Notes under the pieces: model-generated
What the model was told of the DNA's origin: nothing
Databases searched by the model: none
What the model saw: only the letters and a program-made list of their open reading frames with translations
Source: Tatumella citrea
Lineage (GTDB): Bacteria; Pseudomonadota; Gammaproteobacteria; Enterobacterales; Enterobacteriaceae
NCBI RefSeq assembly: GCF_002163585.1
Contig: NZ_CP015579.1
Span: 1,364,001 to 1,428,000 of the forward strand
Reading direction: 5' to 3'
Length of the DNA: 64,000 nt
Position numbers and translations under genes: made by a program
Shown here: positions 1 to 64,000 of the stretch, piece by piece
Position numbering within the stretch: the stretch's first letter is position 1
How the letters are laid out: every line of letters starts with the position of its first letter

Positions 1-378
1 CAGAAAACGCCGGGGTGATAGCTGACTTGTTCCGATAATGATTGGCCCGATAATTCGGAAACCATACATAAAACGTACACCAATCACAAATAAACTGGGG
101 TGGCGGTTGATCAGTTCACTGGCACGGGCGGCCTTATCCTGGTGATTGCTGAACTTAGATAATAACCGGGTACCATAACGGCGGCCCAGCCAGTACAGCA
201 GCTGATCACCAATGATCCCTCCGGCCATGGCAGCAATCACCACACCAGCAAAATGCAGTAATCCTTTATGAGCTGCTATCCCGCCCAGCAATACAAAAGT
301 CTCACCTTCAGCCATACAACCCAGCAACAGGGCGAAATAACCGTAATGGTGAATCAGTGAGTTAATATCAATATGCAA
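1..378 (-). CDS. yohD: DedA/SNARE-associated family inner-membrane protein, YohD-like (partial, runs off the window start)
   Basis: On the minus strand 126 codons are open to the edge of the window. The protein begins near HIDINSLIHHYGYFALLLG and contains the DedA landmarks AEGE, GGIIGDQLLYWLGRRYG and a conserved F-x-R-x-Y/F-G-F-R stretch (VRFMYGFRIIGP). The start is taken as TTG at 378 because AGGA lies about 9 nt upstream and the next residues align with the E. coli YohD start; no ATG is available. DedA proteins are multi-pass membrane proteins implicated in undecaprenyl-phosphate or phospholipid flipping and in membrane potential maintenance. It is divergent from pbpG; the two genes are also near neighbours in E. 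coli. The C-terminus is outside the window. Assignment to the YohD subgroup rests on remembered similarity. Confidence 0.85.
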   Translation of the reverse strand, partial: MHIDINSLIHHYGYFALLLGCMAEGETFVLLGGIAAHKGLLHFAGVVIAAMAGGIIGDQLLYWLGRRYGTRLLSKFSNHQDKAARASELINRHPSLFVIGVRFMYGFRIIGPIIIGTSQLSPRRFL

Positions 379-646
379 CGTTACGAGTCCTGGTCTGATT
401 CAGCGAAATTTTAGTTTACACGTCATTACGCTTTGGTGCGATGTTGATACTCCGGGATATCAACATGCGGGCTGGGCAGTTTTGTCAGACTTTCTTACAA
501 AATCCGTGCAATAGCTGCTCGCTGTGATTTGGGCATTTTTCCTGTGATCAGAGTATGATGCTGCCGCCAGCGGGATGAAATCAGCAATGGCTCCGCGGCC
601 TGTGTCTGCACAGCACTAAAAAAACATTCAGGTATCTTTAAAAAAA

Positions 647-1555
647 ATGTCCTTACAACTACGTCATTCTTTACTTTTTTTTGCACTTTGTACTCCTCTG
701 ACAGCAGCGGTAATCCCGGCTCATGCTGAACGCAGTACTCCGGATGTTAGCAGTACCGTGCAACCGCAGATTGCTTCCGGAAGTGCCCTGGTGATTGACC
801 TGAATACCAATAAAGTGCTGTTTTCGAGCCATCCTGACCGGGTACGGCCGATTGCCTCACTGACTAAACTCATGACCGTCATGGTAGTTCTGGATGCTCA
901 TCAGTCACTGGATGAGGTGATTAATGTGGATATCAGCCATACGCCTCAGATGAGAGGCGTATTTTCGCGGGTAAAACTGAACAGTGAAATCAGCCGTCGT
1001 AATATGATGCTGCTGGCCCTCATGTCGTCAGAAAATCGTGCAGCGGCCAGTCTGGCAGCCCATTACCCTGGTGGCTATCAGGCCTTTATCCAGGCCATGA
1101 ATAATAAAGCCCGTTCCCTGGGCATGATGCATACCCACTACGTCGAACCAACGGGTTTATCACTGGAGAATGTTTCAACTGCCAGTGACCTGGTGAAACT
1201 GCTGAAAGCAACAGAGCGTTATCCGCTTATAGGTGAGCTGAGTAAAACAAAAGAAGAAACTGCGGTGTTTAGTCATCCGTCTTATGCACTGCCGTTCCGT
1301 AATACTAATCATCTGGTGTATAACGATAAATGGAATATTCGTTTAACCAAAACAGGTTATACCGATGAAGCCGGCCATTGTCTGGTAATGAGAACTACCA
1401 TTAATGGTCGCCCGGTCGCTCTGGTTGTGTTGGATGCTTTTGGCAAATATACCCATTTTGCTGACGCGACCCGGATTCGTAGCTGGCTGGAAACCGGTAA
1501 AGCAGCTCCGGTTCCTGCTGCTGCACTGGCGTATAAAAAAGAGAAAGGGCTTTAA
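647..1555 (+). CDS. pbpG: D-alanyl-D-alanine endopeptidase (penicillin-binding protein 7)
   Basis: This 302-residue serine peptidase of the S11 family cleaves D-Ala-meso-DAP cross-links in peptidoglycan in the periplasm. An N-terminal signal peptide ends near residue 27 (AHA). All three penicillin-binding motifs are present: S71-L-T-K74, S128-E-N130 and K235-T-G237. Length and sequence match E. coli PbpG closely, including the NHLVY and HCLVMRT stretches. The ATG at 647 has only a weak AGG upstream, but it gives a complete signal peptide and there is no better upstream start. The gene stands alone, divergent from the DedA gene and followed by a channel gene after 179 bp. Low-molecular-weight PBPs of this group are dispensable and modulate wall remodelling. 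Confidence 0.95.
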
Positions 1556-1587
1556 CCCAATACGGTATTAGTATTCATTTATCAGAT

Positions 1588-1621
1588 TTCCGGGATATCA
1601 GTTCCTCTGAGCCTCCCGGAA
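1588..1621 (+). terminator. Inverted repeat after pbpG, possible terminator
   Basis: Arms TTCCGGGA (1588-1595) and TCCCGGAA (1614-1621) are perfectly complementary across an 18-nt loop, 33 bp after the pbpG stop. There is no clear T-run after it, so it may be an RNA-stabilising hairpin and not an intrinsic terminator. Confidence 0.35.
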
Positions 1622-1734
1622 GTCCATTTTCAGTGCCATTCTTATAGCTGAGAAGGTAATAACCCTCTACAACCTATGGCTGGCCAGTTATTTTTGATTT
1701 CACTGTTCTGTATATCTGTGGATGCAACCTCATC

Positions 1735-4185
1735 ATGCGTATTTTATCGATCACCTTCAGACTGTTTTTACTGCTGATTAGCTTTCAGTTTTCGGCGTTT
1801 GTCTATGCAGACAGTACCGATGCCAGCCAGCAAACTCCTGCTGCGCCGCAGATTAATGCCAGTCGTGAACTGACTCAAATGCAGGTGGTGCTGGATAAAA
1901 TTAAAGGGCAGGTGTCGGGATCGACCAATGATTCAACACTGAGTCAGCTCAATGAGATGGCACAACAGTTGTCAGAGAACGCTGATACCCTGGGGCAGAG
2001 TCTGATCCCTGAACGTCAGAAAGTGGATGCTCAGCTTGCGGTACTGGGCGCTGCACCGGCGCCTGGCAGTGGCGTTAAAGAAACCGCAGAAGTCAGCAAC
2101 AAGCGGCGCTCACTGGAAGCCCGTAAAACAACCCTCGATAACCAGATAAAGCAGGCCGAAGGGCTGAAATCGGGTGGCCTTAATCTGTCGGCACAAATAC
2201 TTAATCTGCGCCGCGATCAGGTGAAAACACAACTGGCACTGAATTCAGGGAGTATTTTCTCGTCTGCATTCTGGCAGCCGCTGTATAACAGCAATCAGTT
2301 TGACCGGGATAAGATCACAGAATTTGGCGGTGAACTGCTGAATGCAGCAACACTTTCCTGGGGCCCGGAATGGCGGGTAGGCACAATTTGTTGGCTGCTT
2401 GCGGCGGTGCTGGTGATGGTACTAGGCCGACGCTATACGGAAGAATTTCTGGCCTGGGTCAGCATCAACAAATTACCGGAAGGCCGGCTCAGACGCAGTT
2501 TTCTGGCGACTGCAATTGCGCTGACGACCCTGCTGGCCATTGTTCTGTCATTTAATTTCCTGGCACAGGCGTTTACCCGCATTGATGAAGTAGACAGTGA
2601 TGTTGAAGAGTATGTTAGCCGTCTGGTACATCTGAGCATTAGCTGTGGTCTGATTGCAGGATTAGGCAGAGCATTCCTGTCTACTCGTCGTCCTTCATGG
2701 CGACTGGCCAATATTACCAACGAAGTCGCTCTGGCGATGAAGCCGTTTCCAACCATTATTGCTTCACTGGTGTTTATTTTTCAGGCCCTCGAAACCTTTA
2801 ACTACAGTGTGGGAACCAGTGTTAACACCACAGTGTTTGGGAATGGTCTGACAGCGTTGTTGATCGGCATCTTTTGCGTGGTCATTATTCTGAGAATTAA
2901 CCGTACCCGTCGGCGGATGAGAAATGATGAAGAGGCTCCTCCGGTACGTTCGACGCTGGCAGCCCTGATTGAGTTTGCTCTGTTTGTCACTGGACTGGTG
3001 ATTCTGCTGGCACTGGCGATAGGATATGTTTCCTTTGGTCGCTATGTCAGTTATGAAACGGTCTGGATTGGTATCCTGTTCAGTTCTTTCTATTTACTGA
3101 GCCAGCTTGCTGGCGACAGCTGTGAGGCCATTTTTTCTACCAGTAATGCCTGTGGTCGCAGGGTACAAAGTTCACTGAATATCAACGAACGTTACCTGCA
3201 CCAGATCTCTTCTCTGCTGTCAGCCTTGTTAAAATCGGCTCTGGTACTTCTGCTGGTATTCGGCTTATTTAATGGCACTATTACCTCTTCCTCACCGGCA
3301 GACATGCTACAGAAAGCGCTGGCGTTCTGGGGAGGTAAAGGGCTGGAAAAGCTAAATATCGTCCCTTCTCAGGTAGTCAATGCCATTATTATGTTGATTG
3401 CCAGTATCTGCGTTTTACGCAGGGTACGCCGTTGGCTGGACGAGGAGTTTTTACCTAAGACCGCTATGGATAAAGGGATGCGGGTCTCAGTAGTCACCCT
3501 GTTCAGTAATGTGGGTTATGTGTTAGTGGTACTGATGACACTGTCTGTGATGGGGGTACAGTGGAATAAACTGGCATGGATTGTCAGTGCATTATCGGTA
3601 GGGATCGGTTTTGGCCTGCAGGAGATTGTTAAAAACTTTATTTCTGGCTTGATTCTGCTGACAGAACGCCCGGTCAAAGTAGGAGACCTGGTGGGGATTG
3701 GTGGTTATGAAGGGGATATCCGGCGTATTAATGTCAGGGCGACAGAAATCCAGCTGTCGGATAAATCCACGGTGATTGTACCTAATTCTCAGTTGATTTC
3801 CCAGAATGTGCGGAATGCAACCATGGGCAATGCTCAGGGTGTGGTGACTATTCCGCTGACTTTCCCGCTGGATATTGACCCGGTGCAGGTAAAGGATATT
3901 TTGCTTGGCGTCTACAATGACAATGAACGTATTCTTGATACTCCGGCACCTTCCGTCAGCTTTAAAGATCTCTCTTCTCAGGGGATCCTGCTCAGCGTTA
4001 CCGGCAACGTTGCGACTCAGAGATTGATCTCGTCGGTGAAAAGTGAGTTGCTGTTTGAGATTCTGGTGCGTCTGAGAAACGAAGGCATTGCACTTTCATC
4101 TCCGCAGACCATGGTTATTGAGCAGAAAGCGTCAGCGACTCCGGCGAATCCGGCAGATATATTGTCCTCAGACCATCAGGGTTGA
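1735..4185 (+). CDS. DUF3772-containing MscS-family mechanosensitive channel
   Basis: The 816-residue product starts with a signal peptide (about residues 1-25, ending VYADS). A polar, probably periplasmic, helical region of DUF3772 type (about 30-180) follows. Several hydrophobic segments come next, and a MscS core lies in the last third. The pore-lining/beta-domain signature is clear: SALSVGIGFGLQEIVKNF, then SGLILLTERPVKVGDLV, a VPNSQLISQNVRN motif and an alpha/beta cytoplasmic domain. MscS-family channels open under membrane tension and release solutes in hypo-osmotic shock; large members carry extra periplasmic domains. It is not the E. coli YbiO or MscK protein by sequence, so I give no symbol. 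No good Shine-Dalgarno precedes the ATG at 1735, but it yields a clean signal peptide. Confidence 0.85.
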   Translation: MRILSITFRLFLLLISFQFSAFVYADSTDASQQTPAAPQINASRELTQMQVVLDKIKGQVSGSTNDSTLSQLNEMAQQLSENADTLGQSLIPERQKVDAQLAVLGAAPAPGSGVKETAEVSNKRRSLEARKTTLDNQIKQAEGLKSGGLNLSAQILNLRRDQVKTQLALNSGSIFSSAFWQPLYNSNQFDRDKITEFGGELLNAATLSWGPEWRVGTICWLLAAVLVMVLGRRYTEEFLAWVSINKLPEGRLRRSFLATAIALTTLLAIVLSFNFLAQAFTRIDEVDSDVEEYVSRLVHLSISCGLIAGLGRAFLSTRRPSWRLANITNEVALAMKPFPTIIASLVFIFQALETFNYSVGTSVNTTVFGNGLTALLIGIFCVVIILRINRTRRRMRNDEEAPPVRSTLAALIEFALFVTGLVILLALAIGYVSFGRYVSYETVWIGILFSSFYLLSQLAGDSCEAIFSTSNACGRRVQSSLNINERYLHQISSLLSALLKSALVLLLVFGLFNGTITSSSPADMLQKALAFWGGKGLEKLNIVPSQVVNAIIMLIASICVLRRVRRWLDEEFLPKTAMDKGMRVSVVTLFSNVGYVLVVLMTLSVMGVQWNKLAWIVSALSVGIGFGLQEIVKNFISGLILLTERPVKVGDLVGIGGYEGDIRRINVRATEIQLSDKSTVIVPNSQLISQNVRNATMGNAQGVVTIPLTFPLDIDPVQVKDILLGVYNDNERILDTPAPSVSFKDLSSQGILLSVTGNVATQRLISSVKSELLFEILVRLRNEGIALSSPQTMVIEQKASATPANPADILSSDHQG

Positions 4186-4311
4186 TAGCCCGGCCGGTGG
4201 CATTCGTTCCCGCCGGCAGCGATGCATGCTATGCTTTTCTTAAGCCTTTTCAGGCCGGTGCAGGACATTGCACCGGGTCCAAGCCTGTTATCTACTGCTG
4301 AGAATCTGCCG

Positions 4312-6606
4312 ATGAAATGGATTTACCCGTTACTGTTTGCAAGTATTACCCTTCCTTCGGCCATTGCTGCTACGTCACAACCCGCTACGTTTGGTGATGA
4401 GAAGGCACGCGATGCTTATGTCACACAGTTGCTGGCAAAAATGACTCTGAACGAGAAAATCGGTCAGTTACGTCTTATCAGCGTAGGTCCGGATAATCCG
4501 AAATCAGCTATTCGTGAAATGATCCGCAAAGGGCAGGTAGGAGCAATCTTTAACACCGTCACCCGTCAGGATATTCGGGCGATGCAGGATCAGGTTATGC
4601 AGTTAAGTCGCCTGAAAATCCCGTTATTCTTTGCCTATGATGTGGTGCATGGTCAGCGAACCATCTTTCCTATACCGCTGGGACTGGCCGCCAGCTGGGA
4701 TTTGGATGCTATCAAAACTGTAGGTCAGATTTCTGCTTATGAAGCCGCAGATGACGGGCTGAATATGACCTGGGCACCCATGGTTGACGTCAGCCATGAG
4801 CCGCGCTGGGGACGGATGTCAGAAGGTTTCGGTGAGGATACCTTGCTGACTGCCGAAATGGGGCGGGCGATGGTACAGGCGATGCAGGGCAAGAGTCCGG
4901 CGGATCGTTATTCGCTGATGACCAGCGTTAAGCATTTTGCTTTGTATGGGGCTGTGGAAGGTGGGCGCGAATATAATTCCGTTGATATGAGTCCGCAGCG
5001 TATGTTCCAGGAATATATGCCACCGTATAAAGCAGCTTTAGATGCCGGTAGTGGCGGTGTGATGGTGGCACTCAATTCAATTAATGGCGTACCGGCTACC
5101 GCGGACAGTTGGTTGCTAAAAGATGTATTGCGGGATCAATGGAAATTCAAAGGGATCACCATCAGTGATCACGGTGCGATAAAAGAGTTGATCAAACATG
5201 GCGTTGCCAGTGATCCACAGGATGCGGTGCGTATTGCGCTAAAATCCGGCATCGATATGAGTATGAGCGATCAGTATTACAGCCAGTATTTACCAGGCCT
5301 GGTGAAAAGCGGTGCTGTGACGATGGCTGAAATTGATGATGCTACCCGGCATGTACTGAATGTTAAATACGATATGGGGCTGTTCCGTGACCCGTACAGC
5401 CACCTCGGACCCGCAGGCAGTGATCCGACAGATACTAATGCGGAGAGCCGTCTTCATCGTCAGCAGGCTCGCGAAGTCGCTGCAGAAACACTGGTTTTGC
5501 TGAAAAACCGGCTGGATGTTTTACCACTGAAAAAGCAGGGAACGATTGCGTTAGTCGGGCCACTGGCTGACAGCCAGCGCGATATTATGGGAAGTTGGTC
5601 GGCAGCCGGAGTTGCAGGACAGTCAGTGACATTGTTGCAGGGAATGCGTGAAGCACTCAATGGTAAGGCTACTTTGCTGTATGCCAAAGGGTCAAACATT
5701 ACCGATAATCCACTGGTTCAGAAGTTCCTCAACAGCTATGAACAGGCGGTGACCGTGGATAAACAGTCTCCGCAACAATTGCTGGATCAGGCCGTTGAGG
5801 CAGCTAAAAAAGCCGATGTTATAGTGGCGGCAGTAGGGGAATCACAGGGGATGGCGCATGAAGCCTCCAGCCGCAGTGATATTCGTATTCCGGAAAGCCA
5901 GCGTAAGTTACTGGCTGCGCTGAAAGCCACCGGTAAACCGTTGGTGATTGTATTGATGAACGGTCGTCCTCTGGATATCAGTAAGCAGGCGACTCAGGCA
6001 GATGCGATTCTGGAAACCTGGTTTAGCGGTACTGAAGGCGGCCATGCCATTGCGGATGTTCTGTTTGGGGATAAAAACCCTTCCGGTAAACTCCCTGTTT
6101 CTTTCCCGCGGTCTGTGGGACAGATTCCAATTTACTACAATCATCTGCCTACAGGGCGCCCGTACGATTATCTTCACCCGGATAAATATACCTCTCATTA
6201 TTATGACGCGATGAACGGACCGCTCTATCCGTTTGGTTATGGCCTGAGCTACACACAGTTTACGGTCTCACCGGTGACATTATCAGCCAGCCACTTCTCA
6301 CACGGTGGCAGCTTACAGGCCAGCGTTACCGTGACCAACAGTGGAAAGCGTGAAGGTGCGACCATAGTTCAGATGTACCTTAATGATCCGGTGGCGAGCC
6401 TGAGCCGTCCAGTCGAAGAACTGAAAGGATTCCGGCGGGTAAACCTGAAAGCCGGTGAATCACAAAAGGTGACATTCACCGTTGATGAAGGTGATCTGAA
6501 ATTCTGGAATTCACAGATGAAGTATGTGGCAGAACCCGGTAGTTTCAATCTGATGATTGGCCTGGATTCGGTTCGTACTCAGAAAACGCAGTTCACCTAT
6601 CAATAA
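4312..6606 (+). CDS. bglX: Periplasmic beta-glucosidase, glycoside hydrolase family 3
   Basis: BglX hydrolyses terminal non-reducing beta-glucosyl residues in the periplasm. The start is ATG 4312 (MKWIYP...), which gives a signal peptide cut near AIAA; the frame stays open upstream to 4222, but that part is not conserved. The 764-residue protein matches E. coli BglX (765) over its length. The GH3 N-terminal barrel holds HGQRTIFP, the SVKHFALYGAVEGG region and the nucleophile Asp in ITISDHGAIKEL. The GH3 C-terminal domain has the AVGE and ASSRSDI region, and a fibronectin-III-like tail includes PFGYGLSYTQF. Gene neighbours pbpG and yohO match the E. coli region. A perfect 11-bp hairpin follows the stop. 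Confidence 0.95.
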   Translation: MKWIYPLLFASITLPSAIAATSQPATFGDEKARDAYVTQLLAKMTLNEKIGQLRLISVGPDNPKSAIREMIRKGQVGAIFNTVTRQDIRAMQDQVMQLSRLKIPLFFAYDVVHGQRTIFPIPLGLAASWDLDAIKTVGQISAYEAADDGLNMTWAPMVDVSHEPRWGRMSEGFGEDTLLTAEMGRAMVQAMQGKSPADRYSLMTSVKHFALYGAVEGGREYNSVDMSPQRMFQEYMPPYKAALDAGSGGVMVALNSINGVPATADSWLLKDVLRDQWKFKGITISDHGAIKELIKHGVASDPQDAVRIALKSGIDMSMSDQYYSQYLPGLVKSGAVTMAEIDDATRHVLNVKYDMGLFRDPYSHLGPAGSDPTDTNAESRLHRQQAREVAAETLVLLKNRLDVLPLKKQGTIALVGPLADSQRDIMGSWSAAGVAGQSVTLLQGMREALNGKATLLYAKGSNITDNPLVQKFLNSYEQAVTVDKQSPQQLLDQAVEAAKKADVIVAAVGESQGMAHEASSRSDIRIPESQRKLLAALKATGKPLVIVLMNGRPLDISKQATQADAILETWFSGTEGGHAIADVLFGDKNPSGKLPVSFPRSVGQIPIYYNHLPTGRPYDYLHPDKYTSHYYDAMNGPLYPFGYGLSYTQFTVSPVTLSASHFSHGGSLQASVTVTNSGKREGATIVQMYLNDPVASLSRPVEELKGFRRVNLKAGESQKVTFTVDEGDLKFWNSQMKYVAEPGSFNLMIGLDSVRTQKTQFTYQ

Positions 6607-6619
6607 CCCGGGAAACTGT

Positions 6620-6650
6620 CAGTTCAGGGCAATTGTTCAGCCCTGAACTG
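6620..6650 (+). terminator. Strong hairpin between bglX and the DUF2236 gene
   Basis: CAGTTCAGGGC (6620-6630) pairs perfectly with GCCCTGAACTG (6640-6650) around a 9-nt loop, 14 bp after the bglX stop and 8 bp before the next ATG. It has no T-run, so termination is uncertain. It could instead sequester the start region of the next gene or stabilise bglX mRNA. Confidence 0.45.
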
Positions 6651-6658
6651 CGAAAAGT

Positions 6659-7534
6659 ATGATGAATGTAATACGCGATAAAATTGCCCGGCAGGTCTAC
6701 CGGCTGAATGGATTATCTCTGAATGAGTTTGATCTGACTTCTCCGGCAGGTGATCCGGGGCTGTTCGGGCCTGACAGTATGGTCTGGACTGTTCATGGCG
6801 ATTTTTCATCGATGATGTGCGGTGGAATTGCTGCCCTGCTGCTACAAATGCAGCATCCCTCTGCGCTGGCCGGAGTCTGGGATCACTCTGACTTTCGAAA
6901 TGATCTGTTTGGTCGTTTACGCAGGACCAGCCAGTTCATTGCGGTTACCAGCTTTGGCAACCGCCAGGATGCTGAGTTTTTGATTGATAAAGTCAGGCGT
7001 ATTCATTTGCGGGTTGCAGGTACGAATCCGGACGGGGAGCGATATCAGGCCAGTGACCCCGGCTTGCTGCGCTGGGTCCATGTGGCTGAAACCTCCAGTT
7101 TTCTGGCGGCCCATCTGCGTTACAAAAATCCTTCACTCAGTCTGGCTGAGCAGAATCGTTATTATGCGGAAGCTTCGCTGACCGGTACTGCGTTAGGGGC
7201 GACAGATCTTCCTCTGACGGTGGCTGATGTTGAAGACTATCTGCAAAGCATGCGCCCTCAGTTACGTACTGATGAACGTACTCTGCAGGTTAGCCGGTTA
7301 TTATTTTCTGCACCAGCACCGTCTAAAGCTGCCCGGCCGGTGATGAATATTATGCTCAGAGCAGGAGCTGACCTGCTGCCGGCATGGACTCCGGTTCCGG
7401 GAGTGCCATTGCGTAGCGCCCGACAACAGGTTGCTACCCGTTACAGTATGCACTGTATTGCCGCGCTGCTGCGCTGGTCAATCCGCCAGGGGGCCTGGCA
7501 CAAAGCGATGCGACGCGTTGGACGAATTCCCTGA
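6659..7534 (+). CDS. DUF2236 / MpaB-type oxygenase family protein
   Basis: The 291-residue protein has the family pattern: VHGD near residue 45, a run of hydrophobics ending LLLQMQHPSALAGVWDHSDF, then a GRLRRTSQFIAVTSFG block and a LLRWVHVAETSSFL block. The His and Arg residues of these blocks are those expected to hold haem or substrate in the superfamily that includes latex-clearing protein Lcp and fungal MpaB. The reaction in enterobacteria is not known to me. No signal peptide is seen, so it is probably cytosolic. It follows bglX by 52 bp, with a hairpin between. The start could be the first ATG (6659) or the second (6662); no Shine-Dalgarno is obvious, so translation may be weak. It lies just upstream of idi, which has its own promoter-like sequence. 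Confidence 0.75.
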   Translation: MMNVIRDKIARQVYRLNGLSLNEFDLTSPAGDPGLFGPDSMVWTVHGDFSSMMCGGIAALLLQMQHPSALAGVWDHSDFRNDLFGRLRRTSQFIAVTSFGNRQDAEFLIDKVRRIHLRVAGTNPDGERYQASDPGLLRWVHVAETSSFLAAHLRYKNPSLSLAEQNRYYAEASLTGTALGATDLPLTVADVEDYLQSMRPQLRTDERTLQVSRLLFSAPAPSKAARPVMNIMLRAGADLLPAWTPVPGVPLRSARQQVATRYSMHCIAALLRWSIRQGAWHKAMRRVGRIP

Positions 7535-7543
7535 TGCAAACAA

Positions 7544-7572
7544 TTTCCCGGCACAAAGCAGAGGTGTATACT
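7544..7572 (+). promoter_or_regulatory. Putative sigma-70 promoter of idi
   Basis: An extended -10 element (TG then TATACT) has its hexamer at 7567-7572. A weak -35, TTTCCC, lies 17 bp upstream. It is 25 bp before the idi start. This rests on motif reading only. Confidence 0.4.
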
Positions 7573-7597
7573 TGCCGCAGGTTGATTAAGGAATTTT

Positions 7598-8116
7598 ATG
7601 CCAGTGATAGAAGTTATTCTTGTTGATAAAGACGATAACCCCACCGGAAAAATGGAAAAACTGGAAGTGCATCAAAAAGGACTGATGCACCGGGCGGTGA
7701 CTGTCTATGTTTTCAACGCCAGAGGTGAGCTCCTGCTACAGCGCCGCGCAGAAAATAAGTACCATTGCGGTGGTTTGTGGAGCAATACATGCTGCGGTCA
7801 TCCTTTTCCCGGTGAGACAACTCAACACGCAGCCGAAAGGCGCTTGCGTGAAGAGATGGGGTTATCACTTTCACTGAAACCTGCATTCGAAATCAGTTAC
7901 AAACTGCCCCTGAAAAACGGGTTAACTGAACATGAATATGGACATATATTTTTCGGGGTTTCTGACGCACAGCCAGAACTTAATCCACAGGAAGCGGATG
8001 CATGGCGCTACAGCAGTCTGTCCGAATTGCAGCTGGAAATTGCTGGCGATGAAGAAAGGTTTACGCCCTGGTTCCTGTATACGATTCAGAAGGTCATAGA
8101 CAGTCAGCGGCCATAG
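7598..8116 (+). CDS. idi: Isopentenyl-diphosphate delta-isomerase, type 1
   Basis: Idi interconverts IPP and DMAPP, the building blocks of isoprenoids (quinone side chains, undecaprenyl phosphate and, in some Erwiniaceae, carotenoids). The 172-residue protein has the type 1 active-site features: a catalytic Cys in SNTCCGHPF, metal-binding His residues, a Nudix-like GET-x4-AAERRLREEMG helix and the catalytic Glu in TEHEYGHIFF. AAGGA precedes the ATG at 7598. It is a stand-alone gene here, not in a crt carotenoid cluster or next to lysS as in some relatives. It is slightly shorter than E. coli Idi (182). Confidence 0.95.
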   Translation: MPVIEVILVDKDDNPTGKMEKLEVHQKGLMHRAVTVYVFNARGELLLQRRAENKYHCGGLWSNTCCGHPFPGETTQHAAERRLREEMGLSLSLKPAFEISYKLPLKNGLTEHEYGHIFFGVSDAQPELNPQEADAWRYSSLSELQLEIAGDEERFTPWFLYTIQKVIDSQRP

Positions 8117-8178
8117 AATCAGGGTGGGCTTACGGGCAGAAACGATGATGGCTCAGATAAACTACCCGCAGGCTATGA

Positions 8179-8283
8179 TCAGCTGGTGATGATAATGCTG
8201 TAACCGACCAGCATCAGGCCACCTACGCCACCAAGGGCCAGTAACAGGAAAAGAAAAGTAATGCCGATTTTTTGCAGGTTCAT
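8179..8283 (-). CDS. yohO: Small single-pass membrane protein YohO (34 aa)
   Basis: A minus-strand frame starting ATG at 8283 encodes MNLQKIGITFLFLLLALGGV followed by GGLMLVGYSIIITS. It resembles E. coli YohO, a 35-residue membrane protein of unknown function, in the positions IAKIG, ALGGIGG and ML-GY (from memory). A good GAGGAG Shine-Dalgarno lies about 10 nt before the ATG. The protein is almost entirely one transmembrane helix. yohO lies near bglX in E. coli, so its presence here supports the identification and marks the end of the bglX-region block. Confidence 0.85.
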   Translation of the reverse strand: MNLQKIGITFLFLLLALGGVGGLMLVGYSIIITS

Positions 8284-8489
8284 TTCAATGCCACTCCTCA
8301 TTCAGATAATTGATAATAACTCTTAACTGACTTGTGATAAACGTTAACATCGCGTTTGTCGGGAATTTTCATTTTATTGGTTGTTTTTCTGTTTTCTCAT
8401 GGTCAGTTTCACTGGTTGCTATTGTTTTACGGAAGGACAGCGTGTTTTTTTGGACTAATAGTCTGTCGGGGCTGCCGTCAGAAGAAATA

Positions 8490-8505
8490 CTGTGTAAAAA
8501 TACAG
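8490..8505 (+). promoter_or_regulatory. LexA (SOS) box of dinG
   Basis: CTGT-GTAAAAAT-ACAG fits the LexA consensus CTGT-N8-ACAG exactly, with flanking TA and GC. It lies 27 bp before the dinG ATG. dinG is a known LexA target in E. coli. Confidence 0.85.
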
Positions 8506-8531
8506 GCTGATTCTTTTAGCCGATGGTCGTT

Positions 8532-10730
8532 ATGGTTCTGACACCCGCAATAAAATTACAGATTGGTGAGTGGTATAAGCAGCTGCAGGCACAGGTGACT
8601 GATTTTGTCCCCCGTCAGCCTCAGCGGCAAATGATCGCTGAGGTCGCCAAAACACTGTCAGGGGATGAAGGGCGCCATCTGGCAATTGAAGCCCCGACCG
8701 GAGTCGGTAAAACTCTGTCTTATCTGATCCCGGGCATAGCCATTGCCCGGTCAGCCGAAAAAAAGCTGGTTATCAGCACCGCGAATGTTGCCTTACAGGA
8801 TCAGATCTTCGATAAAGATCTGCCGCTGCTCAAACAGTTTATTCCTGATCTGACTTTTACAGCAGCTTTTGGCCGTCGTCGTTATGTCTGCCCGCGTAAC
8901 CTGAGTTTCATGACTGATCAGCAGGATGCTCAGGGTGATCTGCTGTTTTATCTGGAAGAAGGTTCGGCAACTAATGACAGCGGTTTGTCAGGAGAAGCCC
9001 GGCAAAGGCAACAAAAAGTCGCTGACCGGTTGCAGAAACAACTCAATAGCGGAGAGTGGGATGGCCTGCGTGATCACTGTAATGTGCAGATTGATGATGC
9101 TCACTGGTTGCGAATGTCGACGGATAAAACCAGCTGTCTTGCTCACCATTGTCAGTGGTATCGGGAATGCCCGTTTTTCCTTGCCCGCAGAGAAATAGAA
9201 CATTCCGATGTGGTGGTTGCTAATCACGCCCTGGTGATGGCGGCTCTGGAAAGCGATGCTGTATTGCCGCCAGCAAAAGAGATGCTGCTGGTGATGGATG
9301 AAGGCCATCATCTGCCAGAAGTTGCCCGGGATGCGCTGGAAATGAGCAGTGATATATCGCCGGCGGGAGCCGGGCTGCAACTGGATTTATTCTGTAAGCT
9401 GGTCGAAACCCTGCGCAGCTGGTTTACTTTCAAATCACCTCCACCACTGGCTAATCCGGAGCGGCTTACTGAGCATTGCGCCATTGTCCGCCAACTGATC
9501 ATGGAGCTGGTGGCTGAGATGCTTCCCTTGCTACCTGAGCAGGGTGAAACCTCTGTTGAATACCGCTTTGTGCTTGGTGAACTGCCGGAAGAGACGGCAG
9601 AACGCTGCCAGAAGCTATTTAAGCTTTGCGATGCCTTGCGTGGGCTGACAGAAAATCTGATCAATATGCTGGGAGAGATGACCGGCAAAGAAGATATTGT
9701 GCGTATTCACCGTGGACTGTTGCAGCTGAACCGTTTTTTAGGCTGGTTTGAATCGCTGAGCAAACTCTGGTGGCTGGCGGGACTAAAGCAGCTGTCAGGG
9801 GCTCCTGTCTCAAAATGGCTGACGACGGAATGGCACGAAGGTAAACGTCAGTTGTTTTTTCACTGTGCCGGTATCCGGGTGAGTGACCAGCTGGAAAAAT
9901 TGCTGTGGCGGAAAGTCCCGCATGTCATTCTCACCTCAGCAACGCTACGTTCGCTGAACAGCTTTCGTCGGTTGAGTGAAATGTCCGGGCTGAACGAAGC
10001 TGCCGGGGATCGCTTTATTGCGCTGGATTCACCCTTTGACCATGTCACTCAGGGTAAGCTGGTGATTCCAAAAATGCAGTACGAACCACAAATTAGCCAG
10101 GAAGCTTTGCATATTGCCGAAATGGCCCGTTACTTCCGCCAGCAGGTTGAAGAAAAAAAGCACACCGGCAGTCTGGTATTGTTTTCCAGTGGCCGGGCAA
10201 TGCAGCTATTTTTGAATGAAGTGGCTGATTTAAGGCTTATGTTGCTGGTACAAGGCGATCAGCCGCGTTCACGGTTAATCAGTTTGCATCGTCAAAGGGT
10301 TAAAGAAGGACAGCAGAGTGTGCTGGTCGGTTTACAGTCATTCTCGGAAGGGCTGGACCTGAAAGGTGAACTGCTGACTCAGGTTCATATCCATAAAATT
10401 GCTTTTCCTCCGGTAGACAGTCCGGTTATTGTCACGGAAGGAGAGTGGCTACGAAGCCAGCAGCGCTACCCGTTCGAAATCCAAAGCCTGCCAAGCGCCT
10501 CATTCACGCTGATTCAACAAGTCGGGCGACTCATTCGTAGCCACCAGTGCACCGGTGAGGTGATTATTTATGACCGGAGACTGTTCAGCAAGGCCTATGG
10601 CAGCAGACTGTTGGCGGCATTGCCTGTGTTTGCCATTGAGCAGCCGGATATTCCGCCAGTCAGTGAGAATAAAGCAGCAAAGCGGGCAGTGGCAGCGAAA
10701 ACTAAAGCCCGGCGGCGTCCACGACGCTAG
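8532..10730 (+). CDS. dinG: ATP-dependent DNA helicase DinG (iron-sulfur, XPD-like)
   Basis: DinG is a 5'-3' superfamily 2 helicase that unwinds D-loops, R-loops and forked DNA. The start ATG 8532 gives MVLTPAIK, aligned with E. coli MALTAALK; an ATG nine bases earlier is in frame but not conserved. The protein has 732 residues (E. coli 716). Visible motifs: Walker A APTGVGKT (54-61); four Fe-S cluster cysteines at about 120, 202, 207 and 213; the DEGH Walker B at 256-259; HALVMAA; the C-terminal QSFSEGLDLKG; and the motif VI region IQQVGRLIRS. The basic tail (KARRRPRR) is typical. A LexA box just upstream indicates SOS induction. Confidence 0.97.
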   Translation: MVLTPAIKLQIGEWYKQLQAQVTDFVPRQPQRQMIAEVAKTLSGDEGRHLAIEAPTGVGKTLSYLIPGIAIARSAEKKLVISTANVALQDQIFDKDLPLLKQFIPDLTFTAAFGRRRYVCPRNLSFMTDQQDAQGDLLFYLEEGSATNDSGLSGEARQRQQKVADRLQKQLNSGEWDGLRDHCNVQIDDAHWLRMSTDKTSCLAHHCQWYRECPFFLARREIEHSDVVVANHALVMAALESDAVLPPAKEMLLVMDEGHHLPEVARDALEMSSDISPAGAGLQLDLFCKLVETLRSWFTFKSPPPLANPERLTEHCAIVRQLIMELVAEMLPLLPEQGETSVEYRFVLGELPEETAERCQKLFKLCDALRGLTENLINMLGEMTGKEDIVRIHRGLLQLNRFLGWFESLSKLWWLAGLKQLSGAPVSKWLTTEWHEGKRQLFFHCAGIRVSDQLEKLLWRKVPHVILTSATLRSLNSFRRLSEMSGLNEAAGDRFIALDSPFDHVTQGKLVIPKMQYEPQISQEALHIAEMARYFRQQVEEKKHTGSLVLFSSGRAMQLFLNEVADLRLMLLVQGDQPRSRLISLHRQRVKEGQQSVLVGLQSFSEGLDLKGELLTQVHIHKIAFPPVDSPVIVTEGEWLRSQQRYPFEIQSLPSASFTLIQQVGRLIRSHQCTGEVIIYDRRLFSKAYGSRLLAALPVFAIEQPDIPPVSENKAAKRAVAAKTKARRRPRR

Positions 10731-10782
10731 CCGGATAATGTGATTTTTGAGCAGCATCGACTGCGCACAGACAGGATATCAG

Positions 10783-11751
10783 ATGGATATTATCCGGATA
10801 GTTAAAGAGATTGGCCGCGGAAAAAATCATGCCCGGGATCTCGATCAACTGACGGCCTTCCAGCTCTATCAGGCGATGCTGGATGATCAGATCGAGCCAT
10901 TAATCCTTGGTGCTGTATTAATTGCTTTGCGGATTAAAGGTGAAAGCGAAGGCGAAATGTTGGGGTTCTGGCAGGCATTGCAGGAAAAACTGCCAAAGCT
11001 GCAGGTGCCGGAGCATCAGCCGATGCCGGTGGTGATACCAACCTACAATGGAGCCCGCCGTCAGGGAAATCTGACTCCGTTACTGGCCTTATTACTGGAG
11101 AAAATCGGTTTTCCGGTCTTTGTCCATGGTATTGATTATGACCCGACCCGGGTCACCACCGAGGCGGTACTGGCAGAGTTAAAAATTTTTCCTGTCAGCA
11201 GTATGTCTGAAGCACAGCAACAGCTAAATCAGGGTAAAATGGTGTTTATGACGGTTAGCCAGTGGTGTCCGCCTCTGGCCAGACAACTGGCTTTGCGCTG
11301 GCAACTTGGACTGCGCAACAGCGCCCACACTCTGGCTAAACTGGCGACTCCGTTTCCTGACAGTGCTGCATTGCGCCTGTCGGCAGTCTCTCATCCGGAA
11401 TATATTCCGAAAGTGGCAACATTTTTCCAGCAAACCCGGTCACCCGCCTTATTGCTGAATGGTTGTGAAGGCGAAGTCTATGCTAATCCACAACGTGGGC
11501 CGGCATTATTTTGGGTGAACAGTCAGCAGGATCAGCCGGAGCAACTGACCGAACGCCTGGCGGAAAAGCCGGTTGATTTGCCACCGTCAAAATCGGCGCA
11601 GGATACGGCTCACTGGATTACCACTGTGCTTGAACGAAATATTCCGGTACCTCAACCGCTGCGTTTACAGATTGCCTGCTGTCTGGTCGCTACTGGTCGT
11701 AGTGAAACTGTTGAGCAAGGACTGGCTGTATTAGAAAGCCACGGCTATTAA
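10783..11751 (+). CDS. ybiB: YbiB, TrpD2-like nucleic-acid-binding protein
   Basis: The 322-residue protein has the anthranilate phosphoribosyltransferase-like fold (TrpD2 family) but lacks TrpD chemistry; the E. coli protein binds nucleic acid. The start ATG 10783 gives MDIIRIVKEIGRGKNHARDL, aligning with the E. coli MDYRKIIKEIGRGKNHARDL start; a TTG at 10747 is in frame but unsupported. Conserved blocks include YNGARRQGNLTPLLALLL, VHGIDYDPTRV, GLRNSAHTLAKL and a GCEGEVYANPQR loop. It lies 52 bp after dinG on the same strand as in E. coli, where ybiB is thought to share SOS control. Confidence 0.9.
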   Translation: MDIIRIVKEIGRGKNHARDLDQLTAFQLYQAMLDDQIEPLILGAVLIALRIKGESEGEMLGFWQALQEKLPKLQVPEHQPMPVVIPTYNGARRQGNLTPLLALLLEKIGFPVFVHGIDYDPTRVTTEAVLAELKIFPVSSMSEAQQQLNQGKMVFMTVSQWCPPLARQLALRWQLGLRNSAHTLAKLATPFPDSAALRLSAVSHPEYIPKVATFFQQTRSPALLLNGCEGEVYANPQRGPALFWVNSQQDQPEQLTERLAEKPVDLPPSKSAQDTAHWITTVLERNIPVPQPLRLQIACCLVATGRSETVEQGLAVLESHGY

Positions 11752-11843
11752 TATCTGCCAGTCTGTAAACAAAGCCCCGCGGGTACCACTTTGTATTACT
11801 GGCCGGCAGGGTACTAAACTGTCGGTCTTTCTTGTGAAGAACT

Positions 11844-12773
11844 ATGAAAAAAACTATCTCTAAACCTGCCCTGCATCCGCGTAATCGTTACCAGGGTCAG
11901 TATGATATCGGGCAATTATGCAGTATTAACCCGCAACTGCAAAAATGGGTCACAACAACTCCTGCCGGGACTACCTCGGTGAATTTTGCTGAGCCGGATG
12001 CCGTCAGAGCGCTGAACCAGGCGCTGTTGAAACAGTATTACAATCTCAACTGGCAGTTAGCTGAAGGATTTTTGTGCCCGCCGGTGCCAGGAAGGGCCGA
12101 CTATATTCATCATATCGCAGATTTGCTGGCTGCAGACTGGCAGGGCGGTATTCCGGCAGCGGTGGATGTTCTGGATATTGGGTGTGGTGCAAACTGTATT
12201 TACCCACTAATTGGTTATGCAGAATATGGATGGCGGTTCACCGGTTCGGATATTAACCCGGCTTCAATAGCCTCGGCCAATTCCATTGTCGCTGCAAATC
12301 CCGGGCTTCAGCGGGCAGTCCGGCTGAGACTGCAAAAACAGCCTGCTGCTGTGTTTGAAGGTATTATCCGTAAAGGTGAGTTTTATCATCTGACCCTGTG
12401 CAACCCGCCATTTCACCGTTCTGCGGAAGAGGCTCGTCAGGGTAGTGAACGTAAAATTCGTAATCTTGGTCAGTCTGGTGACAGTAAACTGAATTTTTCC
12501 GGGCAGCATAATGAGTTGTGGTGTGATGGCGGAGAACAGGGATTTGTCGGGCAGATGATCCGTGAAAGTGTGGATTTTGCGGAGCAGGTGGTCTGGTTCA
12601 GTAGCCTGGTTTCTAAAAAAGATAATCTTCAGCCTTTAAAACTGTTGCTACAGCAATGTGGCAGTAAAGAGGTGAGAGTACTGGAAATGGGGCAGGGCCA
12701 GAAGCAGAGCCGGATACTGGCATGGACCTTTCAACCCGGAGCAATCAGGAAAAAACGTCTCAGTCAGCGCTGA
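11844..12773 (+). CDS. rlmF: 23S rRNA (adenine(1618)-N6)-methyltransferase
   Basis: RlmF methylates A1618 of 23S rRNA using S-adenosylmethionine. The 309-residue protein has the conserved N-terminal [12 protein letters not shown], the SAM-binding motif [12 protein letters not shown] (about residues 110-121) and the N6-adenine catalytic motif NPPF in [13 protein letters not shown]. The start ATG 11844 follows a weak GAAG element. E. coli has several genes between ybiB and rlmF that are absent here. Confidence 0.95.
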
Positions 12774-12780
12774 TTTAGTA

Positions 12781-12814
12781 AAAGAAAAACCAGGCCCCCT
12801 GGGATGGGGACCTG
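12781..12814 (-). terminator. Intrinsic terminator of dps
   Basis: Read on the minus strand, CAGGTCCCC pairs with GGGGGCCTG (one G-T pair) around a 6-nt loop (12791-12814) and is followed by GTTTTTCTTTT. It begins 17 bp after the dps stop. Confidence 0.8.
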
Positions 12815-12830
12815 TTAGCGAATGCCAGCA

Positions 12831-13334
12831 TTACTCAATGTTGGCTTCGATGAACCACAGAAATTTGTCTAAATCTCTGGAGGCAGCGGTGAAGATATCT
12901 GCACTGTCCTCATCCGGAACTTCATCAATCGCTTTACGGACATCGTTGGCGACCAGAGCATAACGTTCTGCCAGTGCGACCAGATGTTCCTGAACAGTGT
13001 GAATATTCAGCGGGTAAGCTTTCAGGGGAGATTTGTCATTGACCACCTGAGTGGTGCCCAGTGCTACACCACCTAACTGAACCACACGCTCAGCGACAGT
13101 ATCCTGGTGCTCAGTAATGGCAGTACGGAAGCCATCCAGCATTTCATGAACAGCAATGAAGTTTGCTCCACGCATATTCCAGTGGGCCTGCTTGGTAATC
13201 AGCGAGAGATCGATTAACTCAACCACCACACGGCTTAAAACTTTAATCGCTGCCTTTTTATCTTTCTCGACAACGTCGTTGCGGGTGTAAATCAGATCAG
13301 AAGCCTTAGTTTTTACCAGTTTTGCGGTACTCAT
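12831..13334 (-). CDS. dps: DNA-binding ferritin-like protein Dps
   Basis: Dps forms dodecamers that bind DNA and oxidise Fe(II) with peroxide in stationary phase. The 167-residue protein matches the E. coli length. Ferroxidase residues are in place: His in KQAHWN, His and Asp in AVHEMLD, Asp and Glu in HQDTVAER. The Lys-rich N-terminus ([12 protein letters not shown]) used for DNA binding is kept. An AGAGGAAAT Shine-Dalgarno precedes the ATG at 13334. It has a single-gene transcript with its own terminator. Confidence 0.97.
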
Positions 13335-13391
13335 TTAATGATTTCCTCTCTTGGTTGATCTTGTCTGTCAGATCTCGTGAACACGAGAACA

Positions 13392-13397
13392 ATTATA
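13392..13397 (-). promoter_or_regulatory. Putative -10 element of the dps promoter
   Basis: TATAAT on the minus strand, 58 bp before the dps ATG, with an upstream GC (TTGCTATAAT). No good -35 is visible at 16-17 bp, which would fit a sigma-S/IHF or OxyR-assisted promoter as in E. coli. The functional call is inference. Confidence 0.35.
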
Positions 13398-14070
13398 GCA
13401 ACCCTAATCAATTTTGCACGGAGGTTACGCCAATCACTGGCATTGTCCGAAGCGATAAAACCTGATATCGGGCGCTCGCAGATGACAAACAGAAACTGCT
13501 GTGGCCAGGACAGTATTTACAGCACAGGTTTTTTTATCCGGCAACAACAAACACTAAACCACGCATTGTTTATCAATACTCAGGAAGCCAACAACACGAA
13601 GAGGCATTCTTTCTGCGATGCAAAATTTGTTGTCGCATAGCCGTTGGGGGCGCTTTATCCGGTGACGGAAATAGCGTGTCAGTTTTTTGCTGCAAGACCT
13701 CGTTTCGACCGTAATCAGGATTCTGTTGGAGATAGCAATGTAGCGACACTCATTCTGATGGTTAAACGCTCAATTAACAGAAAGAATTAACTACGAATCT
13801 GAACAGGGAACAGTTGCCCGGGGAAAATCTGAGAGAAATGATTAAGGAAAATATTTTAAAAGTGATTTTTGCCACTCTGATTGCTCACTTTATAACCAAA
13901 AAGGCTTTAGAAACGTAAAGAAATGTCCGTGGTTTTTAAGATTATCCTTAAAGATTTGTCGATAGCACAAATTAATTACGGAGAGATTACAGGGTTAATT
14001 TAAAATAAAATCATGGCATTACAGAATTCTGTTTACTTTCTGTTACACCAAACAATCTGTTAGACAATAA
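13398..14070. other. Long AT-rich intergenic region between dps and ompX, no gene seen
   Basis: About 670 bp with no convincing coding frame. E. coli carries rhtA here; I see no remnant of it. The stretch is increasingly AT-rich toward ompX and contains the divergent promoters. An 87-codon frame at 13377-13640 has no Shine-Dalgarno and no recognisable sequence. Confidence 0.5.
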
Positions 14071-14074
14071 AATT

Positions 14075-14099
14075 CCAGCAGAGTTTCTTGCTGGTTTTT
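14075..14099 (+). promoter_or_regulatory. Hairpin with T-run in the ompX leader
   Basis: CCAGCA (14075-14080) pairs with TGCTGG (14089-14094), followed by TTTTT. It sits 53 bp before the ompX ATG. It may be a 5' stem-loop that stabilises ompX mRNA, if transcription starts just upstream (TTACAC and AATAAA elements near 14042-14071), or the terminator of a short upstream RNA. The sequence does not decide. Confidence 0.4.
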
Positions 14100-14151
14100 G
14101 TTATATTTTCCCTGTTGTCAGAAAAAAAGTCGTTTCACATTTGAGGTGATT

Positions 14152-14664
14152 ATGAAAAAAATTGCATGTCTTTCAGCATTAGCTTGCGTACTGGCGGTTT
14201 CTGCCGGTTCAGCAATGGCACAGAGCACCGTTAGCGCAGGTTACGCACAGAGTGATTATCAGGGCGTACTGAACAAAGCTAATGGCTTCAACCTGAAATA
14301 TCGTTACGAAGATGGTTCTAACCCACTGGGTTGGATCGGATCTTTCACTTATACCGAAAAAGATCGTAACACCGGTAATGATTATCAGAAAGGTCAGTAC
14401 TATGGCTTCACTGGTGGTCCTGCTTACCGTCTGAATGACTGGGCGAGCATCTACGGTGTTGTAGGTATCGGCTACGGTAAATTCCAGCTGAACAACCAGA
14501 CTTCTTACCAGAAGCAAGATACCAGCGATGTTGGTTTCTCTTATGGTGCAGGTATGCAGTTTAACCCAATCGAAAACGTTGCTATCGACGTTGGTTACGA
14601 GCAGAGCCGTATCCGCAGCGTAGACGTGGGTACCTGGATCACTGGTGTTGGTTACAGCTTCTAA
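14152..14664 (+). CDS. ompX: Outer-membrane beta-barrel protein OmpX
   Basis: OmpX is a small eight-stranded outer-membrane barrel linked to adhesion and envelope stress. The 170-residue precursor (E. coli 171) has a signal peptide MKKIACLSALACVLAVSAGS ending AMA, then alternating barrel strands, ending in the C-terminal YSF recognised by the Bam machinery. The ATG at 14152 has GAGGTGATT upstream; a frame open to 14098 is not part of the gene. Its original terminator has been split by an IS element immediately downstream. Many RpoE-dependent sRNAs, including RybB (present at 30236-30298), repress OMP mRNAs. Confidence 0.97.
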   Translation: MKKIACLSALACVLAVSAGSAMAQSTVSAGYAQSDYQGVLNKANGFNLKYRYEDGSNPLGWIGSFTYTEKDRNTGNDYQKGQYYGFTGGPAYRLNDWASIYGVVGIGYGKFQLNNQTSYQKQDTSDVGFSYGAGMQFNPIENVAIDVGYEQSRIRSVDVGTWITGVGYSF

Positions 14665-14682
14665 TAAGCTGCTTGCCAATAC

Positions 14683-14702
14683 GAAAAAACGGCCCAACGG
14701 GC
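14683..14702 (-). terminator. Left half-copy of the split ompX bidirectional terminator
   Basis: An A-run (14684-14689) followed by C-G and the GCCC-AAC-GGGC stem (14692-14702). Read leftward it is still a hairpin plus T-run. Read rightward the T-run has been replaced by the IS end, so ompX transcripts lose their terminator here. Confidence 0.75.
14692..14702. repeat. Target-site duplication, left copy
   Basis: GCCCAACGGGC, identical to 16118-16128 and immediately abutting the IS left end. Eleven bp is within the usual size for IS4-family insertions. Confidence 0.92.
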
Positions 14703-14749
14703 TAATGCCGATCGTTTAAGGATCATTTGACCGATCCGGTGGTTGGTGT

Positions 14750-14783
14750 AAAAAGGGTTCATGTGCAGACATGGACCCTTTTT
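14750..14783 (+). promoter_or_regulatory. Hairpin in front of the transposase start
   Basis: AAAAAGGGTTCATG (14750-14763) pairs with CATGGACCCTTTTT (14770-14783) with one G-T pair and a 6-nt loop, ending 2 bp before the transposase ATG. It acts as a terminator-like or ribosome-site-hiding structure. In IS10 and IS50 such structures block transposase production from read-through transcripts; here ompX read-through would meet it. Confidence 0.7.
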
Positions 14784-14785
14784 AA

Positions 14786-16108
14786 ATGGAACTTTCGCAA
14801 GCTCTCGGCATTATTAATCTCACTGCTCCCGAAGAAGTACAGAGCCTCTCTGACCTGCTCTCTCCTGACCTCATCCGACAGGCGTTTTCCCTCACTGATA
14901 CCGTCACGCTGCGTAAGCGTAAACTTCCCCTTGAGTCGATGGTCTGGCTGGTTATCGGTATGGCCATATTCAACAATAAGCCCATGAGCCATATCGTGAA
15001 TTTGATGGATATTGTTGACCGGACCGGACGGTCATTTACCGCACCCAGCTCTGTGATTGCCCGCCGAAAAACACTGGGCGAAGATGCCATCCGGGTCCTG
15101 TTTGATCTCACTCAACAACACTGGCACGAAGAAGCCAGACATCCTCTCTGGCACGGGTTGACGCTTAATGCTGTTGATGGCGTTGTCTGGCATACCCAGG
15201 ACACTCCTGAAAATGCAGAGGCCTTCGGCAAAGCATCTAATCAGCATGGTGAACGCGGTTATCCTCAGGTTCGTATGGTGTGTCTGATGGAACTCAGCAG
15301 CCATCTGCTGCGTGCAAGTGTGTCAGGTCGCTACGATATCAACGAAATGCGGCTGGCCGCTCAGCTGGCAGAAAATGCACCGGATAACAGTATTACGCTG
15401 TTTGATAAGGGCTTTTACTCTTTAGGGTTGTTACATGACTGGCATAATGCAGGTGAAAATCGCCACTGGCTAACGCCGCTGAAAAAGAACACTCAGTATG
15501 AAGTGGTACGAAAGCTCGGCAGGCAGGACGAACTGATACGACTGAAAACCACGCCTCAGGCCAGAAAGCAATGGAAAGGCCTGCCGGAAGAACTCATAGT
15601 GAGGCTAATCAGGCGGAAAGTGAACGGGACGGAACGGCAGGTAGTCACTTCCATGACAGATGCGATGCGTTATCCGGCGACTGACGTGGCAGAACTTTAT
15701 AAGCATCGCTGGGAAATCGAGCTGGGATATCGTGAGGCAAAGCAGTTTTTACTGGGAAACCGCTGGACGCTGAGAAGCCGGTTGCCCGATCTGGTGAAGC
15801 AGGAGCTATGGGGAATACTGCTGACGTATAACCTGGTGCGTTACCAGATGATTAAAATGGCGTTCAGCCTGAAAGGAAATTACCTGCCTTACCAGTTGAG
15901 CTTCAGCGGTGCAGTATCAGAGATATTACGGCTACTGATCGGTCTGCCGTGGGCTTCACCGGGAGCCATCCCGGGTCACCTTAAACACTTTTACAGTAAT
16001 GCCGGGATGCTGAAACTGCCACCACGACGAGAACGGGAATATGTGAGAGAAGTGAGGGAGAAAAGGTCGAAATATCCCTTTAAAAACAATGCCGGTCACC
16101 TTAAGTGA
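14786..16108 (+). CDS. IS4-family DDE transposase
   Basis: The 440-residue protein is similar along its length to the IS4 transposase (442 residues), e.g. TVTLRKRKLPLE, LTLNAVDGVVW, ELWGILLTYNLVRYQMIKMA. The catalytic triad is visible: Asp131 in NAVDG, Asp207 in LFDKG and Glu312, within the family signature Y305-x2-R308-x3-E312-x6-K319. No frameshift or stop interrupts it. The stop codon lies inside the right-end palindrome. It reads in the same direction as ompX. Cut-and-paste transposition through hairpin ends is known for this family. Confidence 0.96.
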   Translation: MELSQALGIINLTAPEEVQSLSDLLSPDLIRQAFSLTDTVTLRKRKLPLESMVWLVIGMAIFNNKPMSHIVNLMDIVDRTGRSFTAPSSVIARRKTLGEDAIRVLFDLTQQHWHEEARHPLWHGLTLNAVDGVVWHTQDTPENAEAFGKASNQHGERGYPQVRMVCLMELSSHLLRASVSGRYDINEMRLAAQLAENAPDNSITLFDKGFYSLGLLHDWHNAGENRHWLTPLKKNTQYEVVRKLGRQDELIRLKTTPQARKQWKGLPEELIVRLIRRKVNGTERQVVTSMTDAMRYPATDVAELYKHRWEIELGYREAKQFLLGNRWTLRSRLPDLVKQELWGILLTYNLVRYQMIKMAFSLKGNYLPYQLSFSGAVSEILRLLIGLPWASPGAIPGHLKHFYSNAGMLKLPPRREREYVREVREKRSKYPFKNNAGHLK

Positions 16109-16116
16109 CCGGCATT
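16088..16116. repeat. Perfect 12-bp palindrome at the IS right end
   Basis: AATGCCGGTCAC (16088-16099) and GTGACCGGCATT (16105-16116) are perfectly complementary around CTTAA. The right terminal repeat forms one arm and the transposase stop codon lies in it. The left end lacks this arm. Confidence 0.85.
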
Positions 16117-16117
16117 A

Positions 16118-16128
16118 GCCCAACGGGC
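16118..16128. repeat. Target-site duplication, right copy
   Basis: GCCCAACGGGC, identical to 14692-14702. Confidence 0.92.
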
Positions 16129-16138
16129 CGTTTTTTTA
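16118..16138 (+). terminator. Right half-copy of the split bidirectional terminator
   Basis: The stem GCCC-AAC-GGGC plus CG and seven T's still terminates rightward transcripts, now those of the transposase. For the leftward dehydrogenase operon the T-run is lost, because the stem is followed by the IS end. Confidence 0.75.
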
Positions 16139-16154
16139 TTTCCGGTAACCAGTG

Positions 16155-17453
16155 CTACTTAGCAGCCTGAGAAGCGGGTTTCGGGATTAGCTTGCGGATA
16201 TCGGCAACCTGACTGGCTGTGACCGCAGCAGCATTATTCCCCCATCCCTGACGGATAAAGGTGGCGACATCCGCGACCTGCTGATCCGATAACCGCCAAC
16301 CAAAGTCCGGCATGGTTAATCCGGTCGGCATATCTGGTGTCACTGCGCGTTGTCCCCCCTGCAAGATAATATGAATCACTGATGAAGGGTCACTGTTCAG
16401 TACTGCGGAATTGCCTGCCAGTGACGGGAACGTTTTATCATACCCTTTACCATCCGAGCGATGACAGGCAGAACAGTTATCCAGATAAACCTGTGCACCC
16501 GTAGCAGAAACATCGCCTTTAAAAAGTGCCTGAGCGGTAGCATTATTACTGGCTGGCGCCTGCGTCTGGTGTGCCGCAGGCAGCGATTTCAGATAGACTG
16601 CAATTGCCTGAAGATCACTGTCGGTAAGATAGCTGGTACTGTCATGAACCACCTCTGACATGGAACCAAAGGCAGAGCTTTGTGCCGTTACACCATTTTT
16701 CAGGAAACTGACAATGTCCTGTTGTGACCAGCGACCCAGACCATCAGATTGCGTGCCGGTGAGATCCGGTGCATACCATCCTTCCAGTGTGTTACCCGTC
16801 AGATAAACCGGATCACTTTGATCAAGTGCTTTCTCCTGGAATGCTATACCTCTCGGAGTGTGGCAGGCTCCGCAATGTTCCAGCCCCTCGACCAGATACG
16901 CCCCCCGTTGCCATTCTGCCGATTTACCTTCGACAGGCTGAAAACGCTTATCATCGGTAAATGTCCAGCGCCAGAATGCCAGTGGCCAGCGCATACTCAA
17001 AGGCCAGGGGATATCAGAGGCTTTATTCTGCTGGCTGACCGGTTTAACCTGCTGCATAAAATAGTTATACAGATCATGCATATCCTGGTCTGATATCCTG
17101 GTAAAAGAAGCATACGGCATCGCCGGATAGAGGGTTGATCCGGATTTACTGACTCCCTGGCGTACAGCTTTGACAAAGTCATCGTAACTGTAATTACCGA
17201 TCCCGGTATCTTTATCCGGAGTGATATTTGTTGAATAGATGGCCCCTACCGGCGTCGTCATTTTCAATCCACCGGCAAAAGGTTTGCCTCCTTCTGCTGT
17301 ATGGCAGGCAACACAGTCGCCGGCTCTGGCCAGATATTCTCCGCGGGAAAGCGATGTGCTGTCTGACGAGGCAGGACTGTTATCAGCGTAAACAGAGCCA
17401 CAAAACCCAGCCAGCATAATAGCCAACGGGGTAAACACCCTTAATTTCTGCAT
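16155..17453 (-). CDS. Triheme cytochrome c subunit of membrane-bound sugar-acid (gluconate-type) dehydrogenase
   Basis: The 432-residue precursor has a signal peptide (about 1-23) and three CxxCH haem c sites: C47-VAC-H51, C194-GAC-H198 and C327-SAC-H331. This is the pattern of the 45-kDa cytochrome subunit of gluconate, 2-ketogluconate, sorbitol and alcohol dehydrogenases, which passes electrons from the FAD subunit to ubiquinone on the periplasmic face. The start ATG 17453 has AAGGAA 7 nt upstream. A longer frame to 17714 overlaps the upstream gene and is rejected. It is the third gene of the operon, 10 nt after the large subunit. The operon terminator downstream is split by the IS. Confidence 0.9.
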   Translation of the reverse strand: MQKLRVFTPLAIMLAGFCGSVYADNSPASSDSTSLSRGEYLARAGDCVACHTAEGGKPFAGGLKMTTPVGAIYSTNITPDKDTGIGNYSYDDFVKAVRQGVSKSGSTLYPAMPYASFTRISDQDMHDLYNYFMQQVKPVSQQNKASDIPWPLSMRWPLAFWRWTFTDDKRFQPVEGKSAEWQRGAYLVEGLEHCGACHTPRGIAFQEKALDQSDPVYLTGNTLEGWYAPDLTGTQSDGLGRWSQQDIVSFLKNGVTAQSSAFGSMSEVVHDSTSYLTDSDLQAIAVYLKSLPAAHQTQAPASNNATAQALFKGDVSATGAQVYLDNCSACHRSDGKGYDKTFPSLAGNSAVLNSDPSSVIHIILQGGQRAVTPDMPTGLTMPDFGWRLSDQQVADVATFIRQGWGNNAAAVTASQVADIRKLIPKPASQAAK

Positions 17454-17463
17454 ACCATGTTCC

Positions 17464-19242
17464 TTATATTGTAACCAGCGGGCCAGGTGCAGCCAGATAG
17501 CGGGTTTTAATCGCATGTGCCGAGAACAATGCTGTAGCACAGACAATACCTGTCGGGTTGTAGGCCAGGTTTTGCGGGAAACAGCAGGCTCCAAGGACAA
17601 ACAGGTTAGGAACATCCCAGCTTTGCAGGTATTTGTTGACGACGCTGGTGCGGGGGGAGTCGCCCATGACTGCACCGCCGGTAGTATGTGTTGACTGATA
17701 AGGGCGAACATCATAGTGACTGTTCATGTTCATAAAGCCCATTTCATAGTGTGGCGGATTAATGACCTTGATGATCTCTTCAACTTTTCCGCCAATAAAC
17801 TCAGTCATTTTCAGTTCATTAGGTTGCCAGTCGAACGTCATTCTCAGTAATGGTTGTCCGTTAACATCATGATAAGTCGGGTCCAGATCGAGATAACATT
17901 GCCGGTAGGGCATTACCGAACCTGAAGCACCAATAGACATGGTATGTGCATAGTGGGTTTTTATTGCGGTTTTCCAGCCACTTCCCCAACGGGGAGCGTC
18001 AGAGGGTAGCAGTGTCTGTTGAATAGGACGGCCACCACTGAATGCTGCAGAAATTGTTGAGCCGCCGACAAATCCAAGCGATGAATGGTCGAAGTTTTCG
18101 GCATTAAAGTTGTCGATAAAGGTTGCTGTGGTACCTGTAGCCGCGAACGGTTTAAAATCCTGATCAGGTCCAAAAAACAGTTTTGAACCTCCTGTCATCT
18201 GGTAAGCATAATTTCGCCCGACAACACCTTCGCCGGTTTGCGGATCATAGGGCTTACCGATTTTAGAGAGTAATAACAACCGGACATTATGCAGCTGGAA
18301 AGCACTAAGAATCACCAGGGATGCAGGTTGTTCCACTTCATTACCGCTGCCATCAATATAGGTCACTCCGGTAGCTTGTTTACCCGTATTATCGGTATTG
18401 ACCCGAATCACCTGGGCGTTCGTTCGCAGTTCGAAATTATCATAGGCCTTGAGTGACGGAATTACGCAACTTTGTGGAGAGCCTTTGGAATAATTGAAAC
18501 AACCAAAGCGTTCACAGAAACCACAATAGTTACATACTCCCAGTTGCACTTTATAAGGGTTGGTCCAGGCTTCGGTACAGTTAGCAGCAGGGCAAGGGAA
18601 TGGGTGATAACCCATTTTTTCTGCCGCTTTGGCGAACACATCACCGGCATACAAGCGTTGCAGTGGTTTGGTCGGGTAGGGGTTTTGTCTGGGCTGTTCA
18701 AACGGGTTTCCGCCTGACTGAATTTCACCATTCAGATTGCCAGCTTGTCCGGAAGCACCACATATTTTTTCGAATTTGTCGAAAAAAGGTTCCATCTCTT
18801 CATAAGTGAAAGGATAGTCCTGGACGGTCATATCCTGCGGAATAAAATTCGCGCCATATTTCTCAACCAGAGTTGAGTGCATTTTTAAATCGGCGGCCAG
18901 TGGACGCCACAACATGCCATTCCAGTGGACACCTGCGCCACCCACACCATTACCTGGCAGAAAGGACCCAAAACGCCGATAAGGCAGTGCTGTCTGGGAC
19001 GAAGTATGACGGACGGTGACGGTTTCCCGTGCTGCGTTCTGAAATAATTTCAGACGAATGCCATAGGTGAGTTCATCGGTTATACGTGGATAAGCAAAAT
19101 CCGGATAAGTATCTCGTTGTTCACCTCGTTCCAGCGCGACGATCTTTAATCCGGAATCTGCTAATTCACGGGCCATCAGAGAACCTGTCCAGCCAAAGCC
19201 AACAATGACGATGTCGGCTGCCGGTTTTTTAGTTGTTGCCAT
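17464..19242 (-). CDS. FAD-dependent large subunit (GMC family) of gluconate-type 2-dehydrogenase
   Basis: The 592-residue flavoprotein oxidises a sugar acid, probably gluconate or 2-ketogluconate, in the periplasm. The N-terminal FAD motif IVIVGFGWTGSLMAREL (GxGxxG) starts at about residue 11, with E at the ribose position (ALERGE). GNGVGGAGVHWNGM is the GMC flavin region, and a Cys-rich loop CNYCGFCERFGC sits mid-protein, typical of this family. The C-terminus has the HTTGGAVMG and NPTGIVCATA motifs with active-site His/Asn. It has no signal of its own and should be exported with the Tat-signal small subunit. Its ATG overlaps the small-subunit stop (TGATG), implying translational coupling. 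Gluconate and 2-ketogluconate enzymes cannot be told apart here. Confidence 0.9.
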   Translation of the reverse strand: MATTKKPAADIVIVGFGWTGSLMARELADSGLKIVALERGEQRDTYPDFAYPRITDELTYGIRLKLFQNAARETVTVRHTSSQTALPYRRFGSFLPGNGVGGAGVHWNGMLWRPLAADLKMHSTLVEKYGANFIPQDMTVQDYPFTYEEMEPFFDKFEKICGASGQAGNLNGEIQSGGNPFEQPRQNPYPTKPLQRLYAGDVFAKAAEKMGYHPFPCPAANCTEAWTNPYKVQLGVCNYCGFCERFGCFNYSKGSPQSCVIPSLKAYDNFELRTNAQVIRVNTDNTGKQATGVTYIDGSGNEVEQPASLVILSAFQLHNVRLLLLSKIGKPYDPQTGEGVVGRNYAYQMTGGSKLFFGPDQDFKPFAATGTTATFIDNFNAENFDHSSLGFVGGSTISAAFSGGRPIQQTLLPSDAPRWGSGWKTAIKTHYAHTMSIGASGSVMPYRQCYLDLDPTYHDVNGQPLLRMTFDWQPNELKMTEFIGGKVEEIIKVINPPHYEMGFMNMNSHYDVRPYQSTHTTGGAVMGDSPRTSVVNKYLQSWDVPNLFVLGACCFPQNLAYNPTGIVCATALFSAHAIKTRYLAAPGPLVTI

Positions 19243-19970
19243 CAGACACTCCTTTTACCGGAAATACTCACAGGGCCCAACGGGTATGGGACATTTGGCT
19301 GTGCTACGGTGTCGGTATAATCTGCACGAGCCCCCGGGTAACCAATCAGTTTCCATGAAGCCAAAGTCTGATTGCCTCCATGTACCGGGTCTGCAAGGTA
19401 GCCTTCCTTGGTGTTATCCAGCAGTTGCTCAAAAAATAACGAACCACTCAGATTGTTATCCGTCAGGGTATTCTTTTCGAGTAACTGTAATACCTGATCC
19501 TGCTGGTCGGTGGTGAGTTGAGCAAACGACTTATGAAATGTTTGCTGGCAGTAGTGCTCAGTGAGTGCAATCCCCTGGCGATAAAGCTCACGAGGCACCA
19601 GAGGGGACTGGTAGCCCAGGGTCGGGTCGCTGTGGGATGCGAAAGGGGGCTGCATATACCAGAGGTGTCCGTAACCATAAGGGAGTTCCATCTGACGATC
19701 GATGTAGACCGGAACACCTTCACTGACAGCTCCCGCCCCGTTCTGATCTTCCGGAATTAGCCGATCAACTGCGGCATTAATAAACGCCCATTGCTGAGGG
19801 TCAAAAAATTGCGGTACGTAATCCTGAGTGACTGCCGGAGTTTTTTTTTCGGCAGCCTGGCTGGTGGCAAAAGGAGTACCTGTGGCTGCAACTAAAGGGA
19901 TTAGCGATAGAGAACGTTGTAAAAAAAGTCGTCTGCCGGTGGAGTCCTTACTCCGGGGCGTATTTTTCAT
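19242..19970 (-). CDS. Small (gamma) subunit of gluconate-type 2-dehydrogenase, Tat-exported
   Basis: The 242-residue protein starts with a twin-arginine signal: GRRLFLQRSL near residue 12, then a hydrophobic stretch and a cut near SQAA. The mature part has the gluconate 2-dehydrogenase subunit 3 pattern (FDPQQWAFINAAVDRLIP, Asp/Glu-rich loop, GYQSPLVPRELYRQGIA, QLLEKNTLTDNN). In this family it chaperones and co-exports the FAD subunit through Tat. The start ATG 19970 has AAGGAG 8 nt upstream. It is the first gene of a three-gene minus-strand operon inserted between ompX and mntR relative to E. coli. Confidence 0.9.
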   Translation of the reverse strand: MKNTPRSKDSTGRRLFLQRSLSLIPLVAATGTPFATSQAAEKKTPAVTQDYVPQFFDPQQWAFINAAVDRLIPEDQNGAGAVSEGVPVYIDRQMELPYGYGHLWYMQPPFASHSDPTLGYQSPLVPRELYRQGIALTEHYCQQTFHKSFAQLTTDQQDQVLQLLEKNTLTDNNLSGSLFFEQLLDNTKEGYLADPVHGGNQTLASWKLIGYPGARADYTDTVAQPNVPYPLGPVSISGKRSV

Positions 19971-20065
19971 ACCATTGCTCCTTCCATAAGTATTTTCAGA
20001 TAACGGCCTGTGAATTAAGGCTCTGAGGCTAATAAATCACCTGAAAATGGAAGTTACAATGCAAA

Positions 20066-20081
20066 AGATAGCGTGCTATCT
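20066..20081. promoter_or_regulatory. Palindrome upstream of the dehydrogenase operon, possible operator
   Basis: AGATAGC-GT-GCTATCT has perfect 7-bp arms about 100 bp before the operon start. It could be a repressor or activator site. The half-sites echo the MntR box but the spacing is 2, not 4. Confidence 0.4.
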
Positions 20082-20168
20082 ATACGACAGGAAGAGGTGG
20101 TTTTTTTACGTTGAAAAACAAGCTTATACCCATGGTTCTGATAAGGGTATAAAGTGTAAATATTTATT

Positions 20169-20402
20169 TTATGTAACTCTAATGTTAATTTTTTGTATAT
20201 TTTCAAATGACGATTTAGAGCAAATCACTGGAGAATCCCCCCGGCTTATGCTTTTAAACTGTCGAAGCACAATGTTGACCAACATCAGGCGTAGGCTAAA
20301 AGGGGAGTGAGAATAGAGATATTTCAGCCACTGAGAGCTGTTGACCTTTGTTTCTGCTGATGAATGGTGTCGGCAGGCTGTACATTGTAATGAACTGTTC
20401 AC
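20169..20402 (-). CDS. mntS: MntS-like small protein (77 aa), manganese-responsive
   Basis: A minus-strand frame encodes a 77-residue protein whose middle (KYLYSHSPFSLRLMLVNIVL) closely matches the core of E. coli MntS (RVFSHSPFKVRLMLLSML, from memory). MntS is a small protein that raises usable intracellular Mn, in part by inhibiting the MntP exporter. The start is GTG 20402, with an ideal AAGGAG 8 nt upstream. It carries about 20 extra N-terminal residues, including two Cys and a His pair, and a longer C-terminus than the 42-residue E. coli protein. It is divergent from mntR with an MntR-like box between. Homology is visible only in the core, so function is inferred. Confidence 0.7.
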   Translation of the reverse strand: MNSSLQCTACRHHSSAETKVNSSQWLKYLYSHSPFSLRLMLVNIVLRQFKSISRGDSPVICSKSSFENIQKINIRVT

Positions 20403-20473
20403 AGTTGTCTCTCCTTTAACCGGACATCCGACCGCAATTCATCCCCTTTTGTTACCGGAAAATTGCGCGTGGA

Positions 20474-20479
20474 TGTATA
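20474..20479 (-). promoter_or_regulatory. Putative -10 of mntS
   Basis: TATACA on the minus strand, about 72 bp before the GTG of mntS. The MntR-like box lies over the expected -35 position (ATGCTA), which fits repression. Confidence 0.4.
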
Positions 20480-20490
20480 ATCAATGAACA

Positions 20491-20510
20491 AGGTATAGCA
20501 TTAGCTATAA
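20491..20510. promoter_or_regulatory. MntR operator-like box between mntS and mntR
   Basis: TATAGC-ATTA-GCTATA (20494-20509) is a perfect inverted repeat with the TAGC-N4-GCTA spacing of E. coli MntR sites (ATAGCAAAGGCTAT core, from memory). It lies 117 bp before mntR and about 90 bp before mntS. Confidence 0.7.
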
Positions 20511-20625
20511 CTTTTAGCCACGGCTATTGATGAAAAATTTGAGCTTCTGCACAGCTGGTTTACAATACGCGGCAGATTGCCGGTTTCTAATCAGGAGATC
20601 GGCAAGATTATAAAGAGGAAGTTGA

Positions 20626-21093
20626 ATGAATCGTCGAGCAAATAATGTCAGCACTCCTTTGGGTGCAATAAAGGATGTCGAAGAGCACGTAGAAGGATTC
20701 AGGCAGGTCAGGGAAGCACACCGTCGCGAGCTTATTGATGATTATGTTGAGCTAATCTCTGATTTGATTCATGAATTTGGCGAAGCACGCCAGGTGGACA
20801 TGGCTGCCAGGCTGGGCGTTTCTCAGCCGACTGTCGCTAAGATGCTGAAGAAGCTTGCCAGTACCGGGCTGGTGGAACAGGTTCCTTATCGTGGTGTTTT
20901 CCTGACCCCGGAAGGTGAAACGCTGGCGGAGCAAAGTCGCGAACGTCATCATATTGTTGAAACCTTCCTGCTGACATTAGGTGTGAGTCAGGAAATTGCC
21001 CACCGTGATGCCGAAGGCATTGAACATCACGTGAGCGAAGAAACACTGGCCATATTTAAAGCTTTTTATCAAAAGCAGCAGTCTGGTAAATAA
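20626..21093 (+). CDS. mntR: Manganese-responsive transcriptional regulator MntR
   Basis: The 155-residue DtxR-family regulator binds Mn(II) and represses uptake genes. The segment from [20 protein letters not shown] onward matches E. coli MntR closely. The winged helix includes [19 protein letters not shown], and the metal-site residues lie in the C-terminal [19 protein letters not shown] stretch. The start ATG 20626 has AGAGGAAG upstream. It is divergent from mntS. As in E. coli it is shorter than Bacillus-type DtxR proteins and has no SH3 domain. Confidence 0.96.
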
Positions 21094-21205
21094 ATCTCTG
21101 AGATTTAAGCTTTACGCTATTGCATGAATATCACCAACCTGGCTTATCCTGAGGTTGAATCTTTCCCCCGGGAGCCAGGGGCATAGAGGTAGCAGTGATC
21201 TGTTA

Positions 21206-21226
21206 CCTGCTGATACCGGCGGCAGG
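21206..21226 (+). terminator. Possible weak terminator after mntR
   Basis: CCTGCTG (21206-21212) pairs with CGGCAGG (21220-21226, one G-T) with a 7-nt loop, followed by TCACTTTATT. Outer GTGA/TCAC pairs extend it with a bulge. The T-run is poor. Confidence 0.4.
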
Positions 21227-21766
21227 TCACTTTATTCCTGATAAAAAAAAATAAAGTTCTGTTTATGCCTGCAGCGATATCGTGGAAATTTTCTGACGGT
21301 AAATCGCAACAAAGCCTGTAGTAATAGTAAATGAGTCAGACAATTAATCACCACCACTGTCGCCGTTTTCCGGTAAAAGGCCCATTTTCAGGATGGGTAA
21401 TGAGCTGAATTTTGATTAATCACATCACCGGATTGTATCAATATAAGCAACAGCCCTGTTTTTTCTGTCATGTTATGATTAGAAAAGAAGACTTAAGTAA
21501 TTAATCAGGACTAAATGTAATGTGGTGCTTATGTCATATACAGATTAGCGATATCAGGAAACTCTACTTCTGCTACCTGTAGGTAAAGCTTAGGCATAAA
21601 ACTGTTACACTGTTAAACAACCGTTAATTCTTATTCTGCCTGTAACCGATAATGCTAATTTCAAAATTTAAATTATATAATCAGTAATAGGCTATTTATT
21701 TTTCTATTTAAATTAGGTAACCTCAGCCCCACAGTTAATTGTACCCGGATAAGCAAGGAAAATATG
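21227..21766. other. Long AT-rich region upstream of the hns-like gene
   Basis: About 540 bp without a coding frame. The last 160 bp are very AT-rich with runs such as TTTAAATTATATAAT; a TATAAT at 21676-21681 could be a -10 element. Such AT-rich, probably bent DNA is usual upstream of hns and allows autorepression. No sRNA is recognised. Confidence 0.45.
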
Positions 21767-22165
21767 ATGAGTGATGCATTTAAAGTTCTCAATAACATTC
21801 GCACTCTGCGTGCACAGGCCCGTGACCTGGCATTGAGTGATCTGGAAGAAGTTCTGGAAAAACTGACCGTCGTTGTTAATGAACGTCGTGAAGAAATTGA
21901 AGCTGAACAAGCTCAGAACCGTGAAAAAGAAGAGAAACTGACAAAATACCGTGAAATGCTGTTAGCCGATGGTATTGACCCGAACGAATTACTGGGTGCG
22001 ATTGAAGTCAGCAAAAAGCGTGTTAAACGCGCTCCGCGCCCGGCTAAATATAAATACACCGACGAAAACGGTGAAAGCAAATCATGGACTGGCCAGGGCC
22101 GTACCCCGGCAGCTATCAAAAAAGCGCTGGACGAAGGTAAAAGTCTGGACGATTTCCTGATCTAA
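21767..22165 (+). CDS. H-NS family nucleoid-associated protein
   Basis: The 132-residue protein has an N-terminal oligomerisation domain ([20 protein letters not shown] and a coiled coil of about residues 20-65), the linker region [10 protein letters not shown] and a C-terminal DNA-binding domain with the AT-hook-like loop [15 protein letters not shown]. It ends SLDDFLI. It silences AT-rich DNA as oligomeric filaments. The second of two adjacent ATGs (21767) is chosen because AAGGA sits 7 nt upstream and MSDAFK aligns with E. coli MSEALK. E. coli hns lies near tdk/galU, not here, so this may be hns moved or a paralogue (stpA/hns2-like). It is slightly shorter than E. coli H-NS (137). Confidence 0.93.
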
Positions 22166-22194
22166 TCAGGTGCAAAACTCCTTGTTAGTGGGAG

Positions 22195-22224
22195 AGCCAG
22201 TGACATTTTGTTGCTGGCTTTTTT
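22195..22224 (+). terminator. Intrinsic terminator of the hns-like gene
   Basis: AGCCAG (22195-22200) pairs with CTGGCT (22214-22219), followed by a run of six T's, 30 bp after the stop. Confidence 0.8.
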
Positions 22225-22429
22225 GCTTTTATTGAGTAGCATGATCATCTGGTCAGGGACAGTAAACAGATTGTCTCTGATGTCACCGGCATTGTTCCGG
22301 TATCCGGGATTGCCAGCCTGTTGTCTGCAGTCCCGCAACCACAGTATCCTGAGGTGCCAGAAAGCATTGTATACAGACAGCGTTCTGGCAGCATTTTTCC
22401 TGAGTTTGATTTATCTATAAGGCTATCCC

Positions 22430-24022
22430 GTGTTAGTAACCAGTAATGTGACGATGCAGTTTGGCAGTAAGCCATTGTTTGAAAATATCTCTGTAAAGTT
22501 TGGCGGAGGGAATCGTTATGGTTTAATTGGTGCCAACGGCAGCGGTAAGTCAACGTTTATGAAGATCCTTGGCGGCGATTTGCAGCCAAGTAATGGTAAT
22601 GTCTCTTATGATCCCAACGAACGTATTGGTAAATTACGCCAGGATCAGTTTGCTTTCGAAAACTTTACCGTCCTTGATACGGTCATTATGGGACATAATG
22701 AACTTTGGGAAGTAAAACAGGAACGTGACCGTATTTATTCTTTACCTGAAATGAGTGAAGAAGAAGGGTATAAAGTGGCTGAACTGGAAGTTCAGTATGG
22801 CGAAATGGATGGATATACTGCCGAGTCCCGTGCCGGTGAACTACTATTAGGTGTGGGTATTCCACTTGAGCAACATTATGGTCCGATGAGTGAAGTTGCT
22901 CCGGGCTGGAAATTACGTGTGTTGCTGGCTCAGGCTCTGTTTTCTAATCCCGATATATTGTTACTCGATGAACCAACCAACAACCTCGATATTGATACTA
23001 TCCGTTGGCTGGAGCAGGTTTTAAACGAACGTAACAGTACTATGGTTATCATTTCGCATGACCGTCATTTCCTGAATATGGTCTGCACTCATATGGCTGA
23101 TCTGGATTATGGTGAACTGCGGGTTTATGCCGGAAATTATGATGAATATATGACGGCGGCAACTCAGGCCCGTGATCGTTTATTATCAGATAATGCCAAG
23201 AAGAAAGCTCAGATTGCTGAATTGCAGTCATTCGTCAGCCGCTTTAGTGCGAATGCCTCTAAATCACGTCAGGCAACTTCCCGTGCTAAACAAATCGACA
23301 AAATTAAACTTGATGAAGTTAAAGCCTCCAGTCGTCAGAATCCATTTATTCGTTTTGACCAGGATAAGAAACTGTTTAGGAATGCTCTGCAAACGGAAGA
23401 ATTAAGTAAAGGTTTTGATAAAGGACTGCTGTTTGACCGTTTCAACCTGTTACTTGAAGTCGGAGAAAAAGTGGCAATTATCGGTGCCAACGGTATTGGT
23501 AAAACCACTTTACTGAAAACACTGGTAGGCGATTTAGCTCCGGATAACGGTACCGTTAAATGGTCTGAAAATGCCAGTCTGGGATATTATGCCCAGGATC
23601 ATGCAGCAGACTTTGCCAATGACCTGACAGTATTTGACTGGATGAGTCAATGGAAACAGGAAGGTGATGATGAACAGGCGGTTCGCAGTATTCTCGGACG
23701 TCTGTTATTTTCTCAGGACGATATTAAAAAGCCTGCGAAGGTTCTGTCCGGGGGTGAAAAAGGGCGGATGCTGTTTGGTAAATTAATGATGGAAAAACCA
23801 AACGTGCTGGTAATGGATGAGCCTACCAACCACCTGGATATGGAATCCATCGAGTCGCTGAATATGGCGCTGGAAATGTATGAAGGGACACTGATCTTTG
23901 TCTCTCACGACCGTGAATTTGTCAGCTCACTGGCAACCCGAATTATTGAGATTAAAGCCGGAGATATCACTGATTTCTCAGGCAGCTACGAAGATTATTT
24001 ACGTAGCCAGGGTATTTCCTGA
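22430..24022 (+). CDS. ybiT: ABC-F family ATPase YbiT
   Basis: The 530-residue protein has two ABC ATPase domains and no membrane part, as in ABC-F translation factors that act at the ribosomal E site. Walker A motifs: GANGSGKST (about 35-43) and GANGIGKTT (about 353-361). Walker [12 protein letters not shown] and [11 protein letters not shown]. The second signature is canonical (LSGGEKGRM) and the first is degenerate (VAPGWK), as in E. coli YbiT. The interdomain linker ([15 protein letters not shown]) is the P-site tRNA interaction motif. The start is GTG 22430, the same non-ATG start as in E. coli. Confidence 0.95.
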
Positions 24023-24027
24023 TTCAC

Positions 24028-24049
24028 AGGCTGTCCGCCAGGACAGCCT
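24028..24049. terminator. Hairpin after ybiT
   Basis: AGGCTGTCC (24028-24036) pairs perfectly with GGACAGCCT (24041-24049), loop GCCA, 5 bp after the ybiT stop. No T-run follows. Confidence 0.5.
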
Positions 24050-24065
24050 GCAGTGGCTCACTGCC

Positions 24066-24103
24066 AGCACAGAATACAGGCGTAGCGGTCTGTATTCTGT
24101 GCT
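24066..24103. terminator. Perfect 14-bp hairpin between convergent ybiT and moeB
   Basis: AGCACAGAATACAG (24066-24079) pairs perfectly with CTGTATTCTGTGCT (24090-24103) around a 10-nt loop. It lies 6 bp beyond the moeB stop and could terminate or protect the moeAB transcript; T-runs are short. Confidence 0.55.
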
Positions 24104-24109
24104 GTATCT

Positions 24110-24868
24110 TTAGTGGGCAGCCTGACCGCAGACTTCACACTCAGGGTCTCGCATCAGACGGATTTCACGAAACTGTGACGTCATCGCTTCATATAACATA
24201 ATTTTACCACTCGCTGTCTCACCATATTCTGTGAGTACCTTGATAGTCTCCATGGCCTGCATAGCACCAATAACCCCGACCAGAGGGGCCATCACACCGG
24301 CTTCTACACAACTCAGGTTTTGCTCACCAAACAGACGGCTCATACAGCGATAACATGGCTCATTTTCCTGCCAGCGAAATACGGATAACTGACCTTCCAT
24401 TCGGATTGCTGCGCCAGAAATCAACGGTACTTTATGCCGAAAACAGGCAGCATTCAGGCACTCCCTTGCAGTTACATTATCACTGCAATCAACGACTGCA
24501 TCATGGCTACGAACCAGACTGTCAGCGTTATCTTCACTCAGTGGCTCACTGAGGGTATTCAGCGTGACCCACGGGTTGATTTTTCGGAGTGACAACACTG
24601 CCGAATCTGTTTTCGCCATTCCGAGAGTGTCGTCACTGTGCAGTATCTGCCGCTGAAGATTGGAGAGCGATACCTTGTCAAAATCAACCAGAGTCAGTTC
24701 CCCGACTCCTGACGATACCAGCCACGGGGCTGCTGCACAGCCCAGACCTCCCAGACCAACTATCAGTACCCTGGATGATTTCAGTTGCTCCTGCCGGTCA
24801 AAATCAAATCCTTTAAGCACCAGTTGTCGGTTATAGCGAAGTATCTCTTCATCGTTCAGCGGCGTCAT
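24110..24868 (-). CDS. moeB: Molybdopterin-synthase adenylyltransferase
   Basis: MoeB adenylates the C-terminal glycine of MoaD for sulfur transfer in molybdenum cofactor synthesis. The 252-residue E1-like protein has the nucleotide-binding GLGGLGCAAAPWL, the loop VDFDKVSLSNLQRQ and Asp in VDCSDN. Two zinc-binding CxxC pairs are present (CYRCM and CEVCG). It follows moeA by 3 nt, as in E. coli, and the two form one operon. Confidence 0.96.
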   Translation of the reverse strand: MTPLNDEEILRYNRQLVLKGFDFDRQEQLKSSRVLIVGLGGLGCAAAPWLVSSGVGELTLVDFDKVSLSNLQRQILHSDDTLGMAKTDSAVLSLRKINPWVTLNTLSEPLSEDNADSLVRSHDAVVDCSDNVTARECLNAACFRHKVPLISGAAIRMEGQLSVFRWQENEPCYRCMSRLFGEQNLSCVEAGVMAPLVGVIGAMQAMETIKVLTEYGETASGKIMLYEAMTSQFREIRLMRDPECEVCGQAAH

Positions 24869-24871
24869 GGC

Positions 24872-26107
24872 TTAGTCACTCAGCAGAGAGTTAAATGGCT
24901 CGATTATCACGGTCTCGCCAGGTTGCACGTTGCTGCGATCACGTTCCAGAACAATAAAGCAGTTGGCTTTGGAAAATGAACTGAATACATGTGAGCCCTG
25001 GTGAGGGGTTGGAGCCACCTGCAAGCTGCCATCGGCTGCAGTAGTAAAATACCCACGCTGAAAATCGAGCCGGCCAGGCATTTTTTTCAGTAATGTTCCG
25101 GCACGGGCGGTCAGTCGCTCAGGGAGAGCACTCTGTGTCTGTCCCAGCAAGATTGCCAGCATAGGCTGAACCAGTTGATAGAAGGTGACTACTGCAGAAA
25201 CCGGGTTGCCCGGCAAGCCACAGAACCAGCTTTCCGATAACCGGCCAAAAGCAAACGGTTTACCGGGTTTCATCGCCAGTTTCCAGAAGGTAACCGTGCC
25301 TAATTCTTCAAGCATATCGCGGGTGAAATCGGCTTCACCGACGGAGACCCCTCCGGTGCTGATGACCACATCAGCCTGCCGGTTAGCCTCTTCGAACGCA
25401 TTTCTTAGCTGTTGTGGATCATCAGCAATAATTCCTAAATCGACAACTTCACAGCCGAGCTTTTCCAGCATCAGACGGATAGCAAAGCGGTTGGTATCAT
25501 ATAGCTGGCCTTCCTGCAGGGGCTGACCAACAGGTACCAGTTCATCACCGGTGGAAAACAGTGCAACACGTAAGCGACGCAGGACACTGACTTCACTGAT
25601 ACCCAACGAGGCCAGTAAAGGCAATTGTGATGCTCCCAGCCGGATTCCGGAATCCAGAATCTGTTCACCGGTACGGATATCTTCTCCTGCACGGCGAATA
25701 TTTTGGCCCAGGGAGGCTTCTGTACTGAAACTGACGCCTTGTTCGGTCACTTCGGCCTGTTCCTGCATGATCACGGCATCAGTGCCGGGAGGGATTGGGG
25801 CGCCAGTCATAATCCGGACGACTGAACCTGCAGGCCACTCTCCGTGAAAAGGAACGCCTGCCAGGGCTTTACCTGCCACAGGTAGCGGGTGTGAAAGTTG
25901 CAGGTCTGCTATCCGGACAGCATATCCATCCATAGCTGAATTATCGAAGACCGGCACTGCCATCGGAGAGATCACTGGTTCAGCAGTGATTCGTCCTACA
26001 GCATCGTTCAGTGCAAGACTCACTTTGTCCCGGATGGGGGAGAGCTGCTGGCGGATTAAGTTCTGTGCATCTTCCAGAGAGATTAGTCCGGAGGTAAAGG
26101 GTTCCAT
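24872..26107 (-). CDS. moeA: Molybdopterin molybdenumtransferase
   Basis: MoeA inserts molybdate into adenylated molybdopterin. The 411-residue protein matches E. coli MoeA (411). Visible are the N-terminal [12 protein letters not shown] and [18 protein letters not shown], the central MoCF-binding domain with STGDEL and [11 protein letters not shown], and KPGKPFAFG followed by GLPGNPVS. It is the first gene of moeAB; the ATG at 26107 is preceded by GGAGCC. The 224-bp region upstream separates it from rimO. Confidence 0.96.
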
Positions 26108-26295
26108 ATTGGCTCCTGCCTGGTTTTCGCTATGCGGGAAGGGACAAGATGTTGGTTGTACTTGTCCGGTCAGTCATGACAATCAACTGAGGATAGCATT
26201 TTAGACCGTTGTCGGGGAACTGATGGTGCAGGAAGGGCAATTATTGGCAATACCAAAGATTTCGGTAACTCTGGCTAAGTGTATGCAGAGCAGCT

Positions 26296-26320
26296 CTGTG
26301 GCCTGTTAACCAGGCCACAG
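26296..26320. terminator. Perfect 10-bp hairpin after rimO
   Basis: CTGTGGCCTG (26296-26305) pairs with CAGGCCACAG (26311-26320), loop TTAAC, 11 bp beyond the rimO stop. No T-run on the minus strand. Confidence 0.5.
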
Positions 26321-26331
26321 AATGTCAGGAA

Positions 26332-27690
26332 TTAGCTGACTTTACTGCCCCACAGATCGTATTCGTCGGCATGTTCTACCCGTACATGCACGATATCGCC
26401 TGCTTTGACAGAGAACTCACCGTTAAGATAAACCGAACCATCAATTTCAGGTGCATCTGCCATGCTGCGTCCAACGGCTCCTTCTTCATCAACTTCGTCG
26501 ATCATCACCATAATTTCACGGCCAACTTTCTCTGCCAGTCGTTCGGTGGAGATTTGTTGCTGAAGTTGCATAAACCGGTGATAACGCTCTTCCTTAACTT
26601 CTTCAGGGACCTGATCTGCCAGCTGATTCGCAGTTGCACCTTCCACAGGGCTGTATTTAAAGCACCCGACACGGTCAAGACGAGCTTCTTTAAGGAAGTC
26701 GAGGAGCATTGCAAAATCTTCTTCGGTTTCCCCCGGGAACCCGACAATAAAGGTCGAGCGTAGTGTCAGTTCCGGGCAAATTTCACGCCAGCGCTTAATC
26801 CGCTCAAGTGTGCGTTCCACAGACCCGGGGCGCTTCATCAGTTTCAGAATGCGCGGGCTGGCGTGTTGTAAAGGAATATCCAGGTAAGGCAGAATTTTCC
26901 CTTCAGCCATTAGCGGAATAACATCATCCACATGAGGGTAAGGGTAAACATAATGCAGACGTACCCAGACACCCAGCCGGGCGAGTTGTTCGCACAGGCT
27001 AACCATGCTGGTTTTAACCGGTGATCCGTTCCAGAATCCGGTGCGATGTTTAACATCAACACCATAGGCAGAGGTATCCTGTGATATCACCAGCAGTTCT
27101 TTCACCCCGGCCTCAACCAGACGACGGGCTTCATCCAGAACAGAGCCAATAGGACGACTGTCGAGGTCGCCGCGCATGGACGGGATAATACAGAACGTAC
27201 AACGGTGATTACACCCTTCGGAAATTTTCAGATAGGCATAGTGGCGAGGAGTCAGTTTTACTCCCTGCTCAGGCACCAATGATAAAAACGGGTTATGGGC
27301 TGGTTTAGGCGCATAGTGATGCACATGTGATAAAACCTGCTCATAACTATGAGGACCGGTGATTTCCAGAACTTTCGGATGAACCTCACGGATCTGGTCT
27401 TCTTTCGCTCCCAGGCAACCGGTCACAATGACTTTACCATTCTCGGTCAGTGCTTCGCCGATAGCTTCCAGCGATTCCTGTACCGCACTGTCAATAAAAC
27501 CGCAGGTGTTTACAATGACCAGGTCTGCATCGTTATAACTTGGAACGACCTGGTAACCTTCAGTTCTTAGTTCTGTCAGAATTCGCTCTGAATCCACCAG
27601 ATTCTTTGGACATCCTAATGAGAGAAACCCAACTTTCGGGGCAGCAGGTAAATTATTTTCTGTAATAGTATTTGTAGTTGTATCCGACAT
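26332..27690 (-). CDS. rimO: Ribosomal protein uS12 methylthiotransferase
   Basis: RimO is a radical-SAM enzyme that methylthiolates Asp88 of ribosomal protein S12. The 452-residue protein has the N-terminal UPF0004 domain with three cluster cysteines (in [15 protein letters not shown] and VTGCLGAK). The radical-SAM triad is CNHRCTFC, with downstream SRPIG and LDIPLQHAS, and a C-terminal TRAM domain (about 380-445) ends in YDLWG. Length and motifs separate it from MiaB. It stands alone here; E. coli neighbours such as bssR and gsiABCD are missing. Confidence 0.96.
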
Positions 27691-28154
27691 CGCTCAGCTC
27701 CGCTTAAGTGCAGCAATAGCGCGCGATTTTAATCCAGGATTGGGGGAAATTACACAGTAATCTGGCAGAATTGACGCTTGTTATGTAAAGGCCTGCAAAG
27801 CGGATAGTTAACACAGCGAAATATAACCCTTTTTATCGTTACTACAGCTAATAAAGGCAGTTAAACTGCTCACCTCGTGGCCAGCAGGAAACAACGGGCA
27901 GGTCAGTGCAAATCTTGCCGGTAAAGTATACAACCACCTCTGGCTTATGTTATTGATAGTATCGGGAACAAAATCAGTAGATTAAATTATCTGTCGGTGC
28001 TGTCTGGTCCGGATGAAACTGCTCTGCGGCAGGGTGGGACTTCAGTCCGGCGAATGTATTTGCTGGTTCAATGACAGTAAGTTTCCGGTTGCCAAAATCC
28101 TGTGGATGGACCACATTTGCGAATACTCTTTTTTTAAACAAGGACGGACTGTTA
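27691..28154. other. Divergent promoter region between rimO and dacC
   Basis: A 464-bp stretch with no coding frame I can support. It must hold the promoters of rimO and dacC; I recognise no specific operator. Confidence 0.4.
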
Positions 28155-29357
28155 ATGATGCAAAAAACATGTCACTCCCCCCGTTATCGTGCCGTGATGG
28201 TGGCTCTGTTACTGGTATCTCCAACCCTGGTGCAGGCAGACCAACCTTCAAATGCGCCGCAAATAGATGCTAAAGCCTGGATCCTGATGGATTATAACAG
28301 TGGCAAAGTTCTGGCGGAGTCCCATGCGGATGACCGGCTTGATCCTGCCAGCCTGACTAAAATGATGACCAGCTATGTCATCGGGCAGGCGTTAAAATCA
28401 GGGAAAATCAAATCCACCGATATGGTCTCGATTGGGCAGGATGCCTGGGCAACAGGTAATCCTCAGTTACGCGGTTCTTCTCTGATGTTCCTGAAGCCCG
28501 GAGACCAGGTTTCTGTATCTGACCTGAATAAAGGTATTGTGGTTCAGTCCGGTAATGATGCCTGTATTGCCCTGGCGGATTATGTCGCGGGTAGCCAGGG
28601 TGCCTTTATTGAGCTGATGAACAATTATGTTAAGCAGCTGGGTCTGCAAAATACCCATTTCTCCACAGTGCATGGTCTGGATGAGCCAGGGCAGTACAGT
28701 ACTGCGCGGGATATGGCTCTGATTGGGCAGGCGCTTATCCGTGACGTTCCGGATGAATATGCGCTGAATCAGGAAAAGGAATTTGCTTTCAATAAAATCC
28801 GTCAGCCTAACCGTAACCGTTTACTCTGGAGTACGGATTTACATGTTGATGGGATAAAAACCGGATATACCTCAGGGGCCGGTAATAACCTCGTCGCTTC
28901 TGCCACCTCAGGTAATATGCGATTGATCTCGGTAGTGCTCGGTGCAAAAACCGACGCGATTCGTTTCAGAGAAAGCGAGAAGTTACTCAACTGGGGTTTT
29001 CAGTTTTATGAAACAGTTTCTCCGATTAAATCTGATAAGCCGTTTGTGCAGCAGAGAGTCTGGTTCGGTGATACTAAATATGCCGATCTCGGGGTGATTA
29101 AAAACCCTGCAGTGACAGTACCGAAAGGCCAGGTGAACAATCTGAAAGCTGGCTATACCCTGAATTCACCGGCACTGGAAGCTCCGCTGACCAAAGGTCA
29201 GGTTGTAGGTACCGTTAACTTCCAGCTGGACGGGAAAGTGATTGAGCAAAAACAACTGGTCGTGCTGGAGGATATCAAACAGGGCGGCTTCTTTAGTCGG
29301 ATCTGGGATTACATCAGCCTGCAGGTGAGTTCTTTATACCACAAGTGGTTTGGCTAA
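28155..29357 (+). CDS. dacC: D-alanyl-D-alanine carboxypeptidase (penicillin-binding protein 6)
   Basis: This DD-carboxypeptidase trims the terminal D-Ala of peptidoglycan pentapeptides. The 400-residue precursor has a signal peptide (about 1-28, LVQA). Motifs: S66-L-T-K69, S132-G-N134 and K235-T-G237. A C-terminal PBP5-like beta domain is followed by an amphipathic anchor ([16 protein letters not shown]). The start is ATG 28155 (a second ATG follows) with AAGGA upstream; a longer frame from 28071 lacks support. The sequence is closest to E. coli DacC, and ybjG follows as in E. coli. Confidence 0.95.
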
Positions 29358-29363
29358 AAACGT

Positions 29364-29391
29364 AGCGGGCAAAGTCTCAACTTTGCCCGCT
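29364..29391. terminator. Perfect 12-bp hairpin between convergent dacC and ybjG
   Basis: AGCGGGCAAAGT (29364-29375) pairs with ACTTTGCCCGCT (29380-29391) around CTCA, between the two stop codons. Probably a shared bidirectional terminator, though flanking T-runs are weak. Confidence 0.65.
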
Positions 29392-29398
29392 ATCATTG

Positions 29399-30004
29399 TT
29401 AATGGTGTACCCAACCTTTACGAATCAGTGGGCCGAAGATAAAACGGTATACCGTACTGGCCAGTGCTAGCAGGCGGTCACCATATAGCGCCCATCCGCA
29501 TTGTGACGCAATACAGCCAAGCATCCCAACCAGAAAACCACCCAGCATATCCATTGGCCAGTGAATCCCCAGATAGACGCGGGACCATGCAATGGCTACT
29601 CCGGCAATCAGTAAAATTATTCCTGACCAGACCCTGTGCCAGCAGATAAATGCCAGCGCGAAGGTGAAGATAGTGGTTCCATGATCACTCGGGTAGGAAC
29701 CATCAGCGCTATGGCTGAGGAACTGATAGCCCAGACCTACAGCAAACGGTCTTGGATGTGGATAAAGAAACGCAACGATAGTGGCAATTGCCAGGGCGTA
29801 TACCAACGCTGTAGCGGTTTTCAGGACCAGTACTCGCTGGCTGGGCACCTGACTGTCCGGCCCCCATAACCACAGGGCAACGATGAGTAACGGAACAATT
29901 GCAATCAGGTCTTTAGCAAAAAACAGGGCAAGTTCGATAAATGCGTGAGGTGAATCAGGGGTGGCATTAATCCACAGGAACAGAATGTGGTTAAGGTTTT
30001 CCAT
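29399..30004 (-). CDS. ybjG: Undecaprenyl-diphosphatase, PAP2 family
   Basis: YbjG dephosphorylates undecaprenyl diphosphate on the periplasmic side, recycling the lipid carrier for wall synthesis. The 201-residue protein has about five to six transmembrane segments. The PAP2 phosphatase signature is in three parts: PHPRPFAVG (K/R-x6-RP variant), the PSDHGTT motif (SYPSDHGTT) and SRVYLGIHWPMDMLGG. No signal peptide; it is an integral membrane protein. It is convergent with dacC. A PmrA/BasR-like box lies about 95 bp upstream, in line with polymyxin-responsive control known for E. coli ybjG. Confidence 0.93.
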   Translation of the reverse strand: MENLNHILFLWINATPDSPHAFIELALFFAKDLIAIVPLLIVALWLWGPDSQVPSQRVLVLKTATALVYALAIATIVAFLYPHPRPFAVGLGYQFLSHSADGSYPSDHGTTIFTFALAFICWHRVWSGIILLIAGVAIAWSRVYLGIHWPMDMLGGFLVGMLGCIASQCGWALYGDRLLALASTVYRFIFGPLIRKGWVHH

Positions 30005-30098
30005 TATTTCATGCGGTCCTTATCATCGATCGGCGCGATGTTACAACGTTCAGCGTCGGGGATTAGTTAAAATCAGAACCTCAGCCTACTGTCTGGTG

Positions 30099-30115
30099 AT
30101 TAAGTTAATCTTAAC
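30099..30115 (-). promoter_or_regulatory. PmrA (BasR)-like box upstream of ybjG
   Basis: On the minus strand GTTAAG-ATTAA-CTTAAT matches the tandem PmrA half-sites CTTAAT-N5-CTTAAT, the second half exactly. It lies 95 bp before the ybjG ATG. Confidence 0.5.
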
Positions 30116-30235
30116 AGCATAAAACAACGTCACAGAAAGTAAATAATCCTGGTCTTATTTCTTGTTTTAATGTGCTTTTACCGATGAGTGGCACGAAATG
30201 TCGTTGCAGAGAAGAAACTGAGGAACCACAGAAAT

Positions 30236-30298
30236 AAAAAAACCGCCAGTAAACTGGCGGGACCCGAACATCAGGGGACTTTAAAGAAAAGCAGTGGC
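30236..30298 (-). ncRNA. rybB: RybB-like sigma-E-dependent small RNA
   Basis: The minus-strand sequence from 30298 starts GCCACTGCTTTTCTTT, identical to the first 16 nt of E. coli RybB as I recall it, which form the seed that pairs with omp mRNAs through Hfq. It continues with a GTCCCC block, as in E. coli. It ends in a strong terminator: CCGCCAGT and ACTGGCGG (30243-30260) then seven U's (30242-30236). The predicted RNA is 63 nt, shorter than the roughly 80 nt of E. coli RybB, because the body between seed and terminator is reduced. It sits just downstream of ybjL on the same strand; E. coli rybB also neighbours ybjL. RybB represses OMP synthesis in envelope stress; ompX is in this window. 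Confidence 0.88.
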
Positions 30299-30303
30299 AC
30301 AAG

Positions 30304-30331
30304 TTATGACGACCAGAGTCAGGGAAAGTTC
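30304..30331 (-). promoter_or_regulatory. Sigma-E promoter of rybB
   Basis: On the minus strand GAACTT (30331-30326), then a 16-bp spacer and TCATAA (30309-30304), 5 bp before the expected +1 at 30298. This fits the sigma-E pattern GGAACTT-N15/16-TCxAA. Confidence 0.7.
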
Positions 30332-30347
30332 GCTTCGGTATGAAAAT

Positions 30348-32033
30348 TTAACTAATAAGCGGCCAAATAAGCACAATAAGCGTCCCCGCCAGGGTCAGAA
30401 GCACATTGGCAATCGCATAAGTTCCTGCGTAACCCAGTGCCGGGATACTGCTGCGCGCGGTATCGGTAATAATTTCCATGGCAGGTGCGCAGGTCCGTGC
30501 TCCCATCAAAGCCCCAAACAACATGGCACGGTTCATCTTCAGAATATAGGCACCGAACAGATAGGCGATGACTACCGGGATCAGACTGACCAGCAAACCG
30601 CAGAGCAGCATAGCCAGTCCTGCACTACCCAGACCATGGTTTATCCCGCTACCGGCACTTAATCCGACGCCAGCCATAAAGACCATCAGACCGAACTCCT
30701 TGACCATTGTCAATGCCCCCTGTGGGATATAGCCAAACGTAGGGTGGTTAGCGCGTAAAAAACCAAGCATAATCCCGGCAAACAGCAATCCTGCTGCATT
30801 GCCTACTCCAACGTTGAAGTTACTGAACTGAAAAGTGACCATGCCTATCATCAGGCCAATAACGAAAAAAGCGCAGAACGCCAGCAGGTCTGTTACCTGA
30901 CTATGTATAGCGACAAAACCTATCTGGTCGGCGATGCTTTTCACTCGTTTTGCTTCGCCACTTACCTGAAGAATATCGCCTTTATTCAGCATGATATTGT
31001 CGTCGATAGGCATTTCTATCTGGTTACGTATTACACGGCTCAGGAAGCAGCCGTGATCGGTGAGACGCAGTTTACCCAGTCGCTTATTGATAGCATTGTG
31101 ATTTTTAACCACAATTTCTTCGGTCACAATACGCATATCCAGCAAATCGCGGTCGAAAACTTCCTTGCCGTGTCTGAAACTGGGGTCGAGTCTGGCATGC
31201 GCATCCGGATAACCGACCAGCGAAATATCATCTCCTTGTTGCAGCACTGCATCTCCGTCGGGGCTGGCCAGTATTCCGTTACGCCGGATTCGTTCGATGT
31301 AACAACCGGTTTGCCGGTAAATGCCCAGCTCACGCAGGTTTTTACCATCACTCCATTCAACCAGCTCAGGTCCAACCCGATAGGCACGGATCACCGGTAA
31401 AAACACTTTACGCTGGCTGTCGGCATCGAGCCCGCGCTCACGGGCTATTTGCTGGGCACTGGTGGGGAGATCCTGATGCTGGAGTCTGGGCAGGTAACGG
31501 GCTCCGAGTATCAGACTGACCAGACCTATCAAATAGGTCAGCGCATAGCCAAGACTCAGATGATCCTGCATTACATTTAGCTGTGCGCCGTTGCTGACAC
31601 TCTGTCGAAGGGTATCACCGGCACCAACCAGCACCGGCGTCGATGTCATTGAGCCGGCCAGCATGCCTGCTGTCAGTCCAATATCCCAGTGGAATGCTTT
31701 ACCCAGAGCCAGGGCCAGCAGTAATGCACTGATGACCATCACTGAGGCAAGCATAAAGTAATACTTGCCGTCCCGGAAAAAGATAGAAAAGAAATTAGGG
31801 CCGGCTTCAATTCCCACACAAAAGATAAACAACATGAACCCGAGACTTAGCGCACTGGTATTGATTGCAAAATGCTGCTCTCCGAGTAGCAGCGACATAA
31901 CCAATACTCCGATGGAACTACCGAGTTGAATGCTACCGATACGAAGTTTTCCAAGACACAATCCAAGGGAAAGCACCACAAACAGCAACAGGACGTCATT
32001 GGCGCTGAGCAGGTTAACGACATTAATGTTCAC
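30348..32033 (-). CDS. ybjL: YbjL, putative AAE-family transporter
   Basis: The product is a 561-residue membrane protein, exactly the E. coli YbjL length, when started at GTG 32033 (VNINVVNLL); a further in-frame ATG at 32075 is not conserved. It has the duplicated AspT/YidE-type membrane domain: five to six helices, then two TrkA-C (RCK_C) domains of about residues 205-370 ([32 protein letters not shown]), then about five more helices with [11 protein letters not shown] and [11 protein letters not shown]. The substrate is unknown. The family exchanges dicarboxylates or amino acids in characterised members (AspT). rybB lies just downstream. Confidence 0.92.
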
Positions 32034-32198
32034 AAATTGACTTCTTATCCGTAAGAGCAGGGAGAAAGACAGCATCCGTCCGATCGGGGAGGGCTGAGAT
32101 TAAAGGCGGCTATTCTAAAGGGAATTACCAAGACAGGCTATGATCAGTGATAAGGATTTTCAGAGCCGGACAGCGGGGGGGAATGGGCAACCTGACAC

Positions 32199-32226
32199 CA
32201 GGTGCATGGCAGGAACCATGCACCTG
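32199..32226 (-). terminator. Hairpin after grxA
   Basis: CAGGTGCATG (32199-32208) pairs perfectly with CATGCACCTG (32217-32226) with an 8-nt loop, 9 bp beyond the grxA stop. No T-run. Confidence 0.5.
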
Positions 32227-32235
32227 TCTGAAGCA

Positions 32236-32499
32236 TTACTGGTAGAGACCCAGATTTTCTTTTGCATACGCTTCGAAGTCGGTAAAGCCGCCGACGTGCA
32301 GTTCATCCAGGAAAATTTGCGGTACGGTTTCTACCGGTTTACCGACAGTTTTTTCCAGATCAGCTTTGGTGATCCCTTCAGCATGAATATCGACATAGCG
32401 ATAGCTAAAATCATCGCGTTCTTCGGTTAATTTCTCTGCAAGGTCTTTAGCGCGGACACAATACGGGCAGCCGGGACGACCAAAAATCACTGCAAACAT
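32236..32499 (-). CDS. grxA: Glutaredoxin 1
   Basis: The 87-residue thioredoxin-fold protein has the dithiol active site C-P-Y-C at about residues 11-14 (GRPGCPYCVRAKDLAEKL), the cis-Pro TVPQIF and the GG-D glutathione-binding end (VGGFTDFEAY). It reduces disulfides such as those in ribonucleotide reductase and OxyR using glutathione. It is divergent from ybjC-nfsA, as in E. coli, where grxA is OxyR-induced; I could not confirm an OxyR site here. Confidence 0.97.
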   Translation of the reverse strand: MFAVIFGRPGCPYCVRAKDLAEKLTEERDDFSYRYVDIHAEGITKADLEKTVGKPVETVPQIFLDELHVGGFTDFEAYAKENLGLYQ

Positions 32500-32669
32500 A
32501 GCGATCTCCTGAGTAAGTAATATCAGATTTCAATACAATAAAGTCTGTGTATCATGCCTGTCAGTCAGCATGAATAAAAGCAGGAAATACCTGTCATTCT
32601 GAATGCTACTATCAATCAGCGGTCTGAGACTATGTCGTCCGCACAATCGGTAAAAGAGGAGCCAACTGA

Positions 32670-32909
32670 ATGCAGGATAGTACCCGATTACCCCGCAGGC
32701 TGATTATTCTGGAAGTTATTGGTATTTTCTTCGTCCTGATTGCATTGGTATTGCTCAACAGTGGCACTGAATTATCGTCGGCAGCGAATCACCATGTACT
32801 CGCCAAAGTCAGCCTGTTTTGTGGCGTAATTTTGATTTTGCCTGCGGTTATTTTGCTCATCTGGCGTACCTTCAGAGCAATGTTCCCGAAATTATCCGGG
32901 CCAAAATAA
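32670..32909 (+). CDS. ybjC: YbjC, DUF1418 small inner-membrane protein
   Basis: The 79-residue protein has two hydrophobic segments (about 12-32 and 45-66) and the pattern LPRRLIILEVIGIFF followed by LPAVILLIW, as in E. coli YbjC. Function is unknown; in E. coli it is cotranscribed with nfsA under SoxRS. A GAGGAG Shine-Dalgarno precedes the ATG at 32670. It lies 35 bp before nfsA. Confidence 0.88.
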   Translation: MQDSTRLPRRLIILEVIGIFFVLIALVLLNSGTELSSAANHHVLAKVSLFCGVILILPAVILLIWRTFRAMFPKLSGPK

Positions 32910-32944
32910 GTACGACCGTCACCCTATTTATTGAGGAGAAAGTA

Positions 32945-33667
32945 ATGACCCCAACGATCGATTTACTCTGCGATCATAGTTCCGTACGGGCCTTCAAACC
33001 ACAGCCGGTTACCGAACAACAGTGTCATGCCATTCTCAATGCGGCGCAATCTGCTTCTACTTCCAGCTTTTTACAATGCAGTTCGATTATTCGTATTAGC
33101 GATAGTCAAAAGCGTGATCGTTTGGCCGAACTGGCAGGACAACAACCCTGGGTCAGCGCGGCTGCTGAATTCTGGGTGTTTTGTGCCGATTTCAATCGCC
33201 ATCAGCAGATTTGCCCGCAAGCAGAACTGGGGCTAGCCGAGCAGTTATTACTGGGTTGTGTAGATACGGCTTTGATGGCTCAAAATGCGATGGTCGCTGC
33301 AGAATCACTGGGAATGGGTGGTGTTTTTATCGGCGGTTTACGAAACAACCCGCGTGAAGTGAGTGAATTGCTGCAACTGCCGCGTTTTGTTTTACCACTA
33401 TTCGGGTTGTGCATTGGCTGGCCGGAAGCAAAACCGGAAGTGAAACCTCGCCTCCCACATTCACTTCTGGTGCACGAGAATCAGTATCAGCCTGTCGATC
33501 CGCAGGCGCTGGAAGAATATGATCAGCATATTCTCGCCTATTACCAGCAGCGTGCCACCAACAGCCGCCAGGAAAGCTGGAGTGACATGATTCAACGAAT
33601 GATAATCAAAGAAAACCGCCCGTTCATGTTAGATTTCCTGCATCAGCAAGGCTGGGCAACCCGCTAA
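32945..33667 (+). CDS. nfsA: Oxygen-insensitive NADPH nitroreductase A
   Basis: NfsA is an FMN-dependent, NADPH-specific reductase of nitroaromatics, quinones and chromate. The 240-residue product (E. coli 240) starts at ATG 32945, with GAGGAGAAAGTA upstream. Motifs: the FMN-binding DHSSVRAFKPQPV and QSASTSS near the N-terminus, then GMGGVFIGGLRNNP and LPLFGLCIGWP. The tail HILAYYQQRATNSR followed by WSDMIQ is the NfsA C-terminal excursion. In E. coli rimK follows; here ybjN follows directly. Confidence 0.96.
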   Translation: MTPTIDLLCDHSSVRAFKPQPVTEQQCHAILNAAQSASTSSFLQCSSIIRISDSQKRDRLAELAGQQPWVSAAAEFWVFCADFNRHQQICPQAELGLAEQLLLGCVDTALMAQNAMVAAESLGMGGVFIGGLRNNPREVSELLQLPRFVLPLFGLCIGWPEAKPEVKPRLPHSLLVHENQYQPVDPQALEEYDQHILAYYQQRATNSRQESWSDMIQRMIIKENRPFMLDFLHQQGWATR

Positions 33668-33736
33668 TCTGCTTATCCTTCAAAAATTATTTGCCGGTTT
33701 TTTGGTGTTGCACAAAAAACACCCGGCATTGTCCGG

Positions 33737-33780
33737 TCACACCATTCTGGTGCAGAGGTTTGCATCAGGATGGTGCGTGA
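33737..33780. repeat. Imperfect inverted repeat between nfsA and ybjN
   Basis: Arms TCACACCATTCTGGTGCA (33737-33754) and TGCATCAGGATGGTGCGTGA (33761-33780) pair with two mismatches and a 2-nt bulge around GAGGTT. It sits where rimK would be. It could be a terminator-like structure or a small dispersed repeat; I saw no second copy in the window. Confidence 0.5.
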
Positions 33781-33930
33781 CTCTGCGGATTATAAATTAT
33801 CCGATCCCGCTGATTTGGTGACAAGTTCTGCCAGTTTATGTGGCACGGGTTGTGCTTTTTGCCGTATGCGATGGTGTTTACTGTCATTTATGCGTAATCT
33901 ATTGCGCTGGTTCTTTAGCCGGATACGAAA

Positions 33931-34410
33931 ATGGAAACACTGGTAAGACCAGAAACCCAAACGCTGTGTGAATGGATGGATAAGCAACATATCGAATGGT
34001 TCGAATGTGACAGCTGCCAGGCACTACATTTACCTGCGATGCAGAATTTTGACGGGGTTTTTGATGCAAAGCTGGATATCGCTGACAATGTCATTTTATT
34101 TACTGCCAGGGCAGAAGTCAGACCTTCCGCTCTGTTATCTCTGGCAGGTGAATTGTCCCACATTAATGCCAGTTCACTGACAGCCAAAGCCTTTCTGGAT
34201 GTTCAGGATGAAACTATCCCGAAACTGATAGTCTGCCAGTCTCTGAATATTGAATGTGGTATTACCCGTTCCCAGTTCGTTTACTTTATGCAGCAAAGTG
34301 AAGCCCAGGCTTCAATGATTATTATGGAAGCTTTTGCCAGCAATATGCTGGTGGTCGCTGATGACAGCGATACATCGCAACCACTGCTGCGGCAGGCTGT
34401 TCTGCATTAA
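33931..34410 (+). CDS. ybjN: YbjN family protein
   Basis: The 159-residue protein aligns with E. coli YbjN: CDSCQALHLPAMQNFDGVFD, AEVRPSAL, SSLTAKAFLD and KLIVCQSL. It has a secretion-chaperone-like fold and is described as a sensory-type modulator of motility, biofilm and stress in E. coli; the biochemical role is not settled. No signal peptide. It is a stand-alone gene upstream of the putrescine transporter operon and is followed by a strong terminator. Confidence 0.92.
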   Translation: METLVRPETQTLCEWMDKQHIEWFECDSCQALHLPAMQNFDGVFDAKLDIADNVILFTARAEVRPSALLSLAGELSHINASSLTAKAFLDVQDETIPKLIVCQSLNIECGITRSQFVYFMQQSEAQASMIIMEAFASNMLVVADDSDTSQPLLRQAVLH

Positions 34411-34419
34411 TTCCCGCTG

Positions 34420-34447
34420 CTGCTCCCCGCCGGGGGAGCAGTGGTTT
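34420..34447 (+). terminator. Terminator of ybjN
   Basis: CTGCTCCCC (34420-34428) pairs with GGGGAGCAG (34433-34441), loop GCCG, then TGGTTTTG; 10 bp after the stop. Confidence 0.75.
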
Positions 34448-34775
34448 TGTCCACTTCTCCTCCAATACTCCTCATTAATATATTTCGGTTAATCTGACCG
34501 GTACTGGCGATTTATTCTAATCAATATCCATTGATGCCACATAATGTTCTGATATTTCTTTCTGATGCCGACTGAGTTGGTTTTTTCTGCCTTCGCATGG
34601 CACAAAACTGTGTGGAGTTATATTCTTGCAACAGCCTTGTGTAACCTTGGGTTTCTGTTGTTACTTCGGCGAAACAACAACACAAATTGTTTTTATTGAA
34701 GTTGTCAGGAAAATGGCGTCAATCTTGCATCGCCTGAGCGGATTATTTCATTTTTGGTGTCGGAGGAAGGAAAAT
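34442..34775 (+). promoter_or_regulatory. Upstream region of the potFGHI operon
   Basis: About 330 bp with no gene. It must hold the pot promoter; I see no clear operator. A frame open from 34626 into potF is not conserved. Confidence 0.35.
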
Positions 34776-35885
34776 ATGTTCAGCCAGGGTAAAAAATGGT
34801 TACCGGCAGTTATTGCCGGGGCACTGATGGCAATTTCTGCAACCACGGTGGCAGAGCAAAAAGTCTTACATGTTTACAATTGGTCGGACTATATTGCTCC
34901 GGACACTGTCGCTAATTTTGAAAAACAGACGGGCATTAAAGTCGTTTACGATGTGTTTGACTCGAACGAAGTTCTGGAAGGGAAACTGATGGCCGGCAAC
35001 ACAGGCTATGACGTAGTGGTTCCTTCTTCCAGTTTCCTGGCTCGTCAGTTGCAATCCGGGGTATTCCAGCCGCTGGATAAGAGCAAATTACCTAACTATA
35101 AAAACCTTGATCCGGAACTGATGGCAAAAATTGCTCAGCATGATCCGGGTAATAAATATGCCATTCCTTATCTGTGGGCGACGACCGGTATTGGTTACAA
35201 TATCGACAAAGTACGACAGGTCCTCGGTAAGGATGCACCGGTAGATAGCTGGGATCTGGTCCTTAACCCTGACAATCTGAAAAAACTGCAGAGTTGTGGT
35301 GTGTCGTTCCTTGATGCACCGGAAGAGATCTTTGCGACAGTACTGAACTATCTGGGTAAAGATCCTAACAGCAGCAATCCGAAAGATTATTCCGGTGCTG
35401 CGACCGATCTGTTACTCAAATTACGTCCAGGCATCCGTTATTTCCATTCTTCTCAATATATCAATGATCTGGCCAACGGTAATATCTGTGTCGCTATCGG
35501 CTGGGCAGGGGATGTACTGCAGGCGAAAAATCGCGCTGATACCGCAAAAAATGGTGTTCATCTGGCTTACAGCATACCTAAACAAGGTGCTCTGGCCTTC
35601 TTCGATACGATGGCTATTCCGAAAGATGCCAAAAATACTGAAGAAGCGTACGCATGGCTTAACTACATCATGGATCCTAAGGTCATTGCCAATATCTCTA
35701 ACAGTGTTTACTACGCAAACGGAAATAAAGCTTCATTGCCGTTGATTAATGCAGATATCCGTAATAATCCGGGGATTTTCCCGACGCCGGATGTGATGAA
35801 AAAACTTTTTGTCCTGAAAGTACAGGATCCTAAATTAGATCGTGTCCGTACCCGTGCCTGGACCCGGGTGAAAAGCGGCCAGTAA
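34776..35885 (+). CDS. potF: Putrescine-binding periplasmic protein
   Basis: PotF delivers putrescine to the PotGHI ABC importer. The 369-residue precursor starts at ATG 34776 (GGAGGAAGG upstream) with a signal peptide ending about residue 25 (TVAEQ). The mature start VLHVYNWSDYIAPDTV contains the conserved YNWSDYI ligand-site residues. Further markers are DVVVPSSSFLARQ, the WATTGIGYN stretch and IGWAGDVLQAKNRA. Length matches E. coli PotF (370). It is the first gene of potFGHI. Confidence 0.96.
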   Translation: MFSQGKKWLPAVIAGALMAISATTVAEQKVLHVYNWSDYIAPDTVANFEKQTGIKVVYDVFDSNEVLEGKLMAGNTGYDVVVPSSSFLARQLQSGVFQPLDKSKLPNYKNLDPELMAKIAQHDPGNKYAIPYLWATTGIGYNIDKVRQVLGKDAPVDSWDLVLNPDNLKKLQSCGVSFLDAPEEIFATVLNYLGKDPNSSNPKDYSGAATDLLLKLRPGIRYFHSSQYINDLANGNICVAIGWAGDVLQAKNRADTAKNGVHLAYSIPKQGALAFFDTMAIPKDAKNTEEAYAWLNYIMDPKVIANISNSVYYANGNKASLPLINADIRNNPGIFPTPDVMKKLFVLKVQDPKLDRVRTRAWTRVKSGQ

Positions 35886-35977
35886 TTTAGCTGTGTAATG
35901 AAAAACGTCAGTAAGCGCTGGGTAAATACCAGGCTTACTGACTCATTGTTCTGATTTTGCTGTCCCGGAGATATGCC

Positions 35978-37108
35978 GTGGTTAATGATATTCGCCCGCA
36001 ACCTAAAACGGCTAAGCCGCTTACCCCGTTACTTGAAATACGTAATCTCACCAAATCGTTCGACGGACAAAATGCCGTCGATGATGTCAGTCTGACCATC
36101 TATAAAGGGGAGATTTTTGCTTTGCTTGGGGCTTCCGGCTGCGGTAAATCAACCTTACTCAGAATGCTGGCAGGCTTTGAAACGCCAACCCACGGGCAGA
36201 TTATTCTGGAGGGCAAAGACCTCTCCAGCGTACCGCCTTACCAACGTCCGGTGAATATGATGTTCCAGTCTTATGCTCTGTTTCCTCATATGACCGTTGA
36301 ACAGAATATTGCCTTTGGTCTGAAGCAGGACAGGCTGCCTAAAGCCGAAATTGCTGCCCGGGTTGAAGAAATGCTGCTGCTGGTTCATATGCAGGAATAT
36401 GCCAAAAGAAAACCTCACCAACTCTCCGGTGGACAACGGCAACGGGTGGCATTGGCCCGAAGTCTGGCAAAACGACCACGGCTGTTACTGCTTGATGAGC
36501 CGATGGGGGCACTGGATAAAAAATTACGGGATCGGATGCAGCTTGAAGTTGTGGATATCCTGGAACGGGTAGGGGCCACCTGTGTCATGGTAACCCATGA
36601 TCAGGAAGAAGCCATGACGATGGCAGGTCGAATTGCCATTATGAATCGCGGTAAATTTATCCAGCTGGGTGAACCGGAAGATATCTATGAGCATCCGACC
36701 AGCCGTTACAGTGCTGAATTTATTGGTTCAGTGAATGTGTTTGAAGGTGTGCTGACAGAAAAACTGCCTGACGGCATGATTATCAGCAGCCCGGGGCTCG
36801 AGTTTCCGCTAAAAGTTGATAGTGCAGAGACCGTTGCTGAAAATGTCCCTGTCTGCGTTGCATTGCGTCCCGAGAAAGTGATGCTTTGTACAGATTTACC
36901 TGAGGACGGTTACAACATTGCCCGTGGTGAAGTGGTGCATATTGCCTATCTTGGGGACTTATCCGTTTATCACGTCCGCCTTGCCAGCGGTCAGATGCTC
37001 AGCGCTCAGCTTCAGAATGCGAACCGCTACCGGGCTGGTGCTCCGGTTTGGGGTGACCAGGTGAATTTGTGCTGGGAAACAGATAGTTGTGTGGTTTTAA
37101 CCGCCTGA
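35978..37108 (+). CDS. potG: Putrescine ABC transporter ATP-binding protein
   Basis: The start is GTG 35978, with GGAGA 6 nt upstream; residues VNDIRPQPKTAK align with the E. coli PotG start. The 376-residue protein has Walker A GASGCGKS, the Q-loop FQSYALFPHM, the signature LSGGQRQRVALARSLA, Walker B LLLLDEP, and a C-terminal TOBE domain (about 290-375). It energises putrescine import. Confidence 0.95.
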   Translation: MVNDIRPQPKTAKPLTPLLEIRNLTKSFDGQNAVDDVSLTIYKGEIFALLGASGCGKSTLLRMLAGFETPTHGQIILEGKDLSSVPPYQRPVNMMFQSYALFPHMTVEQNIAFGLKQDRLPKAEIAARVEEMLLLVHMQEYAKRKPHQLSGGQRQRVALARSLAKRPRLLLLDEPMGALDKKLRDRMQLEVVDILERVGATCVMVTHDQEEAMTMAGRIAIMNRGKFIQLGEPEDIYEHPTSRYSAEFIGSVNVFEGVLTEKLPDGMIISSPGLEFPLKVDSAETVAENVPVCVALRPEKVMLCTDLPEDGYNIARGEVVHIAYLGDLSVYHVRLASGQMLSAQLQNANRYRAGAPVWGDQVNLCWETDSCVVLTA

Positions 37109-37118
37109 GGAGGATGTG

Positions 37119-38081
37119 ATGACTGAACTGTTTCGTCCGGAACAGGACAAGCCTTTGGTGGCGGATAAAATAATGCCCCGACTTATAGAACGTTTGCAAA
37201 TGAAACATGGCCGTAAGCTGGTGATCCTTATTCCTGCCTTGTGGCTGGTGGTGTTTTTTTTACTGCCGTTTCTGATAGTCCTGAAGATTAGTTTTGCTGA
37301 TATTGCCAGGGCTATTCCACCGTATACAGAACTGCTGAGCTGGGCAGACTCTCAACTGAGTTTTGTTCTGGATCTGGGTAACTACCTACAGTTAACCGAC
37401 GACCCGTTGTATCTTGATGCTTATCTGCAATCACTCAGGACAGCGGCTATCTCAACGGTAATTTGCCTGTTTATTGCTTATCCTTTGGCCTGGGCAGTGG
37501 CCCATAGTAAACCGGCAACCCGAAATATCCTGTTATTACTGGTGGTATTACCATCATGGGTCTCTTTCCTGGTCAGAGTTTATGCCTGGATGGGACTGTT
37601 AAACAATAACGGTATTCTTAACCGTTTCCTGTTGTGGCTGGGAGTCATCGACCATCCACTGGTCATTTTGTATACCAATGTCGCCGTGTATATCGGAATC
37701 GTTTATTGCTACCTGCCATTTATGGTATTGCCAATTTACACCGCATTAACGCGCATTGATTACTCGCTGGTTGAAGCCTCCCAGGATTTGGGTGCGAGGC
37801 CGATAAGGACATTTTTCAGCGTTATTGTTCCGCTAACCCGCGGCGGTATTATCGCCGGTTCGATGCTGGTATTTATTCCGGCGGTGGGTGAGTACGTTAT
37901 TCCTGAACTGCTGGGAGGGCCGGACAGCATCATGATTGGCCGGATTTTGTGGCAGGAGTTTTTCAACAACCACGACTGGCCGGTCGCATCCGCACTGGCA
38001 GTGATTATATTACTGATTCTGATACTGCCTATTATCTGGTTCCATAAGCAGCAAAATAAACAATCGGGAGCTGAACGATGA
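37119..38081 (+). CDS. potH: Putrescine ABC transporter permease PotH
   Basis: The 320-residue membrane protein has six predicted helices and the EAA loop (YSLVEASQDLGARPIRTFF) that docks with PotG. ATG 37119 is preferred over the in-frame GTG three bases earlier; GAGGAGG lies just upstream. It starts 10 nt after potG. Confidence 0.95.
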   Translation: MTELFRPEQDKPLVADKIMPRLIERLQMKHGRKLVILIPALWLVVFFLLPFLIVLKISFADIARAIPPYTELLSWADSQLSFVLDLGNYLQLTDDPLYLDAYLQSLRTAAISTVICLFIAYPLAWAVAHSKPATRNILLLLVVLPSWVSFLVRVYAWMGLLNNNGILNRFLLWLGVIDHPLVILYTNVAVYIGIVYCYLPFMVLPIYTALTRIDYSLVEASQDLGARPIRTFFSVIVPLTRGGIIAGSMLVFIPAVGEYVIPELLGGPDSIMIGRILWQEFFNNHDWPVASALAVIILLILILPIIWFHKQQNKQSGAER

Positions 38082-38929
38082 ATGCATTACCGGTATCACG
38101 TTCGCCATGGCGGATTATTATTCTGCTGCTGTGTTTCACGTTTTTGTATGCACCGATGTTGTTGCTGGTGGTTTATTCGTTTAACAGCTCAGCGCTGGTG
38201 ACTGTCTGGGACCATTTCTCTGTCCGCTGGTACGGGCAGTTGTTCCAGGACAGCGCCATGATAGATGCTGTGGTGCTTAGCTTATCGATTGCAGCAATGG
38301 CGGCCTGTATGGCCGTGGTGCTGGGCACGCTGGCAGCATTTACTATTGTCAGATTTGGCCGGTTTCGCGGTAATAAAAGTTTTGCATTTATGCTGACTGC
38401 ACCATTGGTTATGCCGGATGTGATCACCGGTCTATCGTTACTGCTATTATTTGTGGCGATGGCAAAAGCATTTGGCTGGCCGGCTGACAGAGGGGCGCTG
38501 ACTATCTGGATGGCACATGTTACTTTCTGTACGGCTTATGTGTCAGTAGTGATTAATGCCCGGTTACGCGAGCTGGATCGCTCTTTCGAAGAGGCGGCAC
38601 TCGATCTGGGGGCGGGGCCTGTTAAAGTGTTTTTTGTCATTACCCTGCCAATGATATTGCCAGCGGTGGTGACCGGCTGGTTACTGGCATTTACCCTGTC
38701 ACTGGATGATTTGGTGATTTCCAGCTTTGTAACGGGGCCCGGAGCGACAACCCTGCCAATGGCTATCTTTGCGGCAGTGCGGCGCGGCGTTAATCCGGAA
38801 ATTAATGCACTGGCATCGTTAATATTATTTATTGTGGGGCTGGTCGGGTTTATCGCCTGGCGGCTGATGGCTCAGGAAGAGAAAAAGCGGATTCGGGATG
38901 GCCACAACGCGCGTCGTGAGACTTCCTGA
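38078..38929 (+). CDS. potI: Putrescine ABC transporter permease PotI
   Basis: The 283-residue permease overlaps potH by 4 nt (ATGA). It has six hydrophobic segments and the EAA loop (RSFEEAALDLGAGPVKVFF). It is the last of the transport genes. Confidence 0.95.
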   Translation: MNALPVSRSPWRIIILLLCFTFLYAPMLLLVVYSFNSSALVTVWDHFSVRWYGQLFQDSAMIDAVVLSLSIAAMAACMAVVLGTLAAFTIVRFGRFRGNKSFAFMLTAPLVMPDVITGLSLLLLFVAMAKAFGWPADRGALTIWMAHVTFCTAYVSVVINARLRELDRSFEEAALDLGAGPVKVFFVITLPMILPAVVTGWLLAFTLSLDDLVISSFVTGPGATTLPMAIFAAVRRGVNPEINALASLILFIVGLVGFIAWRLMAQEEKKRIRDGHNARRETS

Positions 38930-38973
38930 CCGCCAGAACCGGAAAGGGCAGTAACATACAGGAGATGCACCCG

Positions 38974-39438
38974 ATGCCAGGGAGACCGAACAAGGCACAA
39001 AATGCTTTACCGGCACCGGTGATTACCGCGGTGCTGGCGATAATTTTAACGCGGTTGTTTAATCTGCTGATGTTCATTCAGCAGCCTGAAGGTGTACCGC
39101 GTGATGGTGTATTTGAAGAGCTTAGTAGTCTGCCGGGATATATATTGCTGTTCAGTGTCCTGATGGTTCTGTTAATTACTGAATTGTTAAGTGCCGGGCT
39201 ATTGTTGTCAGGCCGCCGTAGTGGCAGGAGTATTTTTACCGCCTGCCAGTGTCTGGTGTTGCTGATAGCCGGAATAATATTTGGCTGGCACGGTCTGGAG
39301 ATTGCTGAGGGGGTGGATGTGGCTGATATCAGTCAGTTGCGTAACCATCTGCTGTTGCAGAAAATTCCGGATATGGTGATTTTACTGATGCTCTATCTGC
39401 CGGCCAGCAGCCGGCATTACTTCCGTCGTAAACCGTGA
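38974..39438 (+). CDS. ybjO: YbjO, DUF2593 inner-membrane protein
   Basis: The 154-residue protein has about four hydrophobic segments. It ends in LLLQKIPDMVILLMLYLPAS followed by SRHYF, matching the conserved end of E. coli YbjO (LMLQKLPDMLILMLLFVPS). Start 38974 is chosen because GGAG lies 9 nt upstream; the ATG at 38965 directly abuts that element. It follows potI by 44 bp as in E. coli. Function unknown. Confidence 0.85.
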   Translation: MPGRPNKAQNALPAPVITAVLAIILTRLFNLLMFIQQPEGVPRDGVFEELSSLPGYILLFSVLMVLLITELLSAGLLLSGRRSGRSIFTACQCLVLLIAGIIFGWHGLEIAEGVDVADISQLRNHLLLQKIPDMVILLMLYLPASSRHYFRRKP

Positions 39439-39439
39439 T

Positions 39440-39456
39440 AGCCGGTCATTCCGGCT
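39440..39456 (+). terminator. Short hairpin after ybjO
   Basis: AGCCGG pairs with CCGGCT around TCATT, directly after the ybjO stop. Short, no T-run. Confidence 0.3.
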
Positions 39457-39500
39457 ACAGTTTATCCGCGAAGCCGTCACCAGGGTGCCGGGTGAGTTTC

Positions 39501-39527
39501 GCGGGCAGGGAAGGATACTCTGCCCGC
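39501..39527 (-). terminator. Hairpin after artM
   Basis: GCGGGCAG (39501-39508) pairs with CTGCCCGC (39520-39527) around 11 nt, 6 bp beyond the artM stop. No clear T-run. Confidence 0.45.
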
Positions 39528-39533
39528 AACTGG

Positions 39534-40202
39534 TTAGTTCCGGCGTTCAAAACGTAGTGCATAGTGCTCCACACCACGTAATAACAGTGTCAGCAGACCG
39601 TTGATACACAGATAAATAATCCCTGCCGCAACAAATACTGTCACGTCATAGCTTCTGCCAAATAGCAGCTGGCCCTGTCCCATCACGTCCATCAGGGTAA
39701 TGGTGTAAGCCAGAGAGGTGCTCTTAAAAATCAAAATCACTTCGTTTGAATAAGCGGAGAGGGCGCGTTTAAATGCGAAGGGCAATAAAATACGCAGCGT
39801 CTGTCCTTTACTCATCCCCAGAGCTGCACAGGATTGCCATTGTCCGGGGGCAATCGCTTTTACCGCACCATAGAATAGCTGGGTGGTATAGGCTGCGCTG
39901 TTTAGCGACAATGCTACGATGGCGCATAACCACGGCTGTGAGAGCAATGACCATAAATGCGGATAGTGTTGTAACTGTGGAAACTGACCCGGCCCGTAAT
40001 AAATCAGGAAGATCTGCACCAGCAGTGGAGTGCCGGTAAACAGCGTGATGTATATTTTAACCGCTCTGCCAGCCAGTGGCTTTTTCAGTGCCAGGATCAG
40101 CGTAAAAATGACGGCCAGAATCAGGGCAATCACGATGGATGACAGAGTCAGAAACAGGCTGACAGGCAGGCCTTTCAGCAACTGAGGAAAATACTCAGCC
40201 AT
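39534..40202 (-). CDS. artM: Arginine ABC transporter permease ArtM
   Basis: The 222-residue HisM-type permease has about five helices and the EAA-like loop (SCAALGMSKGQTLRILLPFA). It overlaps artQ by 1 nt (TGATG). It is last in the artPIQM operon and forms the channel with ArtQ. Confidence 0.94.
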   Translation of the reverse strand: MAEYFPQLLKGLPVSLFLTLSSIVIALILAVIFTLILALKKPLAGRAVKIYITLFTGTPLLVQIFLIYYGPGQFPQLQHYPHLWSLLSQPWLCAIVALSLNSAAYTTQLFYGAVKAIAPGQWQSCAALGMSKGQTLRILLPFAFKRALSAYSNEVILIFKSTSLAYTITLMDVMGQGQLLFGRSYDVTVFVAAGIIYLCINGLLTLLLRGVEHYALRFERRN

Positions 40203-40918
40203 CAGGCATTCTCCTGTTCAAACCGGGTAGCACGAAGCTCCACCCGCCGTAAAATAAACTGGCTGACTAAGGTCACCAGCAGGTAAACCGCTGCGGCAAT
40301 TAAATACCATGTAAAAGGCTGCTGGGTGCGGATAGCAATACTTTTGGTTTGCAGCATCAGGTCGTTGACACTGATTAGTGACACCAGTGCAGTATCTTTC
40401 AACAGTACCAGCCACTGATTTCCTAGCCCCGGCAGGGCATGGCGCCACATTTGTGGCAGAATCAGGCGACGGAAAATGGTGAATTTCTTCATTCCCAGGG
40501 CTTGCCCTGATTCCCACTGGCCACCGGGCACCGCTTTCAATGCACCGCGCAGCGTCTGGGAAGCATAGGATGAATATAACAATGCTAATGCAATGACCCC
40601 GCAAAGAAACGGGCTGACATTGAAATCGCTGATAGTCATCTGGACATGAAACCGGGTGAATCCTAACGAGATATCAAAACCATCAGACAGCGTCAGAAGT
40701 ACCTGTGAAGCACCAAAGTAGATCCCAAGTACCACCAGAATTTCAGGTAATCCTCGTAATACTGTCACCAGCAGGGTTCCGGGCCATGCCAGTACTTTAA
40801 AGCGCAGGGACTCCCAGCCGGCAAACAACATTGCCAGCAGCAGGCCAATCACCAGAGCACAAACGGCAAGGCCGACGGTCATCCCGGCGGCACTTGCGAT
40901 AGCAAATAAGTCAATCAT
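40202..40918 (-). CDS. artQ: Arginine ABC transporter permease ArtQ
   Basis: The 238-residue HisQ-type permease has five helices and the loop [20 protein letters not shown]. It follows artI by 6 nt. It ends with [12 protein letters not shown]; its stop overlaps the artM start. Confidence 0.94.
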
Positions 40919-40924
40919 CAGAAA

Positions 40925-41656
40925 TTACTGCTGGAACCATTTGTGGTAAATAGTCTGATATTCACCGTCGGCTTTTACCGCGGTCAGGCCATCATTCAGA
41001 GATTTTTGCAGCGCTGTGTTGCCCTGGCGAACAGCAATACCCAGACCGGTACCAAAGTAATCTTTGTCTGTCACTTTGTTGCCTACAGCTCCCAGTTTAG
41101 GATCTTTCTTCAGCCATTCATTGACGACGGCAGTATCTCCAAACACTGCATTCAGACGGCCATTTTGCAGATCCAGCATGGCATTCTGGTAGCTGTCATA
41201 AGGCACCATCGTAATTTCAGGGTGCTTATCAGTCAGATATTTTTGGTGAGTGGTCCCGTTCTGAACACCAACACGCAAGCCCTTCAGTGCCGCAATATCA
41301 GTGAACTTACCTTTCTGAGCAATGAACAATGCTGAGTTGTCATAATAAGCCTGAGTGAACAGCACCTGTTTTTCACGATCAGGAGTAATATCCATACCCG
41401 CCATGACAGCGTCATAACGGCGGAATTTCAGTCCCGGGATCAAACTGTCAAAGGACTGATTGCTGAATACACAGGTAGCATCAATCTTTTTACAGATGGC
41501 ATTGGCAAGATCCACGTCGAAGCCCTGGATTTTGTTATCCGCGCCGATAAATTCAAACGGAGGATATGAGGCTTCGGTAGCAAAATGCAGTGTAGTGGCA
41601 GCAGAGGCACTAAGGCTGGCACCGGCCAGCAGGGCAGCTAAAATGATTTTTTTCAT
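40925..41656 (-). CDS. artI: Arginine-binding periplasmic protein ArtI
   Basis: The 243-residue precursor (E. coli 243) starts at ATG 41656, giving a signal peptide ending SASA. The mature chain LHFATEASYPPFEF opens the solute-binding fold; ligand-site elements include MAGMDITPDREKQVLFT and GVQNGTTHQKYL. A longer frame to 41803 overlaps artP. E. coli has a second binding protein, ArtJ, further on; only this one is in the window. Position in the operon favours ArtI. Confidence 0.93.
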   Translation of the reverse strand: MKKIILAALLAGASLSASAATTLHFATEASYPPFEFIGADNKIQGFDVDLANAICKKIDATCVFSNQSFDSLIPGLKFRRYDAVMAGMDITPDREKQVLFTQAYYDNSALFIAQKGKFTDIAALKGLRVGVQNGTTHQKYLTDKHPEITMVPYDSYQNAMLDLQNGRLNAVFGDTAVVNEWLKKDPKLGAVGNKVTDKDYFGTGLGIAVRQGNTALQKSLNDGLTAVKADGEYQTIYHKWFQQ

Positions 41657-41669
41657 CGTTATTATCCGG

Positions 41670-42398
41670 TTAGTGAGACAGGTAGTGTGCAAATTCAGGG
41701 GTCTGCGGCTGACTAAAATGTCCGGCATCACCCTGTTCGATAATATGACCGTTTTCCATGTATACCACGCGGCTGGCAGTTTTGCGGGCAACCTCCACTT
41801 CATGAGTAACGATTACCTGAGTAATATTAGTTCGTGATAACCCGCGGATGATATCAACCACCTGGCTGGTAATCTCCGGGTCCAGCGCAGCGGTTGGTTC
41901 ATCAAACAGCAATACCTGGGGTTCCATCATCAATGCTCTGGCAATCGCGACACGTTGCTGCTGCCCGCCAGACAGATGCAGCGGAAAACGGTTAGCAAAC
42001 GGAGTGAGTTTCAGCCTTTCAAGCAAGCCGTTAGCACGCTGGACAGCAGCATCTTTACTCAGACCCAACACTCTGCAAGGGGCCTCTGTCAGGTTCTGCA
42101 TTACTGTCAAATGTGGCCAGAGATTATACTGCTGAAAGACAATTCCGACATTGCGCCTAAGTTCACGGATATCATTTTCTGAAGGTTTATTCCGGAAATT
42201 AAACTGATTACCGGCAATAGAGAGTTCGCCGGAACGTGGCATTTCCAGTAAATTGAGTACCCGCAGGAGCGAGCTTTTACCTGCACCACTCGGACCGAGC
42301 AGTACCAGTGTTTCACCCCGGGGACAATTCAGACTAATGTCGAACAGTGCCTGGTGTTCGCCGTAAAAGCAGTTAATCCCGTTTAATTGAATACTCAT
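41670..42398 (-). CDS. artP: Arginine ABC transporter ATP-binding protein ArtP
   Basis: The 242-residue ATPase starts at ATG 42398 ([13 protein letters not shown]), the E. coli length; the frame to 42449 is not conserved. Walker [11 protein letters not shown]-loop FQQYNLWPH, signature [15 protein letters not shown], Walker [15 protein letters not shown]. First gene of artPIQM; divergent from amiD. Confidence 0.95.
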
Positions 42399-42575
42399 GC
42401 GCAAAAATTGAATAGTGGTAAAGTGGTCAGATAGTAACGTTGCCAGCATAGTTATGCAATTCCACTGGCTGAAAATTATTTTAATGCCTTATGTGGTCAG
42501 AACTGCAGCAGAATGTGTTGTGGTGCGTGATGTAGTCAGATATAACAGGCCCCGGAGTCAGAGGCAGGAAACAAA

Positions 42576-43400
42576 ATGAAACGAAGTTGGCTGGTAATGG
42601 CCATGCTGCTGAGCGGCTGTCAGGCCCCCGGAATCAAACAATATCCCGGTTATTCGGTGGATTATCACCACCAGGCCAGTGGTCAGGAACCACGGGTGCA
42701 GATGATTGTTATTCATTATACCGCCGAAAATAATCCGGATTCATTGCATATTCTCACCACTGAGAAAGTCAGTGCTCATTATCTTATTCCTGATCCGACA
42801 AAACCCGCAGCCGGCCGTGCAGACATTGAACAGCTGGTTCCTGAATCTCAGGTGGCATGGCATGCGGGGCAGAGTAGCTGGCAGGGAGTCACTCATCTGA
42901 ATAACATTTCGGTCGGTATAGAACTGGTGAACCGGGGATATTATCGTACGTCCTATGGTTATCGTTGTGATGTTTACCCCGCCAGGCAAATTGCGGTACT
43001 CACAAAATTACTGCGGGATATCGTCACCCGTTATCACATTCGCCCGCAGAATATTGTTGGCCACAGCGACATTGCACCATTGCGAAAGCAGGACCCGGGC
43101 CCATGTTTCCCGTGGCAGACTCTGGCACAGGAAGGGCTGGGAGCATGGCCTGACCCACAAACGGTGGCATCCCTGATAGCCGGCCGGCCACCTCTGCAAG
43201 CCTCAAATCCGACTGTTCTGATGGGGCTGTTGCGTCAGTACGGATACGGTTTTGACGACTCAGAGTCTGAACCACAACAGCAAACAGTAATTAAAGCTTT
43301 TCAGATGCATTTCAGACCGTGGCTGGTCAGCGGCAAAGCCGATGTGCAAACCGAGGCTATTGCCCGGGCATTACTGGAAAAGTATGGCTCACCGCACTAA
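42576..43400 (+). CDS. amiD: N-acetylmuramoyl-L-alanine amidase AmiD (lipoprotein)
   Basis: AmiD is a zinc amidase_2 family enzyme that cleaves the MurNAc-L-Ala bond in muropeptides, including anhydro forms. The 274-residue protein has a lipoprotein signal with lipobox LLSGC (Cys15). Zinc ligands are His in IVIHYTA (about 47) and those in VGHSDIAPLRKQDPGPCFPW. A peptidoglycan-binding helical domain forms the C-terminus (VLMGLLRQYGYG, VIKAFQMHFRP). AGGAA precedes the ATG. It is convergent with ltaE. Confidence 0.95.
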   Translation: MKRSWLVMAMLLSGCQAPGIKQYPGYSVDYHHQASGQEPRVQMIVIHYTAENNPDSLHILTTEKVSAHYLIPDPTKPAAGRADIEQLVPESQVAWHAGQSSWQGVTHLNNISVGIELVNRGYYRTSYGYRCDVYPARQIAVLTKLLRDIVTRYHIRPQNIVGHSDIAPLRKQDPGPCFPWQTLAQEGLGAWPDPQTVASLIAGRPPLQASNPTVLMGLLRQYGYGFDDSESEPQQQTVIKAFQMHFRPWLVSGKADVQTEAIARALLEKYGSPH

Positions 43401-43420
43401 CGCGGCGGCAAGCCGAAAGA

Positions 43421-44422
43421 TTATTGCTGTAAAAAGGCTTTCCAGACACTGATGACTTGCTGCAATGCATGGCGGTCAGCATCAATATGAGTAACCAACC
43501 GGGTCCGCGTTGAGAAGCTGATACGGATATTGTGCTGATCCATCCACTGTTGCAGCGGGGCAACCTGTTTTTCTGCCAGGCGAATAAACAACATATTCGT
43601 ATGCTGACATTCTACATCAACACCAAGCTCCGCTAACTCCTGTGCCAGCCAGCGGGCATTTTCGTGGTCTTCTGCCAGACGTTCAACGTTATGGTCCAGC
43701 GCATAAATTCCGGCAGCGGCCAGAATTCCTGCCTGGCGCATTCCGCCCCCTGTCATTTTCCGCCAGCGATTGGCTTCATCAATAAATTCACGGCTGCCAC
43801 ACAACAAAGAACCTACCGGAGTGGCCAGCCCTTTAGATAAACAAATCGACAGGCTGTCGCAATAACGGCTTAGTGCCTCCAGAGGCTGACCGCAGGCAAC
43901 CGCTGCATTGAAAATACGAGCTCCATCGACATGCAGCCCCAACTGGTGCTGGCGTGAAAAATCAAACACCTCTTTCAGATAGGGCAATGGCAGCACTTTT
44001 CCATGATGTGTATTTTCGATGCTGATAAGCCGGGTGCGGGCAAAATGAATATCGCGGGGTTTGATAACCTTACGAATTTCCTCTAACGGCAGGGTACCGT
44101 CATCCAGTGCCATGACCGGCTGAGGCTGAATACTGCCCAGTACCGCAGCACCACCTGCTTCATATTTATAGTTGTGGGCAAGCTGACCGGCAATATATTC
44201 ATCGCCACGCTGACAATGGCTGAGCAATGCCACCAGGTTAGCCTGAGTACCGGAAGGGAAAAACAGAGCGGCCTGTTTGCCACTCAACGCGGCCGCTTTT
44301 TCCTGCAGAGCATTGACCGTAGGATCGTCACCATAGACATCATCGCCGGTGGGGGCGGCAATCATCTTACGTAACATCTCAGCACCAGGCCGGGTCACAG
44401 TATCACTTCGTAAATCAATCAC
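43421..44422 (-). CDS. ltaE: Low-specificity L-threonine aldolase
   Basis: LtaE is a PLP enzyme that splits L-threonine and L-allo-threonine to glycine and acetaldehyde. I start it at GTG 44422 ([11 protein letters not shown]), which has GGAG 6 nt upstream and gives 333 residues, the E. coli length. An in-frame ATG at 44470 adds a non-conserved 16-residue tail and has AAGGA 11 nt upstream, so the start is not settled. Motifs: [32 protein letters not shown] and the PLP lysine in [13 protein letters not shown]. It lies just downstream of poxB as in E. coli and is probably cotranscribed. Confidence 0.93.
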
Positions 44423-44487
44423 AGGCTGCTCCGCAGTATCAGAAAAAGAATCAGGTGAGGGTGCCGCCATGGCGGCTATATTCCTTT

Positions 44488-46209
44488 TTAACGCAACCAG
44501 TTAGTTTTTGCCAGATCGATAACTTGATCGCCCCGTCCGTTAATAATTGCCCGTAGCATATACAGACTGAATCCTTTGGCCTGTTCCAGTTTGACTTTAG
44601 GCGGCATAACCAGTTCTTCCCTGGCCGTTGTCACATCTACCAGGACCGGGCCCGGGTGCGCAAAAGCCTGCTGCAGTGCTTCGGTCAGTTCTGATGCTTT
44701 TTCAACATGAATACCTTTGATATTACAGGCCGCGGCAATTGCGGCAAAATCCGGATTATCCAGCTCAGTACCATCTGTCAGAAATCCACCCGCTTTCATC
44801 TCCATGGCCACAAAACCAAGCACACTGTTATTGAAAATAATCAGTTTAACCGGCAACTTATGTTGCGCGATGGATAGCAGGTCTCCCATCAACATGGCAA
44901 ATCCTCCGTCACCGCACAAGGCAACGACCTGACGTGCTCTGTCAACGGTCTGCGCTCCCATCGCCTGAGGCATTGCATTGGCCATAGAACCGTGATTAAA
45001 CGACCCGAGCAGGCGGCGCTTACCGTTCATTTTCAGGTAACGGGCAGCCCATACTGTCGGGGTACCGACATCGCAGGTGAAAATGGCATCATCATTGGCC
45101 AGTTTACTGATTTGATCGGCCAGATATTGCGGATGGATCGGCAGTTTATCGTTGGGGGTTGCCAGATCATCCAGATCTTTACGCGAGTCGTGATAATTTT
45201 CGATAGCTCTGTCGAGATGCTTACGATCCTGCTTCTCCTGCAGGCGTGGCAGCAACAGTTGTAGTGTTGCTTTAACATCTCCAATAACCGGAAAGTCCAC
45301 ATGACAATGCGCACCCAGGCTATCAGCCGATAAATCCAGTTGAACGACTTTGGCTTCCGTCGGGTAAAAAGCCCGGTAGGGGAATCGGGTACCCAGCAAC
45401 ACCAGAGTATCAGCATTCAACATGGCATGATAACCCGAGGAGAAGCCAATAAAGCCGGTCATTCCCACATCATAAGGATTATCGTATTCAAGATGTTCTT
45501 TGCCACGTAACGCGTGAACTATCGGCGCCTTCAGCATTTTGGCCAGTTCAGTAACCTGCTGATGTGCACCGGCACAGCCACTGCCACACAGCAGAGTAAT
45601 ATTTTGTGACTGATTCAGCATGGCTGCCAGTGTATCCAGTTGCAGCAGAGGAGGAACGGTGACAGGTAACGCCGGCGGGTACCAGGCTAATGGCGCATGT
45701 TCCGGGGCGGGTTCCAATGCAATATCACCAGGTAAAACAATGACCGATACCCCTTTGTTCAGTATGGCTTTACGCATGGCTATTGCCAGAACTACCGGTA
45801 ACTGTTCCGGATTGGACACCAGTTCACAATAGTGGCTGCACTCTTTAAACAGCTCCTGAGGATGAGTTTCCTGAAAATAGTTGCTGCCAATTTCGCTGGA
45901 GGGAATGTGGGCGGCAATCGCCAGAACCGGAACGTTATTGCGGTGACAGTCAAATAATCCATTGATCAGATGGAGGTTACCGGGCCCGCAGGATCCGGCA
46001 CATACCGCCAGTTGCCCTGTGACCATCGCCTCGGCGCCCGCAGCAAAAGCAGCGGCTTCTTCGTGGCGGGTAGACATCCATTCGATAGTTTTCAGGTTAT
46101 TCAGGCTGTCACTGATTCCGTTTAATGAGTCACCTGTGACTCCCCAAATCCGTTTAACACCGGCAAGTTCCAGGCTTTTTACGATAAACGAGGCAACCGT
46201 ATTCTTCAT
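44488..46209 (-). CDS. poxB: Pyruvate dehydrogenase (quinone), pyruvate oxidase
   Basis: PoxB decarboxylates pyruvate to acetate and CO2 and passes electrons to ubiquinone at the membrane. The 573-residue protein (E. coli 572) has the ThDP-fold N-terminus ([10 protein letters not shown], the catalytic Glu in [14 protein letters not shown]). A central FAD domain follows, then the C-terminal ThDP motif [21 protein letters not shown] with Mg ligands, and a lipid-binding tail. In E. coli it is sigma-S controlled. It is the first gene of poxB-ltaE. Confidence 0.96.
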
Positions 46210-46276
46210 TCTCTACTCCTGTGATAGTGAAACCGGTACTGTGAAGTATCAATTTACGGCAGAAATAATGAACAAA

Positions 46277-46283
46277 AGTGTAG
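46277..46283 (-). promoter_or_regulatory. Possible sigma-S-type -10 of poxB
   Basis: CTACACT on the minus strand, 68 bp before the poxB ATG, close to the sigma-S -10 CTATACT. Motif reading only. Confidence 0.3.
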
Positions 46284-46576
46284 CTTATATAATGAAGCCC
46301 GACAGGATGTTGAGTGGCATTGCTGCTGCCTGAGACCCGGGAAAGAGAAACGGGATGGTTAAATACGCGTGAAGCTTACTTTGGCAATCAGGCCGTCTGT
46401 AAGAGATATGTGAGCGGGAATAGCTGTGCATTGATCATGATATGACAGGCGCAGCCGCTTAAAATCAACTATCTTTGGCTGGGAGTCAGGTAAGTCGCCA
46501 CGGTCTGATTAACTACCGTCCGGCTGCTGAATTTACAGCATTTCTAATGCCTTTCCAACGGAGTGATGAGTGACTG
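46284..46576. other. Intergenic region between poxB and ybjD
   Basis: About 290 bp (367 bp between the two genes) with no coding frame seen. E. coli has hcp-hcr, lysO and aqpZ in this interval; no trace is visible. Confidence 0.4.
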
Positions 46577-48211
46577 ATGATGCTGGAACATATTGAGATA
46601 AAAGACTTTCGTGGAATAGCTTACTTATCATTGCCGTTTAAGCAGGTCATGCTGTTAATAGGCGAAAATACCTGGGGTAAATCCAGCTTACTGGATGCAC
46701 TTAGTCTCAGTTTATCGCCACAAGCCATGGATTATCGTTTTACATCCCGTGATTTTTTTCTGACACGGGATAACTCCCCGGCCCCGCGATGTCATATTTT
46801 GCTGACTCTCACTTTTGGTGCGGAGGCAGATGCGTTGCCTGATTCACTGAAAACTCTGCTGACAGAAACGTCCGGTGGAGGGCGGGTCTTACGTTACGGC
46901 GTATATGCCGTGCTGGAAGAAGGGCAACCCCGCCAGTATTGCCAGTTTCCTGACAGGTCAGACCTGTCTGAGACTGAAGCCAGTAATGCCGCAGAATCTT
47001 TGCGTCGTCTGTTTCCGGTACTGCGCTTACGTGATGCCCGCTTTAATGCCAGGCAGCCCGGGTCGCACCGGAGGCTGGCAGACGCAACTTATGCGTCAGA
47101 AACAGCCGAACAATTGACAACGTTATCAGACCGTTTTGCAGATCCTGTCCGGGGTGTCAGTGCCAGTCTGATACGCCAGGCTCTGGAGACCCTGTATCAG
47201 CTTGCAGATCACTATTTCCGGATTCAGCGCTCAGCGGTACCTGTTGATAGCCAGGAAGTTGCTTCGTTACGTAATGATTTACCCTGGCAGCAACTCAGCA
47301 ATCTTAGCCGTCGTATTGCCGCAATGCCTGAGAGTGAACGCGATCCCTGGTTACTGGAACTTTTTTCTGCGGTGTTACAGCCTCAACCAACAAATATTTT
47401 GTCGGACAGAGCCAGACCGATACTGCTGCTGGAAGACCCTGAAACACGATTGCATCCGAGGATGCTGTCTGTGACCTGGGAATTTCTCAGCCTGCTGCCG
47501 CTGCAAAAAATTGTGACTACTAATTCGGCAGAACTGCTTTCCATGGTCACACTGGAGAGCATTTGCCGGCTGGATCGCGGCAGACAATCCACCACCAGTC
47601 GTCAGTTGTCGGCCGGACAACTGCCCTCTGATGAATTACGTAAAATCACCTTTCATATTCAGGTTAACCGACCGTCTGCCTTGTTTGCCCGTTGCTGGTT
47701 GCTGGTGGAAGGCGAGACTGAGGTCTGGATGATTAATGAACTGGCACGCCAGTCGGGATTATCGTTAACTTCTGAAGGAATATGTGTGGTGGAGTTTGCT
47801 CAGGCCGGGCTGAAGCCACTTCTCAAATATGCGCGTCTGATGGGAATCCCGTGGCATGTTCTGACCGATGGCGATGAAGCCGGTAACAAATATGCGGCGG
47901 TAGCCCAAAGCCAGCTGGCAGAGCAGCAGCAGGTACGCCATCACCTGACCCGCTTTCCGGCAAAGGACATTGAGCATTATTTTTACCGGCAGGGCTTTGC
48001 CGATATCTATCGTCAGATTGCCGGGCTGTCACCGGAGGCGGGAGTGAATATGCACCGTGTCATTACCCGTGCGATCCAACGCAGCTCAAAACCGTCACTG
48101 GCGATTGCAGTGGCATCGGCGGTCGCTGATCGTGGGGTACAGTCGATTCCTATGCTGCTGAGAAAGATGCTGGGCAGAGTGCGCGGGCTGGCGCAAGGTA
48201 AACATCCCTGA
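46577..48211 (+). CDS. ybjD: YbjD, OLD-family ATP-dependent endonuclease (DUF2813)
   Basis: The 544-residue protein joins an N-terminal SMC/ABC-type ATPase to a C-terminal Toprim nuclease domain. Walker A is GENTWGKSS (about 29-37); the ABC Walker B is LLLEDPETRLHP (about residue 280). The Toprim residues are Glu in LLVEGETEVW and Asp-x-Asp in LTDGDEAG. OLD-family class 1 proteins are nucleases, several linked to phage defence or DNA repair; the role of enterobacterial YbjD is not known. It resembles E. coli YbjD at both ends but the middle (about 90-260) is more diverged. The start is the first of two ATGs. Confidence 0.9.
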   Translation: MMLEHIEIKDFRGIAYLSLPFKQVMLLIGENTWGKSSLLDALSLSLSPQAMDYRFTSRDFFLTRDNSPAPRCHILLTLTFGAEADALPDSLKTLLTETSGGGRVLRYGVYAVLEEGQPRQYCQFPDRSDLSETEASNAAESLRRLFPVLRLRDARFNARQPGSHRRLADATYASETAEQLTTLSDRFADPVRGVSASLIRQALETLYQLADHYFRIQRSAVPVDSQEVASLRNDLPWQQLSNLSRRIAAMPESERDPWLLELFSAVLQPQPTNILSDRARPILLLEDPETRLHPRMLSVTWEFLSLLPLQKIVTTNSAELLSMVTLESICRLDRGRQSTTSRQLSAGQLPSDELRKITFHIQVNRPSALFARCWLLVEGETEVWMINELARQSGLSLTSEGICVVEFAQAGLKPLLKYARLMGIPWHVLTDGDEAGNKYAAVAQSQLAEQQQVRHHLTRFPAKDIEHYFYRQGFADIYRQIAGLSPEAGVNMHRVITRAIQRSSKPSLAIAVASAVADRGVQSIPMLLRKMLGRVRGLAQGKHP

Positions 48212-48261
48212 CCCCCGGGATTTAACGTGCTGTGCGGGGGATACTTGCGCAGCCCGTTGGA

Positions 48262-48489
48262 TTATGACAGATTAATTCCAGCGTCATTGACAGGAATAAT
48301 CAGACTTGCCTGGTTGCCTTTGGCGCCTTCGCTGGCGTTAAAATTAACTTTCTGGCCAGCTTTAAGTGTTTTATATCCTTCCATCTGAATGGTGGAGTAA
48401 TGTGCAAAAATATCTTCACCTCCTGTGTCCGGACAAATAAAACCAAATCCTTTGGCATTGTTAAACCATTTTACAAAACCCGTTTCCAT
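48262..48489 (-). CDS. cspD: Cold-shock-like protein CspD
   Basis: The 75-residue protein is a single OB-fold with RNP motifs KGFGFI and DIFAHYS. E. coli CspD binds single-stranded DNA and inhibits replication in stationary phase. Start ATG 48489 (METGFVKWFNNAKGFGFI); the frame to 48612 lies in the leader. Position next to clpS, divergent, fits CspD and not a cold-inducible CspA. Confidence 0.95.
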   Translation of the reverse strand: METGFVKWFNNAKGFGFICPDTGGEDIFAHYSTIQMEGYKTLKAGQKVNFNASEGAKGNQASLIIPVNDAGINLS

Positions 48490-48793
48490 GTGACGATGCC
48501 TCTCACCTGAATTGCAAAATTGAAAAGAAGATGGCTGAAAAAAGTCGCCATCTGATGAAAAAACAGACAAGCCGTAAACTGAGACTATCTCTTTGCCTGT
48601 ATTTATCGTCAAGAAATTCAGACATGCAGTAACAGATAATTGCTCAAACTTTGAAGTAGTTAACGCTATGGGATATTGAAGCGAGCATGTTTTATCTTTA
48701 TCAATCGGGTTGCAGGCTGCGCATCATTTTTGCAGCATGATAGACTTAGCGGATGAAACTTACGCAAAGTAGCGGGCACTTCAGTGGGATATT
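48490..48793. promoter_or_regulatory. Divergent cspD/clpS promoter region
   Basis: 304 bp without a gene. It contains the promoters of cspD and clpSA and, on the cspD side, a leader with an AT-rich start. I see no clear hairpin. Confidence 0.35.
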
Positions 48794-49117
48794 ATGGCGA
48801 ACACTAACGACTGGCTGAATTTTGAACACCTTGCAGAGGATAAAATCCGTGAGGAGCTAAAGCCACCGTCTATGTATAAGGTCATTTTGAACAATGACGA
48901 TTATACACCTATGGAATTTGTTATTGACGTACTGCAAAAGTTCTTTTCTTATGATACTGAACGCGCAACGCAGTTAATGCTGACGGTACATTACGAAGGA
49001 AAGGCCATTTGTGGTGTGTTTACTGCCGAAGTGGCAGAAACTAAAGTCGTCAGAGTGAACCAGTACGCACGGGAAAATGAACATCCCTTGCTGTGCACTC
49101 TGGAAAAAGCTGATTAA
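48794..49117 (+). CDS. clpS: ClpS adaptor of the ClpAP protease
   Basis: ClpS delivers N-end-rule substrates to ClpA. The 107-residue protein has the flexible N-terminus and the core with [16 protein letters not shown] (the NDD-Y-P motif that binds the N-degron), a conserved His in [14 protein letters not shown] and VAETKV. It lies 52 bp before clpA in one transcript. aat, which makes N-degrons, is nearby. Confidence 0.97.
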
Positions 49118-49169
49118 GCCACCATATATACAGGCAGACATCAGAGCGTTAATTGAGGGGAGGTGCCTT

Positions 49170-51452
49170 ATGCTCAATCAAGAACTGGAACTCAGTTTAA
49201 ATATGGCTTTCGCCAGGGCGCGGGAGCACCACCATGAGTTTATGACAGTGGAACACCTGTTACTGGCATTGATCAGTAACCCGTCAGCACGCGAAGCACT
49301 TGAAGCCTGCTCAGTGGATTTGGGAGTTCTGCGTCAGGAACTTGAAACCTTCATCGAAAAAACTACCCCGGTCCTTCCGGACAGTGATGCAGAACGTGAT
49401 ACCCAGCCGACGCTAAGCTTCCAGCGGGTATTGCAACGTGCTGTATTCCATGTGCAGTCTTCCGGCCGCAGTGAAGTCAACGGTGCGAATGTGCTGGTGG
49501 CAATTTTCAGCGAGCAGGAGTCTCAGGCGGCATATTTGCTGCGTAAGCATGAAGTCAGCCGTCTGGACGTGGTGAACTTTATTTCTCACGGGACCCGTAA
49601 AGACGAATCTGACAGTTCGCCGAATACGGAGAACCAGGCCAATAACGAAGAACAGAGTGCAGGCGGGGAGGAACGTATGGAGAACTTCACCACCAATCTG
49701 AATCAGCTGGCCAGGGTCGGCGGTATCGACCCGTTAATTGGCCGGGACAAAGAGCTGGAAAGAGCGGTGCAGGTATTGTGTCGCCGCCGTAAGAATAACC
49801 CGTTGCTGGTGGGTGAGTCCGGGGTCGGTAAAACCGCAATTGCCGAAGGTCTGGCATGGCGCATCGAACAGGGTGATGTCCCTGAGGTGATGAAAGACTG
49901 CACTCTGTATTCACTGGATATCGGTTCTCTGCTGGCCGGGACTAAGTATCGTGGTGATTTCGAGAAACGCTTTAAAGCGTTACTGAAACAGCTGGAGCAA
50001 GATGAGAACAGCATTCTGTTTATCGATGAGATCCATACCATCATCGGTGCCGGTGCTGCCTCCGGAGGCCAGGTCGATGCCGCTAATCTGATTAAACCAC
50101 TGCTTTCCAGTGGCAAAATCAGAGTGATGGGCTCAACGACTTACCAGGAATACAGCTCGATTTTCGAAAAAGATCGTGCGCTGGCCCGTCGTTTCCAGAA
50201 AATTGATATCACGGAACCTTCTGCCGAAGAGACTATCCAGATTATCAATGGCCTGAAAGCGAAATACGAAGCGCATCATGATGTTCGTTACACCGCAAAA
50301 GCGGTGCGCGCGGCAGTTGAGTTAGCTGTGAAATACATTAATGATCGTCATTTGCCTGATAAAGCGATCGACGTTATTGATGAAGCGGGAGCCAGGGCGC
50401 GTCTGGTGCCACAGAGCAAACGCAAAAAAACCATCAACGTTCAGGATATCGAATCTGTAGTGGCGCGTATTGCCCGGATTCCGGAGCAAAGCGTTTCAGC
50501 TACGGATAAAGATACCTTACGTAATCTGGATTCACGGCTGAAAATGCTGGTGTTTGGACAGAATAACGCTATCGACGCACTGGCTGAAGCGATCAAAATG
50601 AGCCGTGCGGGATTAGGGCAGGATCATAAACCTGTAGGATCATTCCTGTTTGCCGGCCCTACCGGTGTAGGTAAAACAGAGGTGACAGTACAACTGGCCA
50701 AAGCGTTAGGCATTGAGCTGTTGCGCTTCGATATGTCTGAATACATGGAACGACATACTGTAAGCCGTCTGATTGGTGCCCCTCCGGGATATGTTGGTTT
50801 TGACCAGGGTGGATTACTGACCGATGCGGTGATTAAACATCCTCACTCAGTGGTATTGCTTGATGAAATCGAAAAAGCGCATCCTGATGTGTTCAACCTG
50901 CTGTTGCAGGTGATGGATAACGGCACACTGACGGATAATAACGGCCGTAAAGCCGATTTCCGTAATGTGGTACTGGTCATGACGACCAACGCAGGGGTTC
51001 GTGAAACTGAACGTAAATCGATTGGTTTGATCCATCAGGATAATACGACAGATGCGATGGAAGAGATTAAAAAGACCTTTACGCCGGAATTCCGTAACCG
51101 TCTGGATAATATCATCTGGTTTGATCATCTCTCTGCAGAGGTTATCCATCAGGTAGTGGACAAATTCATTGTCGAACTACAGGCACAGCTGGACCAGAAA
51201 GGTGTTTCTCTGGAAGTGAGTGATGAAGCCCGTGACTGGCTGGCTGAAAAAGGCTATGACAAAGCAATGGGTGCACGACCAATGGCCCGCACGGTACAGG
51301 AAAATCTGAAGAAACCGCTGGCGAATGAGCTGCTGTTTGGTTCGTTGGTTGACGGCGGGTCGGTGACTGTAGCACTGGACAAAACCAGTAATACGTTAAC
51401 CTACCACTTCGAGAGTGCTGAGAAGCGCAAAGCAGCAGGTACGGTGCATTGA
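49170..51452 (+). CDS. clpA: ATP-dependent Clp protease ATP-binding subunit ClpA
   Basis: ClpA is the AAA+ unfoldase partner of ClpP. The 760-residue protein starts at ATG 49170 with GGGGAGGTG upstream. It has the Clp-N double repeat (1-145), AAA-1 with Walker A GESGVGKT and Walker B ILFIDEIH, AAA-2 with GPTGVGKT and VLLDEIEKAHP, and the IGF-type ClpP loop (KSIGLIHQ). The C-terminus is the D2-small domain. A strong terminator follows. Confidence 0.97.
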   Translation: MLNQELELSLNMAFARAREHHHEFMTVEHLLLALISNPSAREALEACSVDLGVLRQELETFIEKTTPVLPDSDAERDTQPTLSFQRVLQRAVFHVQSSGRSEVNGANVLVAIFSEQESQAAYLLRKHEVSRLDVVNFISHGTRKDESDSSPNTENQANNEEQSAGGEERMENFTTNLNQLARVGGIDPLIGRDKELERAVQVLCRRRKNNPLLVGESGVGKTAIAEGLAWRIEQGDVPEVMKDCTLYSLDIGSLLAGTKYRGDFEKRFKALLKQLEQDENSILFIDEIHTIIGAGAASGGQVDAANLIKPLLSSGKIRVMGSTTYQEYSSIFEKDRALARRFQKIDITEPSAEETIQIINGLKAKYEAHHDVRYTAKAVRAAVELAVKYINDRHLPDKAIDVIDEAGARARLVPQSKRKKTINVQDIESVVARIARIPEQSVSATDKDTLRNLDSRLKMLVFGQNNAIDALAEAIKMSRAGLGQDHKPVGSFLFAGPTGVGKTEVTVQLAKALGIELLRFDMSEYMERHTVSRLIGAPPGYVGFDQGGLLTDAVIKHPHSVVLLDEIEKAHPDVFNLLLQVMDNGTLTDNNGRKADFRNVVLVMTTNAGVRETERKSIGLIHQDNTTDAMEEIKKTFTPEFRNRLDNIIWFDHLSAEVIHQVVDKFIVELQAQLDQKGVSLEVSDEARDWLAEKGYDKAMGARPMARTVQENLKKPLANELLFGSLVDGGSVTVALDKTSNTLTYHFESAEKRKAAGTVH

Positions 51453-51478
51453 TCCGTTATCGTGTTCAGTAAAAACAG

Positions 51479-51503
51479 AAGGCCGGATATTCCGGCCTTT
51501 TTT
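51479..51503. terminator. Terminator of clpA
   Basis: AAGGCCGGA pairs with TCCGGCCTT (51479-51499), followed by TTTTTT. 26 bp after the clpA stop. It may also serve the convergent infA. Confidence 0.85.
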
Positions 51504-51538
51504 ATGCCGCTATTTCAGGCAAATTATTTTACTGAAAA

Positions 51539-52104
<566 letters not shown>

Positions 52105-52803
52105 CTAAATCACCGGGCCTGACTGCCAGCAATTTGCATCCAACTGCAGGTCCTGCAATGTACTGATCTGTTGCAGGTAGTGACGACGAGGAATCTCTCT
52201 CACCCCCAACGATGCTGTATGTGGATTAAGGATTTGGCAATCAATAAGCTGCCCGCCATGGGCTGAAAAATGTTGGCAAAACTTCATTAGCCCGGTTTTA
52301 GAGGCATTTTCAGCGCGGCTGAACATTGATTCAGCACAAAACAACTGGCCGAGCGCCATCCCATATAAACCGCCAGTTAACTTACCGCCATCCCAAACTT
52401 CAACGGAGTGTGCCAGACCGGCGCAAAACAGTTCCTGCCAGGCAGCGATGACTTCATTGGTAATCCAGGTCCCGTCTTCGCGTTGTGTAGCACAGCCATG
52501 AATAACCGACGAAAAGTCCCGGTCGATGGTTACCGTGTAGCGGGATGTCCGTTGAAAACGGGCCATACTACGACTGATATGGAATTCTGTCGGATACAAT
52601 ACTGCCCGCGGGTCAGGAGACCACCAAAGTAGCGGATCCTGCTCTGAAAACCACGGGAAAATACCCTGACGATAGGCACTGACCATTCTTTCCACAGAAA
52701 GATCGCCACCGAAAGCCAGTAATCCATCAGGCTCACGCAATGCAGATCGAGGATCCGGAAAACTTACCGGGTGCTCAGACAATTGTGGCAAATACAGTGG
52801 CAT
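52105..52803 (-). CDS. aat: Leucyl/phenylalanyl-tRNA-protein transferase
   Basis: Aat adds Leu or Phe to proteins with N-terminal Lys or Arg, creating N-degrons for ClpS. The 232-residue protein has the family blocks [58 protein letters not shown] and RRHYLQQ. It follows cydC by 9 nt, so it is probably cotranscribed with cydDC. Confidence 0.96.
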
Positions 52804-52812
52804 GGTTGTTGT

Positions 52813-54546
52813 TCATTCACCGGTTAAACGCTGGCAAAATTGCCGGTAGCGGCCATGAAGCTTCAATAGCTGTTGATGGCTGCCTTGTTCGATGATCCCG
52901 CCATTTTCCATAACGCAGATTCGATCCATTTTATCCAGACCATTCAGGCGGTGGGTAACCATGATAACGGTTTTACCCTGAGTGACGCGCTGTAACAGCT
53001 CAAGGATCTGTTGTTCAGTGCTGGCATCCAGCCCCTCAGTGGGTTCATCAAGTAGCCAGAGATCACCCTGGTGCAATAATGCACGGGCTATGGCTAAACG
53101 GCGTAGCTCTCCACCTGACAGCGTCCGGCCACCTTCACCCATCCAACTGTCCAGACCTTCATTTTCAAGTAATGCATCCAGACCAGTGAGTTGTAGCACG
53201 GCGATGAGTTCACTGTCACTACTGTTATCTGCGGCAAGCCGCAGGTTATCACGCAAAGTCTGGTTAAATAATGCCACTCGTTGCGTAACCACACTGGTTC
53301 TCTGACGAAGTGAAGTTTCGTCCCATTCCTTAAGGGGCAGCTGGTTAAAGCAAATGTTACCCTGCAGCGGATCAGCTGCCCTGGTCAGCAGCTGGAGTAG
53401 AGTTGACTTACCGCAGCCAGTAAAACCGAGAAGCGCAATTTTTTCTCCGCAACTGACTTGCAGATTAAGCCCGTCGAGGACCAGTTGCTGTTGACCAGGA
53501 TAAGCAAAACTCAGGTCAGTTACCTTCAATGCAATACCGGTGGTCTGTGATGCCGTGGATTGAGCGGGAAATATCACCTGTGGAGGTTTATCTAACAGCT
53601 CAGTTAAGCGGCGGGCCGACAGTACAACCCTTGAGATGTGCAGAAATGATGCTGCTACCGGTCCCAGCGATTCGAAAGCCGCCAGTGCGCAGAAGGCAAA
53701 CAAAGCAATGAATGTCGGATCCTGTCCGGGAGAGTTCAGCCACAGCGAACCCAGCCATAATATCATACAGACGGTTATTCCGGTGATGATCATCAGGACG
53801 CTTTGTGATGCTGCGTTCAGAGAATGTTGTTGCTGCTTTGCATCAGCTAAATTCTGTCCGGTCTGAGATAACTGCTGTTGCCAGTGTTTATCATGTTGAT
53901 AAATTTTCAGCTCTGCCATGCTGCTCAGCCAGCGTGTCAGTTGCAGGCGGTAAGCAGCACTCAGTGCGGTTACCTGCTGTCCTGAAGAAACACCCAACCG
54001 GTAAAACAGTATCGGAAGCAGCAGCAGGCTTAACAACATAATGCCGCCTGTTATCAGGGCCAGCGGCAGGCTCAGAAAACTCAGGCCGAAAGTCACGGCA
54101 ATAATCACCAGTAATGCTCCCGCCAGTGGCGAGAGAACCCGCAGATACAGGTGATCCAGATTATCAACATCGGCAACAAAACGATTTAACAGATCACCCT
54201 GGCGAAATTCAGCTAAGCCGGCAGGGGAGAGGGGGAACAGTTTGCTGAAGGTATAGACCCGCAGATGCTGTAACACACGAAAAGTACCGTCGTGACTGAC
54301 CAGTCGTTCAAAATAGCGGGCGGCAGTGCGAATAATGGCTGCCCCTCTGACACCGGCTGCCGGCAACATATAGTTAAAACTGTACAGACCTGCTGTGCCG
54401 GCCAGTGCGGAGGCTGCCAGAAACCAGCCGGAAAGCGTCAACAGGCTGATACTGGCCAGCAGAGTCACAATGGCCAGTAGCAGGCCAAGTGAAAGCAGTA
54501 ATCCATGCCGCCGCCACAGACGCAGAAAAGGTAACAACGCACTCAT
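52813..54546 (-). CDS. cydC: Heterodimeric ABC transporter CydDC, subunit CydC
   Basis: CydDC exports glutathione and cysteine to the periplasm and is needed for cytochrome bd assembly. The 577-residue half-transporter has six N-terminal helices (SWF-type exporter domain) and a C-terminal ATPase with Walker A GFTGCGKST, signature LSGGELRRLAIARAL and Walker B LWLLDEPTEGLD. Its start overlaps the cydD stop by 4 nt (ATGA). Confidence 0.95.
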   Translation of the reverse strand: MSALLPFLRLWRRHGLLLSLGLLLAIVTLLASISLLTLSGWFLAASALAGTAGLYSFNYMLPAAGVRGAAIIRTAARYFERLVSHDGTFRVLQHLRVYTFSKLFPLSPAGLAEFRQGDLLNRFVADVDNLDHLYLRVLSPLAGALLVIIAVTFGLSFLSLPLALITGGIMLLSLLLLPILFYRLGVSSGQQVTALSAAYRLQLTRWLSSMAELKIYQHDKHWQQQLSQTGQNLADAKQQQHSLNAASQSVLMIITGITVCMILWLGSLWLNSPGQDPTFIALFAFCALAAFESLGPVAASFLHISRVVLSARRLTELLDKPPQVIFPAQSTASQTTGIALKVTDLSFAYPGQQQLVLDGLNLQVSCGEKIALLGFTGCGKSTLLQLLTRAADPLQGNICFNQLPLKEWDETSLRQRTSVVTQRVALFNQTLRDNLRLAADNSSDSELIAVLQLTGLDALLENEGLDSWMGEGGRTLSGGELRRLAIARALLHQGDLWLLDEPTEGLDASTEQQILELLQRVTQGKTVIMVTHRLNGLDKMDRICVMENGGIIEQGSHQQLLKLHGRYRQFCQRLTGE

Positions 54547-56315
54547 AGCTGAATCTCCTGACGGGAATGAGACAACAGTTCACTGAACAGACCACGGGAA
54601 TCCGACAGAGTCTGCCAGTCGCCTTGTTGGATGATCTGTCCGTGGCTCATCACCCAGATTTCGTCCCATTGCTGCAAACCTTCGGGTTGATGAGTAATCA
54701 TCAACGTAGTTTGTTGCAGTGATGCCGCTTGTAGTGCCTGCATGACTCGTTGTTCGCTGTGACTATCCAGGCTGGCTGCAGGTTCATCCGGCAACAACAC
54801 GCTGGAAGGCAGTAACAGAGCTCTGGCTACTGCGACCCGTTGTGCCTGCCCGACGGATAATCCAGTGGCATTATCACCGATGAGCGTATCAGCACCTTGT
54901 GCCAGCTGAGGGATGAACTCAGTTACCCCCGAAGCAAGCAGAGCCTGCTCAAATTGTTGCTCGCTACAGACCCGTCCGAAGGTAATATTCTGCCGCAAAC
55001 TGTCAGCCGGCAGTGTCGGGTTCTGCCCGACCCATGCAATCATCTGCTGCCAGTGAACAATGTCGGCGTCGCGTAGTTCACAGCCATTGACTTTCAGCGA
55101 TCCCTGATAAGGTAAAAACCCCAACAAAGCATTAATCAGCGAGGTTTTACCGGCACCACTGGTCCCCAGCAATGCGACCCGTTTACCGGCTTGCAGGGTG
55201 AAATTTAATGGCTGTGTCAGAGGATGGCCGCTGGCAGTAGTAACAACCAGATCTGTTGCGCAAAGAGTGACCGGGCCGTTCCACTGCGGCTGAGTCTGTG
55301 ATCGGGGGATCTCTTCTGGCTGTGTCTGTTGCATAAACTCCTCCAGTACATCCGCGGCACCGGTAGCCTGCGCTTTGGCGTGATAAAAATTTCCCAGGTC
55401 GCGCAACGGTTGAAAGAATTCAGGAGCAAGAATAAGCACCAGAAAGCCGGCAAATAAGGTAACTCCGCGGTGATAATCCCCGAAGTGCAATACACCAAGG
55501 TAGGAGAAGCCAAAATAGACGGCGACAACAGCAATCGAAATTGCTGCAAAAAACTCCAGAACCGCTGACGATAAGAAAGCCATTCGCAAAACTTCCATTG
55601 TGCGTTGGCGAAACTGTTCCGAGCTGTCAGCGATAGCCCTCTGTTCAGCAGCACCACGCTGAAACAGACGCAATGTTTCCAGTCCACGTAACCGGTCAAG
55701 AAAGTCACCACTTAATCGTGCCAGTGCATGGAAGTTTTTGCGGTTTGCTTCTGCCGCTCCCATGCCAACCATCGCCATGAACAGCGGGATCAGCGGGGCG
55801 GTACAAAACAGTATTAACGCGGCTGCCCAGTTGAGTGGAGCCAGTACCAGCAGGATCATTAACGGAATGAGTGCAGCCAGCGACATCTGCGGCAGGTAGC
55901 GGGCATAATAATCCTGCATATTGTCGACCTGTTCCTGCAACAGGGTAGTCCAGCTCCCGACCGGTCGGGTTTTAATCCACACCGGGCCACGAGACTCGAG
56001 GCGTTCGATGACCTGACCGCGGATGGCTTCGCAGATGGCGGTACCGGCCCGAAAACCAAACAGTTCTCTGAAATAATGCAATATCGCCCGCAGAATGAAG
56101 CATCCTGCCAGAGCAGAGAGTCGTGGTAGCAGTGGGTTATCCGTCGCTGGCCGGATAATGATAGATTCGAGCAGACTGGCTAACAGAGCGGCCTGAGCAA
56201 TAATCAGAACGGCGCTGAATATTCCGGTGATCACAGAGAGACGTAACCAACGCTGGCCAAAATGGCGTTGCTGTTTCAGCCAGCGTATTAAAAACTGTTG
56301 TCTGGATTTATTCAT
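54543..56315 (-). CDS. cydD: Heterodimeric ABC transporter CydDC, subunit CydD
   Basis: Partner of CydC. Start ATG 56315 (MNKSRQQFLIRWLKQQ) matches E. coli CydD and gives 590 residues. The membrane domain holds the conserved YYARYLPQMSLA and SGDFLDRLRGLETLRLF. The ATPase has Walker A GTSGAGKTS and signature LSVGQAQRVAVARAL. The Walker B strand reads SVLLPDEPAASLD, with Pro in place of the usual Leu before the DE pair; the codon is CCG. The protein is otherwise intact. First gene of the cydDC-aat group. Confidence 0.94.
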   Translation of the reverse strand: MNKSRQQFLIRWLKQQRHFGQRWLRLSVITGIFSAVLIIAQAALLASLLESIIIRPATDNPLLPRLSALAGCFILRAILHYFRELFGFRAGTAICEAIRGQVIERLESRGPVWIKTRPVGSWTTLLQEQVDNMQDYYARYLPQMSLAALIPLMILLVLAPLNWAAALILFCTAPLIPLFMAMVGMGAAEANRKNFHALARLSGDFLDRLRGLETLRLFQRGAAEQRAIADSSEQFRQRTMEVLRMAFLSSAVLEFFAAISIAVVAVYFGFSYLGVLHFGDYHRGVTLFAGFLVLILAPEFFQPLRDLGNFYHAKAQATGAADVLEEFMQQTQPEEIPRSQTQPQWNGPVTLCATDLVVTTASGHPLTQPLNFTLQAGKRVALLGTSGAGKTSLINALLGFLPYQGSLKVNGCELRDADIVHWQQMIAWVGQNPTLPADSLRQNITFGRVCSEQQFEQALLASGVTEFIPQLAQGADTLIGDNATGLSVGQAQRVAVARALLLPSSVLLPDEPAASLDSHSEQRVMQALQAASLQQTTLMITHQPEGLQQWDEIWVMSHGQIIQQGDWQTLSDSRGLFSELLSHSRQEIQL

Positions 56316-56401
56316 GAGTTTTTGCTGTGAGTCCGGCAAGCTGAGGAAATGATTAATATTCCTTAATTTAATGCAGGAACTCTATCATGGCAGGCAACAA
56401 A

Positions 56402-56426
56402 AAGGCGACAGATTCGCTGTCGCCTT
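56402..56426 (-). terminator. Intrinsic terminator of trxB
   Basis: AAGGCGACAG (56402-56411) pairs perfectly with CTGTCGCCTT (56417-56426), loop ATTCG. On the minus strand it is followed by TTTTTG. 27 bp beyond the trxB stop. Confidence 0.85.
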
Positions 56427-56453
56427 GTTTCATATCAAATACTCAGTAAAAAT

Positions 56454-57923
<1,470 letters not shown>

Positions 57924-58418
57924 ATGACAGACAATAAGAAGCGTCCGGGCAAAGATCTTGATCGTATTGATAGAAATATTCTGAATGAGCTGCAGAAAGA
58001 TGGCCGAATTTCGAATGTTGAACTTTCAAAGCGTGTCGGATTATCCCCCACGCCTTGCCTTGAGCGGGTTCGGCGTCTTGAGCGCCAGGGTTTTATCCTT
58101 GGTTACACAGCATTACTCAATCCACATTACCTGGATGCCTCGTTACTGGTTTTCGTTGAGATAACTCTGAATCGTGGCGCGCCGGATGTGTTTGAACAAT
58201 TTAACGCCGCAGTACAAAAACTTGAGGAAACTCAGGAATGTCACCTGGTTTCCGGTGATTTTGACTATTTGCTGAAAACCCGTGTACCAGACATGTCTGC
58301 CTACCGTAAATTGCTGGGTGAAACCTTGCTGCGCCTGCCTGGCGTGAATGACACCCGTACTTATGTCGTGATGGAAGAAGTGAAACAGAGTAACCGCCTG
58401 GTGATTAAAACTCGCTAA
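57924..58418 (+). CDS. lrp: Leucine-responsive regulatory protein Lrp
   Basis: The 164-residue global regulator is nearly identical to E. coli Lrp (164). The N-terminal helix-turn-helix lies in RISNVELSKRVGLSPTPCLE; the C-terminal RAM ligand domain includes FVEITLNRGAPDVFEQF and SGDFDYLLKTRVPDM, the leucine-response region. It acts as octamers or hexadecamers on amino-acid and pili genes. ATG 57924. Confidence 0.97.
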   Translation: MTDNKKRPGKDLDRIDRNILNELQKDGRISNVELSKRVGLSPTPCLERVRRLERQGFILGYTALLNPHYLDASLLVFVEITLNRGAPDVFEQFNAAVQKLEETQECHLVSGDFDYLLKTRVPDMSAYRKLLGETLLRLPGVNDTRTYVVMEEVKQSNRLVIKTR

Positions 58419-58457
58419 ATCAGGCAGGTGCAATATCTTCAGCAATTAGGTACACTC

Positions 58458-58473
58458 CTGTAAATTCATACAG
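58458..58473 (+). promoter_or_regulatory. LexA (SOS) box upstream of ftsK
   Basis: CTGT-AAATTCAT-ACAG fits CTGT-N8-ACAG, 60 bp before the ftsK start. E. coli ftsK (dinH) has an SOS promoter at the same place. Confidence 0.85.
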
Positions 58474-58533
58474 GGACAGTGCTAATACCGGTGCTGTTCC
58501 TCTCTTAAGTTGACAGGCACCTGGAGAGTTCTC

Positions 58534-61500
58534 TTGAGCCAGGAATATACAGAAGACAAAGAAGTAACTTTAACCCCGCTAAGCAGTGGGCGGCGACTGC
58601 TGGAAGCATTGCTGATTCTGGTGGCGCTTTTTGCTGTTTATCTTATGGTTTCCCTGGTCAGTTTTAACCCTTCTGACCCCAGTTGGTCTCAGACAGCCTG
58701 GCATGAACCTATCCACAACCTGGGTGGCAGCCCCGGTGCATGGCTGGCAGATACCCTGTTATTTATCTTCGGGGTCATGTCCTATGCTATTCCGGTGGTC
58801 ATCATCGGACTTTGCTGGATAACCTTCCGTCACCGTCATAATGACGAGTTCGTTGATTATTTTGCCATTGGTCTGCGACTGATTGGTGTTCTGGCTCTGG
58901 TGGTTACCACTTGCGGGCTGGCAGCCATTAACGCGGATGATATCTGGTATTTTGCTTCCGGCGGCGTGATTGGCAGCCTGGTGAGTAGTGCCATGAGTCC
59001 CTATTTAAATCAGGCCACAGGAACACTGGTGTTGCTCTGTGTCTGGGCTGTTGGCATTACTCTTTATACTGGCTGGTCGTGGCTGACGATTGCCGAGAAA
59101 ATCGGTGGGGCAGTGATGTCAGTGCTCACCTTTGCCAGCAATCGTTCACGGGATAATAACCGCTGGGACGATGAGGATGACGACGAGGAATTCGAACCTG
59201 CACCGGTCGCCAGAAAAAATCGTGTACCTGTGGCCGCTGATCCTACAGCTGGCCGGGAATCACATGATCCTCTGACCGCAGTGCCGCCAGTGAATAATCC
59301 AGAGATGGCAGCTGCACAAAAACCGTCTGCTGTACAACATCCTTCCCATGATGACGAGGATAACGACCCGCTGTTCAGTACCCGACGTTATGATGAAGAC
59401 GATAACGATCCGCTGTTCAGTCGGCCGAAAACTACGCCTGACGCAGAAGATAATGATCCGCTGTTTAGCCGTGCACCACGTCAGACAACGGATAACGATG
59501 CTAATGACCCATTGTTTAATCCTTCACAATGGTCTCAGCCAACAGAACCAGCCAGGCAGCCAATGCCTGAAGCTCAGGGATCAGTTGCTCATACTGCAGT
59601 GAGCACTCCTGTGTCCTCAGCACCACAAGCGAATCCTGGCGCGGAAAATATTGTTGCCCGCCAGGCCTACACCGCGCCTGCTGAAACAAGAACAGTACAG
59701 GTAGCCGAGCCTCCGCGTTATCGCTTTGAAGTGCCCGAACAGGCAGCACCTGTTGCACAGCAGCAGCCGACATCGCAGCAATATGCACCGGCACAACAGC
59801 AACCTGCGTCACAGCAGTATGCTCCGGCACAACAGCAACCGACGTCACAGCAGTATGTTCCGGCGCAGCCTCCTGCATCACAGCAGTACGCTCCGACGCA
59901 ACAACCGGCGTCTCAGCAATTCGTCCCGGCACCTACAGCTCCGTCTGCCCCCGCAGCGGCAGCGATTCCTGCGGCGACAGCTGCGGCAGCTGTGGCAAAG
60001 CCGGCCGGACAGTCTCCGTTTGCCGTTGCTGCCAGCATGGGCAAACTCTCTTCACATAACCCGGTATTTGATGTTCCACGGGACAGTGGTAATCCACAGG
60101 TGAAGAAAGGCGTTGGCGGACCAGAACTGCCACGGCCAAATCCGGTCCGGTTACCCACCCGCAGGGAAATGGCTTCTTATGGCATCAGGTTGCCTTCTCA
60201 GCGAATGGCTGAAGAAAAGGCCCGTGAGGAACAGCTGAAGGCCCGAAACGACGAGTTTAGCGCTACCTACAGCGATGAAGAACAGGCTGACTTCGAGCAA
60301 GCTGAGTTACGTCAGGAGTTCGCAGCGCAACAGAGCCAGCGTTATGGTTTTACTGACAGCGATCAAACTCAGGACGATGAAGAAGCGTTGCAACAAGCTG
60401 TGTTGGCGCGACAGTTTGCTGAGCAGCAGCAACAGCGGTATCAGCCAGAGCCTGAAACCCGGCAGCATACACCTGCAGCGACTGAAACTTTTTCAGCATT
60501 CGATTTCTCACCCATGGAAGATCTGCTGGATGACGGTCCTGGTGAACCTCTGTTTACTATCGACCCGGTAAATGAACATGATCATCATAATGTTGCGCAT
60601 GCCGGATATGATTCTACGTCTGAAAAATCGGCAGCACCGTTAACTGATCCACAGGCGATGCAGAGTAGTCAGGAAGCTCATCAGTCACCAGAAGTGGTTA
60701 AGACAGAACAACAGAGTCTGTTTCATCCTTTCCTGGTTCGGCATGAGCAACCATTACAAAAGCCATCAACACCGTTGCCGACTTTGGATTTGCTGACGTC
60801 TCCGCCGTCAGAAGAAGAACCGGTAGATATGTTTGCTCTTGAACAGACCGGGAAACTGGTTGAGGCAAGGCTAAGTGATTTCCGTGTTAAAGCGGAAGTT
60901 GTCGGAATATCTCCCGGGCCGGTGATTACCAGGTTTGAGCTGGATTTGGCTCCGGGAGTAAAAGCCGCCAGGATTTCTAACCTTTCCCGCGACCTTGCCC
61001 GTTCATTATCAGCGGTGGCTGTACGTATCGTTGAAGTCATACCGGGTAAACCGTACGTGGGTCTTGAATTACCTAACAAACACCGTCAGACCGTTTATCT
61101 GCGTGAAGTGTTGGATTGTGCGAAGTTCCGCGACAATCCATCGCCACTGGCCGTTGTACTGGGTAAAGATATTGCCGGACAACCGGTTGTGGCTGACCTT
61201 GCCAAAATGCCACATCTGCTGGTTGCAGGTACTACCGGTTCAGGTAAATCGGTTGGGGTCAATGCGATGATCATCAGTATGTTGTACAAAGCAACGCCTG
61301 ATGAAGTCCGGTTTATTATGATTGACCCTAAAATGCTCGAATTGTCAGTCTATGAGGGGATCCCCCATCTTCTGACCGAAGTTGTTACCGATATGAAAGA
61401 TGCGGCTAATGCCTTGCGCTGGAGCGTCGGTGAGATGGAACGCCGCTATAAACTGATGTCGGCGTTAGGGGTTCGTAATCTGGCTGGTTACAACGAGAAA

Positions 61501-62253
61501 GTTGAACAGGCTGAGGCTATGGGCCGGCCAATTCCAGATCCATTCTGGAAGCCTGGTGACAGTATGGACACTACGCCTCAGGTACTGGAAAAACTGCCAT
61601 ATATTGTCGTTATGGTGGATGAGTTTGCTGATTTGATGATGGCTGTTGGCAAAAAGGTAGAAGAACTGATTGCCCGTCTGGCTCAGAAAGCCCGTGCAGC
61701 AGGGATCCATCTTGTGCTGGCGACTCAGCGCCCATCAGTTGATGTAATCACTGGTCTGATTAAAGCGAATATTCCGACCCGTATTGCTTTTACTGTTTCC
61801 AGCAAAATTGACTCGCGGACCATTCTGGATCAGGCCGGCGCAGAATCGCTGTTGGGAATGGGGGACATGCTGTACATGCCACCTAACTCATCAATGCCGG
61901 TTCGTGTTCATGGCGCATTTGTGCGTGATCAGGAAGTGCATGCCGTTGTTCAGGACTGGAAAGCACGTGGCAGACCACAGTATATCGACAGTATTACTGC
62001 CGGTGATGAGACTGAAGGTGGTGTCGGAGCTGCTGACGGTAGTGGTGAAGAGCTTGATCCTTTATTCGATCAGGCGGTGGCATTTGTGGTTGATAAGCGC
62101 AGAGCCTCGATTTCAGGTGTTCAGCGTCAGTTCCGCATTGGCTATAACCGCGCTGCGAGAATTATCGAACAAATGGAAGCTCAGGGTATTGTCTCAGAAC
62201 CTGGCCATAATGGTAATCGTGAGGTTTTATCTCCCCCGTCTCATGAAATGTAA
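58534..62253 (+). CDS. ftsK: DNA translocase FtsK
   Basis: FtsK couples cell division to chromosome-dimer resolution at dif. The start is TTG 58534 (codes [16 protein letters not shown]), with GGAGA 6 nt upstream, matching the E. coli N-terminus; no ATG fits. The 1239-residue protein has four transmembrane helices (about 20-180). A long Pro/Gln/acidic linker (about 210-770) contains four NDPLF-type repeats and about five QQPxSQQYAPA repeats. The motor domain has Walker [12 protein letters not shown] (about 905) and Walker [12 protein letters not shown]. The gamma winged helix follows ([20 protein letters not shown]), which reads KOPS and activates XerD. Linker length differs from E. coli (1329 total). 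Confidence 0.96.
59341..59520 (+). repeat. NDPLF repeats in the ftsK linker
   Basis: Four copies of a unit encoding (D/E)DNDPLFS plus a variable spacer of 8-15 residues. DNA identity between copies is partial, so selection on the peptide is likely. Confidence 0.75.
59757..59933 (+). repeat. Tandem Gln/Pro repeats in the ftsK linker
   Basis: About five tandem units of 27-36 bp encode variants of QQPxSQQYAPA. Units 1-3 are nearly identical in DNA (ACGTCACAGCAGTATG type), so this tract could change in copy number. Confidence 0.8.
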
Positions 62254-62281
62254 TTCTTTTACATTGCAGGACTGAGTTTCT

Positions 62282-62305
62282 ATGGGCCAGAGTTTTCTGG
62301 CCCAT
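62282..62305. terminator. Hairpin after ftsK
   Basis: ATGGGCCAGA (62282-62291) pairs perfectly with TCTGGCCCAT (62296-62305) around GTTT, 28 bp after the stop. T-run weak. Confidence 0.55.
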
Positions 62306-62431
62306 TGCTTATCTGCTGCGTCACCCCCATAGTAAAGATCAGTTTTCAGTTTTATCTCCTGTCGGAATCGGGTGACAGTGACCAGGATAATGAATGCCGG
62401 GTCGGAACGACACAATAAGGAATGGTTTGAG

Positions 62432-63043
62432 ATGAGAAAATATCTAATCGCCACAGGTGTATTAAGTTTAATGATGTCTGCCAGCGTGATGGCTGATGCT
62501 GCAGCAGGTCTGCAGGCTCGCCTCAATAAAGTCGGCAGTTTTCATGCAGCATTCAGCCAGAAAGTGACCGATGGTTCAGGTAATAATGTGCAGGATGGCC
62601 AGGGAGAGTTGTGGGTAAAACGCCCAAGTTTATTTAACTGGCATATGACTGCACCAGATGAGAGTACCATTGTCTCTGATGGTAAAACCTTATGGTTTTA
62701 CAACCCGTTTGTTCAACAGGTCACCGCCAGCTGGTTAAAAAATGCAACCAGCAATACGCCGTTTATGCTGATCGCACGTAACCAGTCATCCGACTGGAAG
62801 AATTATAACGTTAGTCAGCAGGGGGATACCTTTGAACTGACACCAAAAAGTAATGGCGGGAATCTGAAACAATTTACCATTAACGTCACTCCGGATGGCA
62901 CCATTCGCCAGTTCAGTGCCGTTGAACAAGACGGCCAACGGACCAGTTATCAGTTAACTTCGCAACAGAACGGGGCTATCAGCCCGGATAAATTTAAATT
63001 TACCCCGCCAAAAGGCGTTACCCTGGACGATCAGCGTCAGTGA
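62432..63043 (+). CDS. lolA: Outer-membrane lipoprotein carrier protein LolA
   Basis: LolA shuttles lipoproteins across the periplasm from LolCDE to LolB. The 203-residue precursor has a signal peptide ending near VMA-DA. The mature half-barrel contains the conserved [28 protein letters not shown] and TPFMLIARN. Start ATG 62432; a frame open from 62372 is not conserved. It lies between ftsK and rarA as in E. coli. Confidence 0.96.
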
Positions 63044-63050
63044 GGTAACT

Positions 63051-64000
63051 GTGAACACACTCTCTCTGGATTTCTCTGCTAACGAATTTCAGCCACTGGC
63101 CGCACGGATGCGGCCTCAGACACTGGCAGAATATGGTGGTCAGCAACATTTGCTGGCTGCCGGTAAGCCTTTGCCGCGTGCTATTGAGGCCGGACATCTG
63201 CATTCGATGATTCTGTGGGGACCTCCGGGAACCGGCAAAACTACACTGGCTGAAATTATTGCCCGCTATGCTGACGCCAGTGTAGAACGAATTTCGGCAG
63301 TGACCTCCGGTGTTAAGGAAATACGTGAGGCCATTGAGAGAGCCAGACAAAGCAGGCAGGCCGGGCGAAGAACTATCTTATTTGTCGATGAAGTTCATCG
63401 TTTTAATAAGAGCCAGCAGGATGCGTTTCTGCCGCATATCGAAGACGGGACTATCACCTTTATTGGTGCAACGACCGAAAATCCGTCATTTGAACTCAAT
63501 TCAGCTTTACTCTCCCGTGCACGGGTCTACTTACTGAAATCGCTGACTCCGGATGATATCGAAAAAATTATCAGTCAGGCGATGGCAGATAAAGATCGTG
63601 GTCTGGGTGGACAGAATATTGTTTTGCCAGACGAAACCCGGAGAATGATCGCGGAATTAGTGAATGGCGATGCACGCAGGGCACTGAACACTGTAGAAAT
63701 GATGGCCGATATGGCTGAGACAGATTCACAGGGCCAACGGACTTTAACCCCGCTATTATTAACTGAGGTTGCAGGTGAACGCGCGGCCAGATTCGATAAC
63801 AAAGGCGATCGTTTTTACGATCTGATCTCAGCACTGCATAAATCAGTGCGGGGTTCGGCGCCTGATGCTGCATTGTACTGGTATGCCAGAATAATCACCG
63901 CAGGCGGCGATCCACTATATGTTGCCAGACGTCTGCTGGCCATTGCTTCTGAGGATGTAGGTAACGCCGATCCCCGAGGTATGCAGGTAGCACTGGCAGC
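63051..64000 (+). CDS. rarA: Replication-associated recombination protein RarA (partial, runs off the window end)
   Basis: RarA is an AAA+ ATPase related to clamp-loader subunits that acts at stalled forks with RecA and SSB. The start is GTG 63051 ([20 protein letters not shown]), with GAGG 5 nt upstream, 7 bp after lolA. Visible are Walker [10 protein letters not shown] (about 60-68), Walker [11 protein letters not shown], sensor 1 [10 protein letters not shown] and [10 protein letters not shown]. About 316 residues are present; the C-terminal tetramerisation part is outside the window. Order and start match E. coli. Confidence 0.96.

Follow-up and report, generated by a model that had tools for sequence, protein, structure and literature searches.

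An IS4-subgroup insertion sequence at the axis of the predicted ompX terminator of Tatumella citrea, and the preference of its relatives for terminator hairpins

In the window (the whole stretch of 64,000 nucleotides of Tatumella citrea analysed here), an insertion sequence of the IS4 subgroup divides the predicted terminator between ompX and a convergent gluconate-dehydrogenase-type operon, and the joint lies at the axis of the terminator hairpin. The other copies of the element in this genome and the insertions of related elements elsewhere occupy, for the most part, sites of the same kind. The account that we propose, to which we assign a probability of roughly 0.7, is that the transposase would prefer a symmetric target, that this preference would bring the element into terminators, and that the element would then replace the terminator that it has split by inward-facing hairpins of its own.

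The insertion and the empty site

The features on which the argument depends are the following, with positions counted from the first letter of the window.

14152 to 14664, + strand: ompX, the left neighbour, reading toward the element (NCBIfam NF006917 OmpX, 308.7 bits, cut-off 176)
14684 to 14702, no strand: left half of the split terminator, comprising A6, CG and the left copy of the duplication (14692 to 14702); repeat search and folding
14703 to 16117, + strand: IS4-subgroup insertion sequence, 1415 bp, ends TAATG...CATTA, fixed by 13 near-identical copies in the genome
14754 to 14779, + strand: predicted inward-facing hairpin of the left end (folding, -16.6 kcal/mol), then TTTT, just before the transposase ATG (14786)
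14786 to 16108, + strand: transposase, a single ORF of 440 aa, with the Y(2)R(3)E(6)K motif YKHRWEIELGYREAK from residue 305
16082 to 16117, - strand: predicted inward-facing hairpin of the right end (16117 to 16087, 14 pairs, -22.1 kcal/mol), then TTTTT, overlapping the transposase stop codon; folding and terminator scanner
16118 to 16137, no strand: right half of the split terminator, comprising the right copy of the duplication (16118 to 16128), CG and T7; repeat search and folding
16155 to 19970, - strand: convergent gluconate-dehydrogenase-type genes, namely an ORF with three CxxCH motifs, a GMC oxidoreductase and a Gluconate_2-dh3 subunit; ORFs and profile matches

Judged by its sequence, the element is an intact member of the IS4 subgroup, for which PMC2266710 tabulates ends, size and repeat length that the element here fits. 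The transposase, encoded in one ORF, is of the IS4 type with a YREK motif, scoring 282.9 bits against NCBIfam NF033592 (cut-off 115) and standing above the cut-offs for Pfam Nterm_IS4 and DDE_Tnp_1. The ends, TAATG and, on the complement, TAATG, agree with the -AATR of Table 1 in that paper; the size of 1415 bp (1412 bp in copy L013) falls within 1400-1650 bp; and the direct repeats, which measure 10-12 bp where exact (12 copies in this genome), fall within 10-13 bp. The longest exact direct repeat across both junctions of the window copy is the 11-bp GCCCAACGGGC, and the interval 14703 to 16128, whose removal the preliminary description had considered, comprises the element proper plus one copy of this duplication. 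A motif scanner found no sigma-70-like promoter within 14600 to 16250, and in 14749 to 14786 the stretch separating the left-end hairpin from the transposase ATG has no obvious Shine-Dalgarno sequence.

It had been claimed from the letters alone that an IS4-family element splits the terminator shared by ompX and the dehydrogenase genes at the hairpin axis, and that removal of the inserted DNA restores it. Both claims are borne out by the 11-bp repeat and by the fold of the empty site, which, rebuilt without the element and one repeat, reads GAAAAAACGGCCCAACGGGCCGTTTTTTTATTT and forms a 6-bp G-C stem with a 3-nt loop between A6 and T7 (-8.9 kcal/mol on the + strand, -10.3 on the -). The site has the form of an intrinsic terminator downstream of ompX, A6-CGGCCCAACGGGCCG-T7, and is a predicted bidirectional terminator between the convergent ompX and the gluconate-dehydrogenase-type operon. 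The further claim that each side keeps a stem and a single tract after insertion also agrees with the folds, the stem in question being the inner 4-bp stem only (-3.2 kcal/mol on the left, -4.0 on the right). Comparison with relatives that lack the insertion, which had been proposed as a check, gives a similar picture, with a G-C hairpin and a T-run downstream of ompX in five of five congeners. In the closest of these (G001, 96% identical over ompX) the arrangement is A7-CGGCCCCCAGGGCCG-T6, with an identical stem and a different loop, and the downstream gene is the same by eye.

Target sites in this genome and in relatives

The genome (4.49 Mb) contains 13 near-identical copies of the element, the window copy included, and terminator-like hairpins host 12 of them (11 of the 12 besides the window copy). 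Exact repeats flank 12 of the copies, and the hairpin score is passed at 11 of these; the repeats of copy L009 differ by one base, and its rebuilt site folds with -17.5 kcal/mol from the left repeat and -10.6 from the right. The sole copy with no clear terminator target, L005 (G000:C1:4298125-4299543), lies in CCCCGCAGGG, which is flanked by AT-rich arms and stands between genes that are divergent by ORF length. Stem and loop vary among the 12 sites of this genome, which is not the pattern of an insertion sequence that targets REP elements, as judged by comparing the sites with one another.

Relatives with 35-100% protein identity were gathered by protein and DNA search and their flanks extracted. 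The 203 loci with a transposase match yielded 151 with both ends and an exact repeat and, once the spurious L129 and repeats of a site were dropped, 114 distinct sites, a set in which multi-copy genomes weigh heavily and the E. coli bamD site is counted twice (L089, L092); the 52 loci lacking an exact repeat, being fragments, contig ends and imperfect repeats such as that of L009, were left unscored. For E. coli, 16 regions were picked by hand, with a lean to multi-copy records, from 2,659 genomes with a match, and gave 12 scored sites. A class-wide search at E of at most 1e-60 gave a match in one of 369 genomes, the window's own. The direct repeats over the 114 sites measure 10-14 bp.

The hairpin score at each site was compared with that at every other position in the same flanks. 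It is at least 15 at 101 of the 114 sites, as against 1.5% of 266,198 local positions, and 97 sites stand in the local top 0.5%; 13 fall below the threshold. By group, the score is passed at 11 of 12 sites in this genome, 3 of 3 for elements that are 70-97% identical, 8 of 12 for E. coli IS4, 32 of 38 for the others at 50-69%, 28 of 28 at 43-49% and 19 of 21 at 35-39%, the hosts including Rahnella, Pectobacterium, Photobacterium, Psychromonas, Colwellia and Thalassotalea. E. coli IS4 is found, among other places, at the ends of lpp, bamD, tdk/adhE and ugd, and this element is the looser one: copies lie inside ygeA, yicI and an IS66 gene, and the IS4 copy near nanX in K-12 MG1655 has no hairpin at its site. 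Copies of IS3-family elements in the same genomes provide a control and lie at hairpins in 0 of 13 rows; a single left flank is common to three of these rows, and the boundaries of some are imprecise.

The preliminary description had suggested terminator hairpins as a preferred target, to be checked on other copies here and in relatives. On the sequences surveyed this preference is strongly supported by 12 of the 13 copies of this genome, by 101 of the 114 sites overall and by the centring of the joint on the hairpin axis, with the proviso that what is recognised may be sequence.

The bamD terminator carries IS4 in three E. coli strains (L089, L092, L093) with repeats of 14 and 12 bp, reflecting either independent insertion or later change. 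The loci L158, L159 and L160 of G504 have identical flanks on both sides, were counted once, and probably reflect the duplication of a larger stretch instead of three insertions. Finally, L131 (G741), a 37% relative with the ends TAACA/TGTTA and a single site with no clear terminator, perhaps marks the border of the terminator-targeting clade.

Centring on the hairpin axis

In the 98 hairpins that score at least 18, the midpoint of the duplication falls exactly on the axis in 68 and no more than 1 nt away from it in all 98, and in 77 the duplication length and the axis agree in parity. Counting outward from the axis, bases 10-13 are A in a proportion of 0.74-0.98 on the left and T in one of 0.77-1.00 on the right; C is favoured in the left half of the core and G in the right half, and the columns of the stem covary, with z up to 8.6. 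An A-run of at least four is present on the left at 98 of the 114 sites, a T-run on the right at 87, and both at 77.

A preference for terminators could in principle be a matter of survival, if insertion were near-random and only harmless intergenic copies remained. Terminators lie outside genes, and 60 of the 101 sites at which both neighbours could be called, their directions being taken from ORF length alone, are indeed flanked by convergent genes. Survival, however, could not bring the joint to within 1 nt of the hairpin axis in 98 of 98 strong cases, nor place 97 of 114 sites in the local top 0.5%, and it is at odds with the 0 of 13 obtained for the IS3-family copies of the same genomes. 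Because the joint is centred on the hairpin axis, we reject survivorship, which has in our estimation scarcely any probability left.

Inward-facing hairpins of the element and its orientation

Inward-facing hairpins of -10 kcal/mol or lower, followed by T's, are present at both ends of all 34 distinct elements, the interior windows of the same elements containing such hairpins in 19 of 238 cases on the + strand and 24 of 238 on the -, in a comparison where right-end and interior windows differ in size. The right hairpin starts within 5 nt of the end in 28 of the 34 and 27-67 nt inside in the other six, and the stem sequences of the left end vary among relatives. In the window copy, an independent terminator scanner lists the right-end hairpin and omits the left-end one, whose T-run is short under the scanner's rule. 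The right-end hairpin, at 16087 to 16117, includes the terminal inverted repeat and may serve at once as transposase binding site, gene end and terminator.

Since a hairpin with T's stands near each end in 34 of 34 elements, the split terminator has probably been replaced and the predicted read-through blocked. Transcripts from ompX should therefore meet a new predicted terminator before the transposase, and those from the dehydrogenase side on entering the element. It had been supposed that ompX transcripts reach the transposase in its sense direction and that dehydrogenase transcripts enter the element antisense; the relative orientation stands, and the supposed read-through is weakened by the element's own inward hairpins, which are predicted terminators.

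A different relation between element and host would obtain if the element chose its orientation so as to have its transposase transcribed from the upstream gene and to re-use the host terminator at the right end. The tandem sites of this genome, three co-directional and one reversed, agree with this, and the first 13 copies suggested a bias of the transposase to point with the terminated gene. This bias is unsupported in the larger set, in which tandem hairpin sites are co-directional in 11 cases and reversed in 18 (p 0.26) and all tandem sites in 12 and 23 (p 0.09), a tendency that is, if anything, opposite. Nor is one tract consistently the longer, the T-run on the right exceeding at 40 of the 114 sites, the A-run on the left at 48 and the two being equal at 26; and a terminator-like hairpin stands ahead of the transposase in 34 of 34 elements. 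A chosen orientation is on these grounds even less probable than survivorship, and replacement by the element's own hairpins remains the preferred reading.

Sequence or hairpin as the signal

What the transposase reads at these sites is a separate question. Sequence profile and hairpin are largely confounded. One possibility is that the hairpin itself is the feature to which the transposase or a host partner responds, whether as an extruded cruciform, as a hairpin in the transcription bubble or through the terminating RNA polymerase, the tracts being incidental to the terminator. The stem columns covary far beyond what composition would give and the insertions are centred on the axis, both of which are consistent with this possibility. 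Likewise, in a profile scan of G000 the inserted sites are hairpins in 10 of 10 cases, as against 21 of 37 equal-scoring uninserted sites (p 0.009). There is, however, no hairpin excess at inserted sites in G046 or G699, two genomes in which hairpins make up nearly all of the high-scoring sites (among uninserted sites with a high profile score, 7 of 8 and 29 of 30, respectively). Furthermore, of the 12 sites with a hairpin score outside the local top 5%, 10 have a sequence-profile score in the local top 2%, the profile having been trained for this comparison on insertion sites of related elements. At two of the 12 (L028, L147) there is in fact an off-centre hairpin. Hairpins with neither tract are also common in genomes (598 of 688, 808 of 865 and 318 of 408 in 400-kb samples of three genomes) and account for 1 of 87 at insertion sites.

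Because hairpin-poor sites keep the profile and tract-less hairpins are nearly absent at insertion sites, we favour a readout of the symmetric duplex, such that the signal may be the A-tract, GC-core and T-tract and not the hairpin. Both readings stand, that of the hairpin being the less probable, at about one chance in four. The duplex is perhaps bent, since the two tracts lie about two helical turns apart. A natural case for examining readout of sequence is L097, on an E. coli plasmid, where IS4 lies inside an IS66 gene at a site that has A- and T-tracts and a GC core and no hairpin.

Proposed account and its consequences

We propose that the preferred target of the DDE transposase is symmetric and about 26-30 bp long, consisting of an A-tract, a C-leaning half-core, a G-leaning half-core and a T-tract, and that the two points at which the element would be joined to it are separated by 10-12 bp and placed symmetrically about the axis. 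As bidirectional intrinsic terminators would be the main sequences of that symmetric form in the genome, the element would land in terminators, most often between convergent genes. The inward terminator-like hairpins near both ends would stop transcripts from both neighbours, and in this way take over from the split terminator and shield the transposase from read-through. Of this account, the sequences themselves show the preference, the centring and the conservation of the end hairpins; that the duplex is read and not the hairpin, that transcription does stop there and that the neighbours are hardly affected is inferred. In its most general form, for which the chances appear to us about even, the proposal is that this IS4 subgroup constitutes a terminator-exchanging transposon lineage, which homes to bidirectional intrinsic terminators in many genera, swaps in its own inward pair, would be near-neutral for both neighbours, and has a transposase that senses symmetric terminator DNA as sequence, bend or cruciform.

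If true, the account would give a biological identity to a specificity reported in 2008, with most of the insertions examined, from Enterobacterales to marine gammaproteobacteria, lying in intrinsic terminators. It would also suggest how a simple DDE transposon limits harm with neither a separate targeting protein nor a guide RNA, and it makes testable what in terminator DNA attracts the transposase. The element would be a candidate tool for inserting between genes, and any IS4 insertion would call for a check of how it affects the 3' ends of neighbouring genes.

Comparison with known systems

Several mobile elements resemble the one described here in part. IS231A has the target GGG(N5)CCC with DNA bending, and its symmetric GC target with bendable flanks is like that found here, whereas its consensus, with G on the left and C on the right, is opposite to the core of the present sites. 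Group IIC introns insert after terminators, and IS4 was reportedly found in the pheST attenuator in 1984; both are, as here, mobile elements at hairpins of the terminator type, the introns differing in that group II introns are targeted via RNA. E. coli IS4 has the same type of target in the present analysis, at 8 of 12 sites.

The closest known system is the IS4 subgroup itself, E. coli IS4 and its kin, whose ends, size, duplication length and YREK motif, as given in PMC2266710, are common to the element here. For some of its members De Palmenaer et al. 2008 note a 'spectacular' specificity for the target arms (PMC2266710). The words 'terminator' and 'attenuat' are absent from the text of that paper, Figure 3 aside, and relative to it the present analysis adds the identification of the target as terminators, together with the paired inward hairpins. 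Insertion sequences that target REP palindromes provide another parallel: ISRm22, of the IS4 family, is reported to insert at the axis of these palindromes, with repeats of 6 bp (PMC1525189), and shares with the element here exact insertion at a palindrome axis, often between convergent genes. REP, however, is one repeated host sequence, whereas the stems at the present sites vary and have in common the A-tract/GC/T-tract form. Similarly, the IS-borne 5' and 3' terminators described as 'mobile attenuators', of which the 5' ones are said in that account to protect against outside transcription (PMC2965389), have in common with the present element a terminator ahead of the transposase; here, by contrast, there is a hairpin facing inward close to each end, and what the element targets is itself a terminator. 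In the survey of PMC9208149, where subgroups are not separated, IS4 is not among the families overrepresented between convergent genes, and its passages on terminators concern motifs inside insertion sequences and their neighbours. A literature search, mostly of titles and with subscription papers largely outside it, found no report that appeared to name terminators as the target of IS4-type elements, nor one that describes such a target together with matching inward hairpins. The separate ingredients of the proposed account have precedents in these systems, and what appears new, as far as that search goes, is their combination, a subgroup whose target is the intrinsic terminator and whose members carry inward hairpins that match it.
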